DNA from: Rhizobium sp. Q54
GTDB taxonomy: Bacteria > Pseudomonadota > Alphaproteobacteria > Rhizobiales > Xanthobacteraceae
Assembly: GCA_945870035.1 (NCBI GenBank)
Contig: CAMBQQ010000021.1
Location: 1-49,161 of the forward strand
Direction of reading: 5' to 3'
DNA length: 49,161 bases
Under the pieces are notes generated by a model. That model was not told the origin of the DNA, made no database searches, and saw nothing but the letters and a program-made list of their open reading frames with translations. This document shows positions 1 through 49,161 of this stretch, in pieces (within the stretch, counting starts at the first letter, position 1; every line of letters starts with the position of its first letter). Position numbers and translations under genes: made by a program.

Positions 1-1
1 A

Positions 2-136
2 GCTCAGGAGACCTCAGCCGGCAGCCGGCTCGTACGGACGATCGGCATCGTCAGAGCGCGAGCGAAGATCGGATTGCAGAACCTCGTGTACAACGTCCGC
101 CGCCTCGTGACGCTGGAGCGGATGGCTGCAGCATGA
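2..136 (+). CDS. IS5-family transposase, C-terminal fragment
   Basis: The last 44 codons of a transposase, open from the window edge to TGA at 134-136. The peptide contains RTIGIVRARAKIGLQNLVYN followed by a basic tail (VRRLVTLERMAAA). This is the usual C-terminal end of IS5-type DDE transposases, the part after the catalytic glutamate. The catalytic residues themselves are off the edge. The 23-residue transposase N-terminus at the right edge of the window (49093-49161) probably belongs to another copy of the same element, because the terminal repeats match. Partial; activity cannot be judged. Confidence 0.8.
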   Translation, partial: AQETSAGSRLVRTIGIVRARAKIGLQNLVYNVRRLVTLERMAAA

Positions 137-260
137 GGGAAAAGGCAGATTGTGCCACCCTCAACAGGACGCCGGGTGCATACGGCGGAGCCGCACCGGC
201 GTCAGATCATCTGCCAATTGCCCGCCGATCCGCGCGGGCTAACGATCACGCAGCAAAAAC

Positions 261-279
261 GCTATTGTTCGAGGTGCCC
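261..279 (+). repeat. Terminal inverted repeat, right end of the left IS copy
   Basis: GCTATTGTTCGAGGTGCCC is the reverse complement of the 19 bases at 49015-49033 except for one mismatch. It lies 125-143 bases after the transposase stop and marks the outer end of the element. Bases 280 onward (ACATG...) do not match the bases outside the right copy, as expected for separate insertions. Confidence 0.8.
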
Positions 280-466
280 ACATGATTTTCAAGAGCGGCA
301 GGCGCACGACGCAAGGCGGGACAATTGGTTCGTGTCACAAGGCTACCGCGTTCTTCGCTTTACGAATGATGATGTGCTGAAGAATCTTGAAGGGGTGGTC
401 GCAGTCATCGCCGGCGCACTACCCCCCTCCCTGTCCCTCCCCCACAAGGGGGGAGGGAACGACTAA
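280..466 (+). pseudogene. DUF559 (endonuclease-like) protein, 3' remnant cut by the IS
   Basis: Reading from 281 in frame to TAA at 464-466 gives about 61 residues. They carry the C-terminal half of a DUF559 domain: HDARRDNWFVSQGYRVLRF, then a segment ending [17 protein letters not shown]559 proteins are small restriction-endonuclease-like proteins (very short patch repair fold), normally about 110-130 residues. The N-terminal half is absent because the IS ends at 279; an ATG at 152 is in frame but lies in IS sequence, so it is not the native start. The tail ([12 protein letters not shown]) is encoded by a palindromic repeat, common at the ends of DUF559 genes in this order. The remnant sits 20 bases before ureC, so it was probably a spacer gene in the urease cluster. 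Confidence 0.7.
434..458. repeat. C-rich/G-rich palindromic repeat before ureC
   Basis: TCCCTCCCCC (434-443) pairs perfectly with GGGGGAGGGA (449-458) around the 5-base loop ACAAG. The element is partly translated as the tail of the DUF559 remnant. It ends 28 bases before the ureC ATG, so a hairpin here could affect ureC mRNA stability or read-through. It resembles dispersed short palindromes of this order; no second full copy was found in the window. Confidence 0.6.
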
Positions 467-486
467 TCGGCGACTGGAGTTCACGA

Positions 487-2196
487 ATGTCCGTCAAAAT
501 GAAACGCACCGCTTACGCCGACATGTTCGGCCCCACCGTGGGCGACCGCGTGCGGCTGGCCGACACCGACCTCATCATCGAAGTCGAAAAGGATTTCACC
601 GTCTATGGCGACGAGGTGAAGTTCGGCGGCGGCAAGGTCATCCGCGATGGCATGGGCCAAAGCCAGATCACCAACAAGCAGGGGGCTGCCGACACCGTCA
701 TCACCAATGCGCTGATCCTCGACCACTGGGGCATCGTCAAGGCCGACATCGGCATCAAGGACGGCCGCATTGCCGCGATCGGCAAAGCCGGCAATCCCGA
801 CATTCAGCCCGGCGTCACCATCATCATTGGCCCCGGCACCGACGTCATTGCCGGCGAGGGCAAGATCATCACCGCCGGTGGTTTCGACTCGCACATCCAT
901 TTCATCTGCCCGCAACAGATCGACGATGCGCTCAATTCCGGCATCACGACCTTGCTCGGCGGCGGCACCGGGCCGTCGCACGGCACCTATGCGACGACCT
1001 GCACGCCGGGGCCGTGGCACATCGGCCGCATGCTGCAATCCTTCGACTCGTTCCCGGTCAATCTCGGCGTCGCCGCCAAAGGCAACGCTTCGCGTCCAGC
1101 GGCGCTGGAGGAAATGGTCAAGGCCGGTGCCTGCGCGCTCAAGCTTCACGAAGACTGGGGCACCACGCCGGCGGCGATCGACAATTGCCTCACCGTCGCC
1201 GAAAAATACGACGTGCAGGTGATGCTGCATTCCGACACCCTCAACGAATCCGGTTTCGTCGAGGACACCATCAAGGCCTTCAAGGGCCGCACCATTCACG
1301 CCTTTCACACCGAAGGCGCCGGCGGCGGTCACGCGCCCGACATCATCAAGGTCGCCGGCCTGAAGAACGTGCTGCCGTCCTCGACCAATCCGACCCGGCC
1401 TTTCACCCGCAACACCATCGACGAGCACCTCGACATGCTGATGGTGTGTCACCATCTCGACCCGTCGATTGCCGAGGATCTGGCGTTTGCCGAGAGCCGC
1501 ATCCGCAAGGAAACCATCGCGGCCGAGGACATCCTGCACGACCTCGGCGCGCTGTCGATGATGTCGTCGGACTCGCAAGCCATGGGCCGCATCGGTGAGG
1601 TCGTCATCCGCACCTGGCAGACCGCTGACAAGATGAAGAAGCAGCGCGGCGCTTTGCCGGGCGAGAAGGGCGACAACGACAATCTGCGCTGCAAGCGCTA
1701 TATCGCCAAATACACCATAAACCCGGCGATCGCACAGGGCATGTCGAAGCACATAGGTTCGGTTGAGAAAGGCAAGCTCGCCGATCTCGTGGTCTGGTCG
1801 CCGGCCTTCTTCGGCGTCAAACCGGATCTCGTCATCAAGGGCGGCTCCATCGTCACCGCGCTGATGGGCGATCCGAACGCCTCGATCCCGACGCCGCAAC
1901 CGGTGCATTACCGGCCGATGTTCGCTGCTTTCGGCAAGTCGCTCACCGCGTCGTCGGTGGTGTTTGTCTCGAAGGCCGCGGCGAAAAGTTCATTGCGCAA
2001 GCAGCTCGGCTGCGAGAAGCAGTTCATCGGCGTCGACAACACCCGCAAGATCAATAAGAAGAGCATGGTCCTGAATGACGCGACGCCGGATATCGAGGTC
2101 GATCCGGAAACCTACGAGGTCCGCGCCGACGGCGAACTGCTCACTTGCGCGCCGGCCGAGGTGCTGCCGATGGCGCAACGGTACTTTTTGTTCTAG
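487..2196 (+). CDS. ureC: Urease subunit alpha (catalytic)
   Basis: Hydrolyses urea to ammonia and carbamate in the cytoplasm as the catalytic subunit of the UreABC complex. 569 residues, the normal length. All nickel-site residues are visible: HIH at 136-138, Lys219 (in ALKLHEDWG, the lysine that becomes carbamylated), His248, His274 and Asp362 ([11 protein letters not shown]). The mobile flap Cys321-His322 is also present (MVCHHLDPS). The start [16 protein letters not shown] matches the family, and TGGAGT lies 7 bases before the ATG. The gene is intact, but ureD, ureA and ureB are not next to it on this side of the IS copy that ends at 279. A promoter upstream of the IS may therefore no longer reach it. 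Confidence 0.98.
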
Positions 2197-2312
2197 CGGT
2201 CATTGTCTGAACGCTGTCTAAGCCGTGGCGATTGCGACGCTCTCGATCTGGGGCTATTCGTCGTGATCGCGCTTGGTCTTGTCATGAGGGAGTTGCGTCC
2301 AGGCGATGGGCT

Positions 2313-2681
2313 ATGAAGCGAAGCATATTTCTTGGTCTCGGCTTTCTGATGGTCGCGCTGGGCATGATCGGCGCCGTCGTCCCGCTCATGCCGACGACGA
2401 TCTTTCTGATCGCCGCCGCGGCCTGCTTCGCCCGTTCCTCTCCTCGGTTCGAAGCCTGGCTGCTCGACCATTCTCACTTCGGTCCGATCTTGCGGGACTG
2501 GCGCGCCAACGGCGCGATCTCGCGGACGGCAAAGCTCATGGCCTGCATCGGCATGGCGGCTGGCTTTGCCGTGTTCTGGATCGGATCCCAGCCATCGGCG
2601 TTTCTCGCTGCGGTGGTTGCAGGCCTGCTGCTGACAAGCGCGGCCTACGTGGTGTCGCGCCCGACTGCCGATCGACGCTAG
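2313..2681 (+). CDS. DUF454 (YbaN-like) small inner-membrane protein
   Basis: 122 residues with the DUF454 hallmark near the N-terminus: a hydrophobic stretch ending VVPLMPTTIFLIAAAACFAR (about 22-41). A short polar segment follows (SSPRFEAWLLDHSHFGPILR), then two further hydrophobic segments (about 72-115), so three or four membrane passes. Its function is not known. The ATG at 2313 was chosen because the conserved family start (MKRSIFLGLGFLMVALG) begins there; the open frame further upstream encodes a basic, unconserved stretch. It lies between ureC and ureE, with its stop one base before the ureE ATG, so it is co-transcribed with the urease genes. A role in urease maturation or nickel handling is possible only by association. 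Confidence 0.85.
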   Translation: MKRSIFLGLGFLMVALGMIGAVVPLMPTTIFLIAAAACFARSSPRFEAWLLDHSHFGPILRDWRANGAISRTAKLMACIGMAAGFAVFWIGSQPSAFLAAVVAGLLLTSAAYVVSRPTADRR

Positions 2682-2682
2682 C

Positions 2683-3132
2683 ATGAAGCGTGTTGCGGCC
2701 GTCAGAAACGCAGGTACGTGGCAGTTGGACACGGCTATCGACCGCGTCGTGCTCGACGCGGGCGACCGCAATCGGCGTCGCATCGTGCTGAGCGGCGAAA
2801 AAGGCACGGCCTTCATGCTCGATTTCCCAAAGCCGGTGTCGTTGCGCGACGGCGACGGACTGGTGCTGGACGATGGTTCGATCGTGATGGTCGTCGGCGC
2901 CAATGAGCCGTTGCTGGAGGTCGCCGGGCCCAATGCGTTCGAGACGGTGCGGCTGGCCTGGCATCTTGGCAATCGCCATACTGATGTGCAGATCGTCGGC
3001 GGCAATTTGCGCATTCGCTACGACCATGTGCTTGAAGATATGTTACGCGGCCTCGGCGCACGCGTCGAAGGCCTCGCCGCGCCGTTTGATCCGGAACCGG
3101 CGAGCCCGCATGGGCATGATCATGGCGCGTAG
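2683..3132 (+). CDS. ureE: Urease accessory protein UreE (nickel chaperone)
   Basis: 149 residues. UreE carries nickel to the UreDFG-apourease complex. The N-terminal peptide-binding domain (about 1-75, including [18 protein letters not shown]) is followed by the metal-binding domain (about 76-140, with [14 protein letters not shown]). His96 of the HLGNRH segment fits the conserved interface nickel-site histidine of the dimer. The C-terminus is a short His-rich tail, HGHDHGA, far shorter than the tails of Klebsiella-type UreE, so extra nickel storage should be limited. It starts one base after the DUF454 stop, and its end overlaps the probable ureF start. Confidence 0.95.
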
Positions 3133-3943
3133 GAAGCAAGCGACACCATTGCGCCGTCGTCCTGAGGTGCGAACGAGCGAAGCGAGTGAGCCTCGAAGGA
3201 CGTCGGCCCCGCCGCCCTTCGAGGCCGGGCTGCGCCCGGCACCTCAGGGTGACGGGGATCAACTCGCCCCGGCCGCCCTCTATCGCCTGATGGCATGGCT
3301 GTCGCCGGCGTTTCCCGTCGGCGCGTTCTCGTACTCCAGCGGCATCGAATGGGCGGTCGAGACCGGCGACATCGCTGACGAAGCCACGCTGCAAGACTGG
3401 CTTCGCATCATGCTCAGCGACGGCGGCGGCTACTGCGATGCCGTGCTGTTCGCGCAAGCGCACCGCGCCACGCTCGACGATGACGAGCAGGCGCTGCGCG
3501 ACATCGCTGAACTCGCCGCCGCGTTTGCGCCGTCGAAGGAGCGCCATCTGGAAACCACGGCGCAGGGCAATGCCTTCATGGAGGCCGCGCGCGCCGCCTG
3601 GACTTGCGCCGCGCTCGATCGTTTGAAATCGATATGGGACGGCCCGGTGGCCTATCCGGTTGCCGTCGGCGTTGCCGCCGCCGGCCACGGTATCGCCGTC
3701 GAACCCGCGCTGGCCGCCTATCTTCAGGCGCTCGCCGCCAATTGGGTATCGGCCGGCGTGCGGCTTATTCCGCTTGGGCAGACGCAAGGCCTGCGCGTGG
3801 TCGCCGCGCTTGAGGCGGCGGTTGCCTCGACGGCGCAACGCGCGCTTGCCGCCACGCTCGATGAGATCGGCTCTGCCGCTTTCCGCGCCGATCTCGCCAG
3901 CGCGCGCCACGAAACCCAATACACGCGGCTGTTCCGTTCATGA
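3122..3943 (+). CDS. ureF: Urease accessory protein UreF, with an N-terminal extension encoded by a repeat
   Basis: UreF joins UreD and UreG in the complex that carbamylates the active-site lysine and inserts nickel. The recognisable protein begins at about 3278 ([20 protein letters not shown]) and runs to RLFRS. The only upstream in-frame starts are ATGs at 3110 and 3122 inside the ureE tail. From 3122 the product is 273 residues, roughly 45 more than usual. The extra stretch ([19 protein letters not shown] and onward) is a translated palindromic repeat (3161-3248). An alternative start, ATG 3290 (MAWLSPAF), would trim a few conserved residues. The frame stays open across the repeat, so the gene is probably functional with the extension. 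Confidence 0.92.
3161..3248. repeat. Nested palindromic (REP-like) element inside the 5' end of ureF
   Basis: The outer arms CCTGAGGTGC (3161-3170) and GCACCTCAGG (3239-3248) are perfect inverted repeats. The inner arms GCCTCGAAGG (3190-3199) and CCTTCGAGGC (3216-3225) are also perfect. The sequence type (CCTGAGGTGCGA...GCCTCGAAGGACG) is a familiar dispersed, usually intergenic, palindrome in this order. Here it is read in frame as part of UreF and contributes about 30 residues. Confidence 0.85.
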
Positions 3944-3971
3944 AACCCGCGAAACTTCATGCCGTCTCGCG

Positions 3972-3993
3972 CTGACGCCGTTTATCGCGTCAG
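3972..3993. other. Stem-loop between ureF and the secreted protein gene
   Basis: CTGACGC (3972-3978) pairs with GCGTCAG (3987-3993) around an 8-base loop. It sits 28 bases after the ureF stop and lacks an adjacent T-run, so it looks like an mRNA processing or weak termination hairpin. The remaining bases up to 4081 contain a good ribosome site (GAAGGAGA) for the next gene and no promoter I could defend. Confidence 0.4.
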
Positions 3994-4081
3994 ATCGACG
4001 GAAAAATGCGGCTTTTTCTGAACCATCTCCGTCACACTGCTTTGACTAAAGGGGAGGCAAACGCAACGAAGGAGACGTTCC

Positions 4082-4720
4082 ATGAACATGAAATGGCTGC
4101 TCACGGCAGTGACTGCTACGGCCATCGTCGCGACCCCGGCTCTGGCGGCTGACGATGTGATCAGCAAAGCGATGAAGGAATCGCGGACCGGCCAGAATGC
4201 AGCGCAAAATTCGACAGATACATCGGACAGCCGGTCGGATGGTCCGCGGGCGAACAGGTCCTCGGAAAGATCGTTCGAAAGGGGCGACCAATCGGCCCAG
4301 AACGAACGCGGTTCGGGCCATGCCAGCCGCAGCGCTCGGGCGATGACGCAGCAGAAACTGCGCAGTTCCCTGAAGGAAGCCGGTTTCACACAGATTCGCT
4401 TGCTCGACGCTCAGTATCTGATCCAGGCCCGGGACGACGACGGCAACACCGTCTTCATGGCGATCAATCCGCCCTCGGTTGAAAACCGCGGCGCCGAGAC
4501 TTCGGGTCTGAACAGCAACGCTGACGCTGACGAGCGGGCGGACACGCCCCGTGGCTATCAGAACGAAGGCGCGGGCTACTCCCGTCAGGGTGCAGGCTAC
4601 TCCGGTCAGAATGCTCAGCGCGGTTGGCGCAACAGCAGTGTGGATGTCTACAACCGTGCCTACGACGAAGGCTTCCGCGAGGGCTATCGCCGCGGCCATG
4701 ACAGCGGCTCCGGCAACTAG
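4082..4720 (+). CDS. Secreted hypothetical protein in the urease cluster
   Basis: 212 residues, not a urease protein. A clear signal peptide (MNMKWLLTAVTATAIVATPA, cleavage after ALA-22) sends it to the periplasm. Residues 30-85 are polar and Ser/Asn/Arg-rich, probably disordered. Residues 89-132 form the only compact-looking part: a helix and strands ending TVFMAINPPS, resembling small PepSY/PRC-like modules that recur in secreted Hyphomicrobiales proteins. Residues 159-176 contain a near-repeat (GAGYSRQ / GAGYSGQ), and 188-206 are aromatic and charged (VYNRAYDEGFREGYRRGH). A strong ribosome site precedes the ATG and a strong terminator follows the stop. Codon use is less GC-biased than in the flanking ure genes. 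Function unknown. Confidence 0.8.
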   Translation: MNMKWLLTAVTATAIVATPALAADDVISKAMKESRTGQNAAQNSTDTSDSRSDGPRANRSSERSFERGDQSAQNERGSGHASRSARAMTQQKLRSSLKEAGFTQIRLLDAQYLIQARDDDGNTVFMAINPPSVENRGAETSGLNSNADADERADTPRGYQNEGAGYSRQGAGYSGQNAQRGWRNSSVDVYNRAYDEGFREGYRRGHDSGSGN

Positions 4721-4755
4721 GCGTTGATCGCGCCGGCGCCTTGGCGCAAGCGAAG

Positions 4756-4787
4756 GGACCCAGGCCTTGTGTCTGGGTCCTTTTTTT
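4756..4787 (+). terminator. Rho-independent terminator after the secreted protein gene
   Basis: GGACCCAG (4756-4763) pairs perfectly with CTGGGTCC (4773-4780) around a 9-base loop, followed at once by seven T residues (4781-4787). This is the clearest intrinsic terminator in the window. It lies between ureF and ureG and should reduce read-through into ureG. Confidence 0.9.
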
Positions 4788-4898
4788 ATGCTGGCCCGCA
4801 TAAATGTCAGGCTTGACCGGACGGTCCCGATAAGGGACGCATGACCGGCGGAGCGACACCGCAATTCGACAGGCGTGTCCGGCCAGACAGGGGCAGCG

Positions 4899-5519
4899 AT
4901 GAAGAAAAACTTGAACGGTCCCCTGCGCGTCGGTGTCGGCGGCCCGGTCGGCTCCGGCAAGACCGCGTTGATGGACGCACTGTGCAAGATCTTGCGCGAC
5001 CGCTACCAGATCGCCGCCATCACCAACGATATCTACACCAAATGGGATGCTGAATATCTGGTGCGCTCCGGCGCGCTCGAGCCTGACCGCATTGCGGGGG
5101 TCGAGACCGGCGGCTGCCCGCACACCGCGATCCGCGAGGACGCCTCGATCAATCTCGCCGCCGTCGCCGAGATGAACAAAAAGTTTCCCGATCTCGATCT
5201 GGTGTTGATCGAATCCGGCGGCGACAATCTCGCCGCGACCTTCTCGCCTGAGCTTGCCGACCTGACGATCTATGTCATCGATGTCGCCGCCGGCGACAAG
5301 ATTCCGTCCAAGGGCGGCCCCGGCATTACGCGTTCGGATTTGCTGGTCATCAACAAGATCGATCTGGCGCCCTATGTCGGCGCGTCGCTCGAAGTCATGG
5401 AGCGCGACGCCAAGAAAATGCGCGGTGCGCGCCCCTTCGTGATGACCAACTTGCGCGAAGGCAAGGACGTCGGCGCGATTGTTAAGTTCATCGAGGAAAA
5501 GGGTGGGCTGCGCTCTTAA
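4899..5519 (+). CDS. ureG: Urease accessory GTPase UreG
   Basis: 206 residues. This SIMIBI-class GTPase powers nickel insertion into urease. The P-loop GGPVGSGKT is at 14-22. The metal-binding Cys-Pro-His of [15 protein letters not shown], the switch region ([17 protein letters not shown]) and the guanine-specificity NKID are all present. ATG 4899 gives the usual N-terminus and has AGGGGCA upstream; a GTG at 4875 would add eight unlikely residues. It is separated from ureF by the secreted protein gene and a strong terminator, so it may rely on its own promoter in 4788-4898, though I could not identify a convincing one. ureG is the last ure gene here. Confidence 0.97.
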
Positions 5520-5678
5520 GCAGAAAAGGGGTGCACTTTTGCGAAATGCGCCCCCTTCGACTCGTCGCCTGACAAGTCAGTACTTCTCGCTGTTACCGGT
5601 AGCGGCAGTTTGAAGTGCCAAAATAGCCTAGTCTCCGACTAACGCTGCTCTTTGACCTAGGTTCCGGGGAAGTCCGTC

Positions 5679-6974
5679 ATGACAAAACCATCGGCGCGCG
5701 AGCGCTTGGCGCTGGCCTTGCAGCGCATCGGCGAAGCGCAAGGCGAGGGAGCGCGCGCCTGCCTCTCGGTCTATCGTGACGCCGCTCTGGCCGCGGCCGA
5801 TGCCTCCGATTCCCGCGCCCGCGCCGGAATTACGCTCGGCCCGCTCGATGGCGCGATTGTCTCGATCAAGGATCTGTTCGACATCGCCGGCGAGGTCACG
5901 CGCGCCGGCTCCAAAGTCCTGTTCGAGGAAGGCAAGGTCGCCGGGCATGACGCCCCGGTGGTGCAACGCCTGCGCGCGGCGGGCGCCATCATCGTTGCGA
6001 AAACCAATATGTCGGAATTCGCCTTCACCGGCCTTGGCCTCAATCCGCATTACGGCACGCCGGCCAATCCGGCCGACCGCGCCCGCGTGCCCGGCGGCTC
6101 GTCGTCCGGCGCCGCGGTGTCCGTCGCCGATGGTTTTTGCGAGATCGCCATCGGCAGCGACACCGGCGGTTCGGTGCGCATCCCGGCCTCGTTCTGCGGC
6201 GTCACCGGCTTCAAGCCGAGCCGCCAGCGCGTGCCGACCGACGGCGCGTTTCCTTTATCCTATACGCTCGATTCCATTGGCCCGCTCGCCAAGTCTGTCG
6301 CGGAATGCGCGCAGGCCGATGCTGTACTGGCCGGCGAGGCGCCTTGGACGCTCGACGCCGCGCCGCTGAGCGGCTTGCGTCTCGGCGTCGCCCAGGGCTT
6401 GCCGCTGGAAAATCTCGACGACACGGTCGGCCGCCGCTTCCCGGAGGCGCTCGATCGGCTCGAGCGTGCGGGTGCGCGGCTGTCTTACGAAAAGCTGCCT
6501 TTGCTCGACGACATGATGCAGGTTCTGCGCGTCAGCCTTCTGGTGGCGGAAGTCTATTCCATTCACAAGGAGCGGCTGGCGCGGCGCGGCGACGACGTCG
6601 ATCAGATCGTACGCGCCCGCGTTGGCAAGGGTGCCGACATCAGCGCCGCCGATTACATCAATGCGGTGCGCGCGCGCGCCGCGCTGATCCGTGCCATGGA
6701 CGCACGGCTGGCCGATCTGGACGCGCTGGTCCTGCCATCGACGCCGATCGTCGCGCCGCGCATCGACGCGGTCGGCCATGCAAAGGACTTCATGGCGCAG
6801 AACGCCATGGCCTTGCGCAACACCACCATCGCCAATTTCTTCGACCTGACCGCCATCTCGCTGCCGCTGCCGCGCGACGGCGGCCTGCCGACGGGATTGA
6901 TGCTGTTTGCCCGCAACGGCCACGACCGGCGGCTGCTGCGCATCGCCGCGGCGGTGGAAAAGGTCTTTGCTTGA
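5679..6974 (+). CDS. Amidase (amidase-signature family)
   Basis: 431 residues, a cytoplasmic amide hydrolase of the amidase-signature fold. The Ser-cisSer-Lys triad is visible: Lys64 (VSIKDLFD), Ser141 (VPGGSSSGAAVSVA) and nucleophile Ser165 (GSDTGGSVRIPAS). The C-terminal half has the usual LVLPSTPIVAP strand and ends LLRIAAAVEKVFA. The substrate cannot be read from sequence. Placement between the urease genes and an amino-acid/amide-type ABC importer suggests that an imported amide could be hydrolysed to ammonia, but this is inference. It is shorter than allophanate hydrolases (about 600 residues) and lacks their C-terminal domain. Spacing from ureG is 159 bases, containing an imperfect G-rich/C-rich stem at 5526-5557. 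Confidence 0.9.
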   Translation: MTKPSARERLALALQRIGEAQGEGARACLSVYRDAALAAADASDSRARAGITLGPLDGAIVSIKDLFDIAGEVTRAGSKVLFEEGKVAGHDAPVVQRLRAAGAIIVAKTNMSEFAFTGLGLNPHYGTPANPADRARVPGGSSSGAAVSVADGFCEIAIGSDTGGSVRIPASFCGVTGFKPSRQRVPTDGAFPLSYTLDSIGPLAKSVAECAQADAVLAGEAPWTLDAAPLSGLRLGVAQGLPLENLDDTVGRRFPEALDRLERAGARLSYEKLPLLDDMMQVLRVSLLVAEVYSIHKERLARRGDDVDQIVRARVGKGADISAADYINAVRARAALIRAMDARLADLDALVLPSTPIVAPRIDAVGHAKDFMAQNAMALRNTTIANFFDLTAISLPLPRDGGLPTGLMLFARNGHDRRLLRIAAAVEKVFA

Positions 6975-6977
6975 AGG

Positions 6978-7032
6978 ATGCCCGGTACAAAAGGGCGTTC
7001 ACGCCCGTCTTCGACGGGCTATGGCCGGGCAT
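6978..7032. repeat. Palindromic repeat between the convergent amidase and marR genes
   Basis: Outer arms ATGCCCGG (6978-6985) and CCGGGCAT (7025-7032) enclose a tight inner hairpin GCCCGTC-TTC-GACGGGC (7003-7019). It begins 4 bases after the amidase stop and ends 11 bases before the marR stop. It is placed to terminate or stabilise both convergent transcripts. It resembles dispersed palindromes of Bradyrhizobium-type genomes but differs from the element in ureF. Confidence 0.75.
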
Positions 7033-7042
7033 GACGGAGAAA

Positions 7043-7600
7043 TCAGGCGTCGCGCAGCGCGTCGAGCAGCAGGCGGTAACGGTCGGCTCCGAGCTTCGGC
7101 TGCAGATTGGTTTCGTGTTGCGCGGCCAGCGCCTTGGCCTGCTTCAGGGTCGTCTGTCCGGCGCGCGTCAGCCGTAATGCGTGCCGCCGCCCGTCGGCCG
7201 AGGATGGCAGCCGCTCGGTCAAGCCGCGCCTGTCGAGTTGATGCAGCATGCGCACCAGCCGCGCCCGCTCGATGCCGAGCGTCGCCGCCAGTTCGGACTG
7301 CGACAGGCCTTCGTTGGCGCCGATGATGACCAGCACCGAGAACTGCGCCGGACTGATATCGATGGGCGACAGGCAGCGGATGAAATCCTGAAAGACCCAG
7401 ACCTGGATGCGGCGAATGAAATAGCCGAGATGATTGTCGAGAACGCCAAGGTCGATGACCACCGGACTCACTTGTTTTGGCTGCGACGATTTGCGCAAAG
7501 GCACGGTGATGGGCAGCGTGGCGGGTTGGCCGCCTGGTCGCCTGAGCCTTGCGGCGCGCTTGGGCGTGGCATTCCTGGGCGCACGTTTGGCTGGCGGCAT
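7043..7600 (-). CDS. MarR-family transcriptional regulator
   Basis: 185 residues. An unusual basic N-terminal extension (about 1-40, rich in Lys, Arg and Pro) precedes a typical MarR core. The dimerisation helix region includes VLDNHLGYFIRRIQVWVFQD. The winged helix (about 83-147) has LSQSELAATLGIERARLVRM and a wing DGRRHALRLTRAG. MarR proteins usually repress a divergent gene until a small ligand, often aromatic or amphipathic, binds. The ABC importer is divergent across 238 bases that contain a candidate operator at 7665-7696. ATG 7600 has only a weak ribosome site; no later Met fits the fold. Likely regulates the importer and perhaps itself. Confidence 0.88.
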   Translation of the reverse strand: MPPAKRAPRNATPKRAARLRRPGGQPATLPITVPLRKSSQPKQVSPVVIDLGVLDNHLGYFIRRIQVWVFQDFIRCLSPIDISPAQFSVLVIIGANEGLSQSELAATLGIERARLVRMLHQLDRRGLTERLPSSADGRRHALRLTRAGQTTLKQAKALAAQHETNLQPKLGADRYRLLLDALRDA

Positions 7601-7664
7601 GGCAGAACCCCGGTCCGGTCCGGCGAGGCCGTTCGCATGGAGGAACGGCCGCCTCGTAACAATG

Positions 7665-7696
7665 TTGTTGACGAAAATTGTTGTCGAGGTCAACAA
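7665..7696. promoter_or_regulatory. Candidate MarR operator between marR and the ABC importer
   Basis: TTGTTGAC (7665-7672) and GTCAACAA (7689-7696) are exact inverted repeats separated by 16 bases. The spacer holds a third half-site-like TTGTTGTC (7679-7686). The region is noticeably AT-richer than its surroundings and lies 65-96 bases before the marR ATG and about 140 bases before the importer ATG. The position fits a shared operator/promoter; binding by this MarR is inference. Confidence 0.5.
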
Positions 7697-7838
7697 TGCC
7701 GTCAATTCAGGACGCAGGCCGCAGGGCCCGGCCGCGGCGCTCGCCGTGACCAGCCGGCGGCATTTCGAGCTTGTGAGGACCGGAGAAAATCCGGCATCAT
7801 CGAAACAACGGCCGTGTCCGGCCAGGGAGGGCTTAAAA

Positions 7839-9098
7839 ATGAAACGCAAATCACCGTCCAAATCGCAGGCCAAGGCGACCTCGGTCAGCCGCCGCACCTT
7901 TACCGCCGGTCTCGGCGCCGTGGGCTTCACCGCCGGTATCGCGCCGTTCAACATCGTCCGCGCCCAAGGCGCCGCCCTTAAAGTGGGCGTGTTGCTGCCG
8001 CGCTCCGGCTTCCAGGCCGGCATCGGCCAGGACTGCCAGCGCGGCGTCGATATCGCCGCCGGCCTGCTCAAGGATATGGGCATGCCCAATCTTCAGATCA
8101 TGAACGGCGACACCGAAACCAGTGTCGACGTCGCCCGCTCCCGCGCCGAGAAGCTGATCGGCGAGGGCGCGCAGGTGCTGGTCGGCGCTTTCGACAGCGG
8201 CCAGAGTTCGGCCATCGCGCAGGTCGCGGAGCAGAAGGGCATTCCCTACGTCATCAACATCGCCGCCGCGCCGCCGATCACCGAGCAGGGCTATAAGTTC
8301 GTATTCCGCAATTTCCCGACGGCGCCGATGATCCTCGGCGATGCTTTCGCCAACCAGAAAGAGATCTTCGCGACCACCGGCTCGGCGCCGAAGACGGCGG
8401 TGTTCCTGCACGTCAACGACACCTTCGGTACCGCGATGAAGGGCGGCATCGGCGCGGTCATGCCGAAGTTCGACATGCCCTACAAGATCGTCGAGACCAT
8501 CGCCTACGACCCGGCGGCGCGCGATCTGTCGGTCGAAATCTCCAAGGCCAAGGCGACCGGCGCCGAAGCGATGATCGTCGTCAGCCGGCTCAACGACGCC
8601 ATTCTGCTCACCCGCGAACTGGTCAAGCAGCGCTGGTCGCCGATGGCGATCCTGAGCATGGGCCCGGGCTGGTATGAAGATCAGTACATCAAGACCCTCG
8701 GCAAGCTGTCGGACGGGCCGCTGAGCTTCGTGCCGTGGTACGATCCCAACAAGCCGCTCAGCAAGACGCTCGAGGCGGCGCTTGCCAAGGCACATCCCGG
8801 CGTCAGCCTGAACACCAACCACGTCTATACTTTCGAGGCGTTGCTGGTGGCCGCAGATGCCTTCAAGCGCGCCGGCTCGACCGATCCGAAGGCGCTGGCC
8901 GACGCCATCCGCGCCACCAACATCACCAACAATGTCAGCCCCGGCCCCGGCATCATGTTCAATGCCAAGGGCCAGAACGACAAGCTCAAGCTGAGCGCGA
9001 TTCAAAACCGCGGCGGCAAGCTGGTCACGGTCGCGCCGAAGGTGGCTGCCAACGCCAAGGTGGAATGGCCGCTGAAGCCCTACGACAAGCGCGCGTAA
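7839..9098 (+). CDS. ABC transporter substrate-binding protein (LIV/amide type)
   Basis: 419 residues, Peripla_BP_6 fold (LivK/AmiC-like). The N-terminus carries a twin-arginine-like signal (SRRTFTAG at 17-24, hydrophobic core to about 36, cleavage near VRAQG-44), so it may be exported folded by Tat. The mature protein starts ALKVGVLLPRSGFQAGIGQD and has the two-lobe pattern of the family, including VGAFDSGQSSAIAQVAEQKG. Start ATG 7839 is preceded by AGGGAGG. Ligands of this family include branched amino acids, amides, urea and aromatic acids; none can be assigned. It is first gene of the importer operon, divergent from marR, and is followed by a hairpin that probably sets its expression above that of the permeases. 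Confidence 0.92.
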   Translation: MKRKSPSKSQAKATSVSRRTFTAGLGAVGFTAGIAPFNIVRAQGAALKVGVLLPRSGFQAGIGQDCQRGVDIAAGLLKDMGMPNLQIMNGDTETSVDVARSRAEKLIGEGAQVLVGAFDSGQSSAIAQVAEQKGIPYVINIAAAPPITEQGYKFVFRNFPTAPMILGDAFANQKEIFATTGSAPKTAVFLHVNDTFGTAMKGGIGAVMPKFDMPYKIVETIAYDPAARDLSVEISKAKATGAEAMIVVSRLNDAILLTRELVKQRWSPMAILSMGPGWYEDQYIKTLGKLSDGPLSFVPWYDPNKPLSKTLEAALAKAHPGVSLNTNHVYTFEALLVAADAFKRAGSTDPKALADAIRATNITNNVSPGPGIMFNAKGQNDKLKLSAIQNRGGKLVTVAPKVAANAKVEWPLKPYDKRA

Positions 9099-9118
9099 GC
9101 CGCTTGCCTCATGTTATT

Positions 9119-9144
9119 GCTCCGGCCGCGAACGCGGCCGGAGC
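9119..9144 (+). terminator. Strong stem-loop between the binding protein and permease genes
   Basis: GCTCCGGCCGCG (9119-9130) pairs perfectly with CGCGGCCGGAGC (9133-9144), leaving two bases between the arms. A short T-rich stretch follows (TTTGCGTATTT). It acts as a partial terminator or 3' stabiliser, typical after binding-protein genes that must be made in excess over the membrane subunits. Confidence 0.7.
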
Positions 9145-9166
9145 TTTGCGTATTTAGGATCATCCC

Positions 9167-10039
9167 TTGCCCTTCGACGTCTATCTCAATGTCGCCGTTG
9201 GCGGCCTCCTGACCGGCCTGGTTTACGGGTTGATGGCGCTCGGCCTGTCGGTGATCTTCGGCGTCGTGCGCGTGGTCAATTTCGCCCATGGCGAAGTGAT
9301 GACCATCGCCATGTATCTCGCCATCGTGCTGTTCTCCGCCCTGCATCTCGATCCGCTGATCATGCTGGTCCCGATCGCGGCGGTATTGTTCTGCTTCGGC
9401 TATGCCTTGCAGGCCGGCATCATTAATCCTTTCATCACCCGCGCCGAGCACATGCAGTTCCTGCTGCTGGTGGCGATCGCGATCATCATCATCAATGTGT
9501 TGCTGATCCTGTTCGGACCGGACGCGCAGAGCGTGCAGACGTCGTATTCCTACGACAGCTTCCAGATCGGAAAGTTGATCGTCGACGCCACCAAGCTCTA
9601 TGCGGCGGGCGCCGCGCTTGCCGTCGCGCTCGCGCTCTATGGCTTCTTCCAGTTCACGACGATCGGCACGGCGATTCGCGCCTGCGCCGACAATTATACC
9701 GGTGCGCTGGTGGTCGGCCTCGACGTCAAGCATCTCTATGCGCTGACCTTCGGTCTCGGCACGGCCTGCGTCGGCGCCGCCGGCGTCATGCTGGTGCTGA
9801 TTGTCGATGTGACGCCGTCGCTCGGGCCTGCCTATACGCTGCTTGCCTTCGTTATCGTCATTACCGGCGGCCTCGGCTCGATGCCCGGCGCGCTGCTCGG
9901 CGGCGTCCTCATCGGCCTGACCGAGGCGATGGCCGGACTGATCTTCACGCCGTCGGCGAAAAGCATGTTCGCCTTTGCCATTCTCGTACTGGTGCTGCTG
10001 TTCCGCCCACAGGGCATCATGGGCAAGAAGGCCGCATGA
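9167..10039 (+). CDS. livH: LIV-type ABC transporter permease (LivH family)
   Basis: 290 residues, inner-membrane subunit with about eight hydrophobic segments. The family N-terminal block is clear (GGLLTGLVYGLMALGLSVIF, then a conserved VNFAHGEVMTIAMY), as is the C-terminal block (GGLGSMPGALLGGVLIGLTE). No ATG opens this frame; translation most likely starts at TTG 9167, with AGGA at 9156-9159 as ribosome site. It overlaps the next permease by ATGA, implying translational coupling. Confidence 0.93.
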   Translation: MPFDVYLNVAVGGLLTGLVYGLMALGLSVIFGVVRVVNFAHGEVMTIAMYLAIVLFSALHLDPLIMLVPIAAVLFCFGYALQAGIINPFITRAEHMQFLLLVAIAIIIINVLLILFGPDAQSVQTSYSYDSFQIGKLIVDATKLYAAGAALAVALALYGFFQFTTIGTAIRACADNYTGALVVGLDVKHLYALTFGLGTACVGAAGVMLVLIVDVTPSLGPAYTLLAFVIVITGGLGSMPGALLGGVLIGLTEAMAGLIFTPSAKSMFAFAILVLVLLFRPQGIMGKKAA

Positions 10040-11043
10040 TGTTTAGCCGTCTGTTTGAAAACGTGTCGCCCCGTGCGCTGGTTCTGATGGCGGCGCTGCT
10101 GATCGTCTTGTTCGGCGCGCCGTTCCTCGCCAACGATTATCTGCTCACCGTGCTCATTCTGATCCTGTACTTCGCCTATATCGGCCAGGCCTGGAACATC
10201 ATGATGGGTTTTGCCGGCCAGTTGTCGCTCGGCCACGCGCTTTATGTCGGTCTCGGCGCCTATACGGCGGCGGCTTTATACGTTCATTTCGGCATCGGGC
10301 CGTGGATCGGGCTTTTGGTCGCCGTACCGATCGCGGCGCTTGCAGGCGCCTTCATCGGTTACCTGGCGTTTCGCTTCAAGGTCGGCGGCGTCTACTTCGC
10401 CATTCTCACGATTGCCGTGGCGGAATTCGCCCGCGTCGGCTTCGATCACCTGGCCTGGACCAAGGGCTCGTCCGGCCTTTTCCTGCCGGTGGCACAGTTC
10501 ACCAGCAACGACCTCTGGCTGCTGCGCGGCCAGCCAGTGATGTTCTACTACATCCTGCTGGTGGCGACTGTGCTCGCCTTCGTGTTCTGCCGCGCGCTCT
10601 TGCAAAGCCGCATCGGTTATTTCTGGCTGGCGATCCGCGAGGACGAGGAAGCCGCGCGCTCGGCCGGCATCAATACGTTCCGCTACAAGATGATCGCGGT
10701 GACGATCTCGGCCGCGATGACGTCGTTTGCCGGCGTGATCTATGCCTTCTATTACAACAATCTGTTCCCGGAGCAGGTGTTTCACATCTCGCGCTCGATC
10801 GAGATCATCCTCGGGCCGATCGTCGGCGGCGTCGGCACTCTGTTCGGCCCGATCATCGGCGCCTTCCTGCTGACCGGCATGTCTGAAACCCTGATCGCGG
10901 CCCTGCATGCGGTCGGCCTCGACATCCCCGGCGCCAAGCAGGTGTTCTACGGCATCTGCCTGCTGCTGGTGATCATGGCGATGCCGGACGGCATCTGGCC
11001 GTGGCTTGCCCGTAGGATCGGCCTGTCGGAGCGCGAGAAATGA
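10036..11043 (+). CDS. livM: LIV-type ABC transporter permease (LivM family)
   Basis: 335 residues, second membrane subunit. Family landmarks: YIGQAWNIMMGFAGQLSLGH, the loop FRFKVGGVYFAILTIAVAEF, and the cytoplasmic coupling region IREDEEAARSAGINTFRYK that contacts the ATPases. It ends PDGIWPWLARRIGLSEREK. Start ATG 10036 overlaps the livH stop, and its own stop overlaps the livG ATG (11040), so the five genes form one tight unit. Confidence 0.94.
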   Translation: MMFSRLFENVSPRALVLMAALLIVLFGAPFLANDYLLTVLILILYFAYIGQAWNIMMGFAGQLSLGHALYVGLGAYTAAALYVHFGIGPWIGLLVAVPIAALAGAFIGYLAFRFKVGGVYFAILTIAVAEFARVGFDHLAWTKGSSGLFLPVAQFTSNDLWLLRGQPVMFYYILLVATVLAFVFCRALLQSRIGYFWLAIREDEEAARSAGINTFRYKMIAVTISAAMTSFAGVIYAFYYNNLFPEQVFHISRSIEIILGPIVGGVGTLFGPIIGAFLLTGMSETLIAALHAVGLDIPGAKQVFYGICLLLVIMAMPDGIWPWLARRIGLSEREK

Positions 11044-11762
11044 GCGCGCTTCTGAAAGTCGACGGCATCAGCAAACGCTTCCGCGGCCTGCTCGCGGTCG
11101 ACCGCCTGACATTCGACGTGCCGCGGGGCGGCATCTATGCGGTCATCGGGCCGAACGGCGCCGGCAAGACAACACTGTTCAACATGATTGCCGGCGTCTA
11201 CGTGCCGGACAACGGCACGATCGATTTTGCCGGCGAACGCATCGACGGCCTGACGCCCGACAATGTCTGCCAGCGCGGCATCGGCCGCACCTTCCAGATC
11301 GTGCGGCCGTTTCCGGCTTTGTCGGTCGAGGACAATGTCATTGTCGGCGCCCTGATGCGCCGTACCGATGTCGCCGATGCGCGCGCGCATGCGCATGAGG
11401 TGCTGCGCCGCCTCGATCTCTTCGACAAGCGCGCGCAACGCGCGTCGTCGCTGACCTTGCCCGACCGCAAGCGGCTGGAAGTCGCGCGCTCGCTGGCTAC
11501 CGATCCGAAGCTGCTGTTGCTCGACGAGGTGATGGCCGGTCTGCGCCCGACCGAGACCGACCGCATCGTGTCGATCCTCAAGGAACTCAACCGCGACGGC
11601 CTCACCATCCTTTTGATCGAACACGTCATGCGCGCGGTGATGGCGTTGGCCGGCCGCATTCTGGTGCTGCACCATGGCGCGGCGATTGCCGAAGGGCTGC
11701 CTGCCGAGGTGGTGCGCAATCCGGCCGTGATCGACTCCTATCTGGGCGCGGAGGACATCTGA
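11040..11762 (+). CDS. livG: LIV-type ABC transporter ATP-binding protein (LivG family)
   Basis: 240 residues. Walker A GPNGAGKTT (37-45), Walker B LLLLDE (158-163) and the switch His in LLIEHVM are all present. The signature loop is unusual: SLTLPDRKRLEVAR at 137-150 replaces the canonical LSGGQ-type motif, and Walker B is followed by VMAGLRPTE. I recognise this variant as a recurring LivG subfamily, so it is not evidence of decay. Together with LivF it drives transport through LivHM. It overlaps livM and livF by four bases and one base respectively. Confidence 0.93.
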   Translation: MSALLKVDGISKRFRGLLAVDRLTFDVPRGGIYAVIGPNGAGKTTLFNMIAGVYVPDNGTIDFAGERIDGLTPDNVCQRGIGRTFQIVRPFPALSVEDNVIVGALMRRTDVADARAHAHEVLRRLDLFDKRAQRASSLTLPDRKRLEVARSLATDPKLLLLDEVMAGLRPTETDRIVSILKELNRDGLTILLIEHVMRAVMALAGRILVLHHGAAIAEGLPAEVVRNPAVIDSYLGAEDI

Positions 11763-12466
11763 TGCTCCGCATCGAAAATCTCGATGTCTTCTACGGCGAT
11801 GCGCAGGCGCTCGACAGCGTCTCGCTGGAAATTCCGCAAGGCTCCATCGTCGCCATCGTCGGCGCCAATGGCGCCGGCAAGACCTCGCTGATCCGCACCA
11901 TCGCCGGCATGCACAGACCGGCGCGCGGGACGGTCAACTATAAAGGCCAGGACATTGCCGGCTGGCCGAGCCACAAGGTGTGCGACCTTGGCATCGGCCA
12001 GGTGGCGGAAGGCCGCCAGGTCTTTCCCAGCCTGTCGATCGCCGAAAATCTTTCGATGGGCGCCATGCTGCCGCGTGCCCGCGCCGCCCGCGACCGCAAC
12101 CTCGAGCGCGTCTATGCGATGTTTCCGCTGCTCGTCGAGCGCCGTGCGCAGGCCGCCGGCACGTTGTCGGGCGGCGAACAGCAGATGCTGGCCATCGGAC
12201 GCTGCCTGATGGGCGCGCCCGATCTTGTGATGTTCGACGAGCCGTCGCTCGGCCTGGCCCCGGCCATCGTCCAGCAGGTTCTGAAAACCGTGCGCGAATT
12301 GAACCGCGAAGGCCTCACTTGCGTGTTGGTCGAGCAGAACGTCGCGGTGTCGCTGAAACTGGCCAGCCAGGCCTATGTGCTTGAAAACGGCCGCGTCACT
12401 CTGTCGGGCACCGGCGAGGCGCTGCTCGGCGACGACCGGGTGCGGCAGGCTTATCTCGGCATGTAA
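11762..12466 (+). CDS. livF: LIV-type ABC transporter ATP-binding protein (LivF family)
   Basis: 234 residues with canonical Walker A GANGAGKTS (34-42), signature LSGGEQQML (135-143), Walker B LVMFDE and the switch region VLVEQNV. The LivF-type block VAEGRQVFPSLSIAENL is present. It shares one base with the livG stop (TGATG) and is the last gene of the importer. Downstream lies a convergent small gene 29 bases away. Confidence 0.94.
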   Translation: MLRIENLDVFYGDAQALDSVSLEIPQGSIVAIVGANGAGKTSLIRTIAGMHRPARGTVNYKGQDIAGWPSHKVCDLGIGQVAEGRQVFPSLSIAENLSMGAMLPRARAARDRNLERVYAMFPLLVERRAQAAGTLSGGEQQMLAIGRCLMGAPDLVMFDEPSLGLAPAIVQQVLKTVRELNREGLTCVLVEQNVAVSLKLASQAYVLENGRVTLSGTGEALLGDDRVRQAYLGM

Positions 12467-12494
12467 TTAGCGGGGCTTAAGCCCGGAGGGCGTC

Positions 12495-12719
12495 TTATCT
12501 CGGTAAGTAGCCGCGGCCGCTGACCCGGCGCTGGCGGCGCATCAGCAGGTCGAGGGCGGCGACGCGCATGCTCAAGGGGCAATGCGGGAAGCTGGCACGC
12601 AATAGCTTGAGGGCTTCGGCGTCGGTAGCGGGCGAATATTGCAGCACGCTTTCGGCCATCCGGGCGGCGTCGGTCGCCAGAGGGGCGGGACGCGGCATCA
12701 CGTTGAAAGCTTGGCCCAT
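12495..12719 (-). CDS. Conserved-looking small protein, 74 residues
   Basis: Starts MGQAFNVMPRPAPLATDAAR and ends with a basic Gly/Arg tail (RRQRRVSGRGYLPR). Residues 16-60 look like two or three amphipathic helices (MAESVLQYSPATDAEALKLL and RASFPHCPLSMRVAALDLLM). No signal peptide or membrane segment. ATG 12719 has AAGGA eight bases upstream; a longer frame from 12767 lacks this. It has its own upstream region with a CtrA-like motif and is convergent with livF. I do not recognise a named family; it resembles short uncharacterised alphaproteobacterial proteins. Confidence 0.65.
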   Translation of the reverse strand: MGQAFNVMPRPAPLATDAARMAESVLQYSPATDAEALKLLRASFPHCPLSMRVAALDLLMRRQRRVSGRGYLPR

Positions 12720-12783
12720 CGCTACGATCCTTGTGGGTGTCAGAAAGCCTGAAACCCGGCACAGCAAGGGTGCGCCCTTCCCC

Positions 12784-12798
12784 TTAGCAAATGGTTAA
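12784..12798 (-). promoter_or_regulatory. CtrA-like box upstream of the 74-residue protein gene
   Basis: On the minus strand the sequence is TTAA-CCATTTG-CTAA, one base off the CtrA consensus TTAA-N7-TTAA and including the half-site TTAACCAT. It lies 65-79 bases upstream of the ATG at 12719, a sensible promoter position. In a GC-rich genome such a motif is uncommon, but binding is untested. Confidence 0.4.
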
Positions 12799-12806
12799 CG
12801 ACGCAA

Positions 12807-12836
12807 AACGGCCGGCGGTTCCTACCGCCGGCCGTT
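12807..12836. terminator. Perfect 13-bp stem-loop between the small gene and the FAA hydrolase gene
   Basis: AACGGCCGGCGGT (12807-12819) pairs with ACCGCCGGCCGTT (12824-12836), leaving a 4-base loop. On the plus strand AATTTTGCG follows. The gene to its right (FAA hydrolase) reads towards it on the minus strand and ends 57 bases away, so it is probably that gene's terminator, although its T-tract on that strand (TTTTGCG) is short. Confidence 0.65.
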
Positions 12837-12863
12837 AATTTTGCGTCTTTCGACGTATCTATT

Positions 12864-12896
12864 TCAGGGCAAGTTCTACGTCAGGGCAAGTTCTAC
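12864..12896. repeat. 17-bp tandem duplication at the 3' end of the FAA hydrolase gene
   Basis: TCAGGGCAAGTTCTAC occurs at 12864-12879 and again at 12881-12896. The second copy contains the stop codon of the minus-strand FAA hydrolase gene (CTA at 12893-12895). The first copy carries an equivalent out-of-use stop, so the duplication does not change the protein. Confidence 0.8.
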
Positions 12897-13594
12897 TTCA
12901 GGGGCTGTCCGATGGTCACCGACACGGTGCCGATGCCCTCGACCGAGCATTCAAGCTTGTCGCCCGCGATGCAGGCGGCAACGCCGGCCGGGGTCCCGGT
13001 CATGATGATATCGCCGGGTGCCAGTTCGACCATTTTGGACAGGTCGGCGATGATTTCCGGCACGTTCCAGATCAACTGCTCCAGATCGCCGTCCTGGCGC
13101 ACCTGGCCGTTGCACTTGAGGGTGATCTTGCCCTTCTTCGGGTGGCCGCTCTCGGCGGCCGGCTTGATCGCGCCGCACGGGGCAGAATGGTCGAAAGCCT
13201 TGCCGACTTCCCACGGCCGCTTCAGGTCGCGCGAGGCGATCTGGAGGTCGCGTCGGGTCAGATCGATGCCGACGGCATAGCCGTAGATGTGGTCATTGGC
13301 CTTGTCGGCCGGGATGTTGCGGCCGCCTTTGCCGATCGCAACGACCAGCTCGACCTCGTGGTGCATGTCCTTGGTCAGCGACGGGTAGGGCACGGTGCCG
13401 CCGTCCGGCACGATCATGTCGGCCGCCTTGGCGAAATAGAACGGCGGCAGGCGCTCGTCCTGGCCCATTTCGCGGATATGCTCGATGTAGTTGCGGCCGA
13501 CGCACCAGATGCGGCGGACCGGATAAGTCTTGGACGTGCCGGCAACCGCGATGACGGGCTGCGGCGGCGCAGGAATGACATAGTCCGCGCTCAT
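12893..13594 (-). CDS. Fumarylacetoacetate hydrolase (FAA/FAH) family protein
   Basis: 233 residues. FAH-fold enzymes hydrolyse C-C bonds of beta-diketo acids such as fumarylpyruvate, or decarboxylate oxaloacetate, using a divalent metal. Metal ligands are visible as Glu80 and Glu82 (HHEVELVVAIGKGG) and Asp111 (YAVGIDLTRRD). The N-terminal RRIWCVGRNYIEHIREMG and C-terminal PGDIIMTGTPAGV are typical of the short bacterial group that includes fumarylpyruvate hydrolase. No gentisate or homogentisate genes lie nearby, so the substrate remains open. The start fits the usual family N-terminus. It is downstream of the MsbA-like gene but separated by 113 bases. Confidence 0.88.
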   Translation of the reverse strand: MSADYVIPAPPQPVIAVAGTSKTYPVRRIWCVGRNYIEHIREMGQDERLPPFYFAKAADMIVPDGGTVPYPSLTKDMHHEVELVVAIGKGGRNIPADKANDHIYGYAVGIDLTRRDLQIASRDLKRPWEVGKAFDHSAPCGAIKPAAESGHPKKGKITLKCNGQVRQDGDLEQLIWNVPEIIADLSKMVELAPGDIIMTGTPAGVAACIAGDKLECSVEGIGTVSVTIGQPLK

Positions 13595-13707
13595 GGGAAT
13601 TTGCCTTTAAGAGAGTGAAAAGAGGCCGTTTGGCCGGGTTTTGGTGGCTTTCGGGTATCGCATTATCCGGCAGCGGACAAGGCGTAGCCCGAAAAGGCGG
13701 CCATGCG

Positions 13708-15534
13708 CTAGGCAGGGGTCGCCAGCGCCGGCGAAGGTTGCCGCGGCTCCTGCTGCTTGAGCTGGAGTCCGTAGAACAGGGCATAGCGCCCGCTCTTCGC
13801 CAGCAATTCCTCGTGCCGGCCGGATTCGCCGGCGTGACCGTCCTCGATGACGTAAATGCGGTCGGCATGCGAAATCGTATGCAGCCGGTGTGCGATCGCC
13901 AGTGTGGTGCGGCCCTCGAACAGGTGGTCCATCGCCTCGCGCACCGCCAGTTCGCTCTCCGAATCGAGCGCGGCGGTGGCTTCGTCGAGCAGGATGATCG
14001 GCGCGTTCTTGATCAGCGCGCGGGCAATGGCGATGCGCTGGCGCTGGCCGCCGGACAGTTGCAGGCCGTGCTCGCCGACCGGCGCGTCATAGCCTTGCGG
14101 GAACGCCATGATGAAGTCGTGGGCATAGGCGCCCTTGGCGGCGGCGACGATTTCGTCCTCGCTGGCGTCCGGCTTGCCGAAGGCGATGTTCTCGCGGATC
14201 GTGCCGCGGAACAGGAACACGTCCTGCCCGACATAGGCGACCTGCTGGCGCAGCGAGCGGCGCGACACCTTGCTGATGTCCTGGCCGTCAATGGTGATTG
14301 TGCCGTGCTCGCTGTCGTAGAAGCGCAGCAGCAGGTTGAACACGGTGGATTTGCCGCCGCCGGACGGGCCGACCAGAGCCGTCAGCTTGCCGGGCTCGGC
14401 GACAAACGACATGCCGCGCAGCACTGACTGGTCGCCGCGATAGGCGAAATGCACGTCGTTGAATTCCAGCCGCGGCGAAACAATCTTGATGTCCGGCATG
14501 CCGGCATCGGGCGGCTCGGTCGGCGGGCTGTCGATCACCTCGAACAGCACACGCACGCCGACCAGCCCGCTGTTGAGTTCGATATTGAGCCGCGCCAGCC
14601 GCTTCGCCGGTTCATAGGCGAGAAGAAACGCCGTGATGAACGAGAAGAACTGCCCGGGCGTCGCGCCCGTGTCGATAACGCGGTAGCCGCCATAGGTGAT
14701 GGCAAGCGCGATGGCGATGCCGCCGAGCGTTTCCATCAGCGGCGAGGCGCGGGCCGAAACGCGCGCCATCTTGTTGGCTTCGTGTTCGACGGCGGCGACA
14801 TTGGCGTCGAAGCGCTGCTGCATCGTGCCTTCGAGCGTGAAGGCCTTGACGATGCGGATGCCTTGCAATGTCTCCTGCAAGGTTTCGAGAATGCGGGTGC
14901 CGCCCTGGAACTGGCTGCGGCCGATCTTGTAGATGCGGCGGATGATCTTGCGCAGGACGAACAGTGCCGGCGGCGCCACCACGAAGGCGAAGAACGACAT
15001 CAGCGGATCCTGCAACACCATCACGGTGATGAGGCCGATCAGCGACAGCGCATCGCGGCCGACCGAAGTAATGAGCAGGTTGAGCACCTGCGTCACCGCG
15101 GCGGCGCCGGCCGACAAACGAGCGATGAACTCGGTCGAATGCCGGTCGGAAAAATAGCTCAGGCCCTCGGCGAGCAGCTTGTTGAAGACCGCGCGCTGGT
15201 TATTGGCGACGATGCGGTTGCCGATCTGCGACAGCAGCACCGTGTGGCCGTAGGTGGCCAGGCCCTTCATCGTGAACAGCAGCGCGGTAATGATGCCGAG
15301 CGTGACGATGCCGGGCAAATTGCGATTGACGTAGGCCTCGTTGATGACGTCGCCTATCAGATAGGCGCTGCCCGCCGTGCAGGTGGCCGACACCGCCATC
15401 AGCACGAAGGCGACGGCATATTTGCGCCAGTGCCTGGCGCCCTGTTCGGTCAGAAGCCGCTTGACCAGAGGCCAGGCGGCGTAACGCTCGTCGTCGGACA
15501 AAGGCTGGTTCTTGGGCAGTTTCGTGTCGGTCAT
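13708..15534 (-). CDS. MsbA-like ABC exporter (fused membrane and ATPase domains)
   Basis: 608 residues: an N-terminal six-helix membrane domain (about 35-330) and a C-terminal ATPase (about 350-590). Walker A GPSGGGKST is at 389-397, signature LSGGQRQR at 493-500, Walker B IILLDE at 513-518, and H-loop AIAHRL follows. The domain order and length fit MsbA, which flips lipid A-core to the periplasmic face. The neighbouring galE and LPS core genes support that substrate, but homodimeric multidrug exporters look alike. ATG 15534 was chosen because AGAGGGCGG precedes it; an in-frame ATG at 15552 has no ribosome site. Confidence 0.85.
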   Translation of the reverse strand: MTDTKLPKNQPLSDDERYAAWPLVKRLLTEQGARHWRKYAVAFVLMAVSATCTAGSAYLIGDVINEAYVNRNLPGIVTLGIITALLFTMKGLATYGHTVLLSQIGNRIVANNQRAVFNKLLAEGLSYFSDRHSTEFIARLSAGAAAVTQVLNLLITSVGRDALSLIGLITVMVLQDPLMSFFAFVVAPPALFVLRKIIRRIYKIGRSQFQGGTRILETLQETLQGIRIVKAFTLEGTMQQRFDANVAAVEHEANKMARVSARASPLMETLGGIAIALAITYGGYRVIDTGATPGQFFSFITAFLLAYEPAKRLARLNIELNSGLVGVRVLFEVIDSPPTEPPDAGMPDIKIVSPRLEFNDVHFAYRGDQSVLRGMSFVAEPGKLTALVGPSGGGKSTVFNLLLRFYDSEHGTITIDGQDISKVSRRSLRQQVAYVGQDVFLFRGTIRENIAFGKPDASEDEIVAAAKGAYAHDFIMAFPQGYDAPVGEHGLQLSGGQRQRIAIARALIKNAPIILLDEATAALDSESELAVREAMDHLFEGRTTLAIAHRLHTISHADRIYVIEDGHAGESGRHEELLAKSGRYALFYGLQLKQQEPRQPSPALATPA

Positions 15535-15675
15535 CCGCCCTCTGTCGGGCATTGATTATGGCGCGTCAAGCGTGCCCGCAGCCGTCGCGCCGGCGGCTTG
15601 CTGCATGCCCGCGCCCCAGCCGGTTTTCAAGCCAAATGCGGGCCACGACGGTGCCGGCCGTCGAATAGCGGCCGG

Positions 15676-16674
15676 TCAGGCGGCGACGTGAATCCGGCCG
15701 CCGGCCAGCTTGCGTTCCCACGCAAAGGCGTGCGCGACGATGGTGTCGAGGTCCTGGAACCTCGGCTGCCACGGCAGGGTCGCGCGGATGCGATCGACAT
15801 TGGCGACCAGCGCGGGCGGATCGCCGGCGCGGCGGGCTTCGATCTCGACCGGAAAGTCCCGGCCGCTGACGCGTCGCACCGCATCGATAACCTCGAACAC
15901 CGAATTGCCGCGGCCATACCCACAGTTGAACGTCGCGCTGTTGCCACCGCGGCGCAAATAGCCGAGCGCGGCCGAATGCGCGTGCGCCAGGTCGCTGACA
16001 TGAATGTAGTCGCGGATGCCGGTGCCGTCCGGTGTCGGATAGTCGGTACCGTAAACCGACATTTTCGCACGCTTGCCGACGGCGGCTTCGCAGGCGACCT
16101 TGATCAGATGCGTGGCGGCCGGCGTCGACTGACCGGTGCGTCCTTGCGGATCGGCGCCGGCAACGTTGAAGTAACGCAGAATGATGAAGCGCAGATCGTG
16201 GGCGCGGCCGGCGTCATGCAGCATGATCTCGGACATCAGCTTCGACGAGCCGTAAGGGGAGATCGGCATCGTCGCGCTGTTTTCGCGCACCGGGCTTTCT
16301 TCGGCGTTGCCATAGACCGCCGCAGTGGACGAAAAGATTATCTGCCGCACGCCGGCCTCGATGGCGACATCGATAAGGGCGCAGGTGTTCATGGTGTTGT
16401 TGCGGTAATAGCCGAGCGGGTCGGTGATCGAATCCGGCACCACGACGGAGGCCGCAAAATGGATGATGGCGGTGACGCCGTATTTGCGGATGGTCTTGGC
16501 GACCAGTTCGCGGTCGCCGGTCGAACCGGCGACGAAATCGACGGACGCGGGAAACAGGAAGCGGAAACCGGTCGACAGATTATCGAGGACGACGACCGTC
16601 TCTCCGGCGTCGATCAACTCGTGAACCATATGGCTACCGATATAGCCGGCGCCGCCCGTCACTAGAACCGTCAT
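15676..16674 (-). CDS. galE: UDP-glucose 4-epimerase
   Basis: 332 residues, extended short-chain dehydrogenase. The NAD-binding GGAGYIG is at 7-13 and the catalytic Ser/Thr and Tyr141-x3-Lys145 (SPYGSSK) are present. Other GalE landmarks: VVLDNLSTG, RYFNVAGADP, GTGIRDYIHVSDLA. It interconverts UDP-glucose and UDP-galactose for LPS and polysaccharide. It is divergent from waaC across 115 bases containing a perfect CtrA-type box. Downstream, 141 bases separate it from the exporter gene. Confidence 0.94.
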   Translation of the reverse strand: MTVLVTGGAGYIGSHMVHELIDAGETVVVLDNLSTGFRFLFPASVDFVAGSTGDRELVAKTIRKYGVTAIIHFAASVVVPDSITDPLGYYRNNTMNTCALIDVAIEAGVRQIIFSSTAAVYGNAEESPVRENSATMPISPYGSSKLMSEIMLHDAGRAHDLRFIILRYFNVAGADPQGRTGQSTPAATHLIKVACEAAVGKRAKMSVYGTDYPTPDGTGIRDYIHVSDLAHAHSAALGYLRRGGNSATFNCGYGRGNSVFEVIDAVRRVSGRDFPVEIEARRAGDPPALVANVDRIRATLPWQPRFQDLDTIVAHAFAWERKLAGGRIHVAA

Positions 16675-16768
16675 GACTGCCCTCGAATGGCGTTTCAGCC
16701 GTTCTACCCGGCGATAGGAAACGAATTGTTAGACGACCGGCGTGTAGTCATGCTTAAGGTGGCCATTG

Positions 16769-16783
16769 TTAACGATTCCTTAA
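16769..16783. promoter_or_regulatory. Perfect CtrA-type box containing a GANTC site, galE-waaC intergenic region
   Basis: TTAA-CGATTCC-TTAA matches the alphaproteobacterial CtrA consensus TTAA-N7-TTAA exactly. Its spacer includes GATTC (16774-16778), a recognition site of the cell-cycle methylase CcrM. It ends only 6 bases before the waaC ATG and 95 bases upstream of the galE ATG. So it could repress waaC or activate galE. Regulation is inference. Confidence 0.5.
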
Positions 16784-16789
16784 AAGGCC

Positions 16790-17743
16790 ATGCGCGACGT
16801 CCTTTTCATCAAGACATCTTCTCTCGGCGATGTGATCCACCACATGCCGGCCCTGACCGAGGCGCGCGCGGCCCGCCCGGATGCGCGTATTTCATGGCTG
16901 GTCGAGGAGGCCTTCGCGCCTTTGGCGCGGCTGCATCCCGGCGTCGATACCGTCATTCCGGTGGCGTTGCGGCGCTGGCGCAAGTCGCCTTTCGCGCCGG
17001 CAGTTTGGCGGGAGATCGCGGCCAATTGGCGCGCGCTTCGCGCCGCCCATTACGATCTAATCGTGGATACGCAAGGCCTGGTGAAAACCGGCTTTCTGTC
17101 GCGCATCGCGCGCGGTACGCGGCACGGCTACGACCGAGACAGTATCAAGGAACCGCTCGCCTCGAGCTGCTACGACGTGCGCCATAAGGTCAGCCGCGAC
17201 CTGCACGCGGTCGAGCGCAACCGCATCCTGACCGGGCAGGCGCTCGGCTATGCGCCGCAAGGCGCGCCGGATTTCGGCCTCGACCGCGCCCGCTTTCGCG
17301 CCGCCGGTCAGCCTTACGCCGTGCTGCTGCATGCGACAGCGCAGGCGCAGAAAGAATGGCCGGTCGCCAATTGGATTGCGCTTGGGCGTCACATCGAGGC
17401 GCAAGGCCTGGAGATCGTGCTGCCGTTCGGTAATGAGCGCGAACGCGCGCGCAGCCTTGACATCGCCGCCGGTCTTTCCCGCGCAAAGGTACCGGACTTT
17501 GCGCCCCTCGACCGGGTGGCGCAGCTCGTCGGCGGCGCGCATTATGTCGTCGGCGTCGATACCGGGCTTTTGCATCTGGCGGCGGCGCTCGGCGTGCCGC
17601 TGGTCGCTATCTTTGCCGGCAGCAGGCCGGAATTGACCGGACCGGTCGGCAGCGGCCCGCTCACGGTGCTGGGCGCCCCCGGTGCGCCACCGGCGGTGGA
17701 TGAGGTGATTGCGGCCGTCGCGGGCTTGCCGGGCTCGCCGTGA
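16790..17743 (+). CDS. waaC: Lipopolysaccharide heptosyltransferase I
   Basis: 317 residues, GT9 family, adds the first L-glycero-D-manno-heptose to Kdo of the LPS inner core at the cytoplasmic membrane. Opens with the RfaC/WaaC signature VLFIKTSSLGDVIHHMPAL. The C-terminal nucleotide-sugar site is VVGVDTGLLHLAAALGVPLV followed by AIFAGSRPELTGP. An internal motif LHATAQAQKEWPVANWIALG is also typical. Length is normal. The start lies just beyond a CtrA-type box and has AAAAGG as a close ribosome site. Its natural partners here are waaF, hldD, hldE and kdsD, 3-8 kb to the right. Confidence 0.92.
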   Translation: MRDVLFIKTSSLGDVIHHMPALTEARAARPDARISWLVEEAFAPLARLHPGVDTVIPVALRRWRKSPFAPAVWREIAANWRALRAAHYDLIVDTQGLVKTGFLSRIARGTRHGYDRDSIKEPLASSCYDVRHKVSRDLHAVERNRILTGQALGYAPQGAPDFGLDRARFRAAGQPYAVLLHATAQAQKEWPVANWIALGRHIEAQGLEIVLPFGNERERARSLDIAAGLSRAKVPDFAPLDRVAQLVGGAHYVVGVDTGLLHLAAALGVPLVAIFAGSRPELTGPVGSGPLTVLGAPGAPPAVDEVIAAVAGLPGSP

Positions 17744-17793
17744 TCCGCTCAGTTGGGACTCTGTGATCCTGGGCGATGCCCAATAGAGAATCG

Positions 17794-17819
17794 GCGAGGC
17801 GGCGGACTGGCCGCCTCGC
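17794..17819. terminator. Stem-loop between the convergent waaC and DUF2231-like genes
   Basis: GCGAGGCGGC (17794-17803) pairs exactly with GCCGCCTCGC (17810-17819) around GGACTG. It lies between convergent stops (17743 and 17831) and probably serves both transcripts. There is no clear T-run. Confidence 0.6.
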
Positions 17820-17830
17820 GGTCAGCCATC

Positions 17831-18388
17831 TCAAACCGACGTGCTTGGCTTCCGCGACCACCACGCAATGGCCAACAACAGGATGGCCGCGGCGACGAGG
17901 GCGATCAGCGACTCGTCGGGCACGTAGAAGGTTCTGTGCACTTCCCAGCCGAGCGGCCTGAGCACCTTGGAGAGGTCGGTATAGATGCCGGCGAGGTGGC
18001 CACCAAGCGTGCCGGTGATGCCGAGCAGGCCGGCGCCCAACAGCGCGAGCCCCGCCATGATCCAGCGACCAAGCCCGTGCCAAAGCGTTTCACCTCGCAG
18101 AATGCGCGTGACGAGCATCACGGCCCAGTACGCCGTCGTCCATACAGCGAGCACGATGTGGTTTCGGCCCATGGGAGTCGTTGTGACGGCATCCCACGGC
18201 CAAACCATCAGGCCGACCAGAATCGACAAGACTCCGGATGCGAGACCGAGCGCGAGCAGAGGCACAAGAGCCCGATCGATCGCGAGCGCGACCGGACCAT
18301 CGGACAGTGCGCGCCACACGATGGCGAGAGCGGCGGTCATCCAGAGAGCAATCGGGAAGTGGACGAGAACAACGTGATAGGCGGCCAT
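17831..18388 (-). CDS. DUF2231-like membrane protein, partner of the haem-binding protein
   Basis: 185 residues with about five membrane helices (near 5-27, 40-64, 77-97, 108-127 and 159-177). The first helix begins HVVLVHFPIALWMTAALAIV, the signature of DUF2231-type membrane proteins. Histidines at positions 10, 77 and 131 (the last in GTLGGHLAGIYTDL) fall near helix ends and could ligate haem, as proposed for related quinone-reactive membrane proteins; that is inference. It starts 2 bases after the stop of the EB_dh-like gene, so the two are one operon under the FNR box at 19917-19930. Likely the membrane electron-transfer partner. Confidence 0.75.
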   Translation of the reverse strand: MAAYHVVLVHFPIALWMTAALAIVWRALSDGPVALAIDRALVPLLALGLASGVLSILVGLMVWPWDAVTTTPMGRNHIVLAVWTTAYWAVMLVTRILRGETLWHGLGRWIMAGLALLGAGLLGITGTLGGHLAGIYTDLSKVLRPLGWEVHRTFYVPDESLIALVAAAILLLAIAWWSRKPSTSV

Positions 18389-18390
18389 GA

Positions 18391-19827
18391 TCAGGCTCCT
18401 TTACCGGACTTGAGAGTGGCGTTCATGGCCACAGCGAAGGCCGCGATGAGCAGAAGGCCGGCGAGCATGGTCAGCAGCCACTGCCTTCTGATCGCATCGT
18501 TGAACTCCATTTCGATGCCGTAATTGGCGAGCTCCAACTCGCCGTGACGGAACTTGACGGGAACACCGGCGCGAACCTTGTCGGCCCCCGGATGCTTGGC
18601 GCTGTTCACATGCGCCCAGCCTACCTGACCTGGATAGAACAGCGTCACGGCTTTTGCCGTTTGGTCCCACTTTGGCTCGTCGCCGTTGAATCGCACGGCG
18701 TTGATGTCGGCGTCGCGTCCGAGCCCGACAGTGAGCGGCAATGATACGTAGTGCCAGCGTCCGCCCGTCGCTTGCCGGTGGACGGCAAAGGCGACGTGAT
18801 AGACTCCGCGGTCGACAAAAATCTTGTCGTCGAGACGATTGCCGGTATCCATCTTCCGTCGCAGCATTACGTCCCACGAACCGTCGGCCCAAAGAGCAGT
18901 ACCGGCGACCTTGATGTCTGCGCGGGAGCCATCGCTGGCGCGGATGATACGGCGTGGCAGCGTATCACCTTCTTTCCAGGCGAAGGCCGGATCGAAGGGA
19001 GCCGCGATGTCCTCGCGCAAGGCGTGCTGCGAGTCCTGGGCGATCTTTCCGCTGACGATATCGTCCCATTTCAACGCGGTGTGACCGGCCTTGGCGGCAT
19101 CGAACATCAGGCGCGGCTGTTTCTTGCCATTATCCCAGTTGGTCGTGTACGGGCCCTTGCCGGCATCGGAGAGCCGTGCCTCGCCAACGATCTGGTCGTC
19201 CGACAATTTGACCGGGTTGGAGCGGGCGGCACGCCAGTGCCAAAGGTCGAGGAAGTATCCCGCAGCGCGCTGCGCTTTCAACTCATCCTCAGGTACGACC
19301 GAGAGATAATCGTTGATGTCGCGCCGCGTTGCCGGAAGGTACTTCGTCGGCTCGTCCTGTTTCAGTTTCTTACCCAGGTAAGAATGCTCTTTGATTGCTT
19401 TGCTATCGGTCTCGTCGCTGAAGCCGGCGAGCCCCTTGCCGATAGTGATGTAGCCGCCATAGCGTGAGAACTCGGGCACGCTGCCGTCATCGACCATCAT
19501 GGCAATGCGATCCTCGTGCAGTCCTTGCGGCTGCGATCCGGGCACAGCCCTGCCTTGCACCACCCATTTGCCGCCCTCGAAGCGCAACATGTCGTGGAAG
19601 ATCCCAGGCTTCGGCGATGTCCAGCGATAGCGGAAGAAGATGTCCTCGCCGTTGTAGGCGGCCTGTACCGAGAGCGGGACGGTCAAGGTCTTTGGGACTG
19701 CGATATGGCGTTTGGGGTCGTCTTTTACGACGCCTGTACCATGGGTGATCCAAGCGATCCCCAGTGCGCCCACGAAAATTGCGGCCGCGGACAAGAGCAA
19801 CGCTTGGGATCCTGTGCCTTTTGACAT
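18391..19827 (-). CDS. Ethylbenzene-dehydrogenase-like haem-binding protein, membrane anchored
   Basis: 478 residues. One N-terminal hydrophobic helix (about 10-28, anchor or uncleaved signal), a large periplasmic domain, and a C-terminal helix (about 450-470). The domain matches the EB_dh / DMSO-reductase-family haem b subunit: LTVPLSVQAAYNGEDIFFRY, HEDRIAMMVDDGSVPEF (about 104-120) and DLWHWRAARSNPV (194-206). The protein contains no cysteine, so any haem is non-covalent. In ethylbenzene dehydrogenase the gamma subunit binds haem b through Met and Lys. No molybdenum catalytic subunit or FeS subunit is nearby. ATG 19827 follows GAGGAAACC. Codons ending in A are more frequent than in flanking LPS genes, hinting at transfer. 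Confidence 0.82.
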   Translation of the reverse strand: MSKGTGSQALLLSAAAIFVGALGIAWITHGTGVVKDDPKRHIAVPKTLTVPLSVQAAYNGEDIFFRYRWTSPKPGIFHDMLRFEGGKWVVQGRAVPGSQPQGLHEDRIAMMVDDGSVPEFSRYGGYITIGKGLAGFSDETDSKAIKEHSYLGKKLKQDEPTKYLPATRRDINDYLSVVPEDELKAQRAAGYFLDLWHWRAARSNPVKLSDDQIVGEARLSDAGKGPYTTNWDNGKKQPRLMFDAAKAGHTALKWDDIVSGKIAQDSQHALREDIAAPFDPAFAWKEGDTLPRRIIRASDGSRADIKVAGTALWADGSWDVMLRRKMDTGNRLDDKIFVDRGVYHVAFAVHRQATGGRWHYVSLPLTVGLGRDADINAVRFNGDEPKWDQTAKAVTLFYPGQVGWAHVNSAKHPGADKVRAGVPVKFRHGELELANYGIEMEFNDAIRRQWLLTMLAGLLLIAAFAVAMNATLKSGKGA

Positions 19828-19916
19828 GGTTTCCTCATGGCTTTTTGTTTTGCGCCCGCAACACGACAGTACGTCACGAGCCATAGCAAAATGTAGGAGG
19901 GAACCGCAGCTTTCGG

Positions 19917-19930
19917 TTGATCTGAATCAA
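19917..19930 (-). promoter_or_regulatory. FNR/FixK-type box and promoter of the haem-protein operon
   Basis: TTGAT-CTGA-ATCAA is a perfect FNR/FixK consensus palindrome. On the minus strand a TACATT hexamer (19895-19890) lies at the expected -10 distance. If transcription starts near 19882 the box is centred at about -41.5, the class II activator position. The start codon follows about 55 bases later. This predicts induction at low oxygen or during denitrification. Confidence 0.75.
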
Positions 19931-20081
19931 TCAAACAAGGCTGCATCAGCATTGCAGCAAAGATTATCGGGCCAAATGATCAAATAAACGTGCGATGAAA
20001 AATCCAGCGCATTTTCCCGGTATCAAGATGCCGGGTTTTCGGGAGAGATCAAGCTCAAGTGTCGCTTCAGGCCGCGCAATC

Positions 20082-21062
20082 TTAAGCAGCACCTGCGCGC
20101 AGCAAATCGTGGACGTGAATGACGCCGACCGGTTTGCCGGCTTGAACCGCGAACAAGGCCGTGACCTTCATCGAGTTGAGAATGTCGAGCGTCTCCGAGA
20201 TCAACTGATCCGGCCGCACCGTCTTCGGCGCTTTGGTCATCACGTCATCGACGCGCGCATCGAGCAGATCGTTGCGCATATGGCGGCGCAAATCGCCGTC
20301 GGTAATGATGCCGACCAGTTTGCCGGCCGCATCGGTGATGCCGACGCAGCCAAAGCCCTTGGCCGACATTTGCAAAATGGCGTCCGACATCGCGGTGCCG
20401 AGCGGCGCCAGCGGCACTTGATCGCCGGTATGCATGAAATCGCTGACCGTCTTGAGCAGCGCGCCGAGTTTGCCGCCTGGATGCAGCATGCCGAAATCGT
20501 TGGCGGTGAAGCCGTGGCTTTCCAGCAGCGCGATGGCCAGCGCATCGCCGAGCGCGAGCTGCATCAGCGATGACGTCGTCGGCGCCATGTTGTGCGGACA
20601 GGCCTCGCGCGCCTGCGGCAGCGTCAGCGTCACGTCGGCGGTCTTGCCGAGCGTCGAGTCGGCATTTGCCGTCATCGCGATCAGGCCGATGCGGAAGCGC
20701 CGCGAATAATCGGTCAGGTTTTTCAGTTCGGCGGTTTCGCCCGACCAGGACAACGCGAGAATGACGTCGCCTTTGGCGATCATGCCGAGATCGCCATGGC
20801 TGGCCTCCGCCGGATGCACGAACATGGCCGGCGTGCCGGTCGAGGCAAAAGTCGAGGCGATCTTGTGGCCGACATGGCCGGACTTGCCCATGCCGGTGAC
20901 GATGACGCGGCCTTGCGCCGCGCGGATCAGGTCGACTGCCGCGGCAAACTCTGCGCCGAGCCCGTTGCGCAGCGATGTGGTGAGCGCATAGATGCCGCTG
21001 CGCTCGGCATCGAGCGTGCGCAGCGCGCTGTCGATGGCGGACTGGGCTTTATCCTGGGTCAT
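20082..21062 (-). CDS. kdsD: Arabinose-5-phosphate isomerase (KpsF/GutQ family)
   Basis: 326 residues. Converts ribulose-5-phosphate to arabinose-5-phosphate, the first step of Kdo synthesis. The N-terminal SIS domain (about 35-175) has VTGMGKSGHVGHKIAS and SWSGETAEL, and the conserved FVHPAEASHGDLGMI. Two CBS domains (about 205-326) include GVGITDAAGKLVGIITDGDL-like and VIHVHDLLRAG strands. Length and layout are standard. It lies 9 bases after waaF, so they form one operon. Confidence 0.94.
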   Translation of the reverse strand: MTQDKAQSAIDSALRTLDAERSGIYALTTSLRNGLGAEFAAAVDLIRAAQGRVIVTGMGKSGHVGHKIASTFASTGTPAMFVHPAEASHGDLGMIAKGDVILALSWSGETAELKNLTDYSRRFRIGLIAMTANADSTLGKTADVTLTLPQAREACPHNMAPTTSSLMQLALGDALAIALLESHGFTANDFGMLHPGGKLGALLKTVSDFMHTGDQVPLAPLGTAMSDAILQMSAKGFGCVGITDAAGKLVGIITDGDLRRHMRNDLLDARVDDVMTKAPKTVRPDQLISETLDILNSMKVTALFAVQAGKPVGVIHVHDLLRAGAA

Positions 21063-21071
21063 ATCCGAGCC

Positions 21072-22121
21072 TTAACGGGGCCGGCGGGGGCTCGCAAGCA
21101 CGTTGCGAACCGCCTTGAGCACGCTGTGGACGGCGACACCGGCGGTCTGGCGGTGGCTGACCGCCTTGTTGCCCTCGGTACGGGCGCGCTGGCGGGCGTC
21201 CGCGTCGCCTTCCGGCTCGAGAATGGCGGCGACCGGGTTCAGCGGTTTCCAGTGCCACGGGCTGGTCGGGCCGAAGATCGCCACCGTCGGCGTGCCGAGC
21301 GCGGCCGAGATGTGCATCAGCCCGGAATCGTTGGTGACGGCTACGTCGGCGGCGGCCAGGGCCAGGAGGGCGTTGCGCAGGTCGGTGCCGGTCAGATCGC
21401 GCACATGTGGCCCGCCTGTGTCAGCGATCTGGCGGGCGGTCGCGGCCTCCGCCGGGCCGCCGAGCACCCAGACCGACGCGCCCTCGGCAGTCAGAAGGCG
21501 GGCCAGTTCGGCGTAGTGGCCGGCCGGCCACGCCTTGCCGGCCCCGACCGCGCCAGGCGACAAAGTGATGACCGGGCGGCCATCGGCGGCCAGGCTGCGC
21601 TGCTGCCGCCACAGCGCCAGTTCGTCGGCCGGGACCGTCAATTGGGGCAGGGGCCAGTCCGCGGGCAACTTGGCGTCCTTGGGCAGCGCCAGCGCCCCCA
21701 TCTGGTCGATCATCCGCGGAAGCGCGCGCTCGCCCAAGCGCATGTCGTTGATCAGGCCGAAGCGGGCCTCGCCGGCAAAGCCGGTGCGTCGCGGAATGCC
21801 GGCCAGCCACGGCGCCAGCGCCGCCTTCCATTTGCGCGACATGACAATGGCCTGCCCGTAGCCCTCTTGCCGCAGCCGGGCCGCCAGATCCCGCTGGATC
21901 GTCCAGCCCAGCCTTTTGCGTGGCTGGTCGCTGATATGGATCTTGCGCACGCCCGGCATGTAGTCGGCGATCGGGGCGCAGAGCGTGGTGGAGACCATGT
22001 CGACCGGCCGGCCGGGATCTTCGGCGCGCAGCAGCCGCACCACCGAATGGCAGCGCACGAAGTCGCCGATCCAGACGAAGGGGACGATCAGCACCGGGCG
22101 ATGATCTGAACCTTGGTTCAT
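21072..22121 (-). CDS. waaF: ADP-heptose:LPS heptosyltransferase (WaaF-like)
   Basis: 349 residues, GT9 family. Conserved blocks: PVLIVPFVWIGDFVRCHSVV at the N-terminus, ITLSPGAVGAGKAWPAGHYA in the middle and VTNDSGLMHISAALGTPTVA then IFGPTSPWHWKPLNP near the C-terminus. The last two are typical of heptosyltransferase II, which adds the second heptose of the inner core. Co-transcribed with kdsD and divergent from hldD across 164 bases. A second GT9 at 27117 and waaC at 16790 complete a set of three, so exact acceptor assignment between them is by similarity only. Confidence 0.88.
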   Translation of the reverse strand: MNQGSDHRPVLIVPFVWIGDFVRCHSVVRLLRAEDPGRPVDMVSTTLCAPIADYMPGVRKIHISDQPRKRLGWTIQRDLAARLRQEGYGQAIVMSRKWKAALAPWLAGIPRRTGFAGEARFGLINDMRLGERALPRMIDQMGALALPKDAKLPADWPLPQLTVPADELALWRQQRSLAADGRPVITLSPGAVGAGKAWPAGHYAELARLLTAEGASVWVLGGPAEAATARQIADTGGPHVRDLTGTDLRNALLALAAADVAVTNDSGLMHISAALGTPTVAIFGPTSPWHWKPLNPVAAILEPEGDADARQRARTEGNKAVSHRQTAGVAVHSVLKAVRNVLASPRRPR

Positions 22122-22285
22122 TTTAACCGATTTGGCCCGCTAACAGGAATGGCATAGGCCTTTGCCCGCTCCGCCCGAGCCTGTCCAGCGGCAATCTTTA
22201 CCGTTCCTTGCGGCCTTTGCCTCGGCCATTTGCGCCGCCGCGCGGTCTGGGGCAAAGGTTTGCCTGCAACGGTTTAGGGGCAGGG

Positions 22286-23266
22286 ATGATCTTGGTCACC
22301 GGCGGCGCCGGCTTTATCGGCTCGAATATCGTCGCCAGCCTCAATGAGGCCGGCCGTACCGATATCGTCGTCAACGACATCCTCGGCGACGATGGCAAAT
22401 GGCGCAATCTGGCAAGGCGCCAGATCGCCGATTTCGTGCCGCCCGCAGACCTTGGTCAGTGGCTCTCCGGCCGCAAGCTGGAAGCCGTCGTCCATATGGG
22501 CGCGATTTCCGACACCACCGCCGCCGATGGCGACGCCGTGATGGAAAACAATTTCCGGCTGTCGCTGCGCTTGCTCGACTGGTGCACGCAGACGCAGACG
22601 CCGTTCATCTATGCCTCGTCGGCCGCGACCTATGGCGAAGGCGAGCAGGGCTTCAACGACGACTGGTCGCTCCCGGCACTGCGCAAGCTCAAGCCGATGA
22701 ACCTGTACGGCTGGAGCAAGCATCTGTTCGATCTCGTCGTGGCCGACCGCCACGCGAAGAAGCAAAAGCTGCCGCCGCACTGGGCCGGCCTCAAATTCTT
22801 CAATGTCTACGGCCCGAACGAATACCACAAAGGCCACATGGCCAGCGTGTTGTCGAAAGTCTTCGCCGGCGCCAAGGCCGGCGAGCCGGTCAGACTGTTC
22901 AAGTCGTACCGCGACGGCATCGGCGATGGCGAGCAGCGCCGCGACTTCATCTATGTCGACGACATCGTCGCCGTGATCCGCTGGCTCATCGATACGCCGT
23001 CGGCCAATGGCATCTTCAATGTCGGTACCGGCCAGGCGGAAAGCTTCCGCGACATGATCGCAGCCATGTTCAAGGCGATGGGCCGCCCGCCCAATATCCA
23101 GTACATCGACATGCCGGAGAATATCCGCGGCCAGTACCAGTATTTCACGCAAAGCAGCATCGAGAATCTGCGCCGCGCCGGCTATAACGCCGGCTTCACG
23201 CCGCTCGACAAGGCCGTCGGGCAATACGTCACGGGCTATCTCGATCAATCAGACAAGTACCGCTGA
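22286..23266 (+). CDS. hldD: ADP-L-glycero-D-manno-heptose 6-epimerase
   Basis: 326 residues, extended SDR fold. The NADP-binding GGAGFIG is at 6-12 and Tyr141-x3-Lys145 (YGWSK) is catalytic. Family-specific blocks include [36 protein letters not shown] and [14 protein letters not shown]. It makes the ADP-L,D-heptose used by waaC and waaF. ATG 22286 was chosen because the fold begins directly there and AGGGGCAGGG precedes it. hldE starts 4 bases after its stop, so they form an operon. Confidence 0.96.
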
Positions 23267-23270
23267 TCTT

Positions 23271-24743
23271 ATGTTCGACTTCGACAAACATCTCACCGAC
23301 CTCGGCGACCAGACGGTGCTCTGCATCGGCGATCTGATGCTCGATGAATTTGTCTATGGCAGCATCACGCGCATTTCGCCGGAAGCGCCGACGCCGGTGA
23401 TCGCGGTCAAGCGCAGCGAAGTCATGGTCGGCGGCGCCGGCAATGTCGCGCGCAATCTGGTCGCGCTCGGCAGCCGCTGCATTTTCGTCGGCGTGGTCGG
23501 CGACGACGACGCCGGCAATGCGCTGACCAAAGCGCTGTCAACACACCCCTTGATCGAATTCCATCTCGCCATCGACACAAAGCGCCAGACCACGCGCAAG
23601 GTGCGCTTCGTCTCCGAGCATCACTCGGCGCATTTGTTGCGCGCCGACTGGGAAGTCGCATCCGCGATCGACGCAGCAAGCGAAGACGCCATCATTGCGC
23701 ATGCCCTCAAAGCCATGCCGCGCGCCGGCAGCGTCGTTCTGTCGGACTACGCCAAGGGCGCGTTGACGCCGCGCGTCATCCGAGCCGTCATCGACGCCGC
23801 CAACAAGCTCGGCAAGCCGGTCGTGGTCGATCCGAAGGGCCGCGATTATTCGATCTATCGCGGCGCGACCTTGATCACGCCGAACCGCCAGGAACTCGCC
23901 GAAGCGACCGGCAGCAATGCGCAGACCGACGATGAAATCGCGTCGGCCGCCGCCGGTCTTGCTGTGTCGCTCAGCGCCAAGGCCGTGCTGGTCACCCGCA
24001 GCGAAGCCGGCATGACCTTGGTCGGTCATGGTGCGCCGATTCATGTGCCGGCCTATCCGGTGCGCGTGCGCGATGTTTCCGGTGCTGGCGATACGGTGGT
24101 CGCCGTGCTGTCGGCGATGCTGGCGATGAAATCGGATTTCGAATCCGCCATGCGCGCCGCCAATGCCGCCGCCGCGGTCGTCGTCGGCAAGCGCGGCACC
24201 GCGACGCTTTCCGTCGCCGAGCTGCGCTCGCGCATTCTCCCCGCCGCCTCATTGGCGCCGGAAGAAAAAATCGTGTTCGATTGGGCGTTGCTCGATGAAC
24301 ATCTCGACCACTGGCGCAAGCAAGGCCTGCGCATCGGCTTCACCAATGGCTGCTTCGATCTGCTGCATCCCGGCCACGTCAAACTGCTGGCCGCGGCGCG
24401 GGCGGCCTGCGACCGGCTGGTGCTCGGCCTCAATGGCGATGCCTCGGTGACGCGGCTGAAAGGCGAGGGTCGTCCGGTGCAGAACGTGCAGTCGCGCGCC
24501 GAGGTGCTCGCGGCGCTGGCCGCGGTCGATCTCGTCGTCGTGTTCGACGAGGACACACCGAAAAATCTCATCGCCCGCGTCAAGCCGACCATTCTGGTCA
24601 AAGGCGGCGATTACAAACTTGAAGACGTCGTCGGTCGTGACATCGTCGAAGCGCTCGGCGGCTCTATCGTGCTGATCGATCTCGTCGCCGGGCAATCCAC
24701 CACGTCCATTGTGCAGCGGTCCCGCGCGCTGAAAGACAAATGA
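23271..24743 (+). CDS. hldE: Bifunctional heptose-7-phosphate kinase / heptose-1-phosphate adenylyltransferase
   Basis: 490 residues, a natural fusion. The N-terminal ribokinase-like domain (1-320) has the substrate block [17 protein letters not shown] and the anion hole GAGD at 271-274. The C-terminal nucleotidyltransferase (about 345-490) has [17 protein letters not shown] with HPGH at 366-369 and the ISSTS-equivalent SQST..IV at the end. It phosphorylates heptose-7-phosphate at C1 and then transfers AMP; the intervening GmhB phosphatase and GmhA are not in the window. Its stop overlaps the next ATG (ATGA). Confidence 0.96.
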
Positions 24744-25462
24744 AAGACGCGCACTTGGCCGGAGTCTCTCTCGATCCCGAAATGCAGATGGTCGCCGCCT
24801 TCTTCGGCGACCGCAAAGGTTATTTTGTCGAGGTCGGCGCCAACGAGCCGCGCGTCCGCTCGCAGACCTGGCACCTTGAACAGGCGGGATGGACCGGCAT
24901 TCTGATCGAGCCGCAGCCGGATCTGGCGCGCGAATTGCGCGCCATGCGCATGGCCAAGGTTTTCGCCGTCGCCTGTTCCGGTCCCGAACACGACGGCGGC
25001 ACGCTGCCGCTGCACGTCGCCGGTCCTCTGTCGTCGCTCGATCGATCCGGCATGGCGCCGGGCGCCAATCCCGAACAGGTGATCCAGGTGCCGATCCGCA
25101 CGCTCGACAGCGTGCTCGCCGAGGCCGGGGCGCCGGCGCATTTCGATTTTCTCTCCATCGACGTCGAAGGCCATGAGATCGAAGTGCTGCGCGGTTTCGA
25201 CATTGCGCGCTGGCAGCCGCGGCTCATTCTGCTCGAAGATCATGTCGCCGACCTGTCGAAGCACCGTTATTTGCGCGATGCCGGCTATCGCATCGTGCGG
25301 CGTTACGAGCTTAACGGCTGGTACGTTCCCAAGGATTCATCTGTTCGCATGCGGCTCGGTGACATGTGGGAGATTGCGAGAAAGTATTATCTGGCCTTGC
25401 CGTTCCGCATGCTGCGCAACGCGTTGCGCCGGCGTCGCGGCACGATTGGTGTCGCCGGCTGA
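24740..25462 (+). CDS. FkbM-family methyltransferase
   Basis: 240 residues. FkbM proteins are SAM-dependent O-methyltransferases that often act on sugars. The SAM-binding segment [20 protein letters not shown] (about 22-41) and the FkbM block [20 protein letters not shown] (about 135-154) are clear. Residues after 200 are basic. It overlaps hldE by four bases and precedes two LPS glycosyltransferases, so a methylated core sugar is a reasonable guess. A second, distinct FkbM gene lies at 35130. Confidence 0.85.
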
Positions 25463-25506
25463 GGCCGATTCGGTTAGCATCGTCTGCCGCTTACTTCGGA
25501 AGAATC

Positions 25507-26256
25507 ATGCCGCGCCTGTCGGTCATTATCATTGCCAAGAACGAGGCCGCCAATATCGGCGCCTGCCTCGACAGTCTGGCGTTTGCCGACGAAAAGATCG
25601 TCGTCGATTCGCACAGTAGCGACGGCACGGCTGAGATCGCGGCGGGAAAGGGCGCGCGTGTCGTGCAGCGAGAATTCAGCGGTTTCGGTCCGCAGAAGAA
25701 TTTCGCGCTGTCGCTGGCGCAGGGCGATTGGGTGCTGTCGATTGACGCCGACGAACGCGTCACTCCGGAGCTGGCGGCGTCAATAGCGCGCGCCATCGAT
25801 GACGCCTCGGTCGATGGCTACGCGTTGTCGCGGCTGTCCAGCTTCTGCGGCCGGGAGATGCGGCATTCCGGCTGGTATCCGGACTATGTGCTGCGCCTGT
25901 TCCGGCGCGGCAAAGCGCGTTTCACCGACGATCTGGTGCACGAACGGGTGGTCTGCGACGGCACGGTTGCGCGGCTCGATGAGGCCTTGCTGCATGCGCC
26001 GGTGTTGCGCCTGGAAGATGCGCTGTCGCGCATGGACCGCTATTCGACCTCTGGCGCGAAAATGCTTGCCGCCAAAGGCAAGCGTGTCACTTTCATGAGC
26101 GGCATCAGTCACGGCCTATGGACGTTCTTTCGCACCTATGTCTTGCAAGCGGGCTTTCTCGATGGCCGCGAAGGCTTTCTGCTGGCGGTGGCCAATGCCG
26201 AAGGTACTTATTACCGTTACATGAAGGCGTGGCTGGCGCAGCGGCGGCGGACGTGA
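25507..26256 (+). CDS. Glycosyltransferase family 2, LPS core type (WaaE/KdtX-like)
   Basis: 249 residues. GT-A fold: LSVIIIAKNEAANIGACLDS at the start, metal-binding D80-A-D82 (VLSIDADERV) and the WaaE-like pair FSGFGPQKNFALSLA and RHSGWYPDYVLRLFRRGKAR. WaaE-type enzymes add a beta-1,4-glucose to heptose I of the inner core, but the sugar cannot be proven here. ATG 25507 begins the conserved fold and has GGAAG upstream. The next gene starts 7 bases after its stop. Confidence 0.86.
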   Translation: MPRLSVIIIAKNEAANIGACLDSLAFADEKIVVDSHSSDGTAEIAAGKGARVVQREFSGFGPQKNFALSLAQGDWVLSIDADERVTPELAASIARAIDDASVDGYALSRLSSFCGREMRHSGWYPDYVLRLFRRGKARFTDDLVHERVVCDGTVARLDEALLHAPVLRLEDALSRMDRYSTSGAKMLAAKGKRVTFMSGISHGLWTFFRTYVLQAGFLDGREGFLLAVANAEGTYYRYMKAWLAQRRRT

Positions 26257-26263
26257 GGGCGTT

Positions 26264-27112
26264 ATGGCCGCGCTGATTTCCGTCATCGTCACCACCTATA
26301 ACCGCGAGGACGCGCTCGCCGCGAGCTTGCGCTCGCTGCGTGGTCAGACCGACCGCGACTTCGAAGTCATCGTCGCCGATGACGGCTCCGGCCCGGCGAC
26401 CGCGGCCTTGATCGATGGCGCGAAGGCGTCGATCGGCCACCGCGTCGCCCATGTCTGGCATGAGGACAAGGGCTTTCGCGCCGGCGAAATCCGCAACCGC
26501 GCCGTGCTCGCCGCGCGCGGCGATTACGTCATCTGCCTCGATGGCGATTGCATCGTAAGGCCGAATTTCGTCGCCATGCACCGCCGTCTCGCCGAGCCCG
26601 GCATGTTCGTCACCGGCAATCGTGTGTTGCTGTCGCGCGCGCTCACCGAAAGGGTTTTGTGCGACGGGTTGATGCCGGAGGCGTGGGGCTGTGCCACTTG
26701 GCTGAATGAGCGTTTTCGTGGCGGCGTCAATCGCCTGTCGGCTTTGCTGACGCTGCCGCTCGGCCCGCTGCGTGGCTTGCGCGCCAAACAATGGAAAGGC
26801 GCGCGCTCGGCCAACCTGGCCATCTGGCGGCGCGATCTGTTGACCGTCGATGGCTACGACGCCGACTACGCTGGCTGGGGCAAGGAAGATTCCGACATTG
26901 TCGTGCGCCTGCTGCGCGCCGGCATCGCCCGCAAGGACGGCAGCTTCGCCACCGGCGTCATTCATCTGTGGCACGCCGAGGCCGACCGTTCGGCGCTGCC
27001 GGAAAACGAGCGCAAGCTTGGCGAGATTCTCGACGGCGAGAGCGTGCGCGCCAGACGCGGCCTGTCGGCGTTGAAAGTCTCGCCGTCCGGCAACGCCGAC
27101 GCCGGGGCCTGA
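26264..27112 (+). CDS. Glycosyltransferase family 2
   Basis: 282 residues. Starts ISVIVTTYNREDALAASLRS; the DxD-type motif is DGDC (93-96, in VICLDGDCIVRPNF). The C-terminal part has WKGARSANLAIWRRDLLTVD and GWGKEDSDIVVRLL, a galactosyltransferase-like acceptor region found in chondroitin-synthase-type and LPS GT2 enzymes. Donor unknown. Co-transcribed between the WaaE-like gene and a GT9 gene. Confidence 0.85.
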   Translation: MAALISVIVTTYNREDALAASLRSLRGQTDRDFEVIVADDGSGPATAALIDGAKASIGHRVAHVWHEDKGFRAGEIRNRAVLAARGDYVICLDGDCIVRPNFVAMHRRLAEPGMFVTGNRVLLSRALTERVLCDGLMPEAWGCATWLNERFRGGVNRLSALLTLPLGPLRGLRAKQWKGARSANLAIWRRDLLTVDGYDADYAGWGKEDSDIVVRLLRAGIARKDGSFATGVIHLWHAEADRSALPENERKLGEILDGESVRARRGLSALKVSPSGNADAGA

Positions 27113-27116
27113 CGCG

Positions 27117-28178
27117 ATGGCGTGCATCGATTTGCCACCGCGCCCGCGCATTCTGGTCATCGCGCTGCGTCGCCTCGGCGATGTGCTGCTGACCACGCCG
27201 CTGATCGCCAGCCTGCGCGCCGCCTGGCCGGAGGCGGTGATCGACGCGCTGGTGTTCGCCGATACCGCCGGCATTCTCGACGGCAACCCTGATATCAACA
27301 ATGTCATTACCATGCCGGGCCGGCGCACGGTCGCGCAAAGTCTTACGCTCGCCGCCAAACTCTGGCGCGGCTACGACCTCGCCATTTCGACGCAAAGCGG
27401 CGACCGCCCGACCTTCTTTGCTTTCGTTGCCGGACGCCGCCGCGTCGCTTTGGTCGACCAAAGCTTCAAGGGCCGCGTCAAACAAAAGCTGCTCGACCGT
27501 AGTCTGATTTACGTGCCCGGCGTGCATCGCGTCGAGGAAATGCTGCGCCTTGCCGACACGCTCGGCATTGCGCGCGCGCCGCGATTGGTCGCGCCGCGCC
27601 CGCGCGACAGCGCCGATGCGCCGCATGGCGACTATGCGGTGATCCATGCCGCGCCGATGTTTCGTTACAAGCAATGGACCGCGCAGGGCTGGCGCGATCT
27701 CGCCGCTGTTCTCGCCGCGCGCGGCATGACGGTGGTGGCGACGGGCGGGCCGTCAGCCGACGAGTGCGCCTATCTTGACAGTGTGTGGAGCGGCGCGAGC
27801 GTCACGCGGCTCGACGGCAGGCTCGACTGGGCGCAATTGTCGGGACTGCTGGCCAGTGCGAACGTCTTCATCGGTCCCGATACGTCCGTCACGCATCTCG
27901 CCGCCGCCACCGGCGTGCCGACCGTCGCGCTGTTCGGTCCGACCGATCCGCGCCTGTGGGGGCCATGGCCGGCAAGCGGGCTCGATTCCGTTTGGGCCGA
28001 CACCGGGAAAATGCAGCAGCGCGGCAATGTCGTACTGGTGCAGAACACATTGCCCTGCACGCCATGCCAGCTGGAAGGCTGCGAGCGGCGGCTCGACAGT
28101 TATAGTGCCTGCCTCGATGAATTGACATCGGCGCAGGTCATCGCCGCGGTCGATCAGGCGCTGCGCTCGAAGCGATAA
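27117..28178 (+). CDS. Glycosyltransferase family 9, heptosyltransferase III-like
   Basis: 353 residues. N-terminal ILVIALRRLGDVLLTTPLIA and C-terminal VFIGPDTSVTHLAAATGVPT plus VALFGPTDPRLWGPWP identify GT9. A cysteine-rich stretch (NTLPCTPCQLEGCERR) near the end is typical of WaaQ/RfaQ-type heptosyltransferases. Last of the hldD-started operon (22286-28178). Its 3' end overlaps the convergent WecA-like gene by 25 bases. Confidence 0.85.
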   Translation: MACIDLPPRPRILVIALRRLGDVLLTTPLIASLRAAWPEAVIDALVFADTAGILDGNPDINNVITMPGRRTVAQSLTLAAKLWRGYDLAISTQSGDRPTFFAFVAGRRRVALVDQSFKGRVKQKLLDRSLIYVPGVHRVEEMLRLADTLGIARAPRLVAPRPRDSADAPHGDYAVIHAAPMFRYKQWTAQGWRDLAAVLAARGMTVVATGGPSADECAYLDSVWSGASVTRLDGRLDWAQLSGLLASANVFIGPDTSVTHLAAATGVPTVALFGPTDPRLWGPWPASGLDSVWADTGKMQQRGNVVLVQNTLPCTPCQLEGCERRLDSYSACLDELTSAQVIAAVDQALRSKR

Positions 28179-29194
28179 AGCCGCAAGGCCACCAATGCGA
28201 ATCCGGCGGCGAGCGCGATGGCGTCGGTCTCCAGCGACGGAAACAGAATCGTCGTTACCGCCAGCACGATCAGCGACACATTCAGCACCACGACGCGGGC
28301 GATGATGGCCGAAACCGGCAATCCGCCATCGAGCGCGCGCTGATAGAAATGACTGCGGTGCGCCTGTGTCACGTTCTCGCGCGCCAGAGCGCGGCGGAAC
28401 AGAGTGACGGTGGCGTCGGCGACATAATACAGCGGCAGCAATATCGCCGCCGCCAGATAGCCATTGCCGGCGAGTAACAGCAAAAGCCAGAACAGCAGCA
28501 GGCCGATCGGCAGGCTGCCGACATCGCCGAGAAAAATCTTTGCCACCGGCCTGTTGAACGGCGCAAAGCCGAGCATGGCGCCGCATAAAGCCGCGGCGAC
28601 GACGGTGCCCTCGACCGGCAATGCGCCGAGCATTGCCGCGATCAGCAAACCCGCTGTCACCGGCACGACTTCGCCGACCGTCATCCAGTCGATGCCGTCC
28701 ATGAAGTTGACCAGGTTCACCAGCCAGACGCCGGCGATCAGCATCAGCGCGGCCTCCAGCCACCACGGAATTAAAGGCAACACGCGCAAATCGTCCGGCA
28801 AAATGGCGATCACCACCGCTACCGCAACGCCTTGCAGGATCAATCGTGGCAAGGCGTTCATCGGCCTTATGTCGTCGCTGACGCCGACAATGGCCAGTCC
28901 CAGCGTCGCCGCGATCAGCACGCCGAGCGTCCGCGTCGATGTCCCGATGTCCGGGACCAGGACAAACGCAAAAGCCACCGCCACGACCAGCGCCGCCATT
29001 ACCGCGATGCCGCCGCCCTGCGGCGTCGGTTCGCGGTGCGAGGAACGCTGGTTCGGCCGCGCCATGACGTAGCGCGTGAGAAGCGGCCGCAACAGCATCG
29101 TCAGGACCGCACTGACGGCAAAAGCCAGCGCCAGCACCATGGCAAAGGTGAAAGCCAAATGGGCGAATTCAAGATTGATGGCGCTTCCGGTCAT
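28154..29194 (-). CDS. WecA/MraY-type polyprenyl-phosphate HexNAc-1-phosphate transferase
   Basis: 346 residues with about ten membrane helices. It begins lipid-linked glycan assembly by moving a sugar-1-phosphate from a UDP-sugar to undecaprenyl phosphate. Conserved acidic sites: VGVSDDIRPMNALPRL (Asp107-Asp108), NFMDGIDW (163-170) and FLGDVGSLPIGLLLFW. The cytoplasmic loop near the C-terminus has QAHRSHFYQRAL, the carbohydrate-recognition HxxH-type region of WecA/WbpL rather than MraY. It is transcribed against both neighbouring gene groups and is divergent from the GT4 gene at 29287. Confidence 0.88.
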   Translation of the reverse strand: MTGSAINLEFAHLAFTFAMVLALAFAVSAVLTMLLRPLLTRYVMARPNQRSSHREPTPQGGGIAVMAALVVAVAFAFVLVPDIGTSTRTLGVLIAATLGLAIVGVSDDIRPMNALPRLILQGVAVAVVIAILPDDLRVLPLIPWWLEAALMLIAGVWLVNLVNFMDGIDWMTVGEVVPVTAGLLIAAMLGALPVEGTVVAAALCGAMLGFAPFNRPVAKIFLGDVGSLPIGLLLFWLLLLLAGNGYLAAAILLPLYYVADATVTLFRRALARENVTQAHRSHFYQRALDGGLPVSAIIARVVVLNVSLIVLAVTTILFPSLETDAIALAAGFALVALRLYRFERSA

Positions 29195-29286
29195 GGCGCC
29201 CTTCTACAGTATTTTTATCTGCAAAAAAGCGTCTAGTTGCGCTATGGGAAACGGCTTGAAGCCGCGCCCAGCGGCGGGAGATTTAT

Positions 29287-30453
29287 GTGCAGCCGGCGGC
29301 CAAGACAACGAATTTGCCCGTTCTCGTTTATCTGGTGACGGAAGACTGGTACTTCCTGTCGCACCGCATTCCGATGGCGGTCGCTGCGCAGCGCGCCGGC
29401 TATGACGTCCATGTCGCCACCCATGTCGTCAATGGCGGCGACCGGATCAAGGCGCTCGGCTTTACGTTGCATCCGCTCAACTGGCGGCGCGGCAGCGTCA
29501 ACCCGATCGATCTCATTTCCATCGTCCGCGACGTGCGCGCGCTGTACCGGCGCCTCAAGCCCGACCTGGTGCATCACGTCGCGTTGCAGCCGTCGGTCAT
29601 CGGCTCGCTCGCCGCCTGGGGATTGCCGGTCACCCAGCTTAATGCCTTTGCTGGGCTGGGCTCGACCTTCACCTCGCAATCGCTGAAGTCGCGCGTCGTG
29701 CGCCCGGTGCTGAAAACCGTGCTGCGTTGGATGCTCAATCGGCGCCGCTCGGCGGCTTTGGTGCAGAACGGCGACGACCGCGACGCCATCACCGCCATCG
29801 GCGTCGACGCCGCGCGTGTGTTCCTTATTCCCGGCTCTGGCGTCGATGTCGATGTGCTGACACCCTTGCCGGAACCGGACGGCCAAGTGACGCTTGGCTA
29901 TGTCGGCCGCCTGCTCGAGGACAAGGGCCTGCGCAGCCTGATCGCCGCGCACGATCTGCTGACCCAGCGCGGCGTCACTGTGCAGCTGTTGATCGCCGGG
30001 CAGACCGATCCGGCCAATCCGGCCTCGATCCCGGACGCCGAAATCGAGTCGTGGAAGGCGAGGGCGAACGTCACTTTGCTCGGCCATGTGAATGATGTGC
30101 GCGACGTCTGGGCCAAGGCGCATATTGCCGTGCTGCCGTCGCGGCGCGAGGGCCTGCCCAAGAGCCTCTTGGAAGCCGCCGCCTGCGGCCGGCCGATGAT
30201 CGCCAGTGACGTGCCCGGCTGCCGCGAGATTGCCCGCCACGGCGTCAACGGCCTTTTGGTGCCGGCCGACGACGCCACGGCTTTGGCCGTTGCCATTGAA
30301 AAACTGGCCGGCGACCCGGCATTACGCCGCCAATACGGCGCGGCCGGGCGGCATCTCGTCGAAACCGAGTTTTCCAGCGAACGGATCGGCGGCAAGACGG
30401 TGGCGCTCTATGACGGGCTGCTGGGCCGCACGCTTGCCGGCGCGGGCCTTTGA
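29287..30453 (+). CDS. Glycosyltransferase family 4
   Basis: 388 residues, GT-B fold. The N-terminal acceptor domain has EDWYFLSHRIPMAVAAQRAG, and the C-terminal donor domain has TLGYVGRLLEDKGLRSLIAA, VLPSRREGLPKSLLEAAACG (E-x7-E region) and PMIASDVPGCREI. This combination is common in O-antigen and capsule transferases of the PglA/WbpH type. The start is most likely GTG 29287, with GGGAG seven bases upstream; no in-frame ATG gives the conserved beginning. First gene of the group that runs to 32796. Confidence 0.88.
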   Translation: MQPAAKTTNLPVLVYLVTEDWYFLSHRIPMAVAAQRAGYDVHVATHVVNGGDRIKALGFTLHPLNWRRGSVNPIDLISIVRDVRALYRRLKPDLVHHVALQPSVIGSLAAWGLPVTQLNAFAGLGSTFTSQSLKSRVVRPVLKTVLRWMLNRRRSAALVQNGDDRDAITAIGVDAARVFLIPGSGVDVDVLTPLPEPDGQVTLGYVGRLLEDKGLRSLIAAHDLLTQRGVTVQLLIAGQTDPANPASIPDAEIESWKARANVTLLGHVNDVRDVWAKAHIAVLPSRREGLPKSLLEAAACGRPMIASDVPGCREIARHGVNGLLVPADDATALAVAIEKLAGDPALRRQYGAAGRHLVETEFSSERIGGKTVALYDGLLGRTLAGAGL

Positions 30454-30505
30454 CGGCTAAAGACGCCTCCATCGGCCAACAGGGCAGGCTTGTGGACAGG
30501 AATTG

Positions 30506-31789
30506 ATGGCGCACGGACGTAAGATCGCGGTGATTGGGCTGGGCTATGTCGGGCTGCCGGTGGCGGTGTCGTTCGCCCGCGCCGGCGTGCCGGTGGTTGG
30601 CTTTGACATTAATGCCGCCCGCATTGCCGAGTTGAAATCCGGTTATGATCGCACCCGCGAAGTCGAGCCGGCCGAACTGGCGCAGCCGACGCTCACTTAC
30701 ACCGGCGATCCGGCGGCGCTGAAATCCTGCGACTTCTACATCGTCACCGTGCCGACGCCGATCGACGCCGAGCGCCGTCCCGATCTCGGCGCCATGCTCG
30801 GCGCCTCGAAGACGGTCGGCGCCGTGCTCAAGCGCGGCGACATTGTCGTTTATGAATCGACCGTCTATCCCGGCGCCTGCGAGGAAGACTGCCTGCCGGT
30901 GCTGGAGCAAGTCTCCGGCCTGAAAGCGGGCAGCGACTTCACCATCGGCTATTCGCCGGAGCGCATCAATCCGGGCGACAAGCAGCATCGCTTCGAGACC
31001 ATCATGAAGGTGGTCGCCGGGCAGGATGCCCGCACGCTCGACATCGTCGCCGATGTTTACGGCTCGGTGGTCACCGCCGGCATTCACCGCGCGCCGTCGA
31101 TCAAGGTCGCCGAGGCCGCCAAGGTGATCGAGAACACGCAGCGCGATCTCAACATCGCCTTCATGAACGAACTCTCCGCGGTCTTCGCCACGCTCGGCAT
31201 CGACACCGGCGACGTGCTCGCCGCCGCCGGCACCAAATGGAATTTCCTCAAATACGAGCCGGGCCTGGTTGGCGGCCACTGCATCGGCGTCGATCCGTAT
31301 TATCTGACCTACCGCGCCGAGAAGGCCGGCTATCGGCCGGAGATCATTCTCGCCGGCCGCCATATCAATGACGGCATGGGCGGGCGCGTCGCCGCTGAAT
31401 GCCTGCGCGCGCTCAAAGCGCGCGGCGTCGAGAACGGCACCGTCACCATTCTCGGCATGACCTTTAAGGAAAACGTGCCGGACATCCGCAACACCAAAGT
31501 CATCGACATTGCCGAAGCGTTGACGCGCGCCGGAGTCGCCGTGCAGGTGCACGATGCGGTGGCGCTGCCCGAAGAGGCGGCGCATGAGTATCGGATGACG
31601 CTGTCTCCGCTGGACAAGCTCAAGCCCGCCGACGCCGTCATTCTCGCCGTCGCGCACAAGGAGTATGTTGCCGGCGGCTGGCCTTATATGACAAAGCTGC
31701 TCAAGGACGGGCAGGGCGCCGTGCTCGACGTCAAGTCGAAGCTCGATCGCGCGACGCAGCCGAAGGAGATCGACCTGTGGCGGCTGTAG
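30506..31789 (+). CDS. UDP-N-acetylhexosamine 6-dehydrogenase (WbpA/WbpO/TviB type)
   Basis: 427 residues. NAD site IAVIGLGYVGLPVAVSF at 8-24; catalytic Cys259 in GLVGGHCIGVDPYYLTYR. That active-site form marks the HexNAc group (UDP-GlcNAc or UDP-GalNAc to the uronic acid) rather than UDP-glucose dehydrogenase, whose motif is GGSCFPKD. YESTVYPGACEEDCLPVLE and GYSPERINPGD are also typical. ATG 30506 is used; a TTG directly before it is in frame but superfluous. The epimerase gene overlaps its 3' end by 13 bases. Confidence 0.92.
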   Translation: MAHGRKIAVIGLGYVGLPVAVSFARAGVPVVGFDINAARIAELKSGYDRTREVEPAELAQPTLTYTGDPAALKSCDFYIVTVPTPIDAERRPDLGAMLGASKTVGAVLKRGDIVVYESTVYPGACEEDCLPVLEQVSGLKAGSDFTIGYSPERINPGDKQHRFETIMKVVAGQDARTLDIVADVYGSVVTAGIHRAPSIKVAEAAKVIENTQRDLNIAFMNELSAVFATLGIDTGDVLAAAGTKWNFLKYEPGLVGGHCIGVDPYYLTYRAEKAGYRPEIILAGRHINDGMGGRVAAECLRALKARGVENGTVTILGMTFKENVPDIRNTKVIDIAEALTRAGVAVQVHDAVALPEEAAHEYRMTLSPLDKLKPADAVILAVAHKEYVAGGWPYMTKLLKDGQGAVLDVKSKLDRATQPKEIDLWRL

Positions 31790-32796
31790 CACCCGTTCTC
31801 GTCACCGGCGCCGCCGGTTTCATCGGCTATCATGTCTCGCGCCGCTTGCTCGAAGGTGGCCGCGCGGTCATCGGCATCGACAATCTCAACAGCTATTACG
31901 ATCCGAAGCTGAAGGACGCGCGCCTCGCTGAACTCGCAAAATTTCCCGGCTTCCGCTTCATCAAGCTCGACCTCGCCGACCGCGCCGGCATGGCCGCGTT
32001 GTTTGCCGAGCACAAATTCGCCCATGTCGTGCATCTCGCGGCGCAGGCCGGCGTGCGCTACTCGATTGTCGATCCGCATGCCTATATCGATTCAAACCTG
32101 GTCGGCTTCACCAACATCCTCGAAGGCTGCCGCCACAATGGCTGCCGGCATCTTCTCTATGCCTCGTCGTCGTCGGTTTACGGCAACAACACGCGGATGC
32201 CGTTCTCGACGCACGACAATGTCGATCATCCGCTGAGCCTGTATGGTGCGACCAAGAAGGCCAACGAGGCGATGGCGCATTCCTATTCGCATCTGTTCAA
32301 TCTGCCGACCACGGGACTTCGTTTCTTCACCGTCTATGGCCCGTGGGGCCGTCCCGACATGGCGATGTGGATATTCGCCAAGGCGATTGCCGCAGGCCAG
32401 CCGATCAGACTGTTCAATCACGGCAAGATGCAGCGCGATTTTACCTATGTCGATGACGTGGTCGAATCGATCGAGCGTCTGGTCGACAAGCCGCCCAGCG
32501 GCAATCCGGCCTATGACGGCAACAGCCCCGATCCGGCCTCAAGCAGCGCGCCGTGGCGCGTCTACAATATCGGCAACAACAATCCGGTCGAACTGCTCGA
32601 GGTTGTCGAGCTTCTGGAAAAATCGATCGGCAAAAAGGCGATCCGCGAACTGGCGCCGATGCAGCCCGGCGACGTGCCGGCGACCTATGCCAATGTCGAT
32701 GACCTGATGCGCGACGCCGATTTCCGGCCCTCGACGCCGATCGCCGACGGCATTGCCCGGTTTATCGACTGGTATCGCGCCTATCACCGGCTTTGA
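31777..32796 (+). CDS. UDP-glucuronate / UDP-HexNAc-uronate 4-epimerase (LpsL/CapI family)
   Basis: 339 residues, SDR fold with GAAGFIG at 11-17 and Tyr156-x3-Lys160 (LYGATK). IDNLNSYYDPKLKDARL is diagnostic of the LpsL/CapI uronate epimerases, as is FFTVYGPWGRPDMAMW. The start is GTG 31777 inside the end of the dehydrogenase gene, supported by AAGGAGA seven bases upstream. The dehydrogenase next to it is of HexNAc type, so UDP-GlcNAcA to UDP-GalNAcA is as likely as UDP-GlcA to UDP-GalA. Confidence 0.88.
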   Translation: MAAVAPVLVTGAAGFIGYHVSRRLLEGGRAVIGIDNLNSYYDPKLKDARLAELAKFPGFRFIKLDLADRAGMAALFAEHKFAHVVHLAAQAGVRYSIVDPHAYIDSNLVGFTNILEGCRHNGCRHLLYASSSSVYGNNTRMPFSTHDNVDHPLSLYGATKKANEAMAHSYSHLFNLPTTGLRFFTVYGPWGRPDMAMWIFAKAIAAGQPIRLFNHGKMQRDFTYVDDVVESIERLVDKPPSGNPAYDGNSPDPASSSAPWRVYNIGNNNPVELLEVVELLEKSIGKKAIRELAPMQPGDVPATYANVDDLMRDADFRPSTPIADGIARFIDWYRAYHRL

Positions 32797-32968
32797 CCCG
32801 CGGCTCCGGCAGTCTGGAACCGCTTTAAGCATGTCCGTTTACCTGTAACGCTATGAATCAAAACGTGTTCATGAGCAGTCCAGGCGCGGTCGCCTTGGCG
32901 TGAGTCGCATGCTAGGTGACGGCGGGGGTCCGGGCTGCATGGCTCGGCTATTGGGGTTCAGACGGCCG

Positions 32969-33970
32969 ATGACACAGAATTCGAATGTGAATGCGGAGCG
33001 CACCTTGCGCGTCGGCGTGGTTGGCGTCGGCGTCATGGGCTCCAACCATGCCCGCGTGTTTGCCGGACTGCCCGGCGTCGAACTGGTCGGCGTCGCCGAT
33101 CCCGACAAGAAGCAGACCGATTTCGTCGCGCGCACGCTTGGCTGCGCCGCGCTCGGCACCGTCGAGGAACTGCTCGATCTCGGCGTCGATGCCATCACCG
33201 TCGCCGCGCCAACGCATCTGCACCGCGACGTAGCGCTCGCCTGCATCGCGCGCGGCGTCCACGTCCTCGTCGAAAAACCGATTGCCTCCACGGTCGAAGA
33301 GGGCAACGAAATCATCGACGCCGCGCGCGAGGCCGGCGTCACTCTGATGATCGGCCATGTCGAGCGCTTCAATCCGGCGGTCGAGGCGATCAAGGAAGCG
33401 GTCCGCAACGAGGACATTCTCTCCATCGCCATCACCCGCGTCGGCCCGTTTCCGCCGCGCATGTCGAATGTCGGCGTCGTCATCGATCTCGCCGTGCACG
33501 ACATCGACCTGATCCGCTATTTCACCGACAGCGATATCGTCGAGGTGCAGCCGCAACTGTCCAGCGCCGTCGCCGAACGCGAGGACATCGCGCTCTTGCA
33601 ATTCCGTACCGCCTCCGGTGTCTTGGCGCATATCAACACCAACTGGCTGACGCCGTTCAAGGCGCGCCAGGTCACGGTGGCGACGCGCGGCAAATATGTC
33701 ATGGGCGATCTGCTGACGCGCCAGGTTACCGAATGCTTCGGCTTCCAGCCCGATGGCAGCTATTCGATGCGCCATCTCTCGGTCGGTCATGCCGAGCCGC
33801 TGCGCTCGGAGTTGTTGGCCTTCCTCAGCGCGGTGCGCACCGGTGCCGCGCCTGCCGTCACCGGCGAGCAGGGCGTCACCAGTCTGCGCATCGCCATCCA
33901 GTGCCTCACCGATCGTCCGCCGGCGGTGGCGCCGGCCAAGCACAAAGCGCCGCGCGTCGTCGCCGGCTGA
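32969..33970 (+). CDS. Gfo/Idh/MocA oxidoreductase, UDP-GlcNAc 3-dehydrogenase-like (GnnA / WbpB role)
   Basis: 333 residues. Rossmann GVVGVGVMG at 16-24, EKPI at 102-105, catalytic HDID beginning at His177. The stretches MIGHVERFNPAVEAIK, RVGPFPPRMSNVGVVIDLAV and LAHINTNWLTPFKARQVTV match the UDP-GlcNAc 3-dehydrogenase (GnnA) group rather than Pseudomonas WbpB, whose sequence is quite different. The product would be a 3-keto sugar nucleotide for the aminotransferase 21 bases downstream. The start is uncertain: ATG 32969 is used, and ATG 32939 would add ten residues; neither has a strong ribosome site. The 172 bases upstream (32797-32968) show no other feature. Confidence 0.85.
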   Translation: MTQNSNVNAERTLRVGVVGVGVMGSNHARVFAGLPGVELVGVADPDKKQTDFVARTLGCAALGTVEELLDLGVDAITVAAPTHLHRDVALACIARGVHVLVEKPIASTVEEGNEIIDAAREAGVTLMIGHVERFNPAVEAIKEAVRNEDILSIAITRVGPFPPRMSNVGVVIDLAVHDIDLIRYFTDSDIVEVQPQLSSAVAEREDIALLQFRTASGVLAHINTNWLTPFKARQVTVATRGKYVMGDLLTRQVTECFGFQPDGSYSMRHLSVGHAEPLRSELLAFLSAVRTGAAPAVTGEQGVTSLRIAIQCLTDRPPAVAPAKHKAPRVVAG

Positions 33971-33991
33971 TCTTCAAGAACGGATTCCGCA

Positions 33992-35140
33992 ATGAACGCC
34001 CGCACTGAACTGCCGCCGATTCCGTTCATCGATCTGGCCGCGCAGCGGCAACGGTTGAAGCCGGCCGTCGACGTTGCGGTGATGAAGGTGCTCGATCACT
34101 GCCAGTTCATCATGGGCCCGGAAGTGCGCGCCTTCGAGGCGGAGCTGGCCGCCTTCTGCGGCGCCAAACATGTCGTCACCTGCGCCAGCGGCACCGACGC
34201 TTTGGTGCTGGCGTTGCGCGCCTTCGGCATCGGTCCGGGCGACGCGGTGATCTGCCCGTCCTTCACGTTCTGCGCCACCGCGGAAGTCGCGGTGCTGGTC
34301 GGCGCCACGCCGGTATTTGTCGATGTCGATCCGGTCACCTTCAACATCGATGCCTCAGGCATCGCCGGCGCGGTCGAGACCGCGAAAGCCGCCGGCCTTG
34401 TGCCCAAGGCTGTCATTCCCGTCGACCTGTTCGGTCTTGCCGCCGATCACGGCGCGGTCGCCGCCGCCGCCAAGGCGCATGGCCTGATGGTGCTGGACGA
34501 CGCCGCGCAAGGCTTCGGCGCCATGATCGACAATCGCCGCCTCGGTACTTTCGGCCACGCCACCGCGACCAGTTTCTTTCCGGCCAAGCCGCTCGGCTGC
34601 TACGGCGACGGTGGCGCGGTGATGACCGACGACGACACACTCGCCGATCTGATGCGCTCGATCCGCGTGCATGGCGCCGGCAGCGACCGCTACGACAATG
34701 TCCGCATCGGTCTGGCCTCGCGCCTCGACACCATCCAGGCCGCGGTGCTGATCGAGAAGCTGAAGATTTTTCCCGACGAGATCGAGGCGCGCAACGTCGT
34801 CGCCCGCCGTTATGCCGAGGGCCTGGGCGATCTCATCAAGGTGCCGACGGTGCCGGCAGGTTCGACCTCGGTATGGGCGCAGTACACGATCCGTTTGAAA
34901 CCCGGCACGCGCGATGCGTTTGCCGCCGCGCTGAAGGCCGACGGCATTCCGACCGCGATTTATTATCCGATCCCGCTGCATTTGCAGCAGGCCTACAAGC
35001 AGTATCCGGTAGGCTTAGGCGGCGTCGGCAACAGCGAGAAGCTCGCCGCCGAGGTCATCAGCCTGCCGATGCATCCTTATCTCGACGAGCCAACGCAGGC
35101 GCGCATTATCGACAGCGTGCGCCGCGCGCTTAGAGCCTGA
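33992..35140 (+). CDS. DegT/DnrJ/EryC1-type sugar aminotransferase (GnnB / WbpE role)
   Basis: 382 residues, PLP-dependent. FIDLAAQRQRLKPAVDVAVM and QFIMGPEVRAFEAELA open the fold; CASGTDALVLALRA binds the cofactor phosphate; VLDDAAQGFGA holds the Asp; Lys199 (SFFPAKPLGCYGDGG) is the Schiff-base lysine. Overall very like WbpE and GnnB, which aminate C3 of a UDP-GlcNAc derivative with glutamate. Paired with the preceding oxidoreductase. Its end overlaps the convergent FkbM gene by 11 bases. Whether the product enters lipid A or an O-chain is discussed in the findings. Confidence 0.9.
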   Translation: MNARTELPPIPFIDLAAQRQRLKPAVDVAVMKVLDHCQFIMGPEVRAFEAELAAFCGAKHVVTCASGTDALVLALRAFGIGPGDAVICPSFTFCATAEVAVLVGATPVFVDVDPVTFNIDASGIAGAVETAKAAGLVPKAVIPVDLFGLAADHGAVAAAAKAHGLMVLDDAAQGFGAMIDNRRLGTFGHATATSFFPAKPLGCYGDGGAVMTDDDTLADLMRSIRVHGAGSDRYDNVRIGLASRLDTIQAAVLIEKLKIFPDEIEARNVVARRYAEGLGDLIKVPTVPAGSTSVWAQYTIRLKPGTRDAFAAALKADGIPTAIYYPIPLHLQQAYKQYPVGLGGVGNSEKLAAEVISLPMHPYLDEPTQARIIDSVRRALRA

Positions 35141-35867
35141 AGCTGCGCTTGAGGCGGGCGGCAGCGCGCCGCGCCGCCGCGCCGGCATCGTAAAAGAAAT
35201 CGTAGACCAACGCCGTGCCGCGCAGCCGCAGCAGGCGCGCGCCCGCAACCTTGCGCCGGTTGACGTAAAGCGCGTCGCCCCAGCCATGCGCGGTCATGCG
35301 CAAGGTCAGCCTGACAAAGCCGCGCGCCGCCATGAACCTGTCGATGTCGGGCAGTAAAGCGCAGCCGCGGTAAAGCTCTCGGCTGTTCACTTCGAGATAG
35401 GCCCAGGTGACGCGGTCCAGCCAGTCGCCGAGGCCGATGAGGGCGCGCAACTCCGCGCCCTGAATATCGACATTGATGAAATCGAAGCGCGCTTCGGCCG
35501 GCAGGATCGTATCGAGCCGGCTCGTTTGCATCTGGCCGCCGTCGGAAAACGCGATGCCGGGATGCGCCGTCAGATGCGAGCGTGGCTGCAGCAGCGAAGA
35601 CGATTGCCCGTTGTCGGCGCGAAACAGCTCGACCGCGTCGCCGTCGCGGTCCCAGCACGCCGCTTCGATGACCGGATTGTCCGGGTCGCCCTTGAAATTC
35701 CGGCGCAACGCCGCCGCCTTGTCCGGCAGCATTTCGACCCAGATAACCGGGCCCCAATGGTGGCGGCGGTAGTCCTCGGCTTCCTCGGCGTCATGCGCGC
35801 CGACATGCAGCACGCCATTGGCCTTGACGGCAAACCGCGCGCTCAAATCGGCCACGGGGATCAGCAT
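35130..35867 (-). CDS. FkbM-family methyltransferase
   Basis: 245 residues. SAM-binding part GVLHVGAHDAEEAEDYRRHH (about 18-37) with WVEMLPDKAAALRRNF; FkbM block FDFINVDIQGAELRALIGLG (about 127-146). The C-terminus is strongly basic (AARRAAARLKRSFRL). It lacks close similarity to the other FkbM at 24740 outside the fold motifs. It starts 14 bases after the manC stop, so they are co-transcribed, suggesting methylation of a mannose- or fucose/rhamnose-derived sugar, by context only. Confidence 0.83.
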   Translation of the reverse strand: MLIPVADLSARFAVKANGVLHVGAHDAEEAEDYRRHHWGPVIWVEMLPDKAAALRRNFKGDPDNPVIEAACWDRDGDAVELFRADNGQSSSLLQPRSHLTAHPGIAFSDGGQMQTSRLDTILPAEARFDFINVDIQGAELRALIGLGDWLDRVTWAYLEVNSRELYRGCALLPDIDRFMAARGFVRLTLRMTAHGWGDALYVNRRKVAGARLLRLRGTALVYDFFYDAGAAARRAAARLKRSFRL

Positions 35868-35881
35868 GTTGGGCCTTCGCC

Positions 35882-37294
35882 TCAGCGCCGCTTATAAACA
35901 TCCTCGATGCGCTCGATGTCGTCTTCGCCGAGATAGCTGCCGGTCTGCACCTCGATCAGTTCGAGCGGGATCTTGCCCTTGTTGGCGAGGCGATGGATGC
36001 AGCCGATCGGCAGATAGACCGATTCATTCTCATGCACTTGTTTGATTTCGTCGCCGATGGTGACCTCGGCCGTGCCGCTGACGACGATCCAGTGCTCGGA
36101 GCGGTGGCGGTGTCTCTGCAACGACAGGATGCCGCCGGGAATGACGACGATGCGCTTGACCTGAAAGCGCGCGCCCATGTCGATCGACTCGTAATAGCCC
36201 CACGGCCGGTGGCCGCGCTTGTGGTCGACCGCCTCGGCGCGCTTGGCCGTCTTCAATTTGGCGACCAGCTCCTTGACCTCCTGCGAGCGCGCGCGCGGCA
36301 CCACCATCACCGCATCCGAGGTCGAGACCACCACCATGTCCTTGACGCCGATCAAGGTTGTCAGCTTGCCATCGGAATGCACGACGCAATCGGTCGTATC
36401 CATGGCGATGACCGGGCCTTGCAGTACATTGCCTTGTTTGTCGCGCGGCGTGATATCGAACAAGGCATCCCAACTGCCGATGTCGGACCAGCGGAAGTCG
36501 CCGGCGATGACGGCGGCGCGATCGGTCTTTTCCATCACCGCATAGTCGATCGACTTCTGCGGCGCGCGCGCGAAACTCTTTTCCTCGAGCCGTAAAAAGC
36601 CGAGATCGTTGGTCGCGTTGGCGACAGCCGCCTCGATGGCGTTCGCCATCTCCGGCTCCATGCGGCGGATTTCGGCGAGCAGCACGTCGGCGCGAAACAG
36701 GAAGTTGCCGGAATTCCACAAATAGCCGTCGCGCACATAACCGGCCGCCGTCGGTGCATCCGGTTTCTCGACGAATTTTGTCACCGCGCGCACGCCGCTT
36801 GAGCCGATCGCTTCGCCCGGCAGGATATAGCCGTAGCTGGTCTTCGGCTCGGTCGGCTTGATGCCGAAGGTGACGATCTTGCCGGCTTCGGCCGCTTCGC
36901 GGCCCGCCAGGCACGTCGCGCGGAAATTATCGACGTCGAGGATGATGTGGTCGGCGGCCAGCGCCAGCACCACCGCATTCGGATCGCGCGCCAGCGCTAC
37001 CGCCGTAGCCGCGGCAATGGCCGGCGCCGAATCGCGGCGCAGCGGTTCGATCACCACCGTGGCGTCGACGCCGATCTCCTCGGCCTGGCGGCGGGCGAAA
37101 AAATGAAAATTCGGCCCGGTGATGACGATCGGCGCTGCAAACATCGGGTTGGCGACGCGGCTCAAGGTCTCCTGATAGGTCGAGCGCTCGCCGACCAGCG
37201 GCAGGAACTGCTTGGGCAGGGCGTCGCGCGACACCGGCCACAGCCTGGTCCCGGCACCGCCGGCCAGCAGAATGGGAATGATAGGCGAGGGCAT
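35882..37294 (-). CDS. manC: Mannose-1-phosphate guanylyltransferase / mannose-6-phosphate isomerase
   Basis: 470 residues, type II bifunctional enzyme. The N-terminal guanylyltransferase has PILLAGGAGTRLWPVSRDAL and KQFLPL, FVEKPDAPTA and WNSGNFLFRAD. The C-terminal cupin (about 370-470) has RPWGYYESIDMG, LSLQRHRHRSEHWIVVSG and the tail EVQTGSYLGEDDIERIEDVY. It supplies GDP-mannose for polysaccharide or LPS. Divergent from murJ across 169 bases; the FkbM gene follows in the same operon. Confidence 0.94.
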   Translation of the reverse strand: MPSPIIPILLAGGAGTRLWPVSRDALPKQFLPLVGERSTYQETLSRVANPMFAAPIVITGPNFHFFARRQAEEIGVDATVVIEPLRRDSAPAIAAATAVALARDPNAVVLALAADHIILDVDNFRATCLAGREAAEAGKIVTFGIKPTEPKTSYGYILPGEAIGSSGVRAVTKFVEKPDAPTAAGYVRDGYLWNSGNFLFRADVLLAEIRRMEPEMANAIEAAVANATNDLGFLRLEEKSFARAPQKSIDYAVMEKTDRAAVIAGDFRWSDIGSWDALFDITPRDKQGNVLQGPVIAMDTTDCVVHSDGKLTTLIGVKDMVVVSTSDAVMVVPRARSQEVKELVAKLKTAKRAEAVDHKRGHRPWGYYESIDMGARFQVKRIVVIPGGILSLQRHRHRSEHWIVVSGTAEVTIGDEIKQVHENESVYLPIGCIHRLANKGKIPLELIEVQTGSYLGEDDIERIEDVYKRR

Positions 37295-37463
37295 CGTCAG
37301 AGGGCACCGGTTGGACGAGAAGGGACGGGCGGTCGGGTCGCTCTATGTTTGTGCCGGGAATCGTCCTAATGCAGAGACCGTGGACTTTACCGGCAGCGGC
37401 CGGCTGCCGTTAAGTCCATTTATACACAGCGATTTCGCCCTGACCACAAGCCCCTTTGCCCCG

Positions 37464-39002
37464 ATGATCAAGCGCATCCTCACGGTCGGCGGTTTTACCC
37501 TGCTCTCGCGGGTGACCGGCTTTGTCCGCGACATCATCCTCGCCGCCGTCTTGGGCGCGGGGCCGGTGGCGGATGCCTTCTTCGTGGCGCTGCGCCTGCC
37601 CAACCATTTCCGCGCCATCTTCGCCGAGGGCGCGTTCAACGCCGCTTTCGTGCCGGCCTATGCACGCATCCGCGAGCAGGGCGGCGAGCAGCGCGCCGGG
37701 CTGTTCGCCGACCGCATCTTCACGCTGCTGCTGGCGAGCCAGGTCGTGCTGCTGGCGGTGGCCTTGCTGTTCACGCCGGCGGTGATCGAACTGTTGGCGC
37801 CGGGCTTTACCGACGATCCGGTGCGCTATCCGCTGGCGGTCGATCTCACCCGCATCACGTTTCCCTATTTGCTGCTTATCACTTTAGTGACGCTCTATGG
37901 CGGCATCCTCAATGCGTTGCAGCGTTTCGCCGCGGCGGCGGCGGCACCGATCCTGTTGAACATGTCGTTGATCGTCGCGCTGAGCCTCGCCGCCTTCTTC
38001 CCGACGGCCGGACACGCCGCCGCCTGGGGCGTGCTGCTGGCCGGCGTGCTTGAATTCTTTCTGGTCGCCGGCGACGCCTGGCGCGTCAACGTGCTCGCCG
38101 CCTTCCGCTGGCCGCAACTCGATCAGGACGTGCGCAAGTTCTTCCGCGCGCTCGGCCCCGCGGTAGTCGGCTCGGCCGGCGTGCAACTCGCTTTATTCGC
38201 GGACACCATCATCGCCAGCTTCCTCGCCACCGGCGCGGTGTCCGCATTGTATTACGCCGACCGCATCAACCAGTTGCCGATCGGCGTTATCGGCATTGCC
38301 GCCGGCACGGTGATCCTGCCGGAAATGGCGCGCCGCTTCGCCGCCGGCGACGAGGCCGGCGCCTTGCATGCACAGAACCGCGCCGTCGAATTCACGCTGC
38401 TGCTGTCGATTCCCTGCATCGCCGCTTTCTTTGTCGTGCCTGAATTGATCATGCGCGCTTTGTTCATGCGCGGCGCGTTCACTCCGGCGGATGCCATCGC
38501 TTCCGGCCAAACGCTCGCCGCTTACGCATTCGGCCTATTACCTTTCGTTTTGATCCGCAGCACGGTGGCGACCTTCTTTGCCCGCGGCGACACCAAGACA
38601 CCGGTGATCGCGGCGCTGATCGCCGCCGCCGTCAATATCGGCTTCAAGATTTTGCTGATGGGCCCGCTCGCCCAGGTTGGCCTCGCGCTGGCGACCTCGA
38701 TCGGCGCCTGGATCAATCTCCTGCTGGTGATCTGGTTCGCGCACCGTGCCGGTTTATTGAGCATCGATGCGCGGCTGCGCGCGTCGGCGCTTAAATTGCT
38801 GGTGGTCGGTGTGTCGCTGGCGCTGGTCTTGTGGCTGTGCAAGGCGCCGGTCGCCGGCCTGTTCGCTGGATGGGACCGCTTGCGCGACGAGGCGACGTTG
38901 GGCGTGCTCGCCGCGATCGGCTTTGTCCTGTATGGCGGTGCTGTCATCGTCCTGTTCGGCCGCGGCTGGCTGGCCGCTTTCAAGGCGAAAACGCGCCCAT
39001 AA
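37464..39002 (+). CDS. murJ: Lipid II flippase MurJ (MviN family)
   Basis: 512 residues, about 14 membrane helices, MOP exporter superfamily. N-terminal LTVGGFTLLSRVTGFVRDII, then DAFFVALRLPNHFRAIFAEG and AFNAAFVPAYARI are classic MurJ, including the conserved arginines of the cavity. NALQRFAAAAAAPILLNMSL and ALYYADRINQLPIGVIGIA follow. It moves lipid II across the membrane for peptidoglycan. ATG 37464 begins the conserved first helix; no good ribosome site is visible, and an open frame extends to 37212 without conserved sequence. Context (manC and an efflux pump) differs from the glnD-murJ-trpS order I would expect in this group. Confidence 0.93.
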   Translation: MIKRILTVGGFTLLSRVTGFVRDIILAAVLGAGPVADAFFVALRLPNHFRAIFAEGAFNAAFVPAYARIREQGGEQRAGLFADRIFTLLLASQVVLLAVALLFTPAVIELLAPGFTDDPVRYPLAVDLTRITFPYLLLITLVTLYGGILNALQRFAAAAAAPILLNMSLIVALSLAAFFPTAGHAAAWGVLLAGVLEFFLVAGDAWRVNVLAAFRWPQLDQDVRKFFRALGPAVVGSAGVQLALFADTIIASFLATGAVSALYYADRINQLPIGVIGIAAGTVILPEMARRFAAGDEAGALHAQNRAVEFTLLLSIPCIAAFFVVPELIMRALFMRGAFTPADAIASGQTLAAYAFGLLPFVLIRSTVATFFARGDTKTPVIAALIAAAVNIGFKILLMGPLAQVGLALATSIGAWINLLLVIWFAHRAGLLSIDARLRASALKLLVVGVSLALVLWLCKAPVAGLFAGWDRLRDEATLGVLAAIGFVLYGGAVIVLFGRGWLAAFKAKTRP

Positions 39003-39091
39003 GACGCGTCCAAGTGCGCGCCTGGCGGTAGACATAACTGGCCTTGGCCGCTATCTCACTGGCTTCCATTTAGCGGTCCCCCAGGGTGCGC

Positions 39092-40294
39092 ATGATTTCC
39101 CGAATCGAAGCTAACTCATTGGTAATCCGCTACAGCGCCGTCTGCGCCTTCGCCGCTTTGCTCGCCGGTTGCGGCGATGCCCCGAAACAGCAGGCCGCGC
39201 CGCCACCGCCGGCCGTGACGGTATCCGAGCCCACCAAGCGGACCGTGTCCGATTTCGACGAATATGTCGGCCGCTTCGTCGCGGTCAATTCCGTCGAGGT
39301 GCGCTCCCGCGTCTCCGGTTACCTCGAAGGTGTGCATTTCAAGGATGGTCAGCTCGTCAAGCAGGGCGACCTCCTGTTCACCATCGACAAGCGCCCGTTC
39401 CAGAACGCCGCCGAGCAGGCGCGCGCCGCGGTAACGCAGACCAAATCGAATCTGGCTTTTACCACCGCCGATTTCGAGCGCGGCCAGCAACTGGTCAAGG
39501 AAAAGACCATCACCGAGCAGACCTTCGAGCAGCGCTCGCAGGCCTACCGCAATGCGCAGGCCGCGGTCAGCGCCGCCGAAGCGGCGCTGCGCACGTCGCA
39601 GCTCGATCTCGAATTCACCGAACTGAAAGCGCCGATCGACGGCCGCATCGGCGACCGCCGCGTATCGCCGGGCAATCTGGTTACCGGCGGCGCCGGCGGC
39701 AACACGACCCTGCTTGCAACGATTGTCTCCACCGACCCAATCCGTTTCGAATTCACCTTCGATGAAGCGTCCTATCTGCGCTACGAACGGGCCTCGAAAA
39801 AGAATGATGTCGAGGACATTGCCAGTCGCGGCGCCGGCGTCGAGGTGTCGCTCAAGCTGATCGACGAGCCCGACTTCATCCACAAAGGCAAAATGGATTT
39901 CGTCGACAACGTCATCGAACGCACGACCGGCACCATTCGTGGCCGCGCCAGTTTCAGCAATGCCAATGGCGTGTTCACGCCCGGCATGTTCGCTCGCGTG
40001 CGCGTGCCGGCCTCGACGCCTTACGAAGCGCTGCTGGTGCCGGACAGCGCCATCGGCAGCGAGCAGATCCGCAAATTCGTGCTGGTGGTCGATGGCGAGA
40101 ATACCGCGCGCACCAAATACGTGACGCTCGGCCCGCTCGACGGCGCTTTGCGCGTCATCAAGAGCGGCCTCGTGCCGACCGATAAGGTCGTCATCAACGG
40201 CATGGCGCGGGTGCGCGCCGGCCAAAAGGTCACGCCGCAAGCGCCGGCGCCAGCTCCCGCGCCGGGCGGCGCTCCCGCCGCACCCGCGAAGTAG
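39092..40294 (+). CDS. RND efflux periplasmic adaptor (membrane fusion protein)
   Basis: 400 residues, lipoprotein. The signal peptide ends in lipobox LLAGC (Cys27 becomes lipidated). Barrel-sandwich halves flank a helical hairpin: VNSVEVRSRVSGYLEGVHFK (about 68-87) and the return strand FTELKAPIDGRIGDRRVSPG, with coiled-coil helices between (about 105-170). The tail is Pro/Ala-rich. It links the RND pump to an outer-membrane channel. ATG 39092 has CAGGG upstream; GTG 39086 is possible. No TolC-like gene is in the window. Confidence 0.93.
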   Translation: MISRIEANSLVIRYSAVCAFAALLAGCGDAPKQQAAPPPPAVTVSEPTKRTVSDFDEYVGRFVAVNSVEVRSRVSGYLEGVHFKDGQLVKQGDLLFTIDKRPFQNAAEQARAAVTQTKSNLAFTTADFERGQQLVKEKTITEQTFEQRSQAYRNAQAAVSAAEAALRTSQLDLEFTELKAPIDGRIGDRRVSPGNLVTGGAGGNTTLLATIVSTDPIRFEFTFDEASYLRYERASKKNDVEDIASRGAGVEVSLKLIDEPDFIHKGKMDFVDNVIERTTGTIRGRASFSNANGVFTPGMFARVRVPASTPYEALLVPDSAIGSEQIRKFVLVVDGENTARTKYVTLGPLDGALRVIKSGLVPTDKVVINGMARVRAGQKVTPQAPAPAPAPGGAPAAPAK

Positions 40295-40300
40295 GCCTTC

Positions 40301-43300
40301 ATGCGTATCTCGCATTTCTTCATCGACCGGCCGATCTTCGCTTCGGTGATTGCCATCGTCATCATCATTCTCGGTGGCGTCGGCTTCACGCGCCTGCCGG
40401 TCGCGCAATATCCGGAAATCGCACCGCCGACCATCAACGTCTCCGGCCAGTATCCCGGCGCGTCGTCCGAATCCGTCGCCGAAACCGTGGTCGCGCCGAT
40501 CGAGCAGCAGATCAACGGCGTCGAGGGCATGATCTACATCTCCTCGAATTCGAACGCCGACGGCCGCTTCTCCATCGCCGTCACCTTCGAAATCGGCACC
40601 AATCTCGACACCGCGCAGGTCCAGGTGCAGAACCGCGTCGGCATTGCGCAACCGCGCCTGCCGCAGGCGGTGCAGCAGGTCGGCGTCACGGTGACCAAGA
40701 GTTCGCCCGACATTCTCATGCTGGTGAACCTGTATTCGCCGGACAAGTCGCGTGACGCATTGTTCATTTCCAACTACGCCAATATCCAGATCAAGGATGC
40801 GTTGACCCGGGTCGATGGCGTCGGCTCGATCACCGTGTTCGGCAGCCGCGACTACGCCATGCAGATCTGGCTCGATCCGGACCGGCTGCAATCGCTCAAT
40901 CTGACCGCGACCGACGTGACGCAGGCCTTGCAGGCGCAGAACCTCCAGGTCGCTTCCGGCGTCCTCAATCAGCCGCCGGTGCCGAACCAGCTTGCCTTTC
41001 AGATCGCGGTGCGCACGCTCGGCCGCCTGTCGACGCCGGAAGAGTTCGGCAACATCGTCGTCAAGCAGGTTGGCAATGCCGTGGTGCGCCTGCGCGACGT
41101 CGCCAAGATTCAATTGATCGCGCAGGATTATTCGTCGAACTCCTATCTCAACGACGACCCGTCGGTGGCGCTGGCGGTGTTCCAGCGGCCCGGGTCGAAC
41201 GCGCTGACGACCGGCGACGGCATCAAGAAAACCGTCGAGGCGATGTCGAAGGATTTTCCCGCCGGGCTGAAATACGGCATTCTCTATAACCCGACCGAGT
41301 TCATCCAGCAGTCGGTCAACGCCGTGATCGAGACTATCTTCGAGGCGGTGTTGCTGGTCGTTCTGGTCATCATCCTGTTTTTGCAGACATGGCGCGCCGC
41401 GGTCATTCCGCTGCTGGCGATTCCGATCTCGTTGATCGGCACCTTCTTCGCCATGACCTTGTTCGGTTTCTCGCTCAACAATTTGTCGCTCTTTGGTCTT
41501 GTCCTGGCGATCGGCATTGTCGTCGATGACGCCATCGTCGTGGTCGAGAATGTCGAGCGCAACATCGCCGCCGGCCTTAGTCCGCGCGACGCGGCCCGCC
41601 GCACCATGGACGAAGTCGGCACCGCGCTGATCTCGATCGTGCTGGTGTTGTGCGCGGTGTTCGTGCCGACCACCTTCATCACCGGCATTTCCGGCCAGTT
41701 CTATCGCCAGTTCGCGCTGACGATTACCAGCGCCACGCTGATTTCGCTGCTCGTGTCGCTCACTCTGTCGCCGGCGATGTGCGCGCTGCTGTTGAAGCCG
41801 CATGACAAGGGCCACAAGGACAAGTGGTGGGAAAAGCCGATTCACGGCTTCTTCCGGCTGTTCAATCGCGGCTTCGACGGCTTCGCGCGCGGCTATGGCT
41901 TCATTGCCGGCAAGGTCGTGCGTTTTGTCCTGATCATGCTGGTGCTCTATGTCGGCATTCTGGCGCTCGGCCTCAACGAATTCCGCAAGACGCCGCAAGG
42001 CTTCATCCCGCAGATCGACCGCGGCATTCTCATCGTCGCCGCTCAATTGCCGCCGGGCTCGTCGCTGGCGCGCGCCGACGCGGTGATGCGCCGCGCTTCC
42101 GAACTGGTGCGCGCAACGCCGGGCGTGGCGCACGCCATCAATATCGTCGGCTTCTCCGGCGCCAGCTTCTCGACCGCGCCGAATGCCGGCGCCATGTTCG
42201 TCGTGCTCGAACCCTTCGCCGCGCGCAGCGGCGATCCTAGGAAGACCGCGGCGGCGATCCAGGGCGCGCTGTTCGGCAAGCTCGGCGCCATCCAGGACGC
42301 CTTCATGGTGGTCGTGCTGCCGCCGCCGGTGCCCGGCATCGGCAATGCCGGCGGCTTCCGTATGATGATCGAGGATCGTAGCGGCGCGGGTCCGCTGGCG
42401 ATGCAAGGCGCGGTCGGCGCGATGATGGGCCGCGCCGCGACGACGCCGGGCCTACGACAGGTGTTCTCGCTCTACGAGACGGCGACGCCGCAACTGTTCC
42501 TCGACATCGACCGCACCAAGGCGCAACTGCTCGGCATCAACATCGCCGACGTCTTCAGCGCCTTGCAGGTCTATATCGGCTCGGCCTATGTCAACGACTT
42601 CAACCTGCTCGGACGCACCTTCCGTGTCCAGGCGCAGGCCGGAGCCGAATTCCGTCTCGAGCCGAAGGATGTCCTGGCGCTGCGCGTGCGCAACACATCG
42701 GGCGAAACCGTGCCGCTCGGCTCGTTCACCACCGTGCGCGACATCTCCGGCCCGTATCGCCTGCCGCGCTACAATCTCTATCCGGCCGCCGAACTCGACG
42801 GCAATGCCGCGCCCGGTTACTCGCAAGGGCAGGGCATCCAGATCATGCAGAAGCTTGCGGCCGAAACCTTGCCGGCCGGCTTCTCCTACGAATGGACCAC
42901 CTTGGCGTTCCAGCAATTGCGCGCCGGCAACACCGCGTTCTTCGCCTTCGGCCTCGGCGTCGTCTTCGTGTTTCTGGTGCTGGCGGCGCAGTATGAAAGC
43001 CTGACATTGCCGCTTGCCGTCATTCTGATCGTGCCGATGTGCCTGGTCGCGGCCATTGTCGGCGTCATTTTGCGTGGCCAGGACAACAACATCCTGACGC
43101 AAGTCGGCTTTATAGTGCTGATTGCGCTGGCGGCGAAGAATGCGATTCTCATCGTCGAATTCGCCAAGCAGCTCGAAGACCGGGGCCGCAGCCGGGCCGA
43201 TGCCGCGGTCGAGGCGGCGCGGCTGCGCCTGCGCCCGATCGTCATGACCTCGCTTGCCTTCGTGCTCGGCGTTGCGCCTCTGGTCTGGGCCACCGGCGCC

Positions 43301-43456
43301 GGCGCGGAGCTGCGCTCGGCTCTCGGCACCGCGGTATTTTCCGGTATGATCGGTGTCACTTTGTTCGGCCTGATCTTCACGCCGGTATTCTATGTCGTGG
43401 CCCGCTGGCTGGCGGCGCGCTTTTCTCGCAAGCCGGCCATTCAGCCGGCCGAATAA
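40301..43456 (+). CDS. RND multidrug efflux transporter (HAE1 family, AcrB/MexB-like)
   Basis: 1051 residues, the normal length, twelve membrane helices and two large periplasmic loops. Starts MRISHFFIDRPIFASVIAIV. The proton-relay aspartates lie in GIVVDDAIVVVENVERN (fourth helix) and the relay lysine in ALAAKNAILIVEFAKQ (tenth helix). Other conserved blocks: PEIAPPTINVSGQYPGASSE and FIPQIDRGILIVAAQLPPGS. Six bases after the adaptor gene. Substrate not predictable. The stop is 15 bases before the molybdenum hydroxylase subunit ATG. Confidence 0.95.
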   Translation: MRISHFFIDRPIFASVIAIVIIILGGVGFTRLPVAQYPEIAPPTINVSGQYPGASSESVAETVVAPIEQQINGVEGMIYISSNSNADGRFSIAVTFEIGTNLDTAQVQVQNRVGIAQPRLPQAVQQVGVTVTKSSPDILMLVNLYSPDKSRDALFISNYANIQIKDALTRVDGVGSITVFGSRDYAMQIWLDPDRLQSLNLTATDVTQALQAQNLQVASGVLNQPPVPNQLAFQIAVRTLGRLSTPEEFGNIVVKQVGNAVVRLRDVAKIQLIAQDYSSNSYLNDDPSVALAVFQRPGSNALTTGDGIKKTVEAMSKDFPAGLKYGILYNPTEFIQQSVNAVIETIFEAVLLVVLVIILFLQTWRAAVIPLLAIPISLIGTFFAMTLFGFSLNNLSLFGLVLAIGIVVDDAIVVVENVERNIAAGLSPRDAARRTMDEVGTALISIVLVLCAVFVPTTFITGISGQFYRQFALTITSATLISLLVSLTLSPAMCALLLKPHDKGHKDKWWEKPIHGFFRLFNRGFDGFARGYGFIAGKVVRFVLIMLVLYVGILALGLNEFRKTPQGFIPQIDRGILIVAAQLPPGSSLARADAVMRRASELVRATPGVAHAINIVGFSGASFSTAPNAGAMFVVLEPFAARSGDPRKTAAAIQGALFGKLGAIQDAFMVVVLPPPVPGIGNAGGFRMMIEDRSGAGPLAMQGAVGAMMGRAATTPGLRQVFSLYETATPQLFLDIDRTKAQLLGINIADVFSALQVYIGSAYVNDFNLLGRTFRVQAQAGAEFRLEPKDVLALRVRNTSGETVPLGSFTTVRDISGPYRLPRYNLYPAAELDGNAAPGYSQGQGIQIMQKLAAETLPAGFSYEWTTLAFQQLRAGNTAFFAFGLGVVFVFLVLAAQYESLTLPLAVILIVPMCLVAAIVGVILRGQDNNILTQVGFIVLIALAAKNAILIVEFAKQLEDRGRSRADAAVEAARLRLRPIVMTSLAFVLGVAPLVWATGAGAELRSALGTAVFSGMIGVTLFGLIFTPVFYVVARWLAARFSRKPAIQPAE

Positions 43457-43471
43457 TTCGGAGACGTGACA

Positions 43472-45772
43472 ATGGCCGCGATGAAATTCGGATTCGGTCA
43501 GGCGCTCACCCGCAAGGAAGACGACCCGCTGCTGCGCGGCCAGGGCCAGTATGTTGCCGACATTTCCCCGCAAGGCGCGCTGCACGCCGTGGTGCTGCGC
43601 TCGACGCGTGCGCATGCCAATTTCAGCATTGGCGATCTTGCCGCCATCAAGAAAATGAAGGGCGTGCGGCTGGTGCTGACTGGCGCCGACACCGGCAATC
43701 TCGGTCCGCTGCCGACGCCCGGCGTGCTCGCCGGTGTCGATATCGACGTGCCGCATTATCCCATTCTCGCGCTCGATATCGTTCGTCATGTCGGCGACGC
43801 CATCGCCTTCGTCGTCGCCGATACTTTGGAGCAGGCGAAAGACGCCGCTGAGGCGATCGCGGTCGATTACAAGCCGCTGCCGCATGTCATCGGCGCCATC
43901 GCCGCGTTGAAGCCCGGTGCGCCGCAGGTCTGGGCCGACCGGCCCAATCTCGCTTTCGAGACGACGGCGGGCGACGAGGCCGCAACTAAAAATGCCTTCG
44001 CTTCCGCGGCGCGCACTATTTCGACGACGATCATCAACCAGCGCCTTGTCACCAACTACATGGATACGCGCGGCGTCATCGCCGAATACGATGGCGAGCG
44101 TTACACGCTCACCCTCGGCAGCCAGGGCAGCCACATCATCCGCGACATCATTTGCGGCGACGTGCTCAAGCTGCCGCTCGATAGAATGCGCGTCATCACG
44201 CCGGATGTCGGCGGCGGCTTCGGCACCAAATTGTTTCCGTACCGCGAATACGCGCTTGCCGCTGTCGCGGCGGAAAAAACCCGCAAGCCGGTGAAATGGG
44301 TTTGCGACCGCAGCGAACATTTCCTCGGCGACAGCCATGGCCGCGATAACATCTCGACCGCGACATTGGCCATCGATGACAAGGGCAAGTTCCTCGCGCT
44401 CGACATCGATATCGTCGCCGACATGGGCGCGTATCTGTCGTGCTACGCGCCTTACATTCCGTGGCTTGGCGTCGGCATGGCGACCGGGCCTTACGGCATC
44501 CCGGTGGCGCATATCCGTCTGCGCGCCGCTTACACCAACACCGTGCCGGTCGATGCCTATCGCGGCGCCGGCCGCCCGGAGGCGTCGTATCTCATCGAGC
44601 GCGCGGTCGATACCGTGGCGCGCGAACTGGGCATGACGCAGGACGCCATCCGCCGCAAAAATCTCATCAAGCCGAAGGCGCTGCCCTACACGACGCCGAC
44701 CGGTAAGACCTACGATAGCGGCGACTTTGCCGGCACCATGGCGCGCGCCCAGGAACTGATCGACTGGCCCGGCTTTGCCAAGCGCGCGACGCAATCGAAG
44801 CGTGCCGGCAAGTTGCGCGGTATCGGTATCGGCACATATGTCGAGGCCTGCGGCGCCAACGGCCCGGAGACCGCGCATGTGACGCTCGACCGCGATGGCG
44901 GCGTCACTGTGTTGATCGGCTCGCAATCGACGGGCCAAGGCCACCAGACCTCCTACGCGCAGCTTGTCGCCGAACGTCTCGATCTGCCGCCGGAGCGCGT
45001 GCGCGTCATCCAGGGCGACACCGACAGGATCAAGTCCGGCGCCGGCACCGGCGGTTCCAGCTCGATTCCGGTCGGCGGCGTTTCGGTTGATCGCGCGTCA
45101 ACGACACTGGCCGGACAGCTCAAGGAACTGGCCGCCGATGCGCTCGAGGCCTCCGCCGGCGACATGGAAATTGCCGGCGGCGCGATCAAGGTCGTTGGCA
45201 CCGACAAGTCCATCTCGTTCGCTGACTTGGCCGCGCATCCCAAGGCGACGCCGGAGAAGCTCTCCGCGTCGAAGGATTTCGCTACCGACCTGCCGACCTT
45301 CCCGAACGGCACCCATATCGCCGAGATCGAGATCGATCCGGAAACCGGCGCCACCGAGATTCTCAAATATGTTGTCGTTGACGATTTTGGCGCGACCCTC
45401 AATCCGCTGCTGCTCGCCGGCCAGGTCCATGGCGGGCTGGTGCAGGGCATCGGCCAGGCCTTGATGGAAGACACGGTCTACGACGAGGCGTCGGGACAAC
45501 TCCTGAGCGCGAGCTTCATGGATTACGCCATGCCGCGCGCCAACGGCTCGCCGTTTTTCGTCTTCGAAACCCGCAACACGCCGTGCAAGAACAACCCGCT
45601 TGGCGTCAAGGGCGCGGGCGAAGCCGGCGCCATCGGTTCGTGCCCCGCGGTCATACACGCGGTGATCGACGCCCTCGACCGCGCCTATGGCATCCGCCAC
45701 ATCGACATGCCGGCGACTCCGCAGAAGATCTGGGCGCTGATCCAGCAGAAGCGCAAGGCGAGCGCGGCCTAG
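43472..45772 (+). CDS. Xanthine dehydrogenase/CoxL-family molybdopterin-binding large subunit, orphan
   Basis: 766 residues, aldehyde oxidase/xanthine dehydrogenase superfamily. N-terminal FGFGQALTRKEDDPLLRGQG; FDVGGGFG-type PDVGGGFGTKLFPYREYAL; active-site loop AYRGAGRPEASY (362-373); cofactor-binding GSQSTGQGHQTSYAQ; catalytic Glu717 in VKGAGEAGAIG. The loop is the RGAGR form, not the Cys-containing form of true CO dehydrogenase, so an aldehyde or N-heterocycle substrate is likelier. The usual [2Fe-2S] and FAD subunits are missing on both sides. ATG 43472 has GGAG eight bases upstream; GTG 43466 is less likely. It ends two bases before the convergent dihaem cytochrome gene. Confidence 0.9.
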   Translation: MAAMKFGFGQALTRKEDDPLLRGQGQYVADISPQGALHAVVLRSTRAHANFSIGDLAAIKKMKGVRLVLTGADTGNLGPLPTPGVLAGVDIDVPHYPILALDIVRHVGDAIAFVVADTLEQAKDAAEAIAVDYKPLPHVIGAIAALKPGAPQVWADRPNLAFETTAGDEAATKNAFASAARTISTTIINQRLVTNYMDTRGVIAEYDGERYTLTLGSQGSHIIRDIICGDVLKLPLDRMRVITPDVGGGFGTKLFPYREYALAAVAAEKTRKPVKWVCDRSEHFLGDSHGRDNISTATLAIDDKGKFLALDIDIVADMGAYLSCYAPYIPWLGVGMATGPYGIPVAHIRLRAAYTNTVPVDAYRGAGRPEASYLIERAVDTVARELGMTQDAIRRKNLIKPKALPYTTPTGKTYDSGDFAGTMARAQELIDWPGFAKRATQSKRAGKLRGIGIGTYVEACGANGPETAHVTLDRDGGVTVLIGSQSTGQGHQTSYAQLVAERLDLPPERVRVIQGDTDRIKSGAGTGGSSSIPVGGVSVDRASTTLAGQLKELAADALEASAGDMEIAGGAIKVVGTDKSISFADLAAHPKATPEKLSASKDFATDLPTFPNGTHIAEIEIDPETGATEILKYVVVDDFGATLNPLLLAGQVHGGLVQGIGQALMEDTVYDEASGQLLSASFMDYAMPRANGSPFFVFETRNTPCKNNPLGVKGAGEAGAIGSCPAVIHAVIDALDRAYGIRHIDMPATPQKIWALIQQKRKASAA

Positions 45773-45774
45773 CG

Positions 45775-46656
45775 TTACTTCACCTTCTTCGTCACCGTCG
45801 TCGGCAAAGGCGGCAACGCCTTGAGGTAGGCCGCGATCGCTTCGCGGTCCTCGTCCCGCATCTTGCCAGTGCTGTTGCGGACGACCTCGCCCATTTCGCC
45901 GCTGAATGTGCCGCCCTCAGGCAGCGTGCCGGTCTCCAGCGCATCGACGATATCGGCGGCCGACCAGTCGGCGAGGCCGGTCTTGTCCGGCGTCAGGTTT
46001 GACGCGACCAGATCGCCGACCGGCATGCGCGCGCCGGACAGCCATTGCTTGCGCTCGAGCCCGCCGAGCATGTCGCGTGGCGTGTGGCATTCGCCGCAAT
46101 GGGTCAGCGCCTGCACCAGATAGGCGCCCCTGTTCCATTGCGCGTCGCGGCTGGCGTCGGCTTTATATTCACCGGCCTCGAAGTTGAGCCACTTCCACGG
46201 GATCAGGCTGGCGCGGATCGAATAGGGAAAGTTCAGCTCATGCGCGCGGCTTGGCTTCTTCGATGGCGGCACCGTCGCCAGATAGGCTCTCAAATCGGTG
46301 AGGTCCTGCGTGGTCATCTTGGTATAGGCCGGATACGGAAATACCGGATAGTAATGCTGGCCGCTTGGCGACACGCCTTCGCGCAACGCTCGGATGAAAT
46401 CCGCGTTTGACCATTGGCCGATGCCGAACTCCGGATCGGGCGTGATGTTCGGCGCATAGAAAACGCCGAACGGCGTTTTCAGCGCCGGCCCGCCGGCCAT
46501 CGGCGCGCCGCCTTCCTCGGTATGACAGGCCAAGCAGCCCGCGGCGTCGAATATATATTTGCCGCGATCGGTCGAAGGCGATTGCGCGCCCACCTCCGCA
46601 CCGGCGGCCGCGATCGACACGGTCGCCGCGCAGATCATTTTAAGAACGAGCCGCAC
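45775..46656 (-). CDS. Dihaem cytochrome c (alcohol/aldehyde dehydrogenase electron acceptor type)
   Basis: About 293 residues, exported. Two haem c sites: CLACH (41-45) and CGECH (187-191), each in a class I domain, with candidate Met ligands downstream. FYAPNITPDPEFGIGQWSNA and VASNLTPDKTGLADWSAADI are the repeated blocks typical of cytochrome subunits of membrane alcohol, aldehyde and nicotinate-type dehydrogenases. The start is uncertain: GTG 46656 gives a charged signal peptide (VRLVLKMICAATVS...); ATG 46638 and ATG 46719 are alternatives. Convergent with the molybdenum subunit gene, and 16 bases after the cytochrome c' gene. Confidence 0.9.
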   Translation of the reverse strand: MRLVLKMICAATVSIAAAGAEVGAQSPSTDRGKYIFDAAGCLACHTEEGGAPMAGGPALKTPFGVFYAPNITPDPEFGIGQWSNADFIRALREGVSPSGQHYYPVFPYPAYTKMTTQDLTDLRAYLATVPPSKKPSRAHELNFPYSIRASLIPWKWLNFEAGEYKADASRDAQWNRGAYLVQALTHCGECHTPRDMLGGLERKQWLSGARMPVGDLVASNLTPDKTGLADWSAADIVDALETGTLPEGGTFSGEMGEVVRNSTGKMRDEDREAIAAYLKALPPLPTTVTKKVK

Positions 46657-46672
46657 CGAGGGGGCGTCCGGC

Positions 46673-47167
46673 TTATTCTTCGAAGCGGAATTTGCCGCCG
46701 CTCTTGGACGGCCCGCCATGACAGGCGCCGCAGGCCTCGGCGATTTTCGGCCATGCCGCCTTCATGCCTTCGACATTGCCGGCCTTGGCTGCTTCGGCGA
46801 AGACCGTGGTCTCCGCGACCAGTTTGTTGACCGCGGCGTCGAATTCGGCGCGCTGCGTCCAGATTTCCGGCTTGGCGCGCGTGTCGGGCGCGCCTTCGCG
46901 GCCGCTACCGGCGGGAAACAGCGTGCCGAATTTCTTCATCTGCGCGGCGGCCTCAGTCGCCTTCACCGCCAGCACCTTCGGGTCGCCTTCGCCTTTGGCG
47001 GCTTGCGACATGTCGCGGTAATAGCCGCGCCACAGACCCTTCATGAGGTCTTCGCGCTCTTGGGCGACTTCTTTGGGGCCGGGCGCAGTTTGCGCGTGCA
47101 AAGCGGGGCTTGCCGGGGCGAGGGACAGGATACCGGCGAGCGCGAAGGCCGAAACGATTCGAATCAT
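46673..47167 (-). CDS. Cytochrome c' / c-556 (class II)
   Basis: 164 residues. Signal peptide MIRIVSAFALAGILSLAPAS cleaved near ALHA-25. Four-helix bundle pattern with a single C-terminal haem site CGACH (146-150), the class II arrangement. GTLFPAGSGREGAPDTRAKP and EIWTQRAEFDAAVNKLVAE are standard family blocks. Residues after 150 are short and Gly-rich. Periplasmic; such proteins act in electron transfer or NO binding. Probably co-transcribed with the dihaem cytochrome. Confidence 0.92.
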   Translation of the reverse strand: MIRIVSAFALAGILSLAPASPALHAQTAPGPKEVAQEREDLMKGLWRGYYRDMSQAAKGEGDPKVLAVKATEAAAQMKKFGTLFPAGSGREGAPDTRAKPEIWTQRAEFDAAVNKLVAETTVFAEAAKAGNVEGMKAAWPKIAEACGACHGGPSKSGGKFRFEE

Positions 47168-47382
47168 CGAAAATCTCCAATTGAAAGTGAGCGGTCCGGC
47201 TCTGCTCGTCCGGGCGGATAAGCGTTGCGGCTATGCATCACCTGAGAAACCCCACATCGGTGCCAGTATTCATTCTGGTTCGTGGCAATTCAACGTGGCA
47301 TTTCGCCGATCAACTTGATGTGAGCGCTCGCCAGCCCTTCCGGCGTCCCGGCGGCTCTCCCACCGTGCAAAAACGCGGCTGA

Positions 47383-47404
47383 CCCCCCGCAACAAAAGGG
47401 GGGG
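47383..47404. repeat. C6/G7 stem-loop before the EamA transporter gene
   Basis: Six C (47383-47388) face seven G (47398-47404) across GCAACAAAA. It lies in the 270-base region between the cytochrome c' start and the transporter, 33 bases before its ATG. The rest of that region holds the divergent promoters, but no motif I can assign with confidence. Confidence 0.45.
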
Positions 47405-47437
47405 ACAAGGCAGGCAGCGGCGGTTATTGAGGACGCG

Positions 47438-48385
47438 ATGGCGGCTCCTCCGACTCAACTCCTGACGGCTGTCGGCTTCAAGCTGATCTCGGCGCTGCTG
47501 TTCGCGGCGATGTCGGCGCTCGTGCGCCAGCTCAGCGAATCCACGCCGGTCGGCCAGATCGTGTTCTTCCGTTCGGCTTTCGCGATCCCGCCGGTGCTGC
47601 TGATCTACGCGCTGCGCGGCGAGTTCATGAGCGCCATCCGCACCAACCGGCTGTTCGGCCAGCTCGGCCGCGGCGCGCTCAGCGTCGGCGGCATGTTCAG
47701 CAATTTCGCGGCGTTGGCGCGGTTGCCGCTGGCGGAGGCGACCGCCATCCAGTTCGTTTCGCCGCTGATCACGGTGGCGCTAGCCGCGATCTTCCTCAAG
47801 GAGCGGGTACGCCTGTTCCGCTGGTCGGCGGTGACGGTCGGATTTTTCGGCGTCATGGTCATGCTGATTCCGAATTTCGACGCCGGCCGCTATGCCATGG
47901 CCGGCGCGGCCAGCATCGCCCTGACCGGCTCGCTACTGGCGATCTTCTCGGCGTTCTGCAATGCCGGCACAGTGATCCAGACACGGCGGCTGGCGCAAAG
48001 CGAAGCGACGGCGTCGATCGTCTTCTATTTTTCGCTGATCACCACTTTGGCCGGCGCGGTGACGCTGCCTTTCGCCTGGCACAATCCGACCGGCCTGGAA
48101 TTGACCGGGTTGATCGCCACCGGCGTTCTCGGCGGCATCGCGCATATTTTTCTCACCGAAAGCTATCGCCACGCCACGGCGTCGGTGATCGCGCCGTTCG
48201 ACTATTCGGCGATGCTGTGGGCGCTGCTGCTCGGCTATTGGGTGTTCGGCGAGTTGCCGAGCGTGCTGGTCTATGTCGGCGCTACCATTGTCGCCGCCGC
48301 GGGGCTCGCGGTTATTTTCCGCGAGCGCTGGCTGGGCATGAAGCGCGCGCCCGAAGCCGAAGGCCCGCGAACGCCAGGGATTTAG
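47438..48385 (+). CDS. EamA/DMT-family transporter
   Basis: 315 residues with ten membrane helices in two homologous EamA halves. The first half has LISALLFAAMSALVRQLSES and LPLAEATAIQFVSPLITVAL; the second has VFGELPSVLVYVGATIVAAA and HIFLTESYRHATASVIAPFD. Such proteins export metabolites or amino acids; substrate unknown. ATG 47438 has TGAGGA upstream. The tail after 298 is polar. No operon partner. Confidence 0.9.
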   Translation: MAAPPTQLLTAVGFKLISALLFAAMSALVRQLSESTPVGQIVFFRSAFAIPPVLLIYALRGEFMSAIRTNRLFGQLGRGALSVGGMFSNFAALARLPLAEATAIQFVSPLITVALAAIFLKERVRLFRWSAVTVGFFGVMVMLIPNFDAGRYAMAGAASIALTGSLLAIFSAFCNAGTVIQTRRLAQSEATASIVFYFSLITTLAGAVTLPFAWHNPTGLELTGLIATGVLGGIAHIFLTESYRHATASVIAPFDYSAMLWALLLGYWVFGELPSVLVYVGATIVAAAGLAVIFRERWLGMKRAPEAEGPRTPGI

Positions 48386-48489
48386 GCCGTCCGGCCTGTC
48401 GCGCGTCACTCTAGGGTGATTTTCGCCGGAACTTTCAGTATCTTGCCGCCTGGACCCGTGATTCTGGCGGGGCATGACTGTCGAGGGCT

Positions 48490-49032
48490 ATGGCGGTCGG
48501 GGACACACTCAACGAGCGTAGCGCCGCGCGGCCTTTGCGGGCCGCCGCCTGGCTGCGCCCTTTGCTTTGGGCCACCGTTGCGATTGCCACTCTGGCCGTC
48601 GCCATCGTGCCCGATCTCCTGGACTTGCCCCGTCCTCAGGGCGCGATTGTCCTCGACCGCGCAACTTATACACCGGGCAACGGCAGCGCGCGCGAGGTGA
48701 CAATGCCGCATGCGTTGTATGTCAGCTTCGATGAAGCGCCGCCGTCGATGCGATACGCTTTCACGTTCGCTCTGGATGCGGCTGCACAGGACGATCTGCA
48801 TGTCTTCGTGCCGTCCTTTAACCGGCGCATCAAGCTGGCCGTCAACGGCTCCGATTTTTTTGACAGCGAGACGCAAACGATCTGGACCGGCGCGTTTATC
48901 AGTTCGTCGGCCCTCACTCAGATCCCGCGCGCCCTTCTCGTTGCCGGGCAGAACGTCTTGACGATGGATGTCTTCGACGTCGATCGATTCGCCGTGCCGG
49001 TTCATTTGTCCGAAGGGCACCTCGAAAAATAG
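48490..49032 (+). pseudogene. Membrane-anchored protein truncated by the right-hand IS (GGDEF-type sensor N-terminus?)
   Basis: The native part is 175 codons (48490-49014), ending VPVHLSE. The remaining five codons and the TAG (GHLEK) belong to the IS, whose terminal repeat starts at 49015. There is one N-terminal membrane helix (about 24-46, ATVAIATLAVAIVPDLL), then a periplasmic beta-rich domain: VTMPHALYVSFDEAPPSMRY, FVPSFNRRIKLAVNGS and WTGAFISSSALTQIPRALLV. I associate this arrangement with the sensory N-terminus of membrane diguanylate cyclases in this order (7TMR-DISM-like), but the output domain is missing and the link is a guess. The gene is inactivated or only makes a fragment. Confidence 0.65.
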
Positions 49033-49033
49033 C
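49015..49033 (+). repeat. Terminal inverted repeat, left end of the right IS copy
   Basis: GGGCACCTCGAAAAATAGC, the inverse of 261-279 with one mismatch. It supplies the false stop (TAG at 49030-49032) that closes the truncated upstream frame. Confidence 0.8.
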
Positions 49034-49092
49034 ATGCCCCTCGGCCCCGTGCGAGTCTGCTGCCCTGACGGCATGATTCTAGGAGACTGACG

Positions 49093-49161
49093 ATGGGGCA
49101 GCTCGGATTTTTCGATGCGGATAATCGGCTGGCGGCACTATCGGCGAAAGGCGATCCGCTT
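49093..49161 (+). CDS. IS5-family transposase, N-terminal fragment
   Basis: The first 23 codons, MGQLGFFDADNRLAALSAKG and on, open to the window edge. The start MxxQLGFFDxDxRL is characteristic of one group of IS5-family transposases. The ribosome site AGGAGA lies 7 bases before the ATG. Probably the same element as the fragment at 2-136. Confidence 0.78.
   Translation, partial: MGQLGFFDADNRLAALSAKGDPL

Follow-up and report, generated by a model that had tools for sequence, protein, structure and literature searches.

A cysteine-free EB_dh protein and a DUF2231-like membrane protein form a conserved two-gene module with a possible role in low-oxygen electron transfer

What does an EB_dh protein do when no molybdoenzyme gene stands beside it and a DUF2231-like membrane protein is encoded directly downstream? 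This question is raised by a locus in the window, the whole stretch of 49,161 bases analysed here, and was approached through the linkage of the two genes, the control and distribution of the pair, and the fate of the haem positions known from related proteins.

Linkage and mobility of the gene pair

The EB_dh protein gene (18391..19827, minus strand) encodes 478 amino acids without a single Cys and with a hydrophobic segment at each end, and its product matched PF09459 at E 9e-50 and 170.3 bits (Pfam cut-off 33.3). It is followed by the gene of a DUF2231-like membrane protein (17831..18388, minus strand; 185 amino acids, five long helices), the ATG of which lies 2 bases past the EB_dh stop codon in the window ORFs. 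A first-pass annotation had described the same layout, and the Cys-free EB_dh protein, its double membrane anchoring (hydropathy segments at both ends) and the five-helix gene 2 bases downstream (ORF coordinates and an AlphaFold2 model) were all confirmed. The pair was also correctly placed between waaC and kdsD, being flanked by waaC (TIGR02193, E 1e-106) and a KpsF/KdsD-type gene that scored above cut-off with TIGR00393 and below cut-off with the KdsD equivalog model. These window neighbours are LPS genes, in agreement with the earlier remark that no molybdenum or FeS subunit is adjacent, and no molybdoenzyme gene was found beside the pair among the window neighbours or in family-model scans. 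Apart from the pair, nothing in its own genome (4.12 Mb, 189 contigs) matched PF09459 or PF09990 at E <= 0.001.

A profile scan of genome contigs returned 175 EB_dh relatives, of which the best 80 were used as named loci. A DUF2231-like gene lay directly downstream of EB_dh in 79 of these best 80, which bears out the proposed conservation of adjacency; in the one exception, L083, the contig ends within EB_dh and leaves no room for a partner. L032, which has a stop within its EB_dh frame and is still followed by the partner, is counted among the 79, and was excluded from two alignments and from the distance comparison. The residue, start, box, and codon/distance counts omit L017, L018, L019, and L021, apparent duplicates of L063, L043, L045, and L048, and also L020 (genome G022), which is not a duplicate. 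The partner started at +2 in 50 of 82 rows and at -4 in 20.

Presence and absence of the two proteins coincided. A full-length EB_dh protein occurred in 8 of 100 relatives' genomes (the window's, six of the same genus, and one of another family), and seven further matches in the same search were distant proteins. A DUF2231 profile at >200 bits picked out exactly these 8 carriers, and exactly the 9 EB_dh carriers among 151 Halomonadaceae, so that in the combined 251 genomes the partner subfamily was found in 17/17 carriers and 0/234 non-carriers, the latter yielding three weak DUF2231 matches of 25-45 bits. Pairwise distances of EB_dh and partner were correlated (r 0.72, n=81; at most 0.15 in 1,000 shuffles), with part of this correlation attributable to shared species history. 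The EB_dh and DUF2231-like genes are thus a real, conserved, and tightly linked two-gene module, and no description of such a pair was found in a literature search that covered few subscription journals.

The wider surroundings were examined through neighbours of about 150 amino acids or more, up to two per side per locus: 81 of 99 upstream and 87 of 114 downstream ones were scanned, and the omissions were mainly neighbours from loci with identical surroundings. Most neighbour families were matched by one or few members and none was conserved across lineages. Molybdenum and FeS subunit families were absent from the 25 commonest listed of 128 upstream and 137 downstream neighbour families, a tally that leaves single cases possible. 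Histidine kinase and response regulator clusters recurred at 12 loci each, and PepSY-TM flavoprotein, ApbE, DUF2271, and PepSY clusters at 6 loci each, every cluster being named from one representative; assigning a function from synteny was rejected, as this recurring set is too rare to define one.

The surroundings of the pair differed between most lineages and were shared by close relatives, for example several Halomonas. The EB_dh family spans alpha-, beta-, and gammaproteobacteria and one Myxococcota genome, and supported branches of the EB_dh tree join Thioalkalivibrio with Pararhodobacter, an Oceanisphaera with a Myxococcota MAG, and Nitrincola with Pseudothauera. Lateral transfer, suggested earlier for this locus, is therefore upheld by a tree that joins distant lineages, and the pair was shown by computation to be a laterally moving unit. 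The window EB_dh protein clusters with L026 and the same-genus L016, whereas L043 (apparently the same genus, G013) belongs to a different, likewise supported clade; the genus thus seems to have acquired EB_dh on at least two occasions. The A-ending codons that had been cited as a sign of transfer were raised in EB_dh (12.1%) but not in the DUF2231 gene (5.9%), as judged against 3.3-8.5% in 14 other genes hand-picked from the window. No full-length EB_dh match was found in 119 other sampled genomes of the phylum, and a 249-genome draw searched with the c-type relative L106 gave one other genome, G333, with a Cys-less member that precedes a DUF2231-like frame (L118). Plasmid carriage was considered and rejected: there was no full-length match, and one weak partial match lay under a gene annotated NapC/NirT in Azospirillum.

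An FNR-family box and a weak association with denitrification

The box TTGATCTGAATCAA (19917..19930, no strand assigned) is, as first reported, a perfect TTGAT-N4-ATCAA match ahead of the pair. It is also the sole one in the window. It sits between EB_dh and the kdsD-type gene, which runs in the same direction and ends before the box; with one mismatch allowed, the window held 4 box matches versus 0.78 expected. All 1,024 half-sites of the form h-N4-rc(h) were then counted in 77 non-redundant upstream regions. TTGAT came out as the top palindrome with 38/77 regions at 9 or 10 of 10 matches, followed by TTGAC with 15, compared with 31 of 705 control regions upstream of other genes at the same loci, some of which may share one intergenic stretch. 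TTGAY was found at a spacing of 4 in 27 regions and at each other spacing from 0 to 10 in 0 or 1, and 30 of the 38 boxes were centred 60-110 bases ahead of the start. The conserved upstream TTGAT-N4-ATCAA expected of an FNR/FixK/DNR regulon is hence present in the family, but not in all of it, since 39 of the 77 regions had no good box; L020, with a best match of 8 of 10, would make the count 38/78 if included; the box scan that gave this value also covered the other omitted loci and the c-type L023. The FNR/FixK control that had been proposed gains from this enrichment as far as the regulator family goes, but the type of box appears compatible with FNR, FixK, or DNR/NnrR alike and does not discriminate among them. 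Likewise, the claimed -10 at the class II distance was only approximately recovered: a -10-like TACATT (19890..19895, minus strand), with 4/6 matches to TATAAT, lies 1 base off that distance from the box, and a promoter scan gave no -35/-10 pair.

For a possible role in denitrification, 40 carriers, a non-random choice from the 80, were checked for nir genes. The cytochrome d1 family was found at >300 bits in 14/40 (NirS, NirF, and NirN taken together), nirK above cut-off in 9/40, either gene in 22/40, and neither nirS nor nirK in 18/40. Among Halomonadaceae, nirS occurred in 4/9 carriers and 22/142 others (p 0.048) and nosZ in 4/9 and 26/142 (p 0.078), while in the window's genus nirK occurred in 2/7 carriers and 6/24 others (p 1); the window genome itself has one nirK match above cut-off (331 bits). 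The link of the pair to nirS and nosZ in Halomonadaceae is weak and the link to nirK in its own genus is absent. A strict tie to denitrification was consequently rejected: these associations give no support to a function confined to that pathway, and a broader electron route at low oxygen would be the best reading.

Haem positions and c-type relatives

The EB_dh domain as delimited by PF09459 (aa 46-362; 18742..19692, minus strand) lies between an N-terminal membrane segment at aa 9-27 and a C-terminal one at aa about 446-474 (18406..18492, minus strand), both from hydropathy, the latter coinciding with helix 443-476 of the predicted model (mean pLDDT 87.8). The best PDB matches of this model were 7b04_C (NxrC, E 2e-5) and 2ivf_C (EbdC, E 3e-5), and no PDB chains other than those of NxrC and EbdC passed E <= 0.001; their TM-scores were low (0.21 by query). 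Across 83 family proteins, 77 have no Cys (the window protein included) and 6 have one, so that CxxCH and CxxxCH motifs are impossible in all of them and the two-haem-c arrangement is absent. At the CxxxCH place of c-type relatives the window protein carries GYITIG (aa 125-130; 19438..19455, minus strand), in which Cys, Cys, and His are all replaced, with G125 in 83/83 rows and G130 in 82/83. A gapless alignment of the c-type motif GCWLSCH with the window's GGYITIG puts the motif His on Gly130, which would also be the position of the EbdC/NxrC Met. For NXR-C, the excerpted text of PMC8387239 names Met155 and Lys305 as haem b ligands 'as in EBDH'; the Met site would then be lost in the window protein, and the axial Lys would most likely correspond to His359 (18751..18753, minus strand; 83/83 rows), which lies near it with a 2-residue offset in alignments made in pieces and is also His in nirS-linked c-type relatives. 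As EbdC and NxrC align in short pieces only, these residues do not fix the ligands of an EB_dh-domain haem, and with Gly at a canonical axial position that haem may be gone. The earlier label of an 'EB_dh-type haem b domain' therefore stands for EB_dh, but haem b should not be taken for granted.

A second site was found outside the domain. Residues 391-430 (18538..18657, minus strand) form a Cys-less copy of the c-haem motif of the relatives (hhalign probability 97.8), located C-terminal of EB_dh in the window protein and N-terminal in c-type relatives, so that the order is permuted. The c-motif HMM matched 80 of the 83 proteins (E <= 0.01), every match falling within the C-terminal region, and missed L102 along with L032 and L083, which are both cut; it gave 0 matches in 1,660 shuffled sequences and none in 6,455 ORFs of the 80 loci besides EB_dh proteins. 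The window protein and the c-type relatives found here have the motif VTLFYPGQ...HxGA...H in common, which was recognised in this analysis without a database source and by comparison with these relatives, not with NapO/PcrO themselves. It provides two candidate haem ligands, His412 of the HPGA motif (18592..18594, minus strand) and His428 at the CxxCH His place (18544..18546, minus strand), each in 81/83 rows with 2 gapped, at a spacing of 16 residues that is the same in L106. Met110 and Met241 of the EB_dh protein are each kept in 83/83 rows.

The c-type EB_dh proteins themselves were turned up by searches of the phylum. L106, L116, L119, L122, and L011 have FYPG...HxGA...CxxCH followed by an EB_dh domain whose own motif, GCWxxCH, is of the CxxxCH form, and a NapC domain comes first in L122 and in L011, the longer frame of which is L125. 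In L125 and L124 the NapC-EB_dh fusion adjoins a NirS-type gene (cytochrome d1 and cytochrome c domains), with a second, NirF-like d1-type gene present as well and NirJ (TIGR04051, 605 bits) in L125, and L126 has NirS-type, NapC/NirT, and EB_dh as consecutive genes. The window's own genus supplies a further case, L023, in which NapC/NirT (PF03264) comes after a c-type EB_dh gene, the only NapC-paired unit with the window's order of EB_dh before membrane partner; no NapC/NirT- or nirS-type genes were recognised among the L106 neighbours. These comparisons show by computation that the window EB_dh protein is a relative of the NapC/NirT-paired c-type EB_dh proteins, without Cys and with its parts rearranged. 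What seems new is an EB_dh protein lacking both CxxCH and CxxxCH whose c-type kin are NapC/NirT-paired and stand beside nirS-type genes in three genomes. In a tree of 49 rows, the Cys-less rows were separated from 9 of 10 c-type or b561-type rows, and c-type L108, on a very long branch, fell among them; being rooted at the midpoint, the tree does not give the direction of change between c-type and Cys-less forms.

The partner is less readily placed. The window DUF2231-like protein matched PF09990 at E 5e-4 and 20.7 bits, below the cut-off of 26.4, and 58 of 61 members of its family matched at E <= 1, mostly weakly (best 1.8e-8). Its AlphaFold2 model of five long helices has a mean pLDDT of 92.2, and a PDB fold search with it found nothing significant (best E 0.59, TM about 0.43), which leaves no basis for locating a quinol or haem site. 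His5 and His10 (18359..18376, minus strand; 82/82 and 81/82 rows), His77 (18158..18160, minus strand; 78/82, Lys in 4), and His131 (71/82) are conserved and, from a reading of charges, probably lie on the periplasmic face. The expected topology of the pair would put the ends to be joined in an EB_dh/DUF2231 read-through fusion on opposite membrane faces.

A possible electron conduit and its relation to known systems

The reading I prefer is a low-oxygen-induced conduit of two proteins that would carry electrons from quinol to a periplasmic acceptor without haem c, and it has about an even chance of being right. The DUF2231-like protein would act in NapC's role as the quinol-side partner, a b-type haem may be held between His412 and His428 near the membrane, and His359 may perhaps hold a second haem within the EB_dh domain, the opposite face being altered. 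Electrons would be taken from membrane quinol and passed to a periplasmic acceptor, the best candidates being a nitrite reductase or some other redox protein of that compartment, given that sister proteins lie beside nirS-type genes. The earlier idea that the unit is linked to quinol or to nitrite/NO is in keeping with these NapC/NirT-paired sisters; on the whole, the first-pass observation was confirmed and its interpretation partly supported. More tentatively, and at somewhat less than an even chance, the pair may be the NapC/NirT and NapO quinol-to-periplasm route rebuilt without haem c, comprising an EB_dh protein with a displaced motif, haem b on the retained His pair, a DUF2231 protein as haem- or quinol-binding donor, and a cassette under FNR-family control.

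The altered EB_dh site also suits a gas-binding unit, in which a five-coordinate haem with His359 on one side and Gly130 on the other would bind NO or oxygen, and the pair would act at low oxygen as a sensor or scavenger of NO, with DUF2231 serving as electron donor or signal relay. Gly130 where c-types have the CxxxCH His, the invariant His359, and the FNR-family box would all agree with it, but Pfam found no signalling domain in either protein, the conserved His412/His428 pair fits electron transfer, and Met110 or Met241 could occupy the site, which leaves this unlikely. It is unlikely, too, that the haem sites have decayed altogether and that the pair binds another metal or is a scaffold: the loss of the Met/CxxxCH axial position and the impossibility of c-type motifs in any of the 83 proteins would be expected of such a haem-free descendant, but His412, His428, and His359 are almost invariant across three proteobacterial classes and the Myxococcota genome, and the spacing of the first two is retained. 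A reductase that uses quinol to reduce a small periplasmic substrate on its own, going beyond mere relay, would match a two-gene unit without a neighbour conserved across lineages, but no known catalytic centre was recognised in either protein and this seems quite improbable. A gamma subunit acting in trans for a molybdoenzyme encoded elsewhere in the genome, as the EB_dh fold with EbdC and NxrC as top PDB matches might suggest, is very improbable given a TIGR03477 type II gamma score of 23.5 bits versus a cut-off of 169.85, Gly130 at the Met ligand position, membrane segments at both ends, and DUF2231 as the partner instead.

If the conduit is real, a DUF2231 subfamily would gain a function, the first as haem- or quinol-binding electron donor, and there would be a natural example of how a c-type-like protein can be rearranged and become b-type or haem-free. 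It would also mean that a low-oxygen electron-transport branch has gone undescribed under the mere Pfam name 'ethylbenzene dehydrogenase'. With named histidines, a named partner, and a named regulator box, the prediction is directly testable.

Among known systems, EbdC and NxrC, gamma subunits of the type II DMSO reductase family, share the fold of the window EB_dh protein and are described in the excerpted texts of PMC8387239 and PMC8840923 as non-membrane parts of molybdoenzymes with Met/Lys-ligated haem b. The window protein differs in having Gly130 at the Met position and, in piecewise alignment, most likely His359 at the Lys position, in scoring 20.8 bits with the EbdC model (cut-off 400), and in being encoded among LPS genes instead of with Mo and FeS subunits. 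An affinity of the partner to PF09990 DUF2231 is suggested by the mostly weak matches of its family, the window member being below cut-off, and its subfamily at >200 bits occurs only alongside EB_dh of the window type in the 251 genomes.

The NapC/NirT and EB_dh units of L124, L125, and L126 resemble the window pair in joining a membrane partner and EB_dh, adjacent or fused, and differ in their c-type haem motifs and nirS-type linkage, whereas pairs of the window type stand by themselves. Psest_0815 and Psest_0817 of P. stutzeri RCH2 may be compared with them, by annotation and fitness and not by sequence. In the excerpted transposon fitness data of PMC5554334, Psest_0817 ('Ethylbenzene dehydrogenase') had values of -0.7 in the control and -2.1 with Cr(VI), close to NirS Psest_0815 (-0.5, -2.1) and NirF (-0.6, -2.1), and such values are common to other genes in the same table.

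NapO/PcrO show that the earlier view of EB_dh domains as gamma subunits of molybdoenzymes was too narrow. In the excerpt of PMC5845722 they are soluble di-haem c homologues of EbdC in Azospira suillum, which relay electrons from the membrane quinol dehydrogenases NapC/PcrQ in anaerobic respiration, and by their architecture, not by NapO/PcrO sequence, L119, L122, L011, L106, and L116 are probably NapO/PcrO-like. The window protein shares this EB_dh homology and has neither CxxCH nor CxxxCH; its single haem-type motif lies C-terminal of EB_dh and not ahead of it, two membrane segments anchor it, and a DUF2231-like protein takes the place of NapC/PcrQ as its partner.

Neighbours and copies of the Cys-less EB_dh gene

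Genes for a PepSY-TM flavoprotein and ApbE were found close to the EB_dh-DUF2231 pair in six loci of relatives from other genomes (L035, L036, L045, L063, L067, and L068), where genes for DUF2271 and PepSY proteins were often present too, as was a histidine kinase/response regulator pair. Unusual copies of the EB_dh gene occurred in two loci. L051 carried two homologues of the window's EB_dh family inside 10 kb (493-1902 and 8499-9872), and a DUF2231-like partner of the second is not visible because the locus stops directly after that gene. In L032, an in-frame stop interrupted the EB_dh frame (7986-9395) with a DUF2231 match still present downstream: this split frame is either a decayed copy or a sequencing error.

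c-type EB_dh and NapC/NirT proteins at nirS-type genes

Relatives of the c-type, with haem motifs, neighboured nirS-type genes together with NapC/NirT, which was fused to EB_dh in loci L124 (6084-9769) and L125 (7098-10789) and encoded by an adjoining gene in L126 (3482-7090). These proteins likely supply cytochrome cd1 with electrons; no NCBIfam model covered this putative donor above cut-off.

Likeness to other cytochromes

A protein with a cytochrome c domain (PF00034) was encoded in the window at 45775-46719, distant from the EB_dh-DUF2231 pair. The N-terminal part of a 607-aa frame in locus L013 (289-2109) looks like cytochrome b561, and its EB_dh domain aligned THMG at the CxxxCH place of c-type proteins. 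The CxxCH region of the c-type relative L119 weakly matched cytochrome c'' (PDB 1e8e_A, E 0.058), which hints at where the additional haem motif in c-type EB_dh relatives came from.
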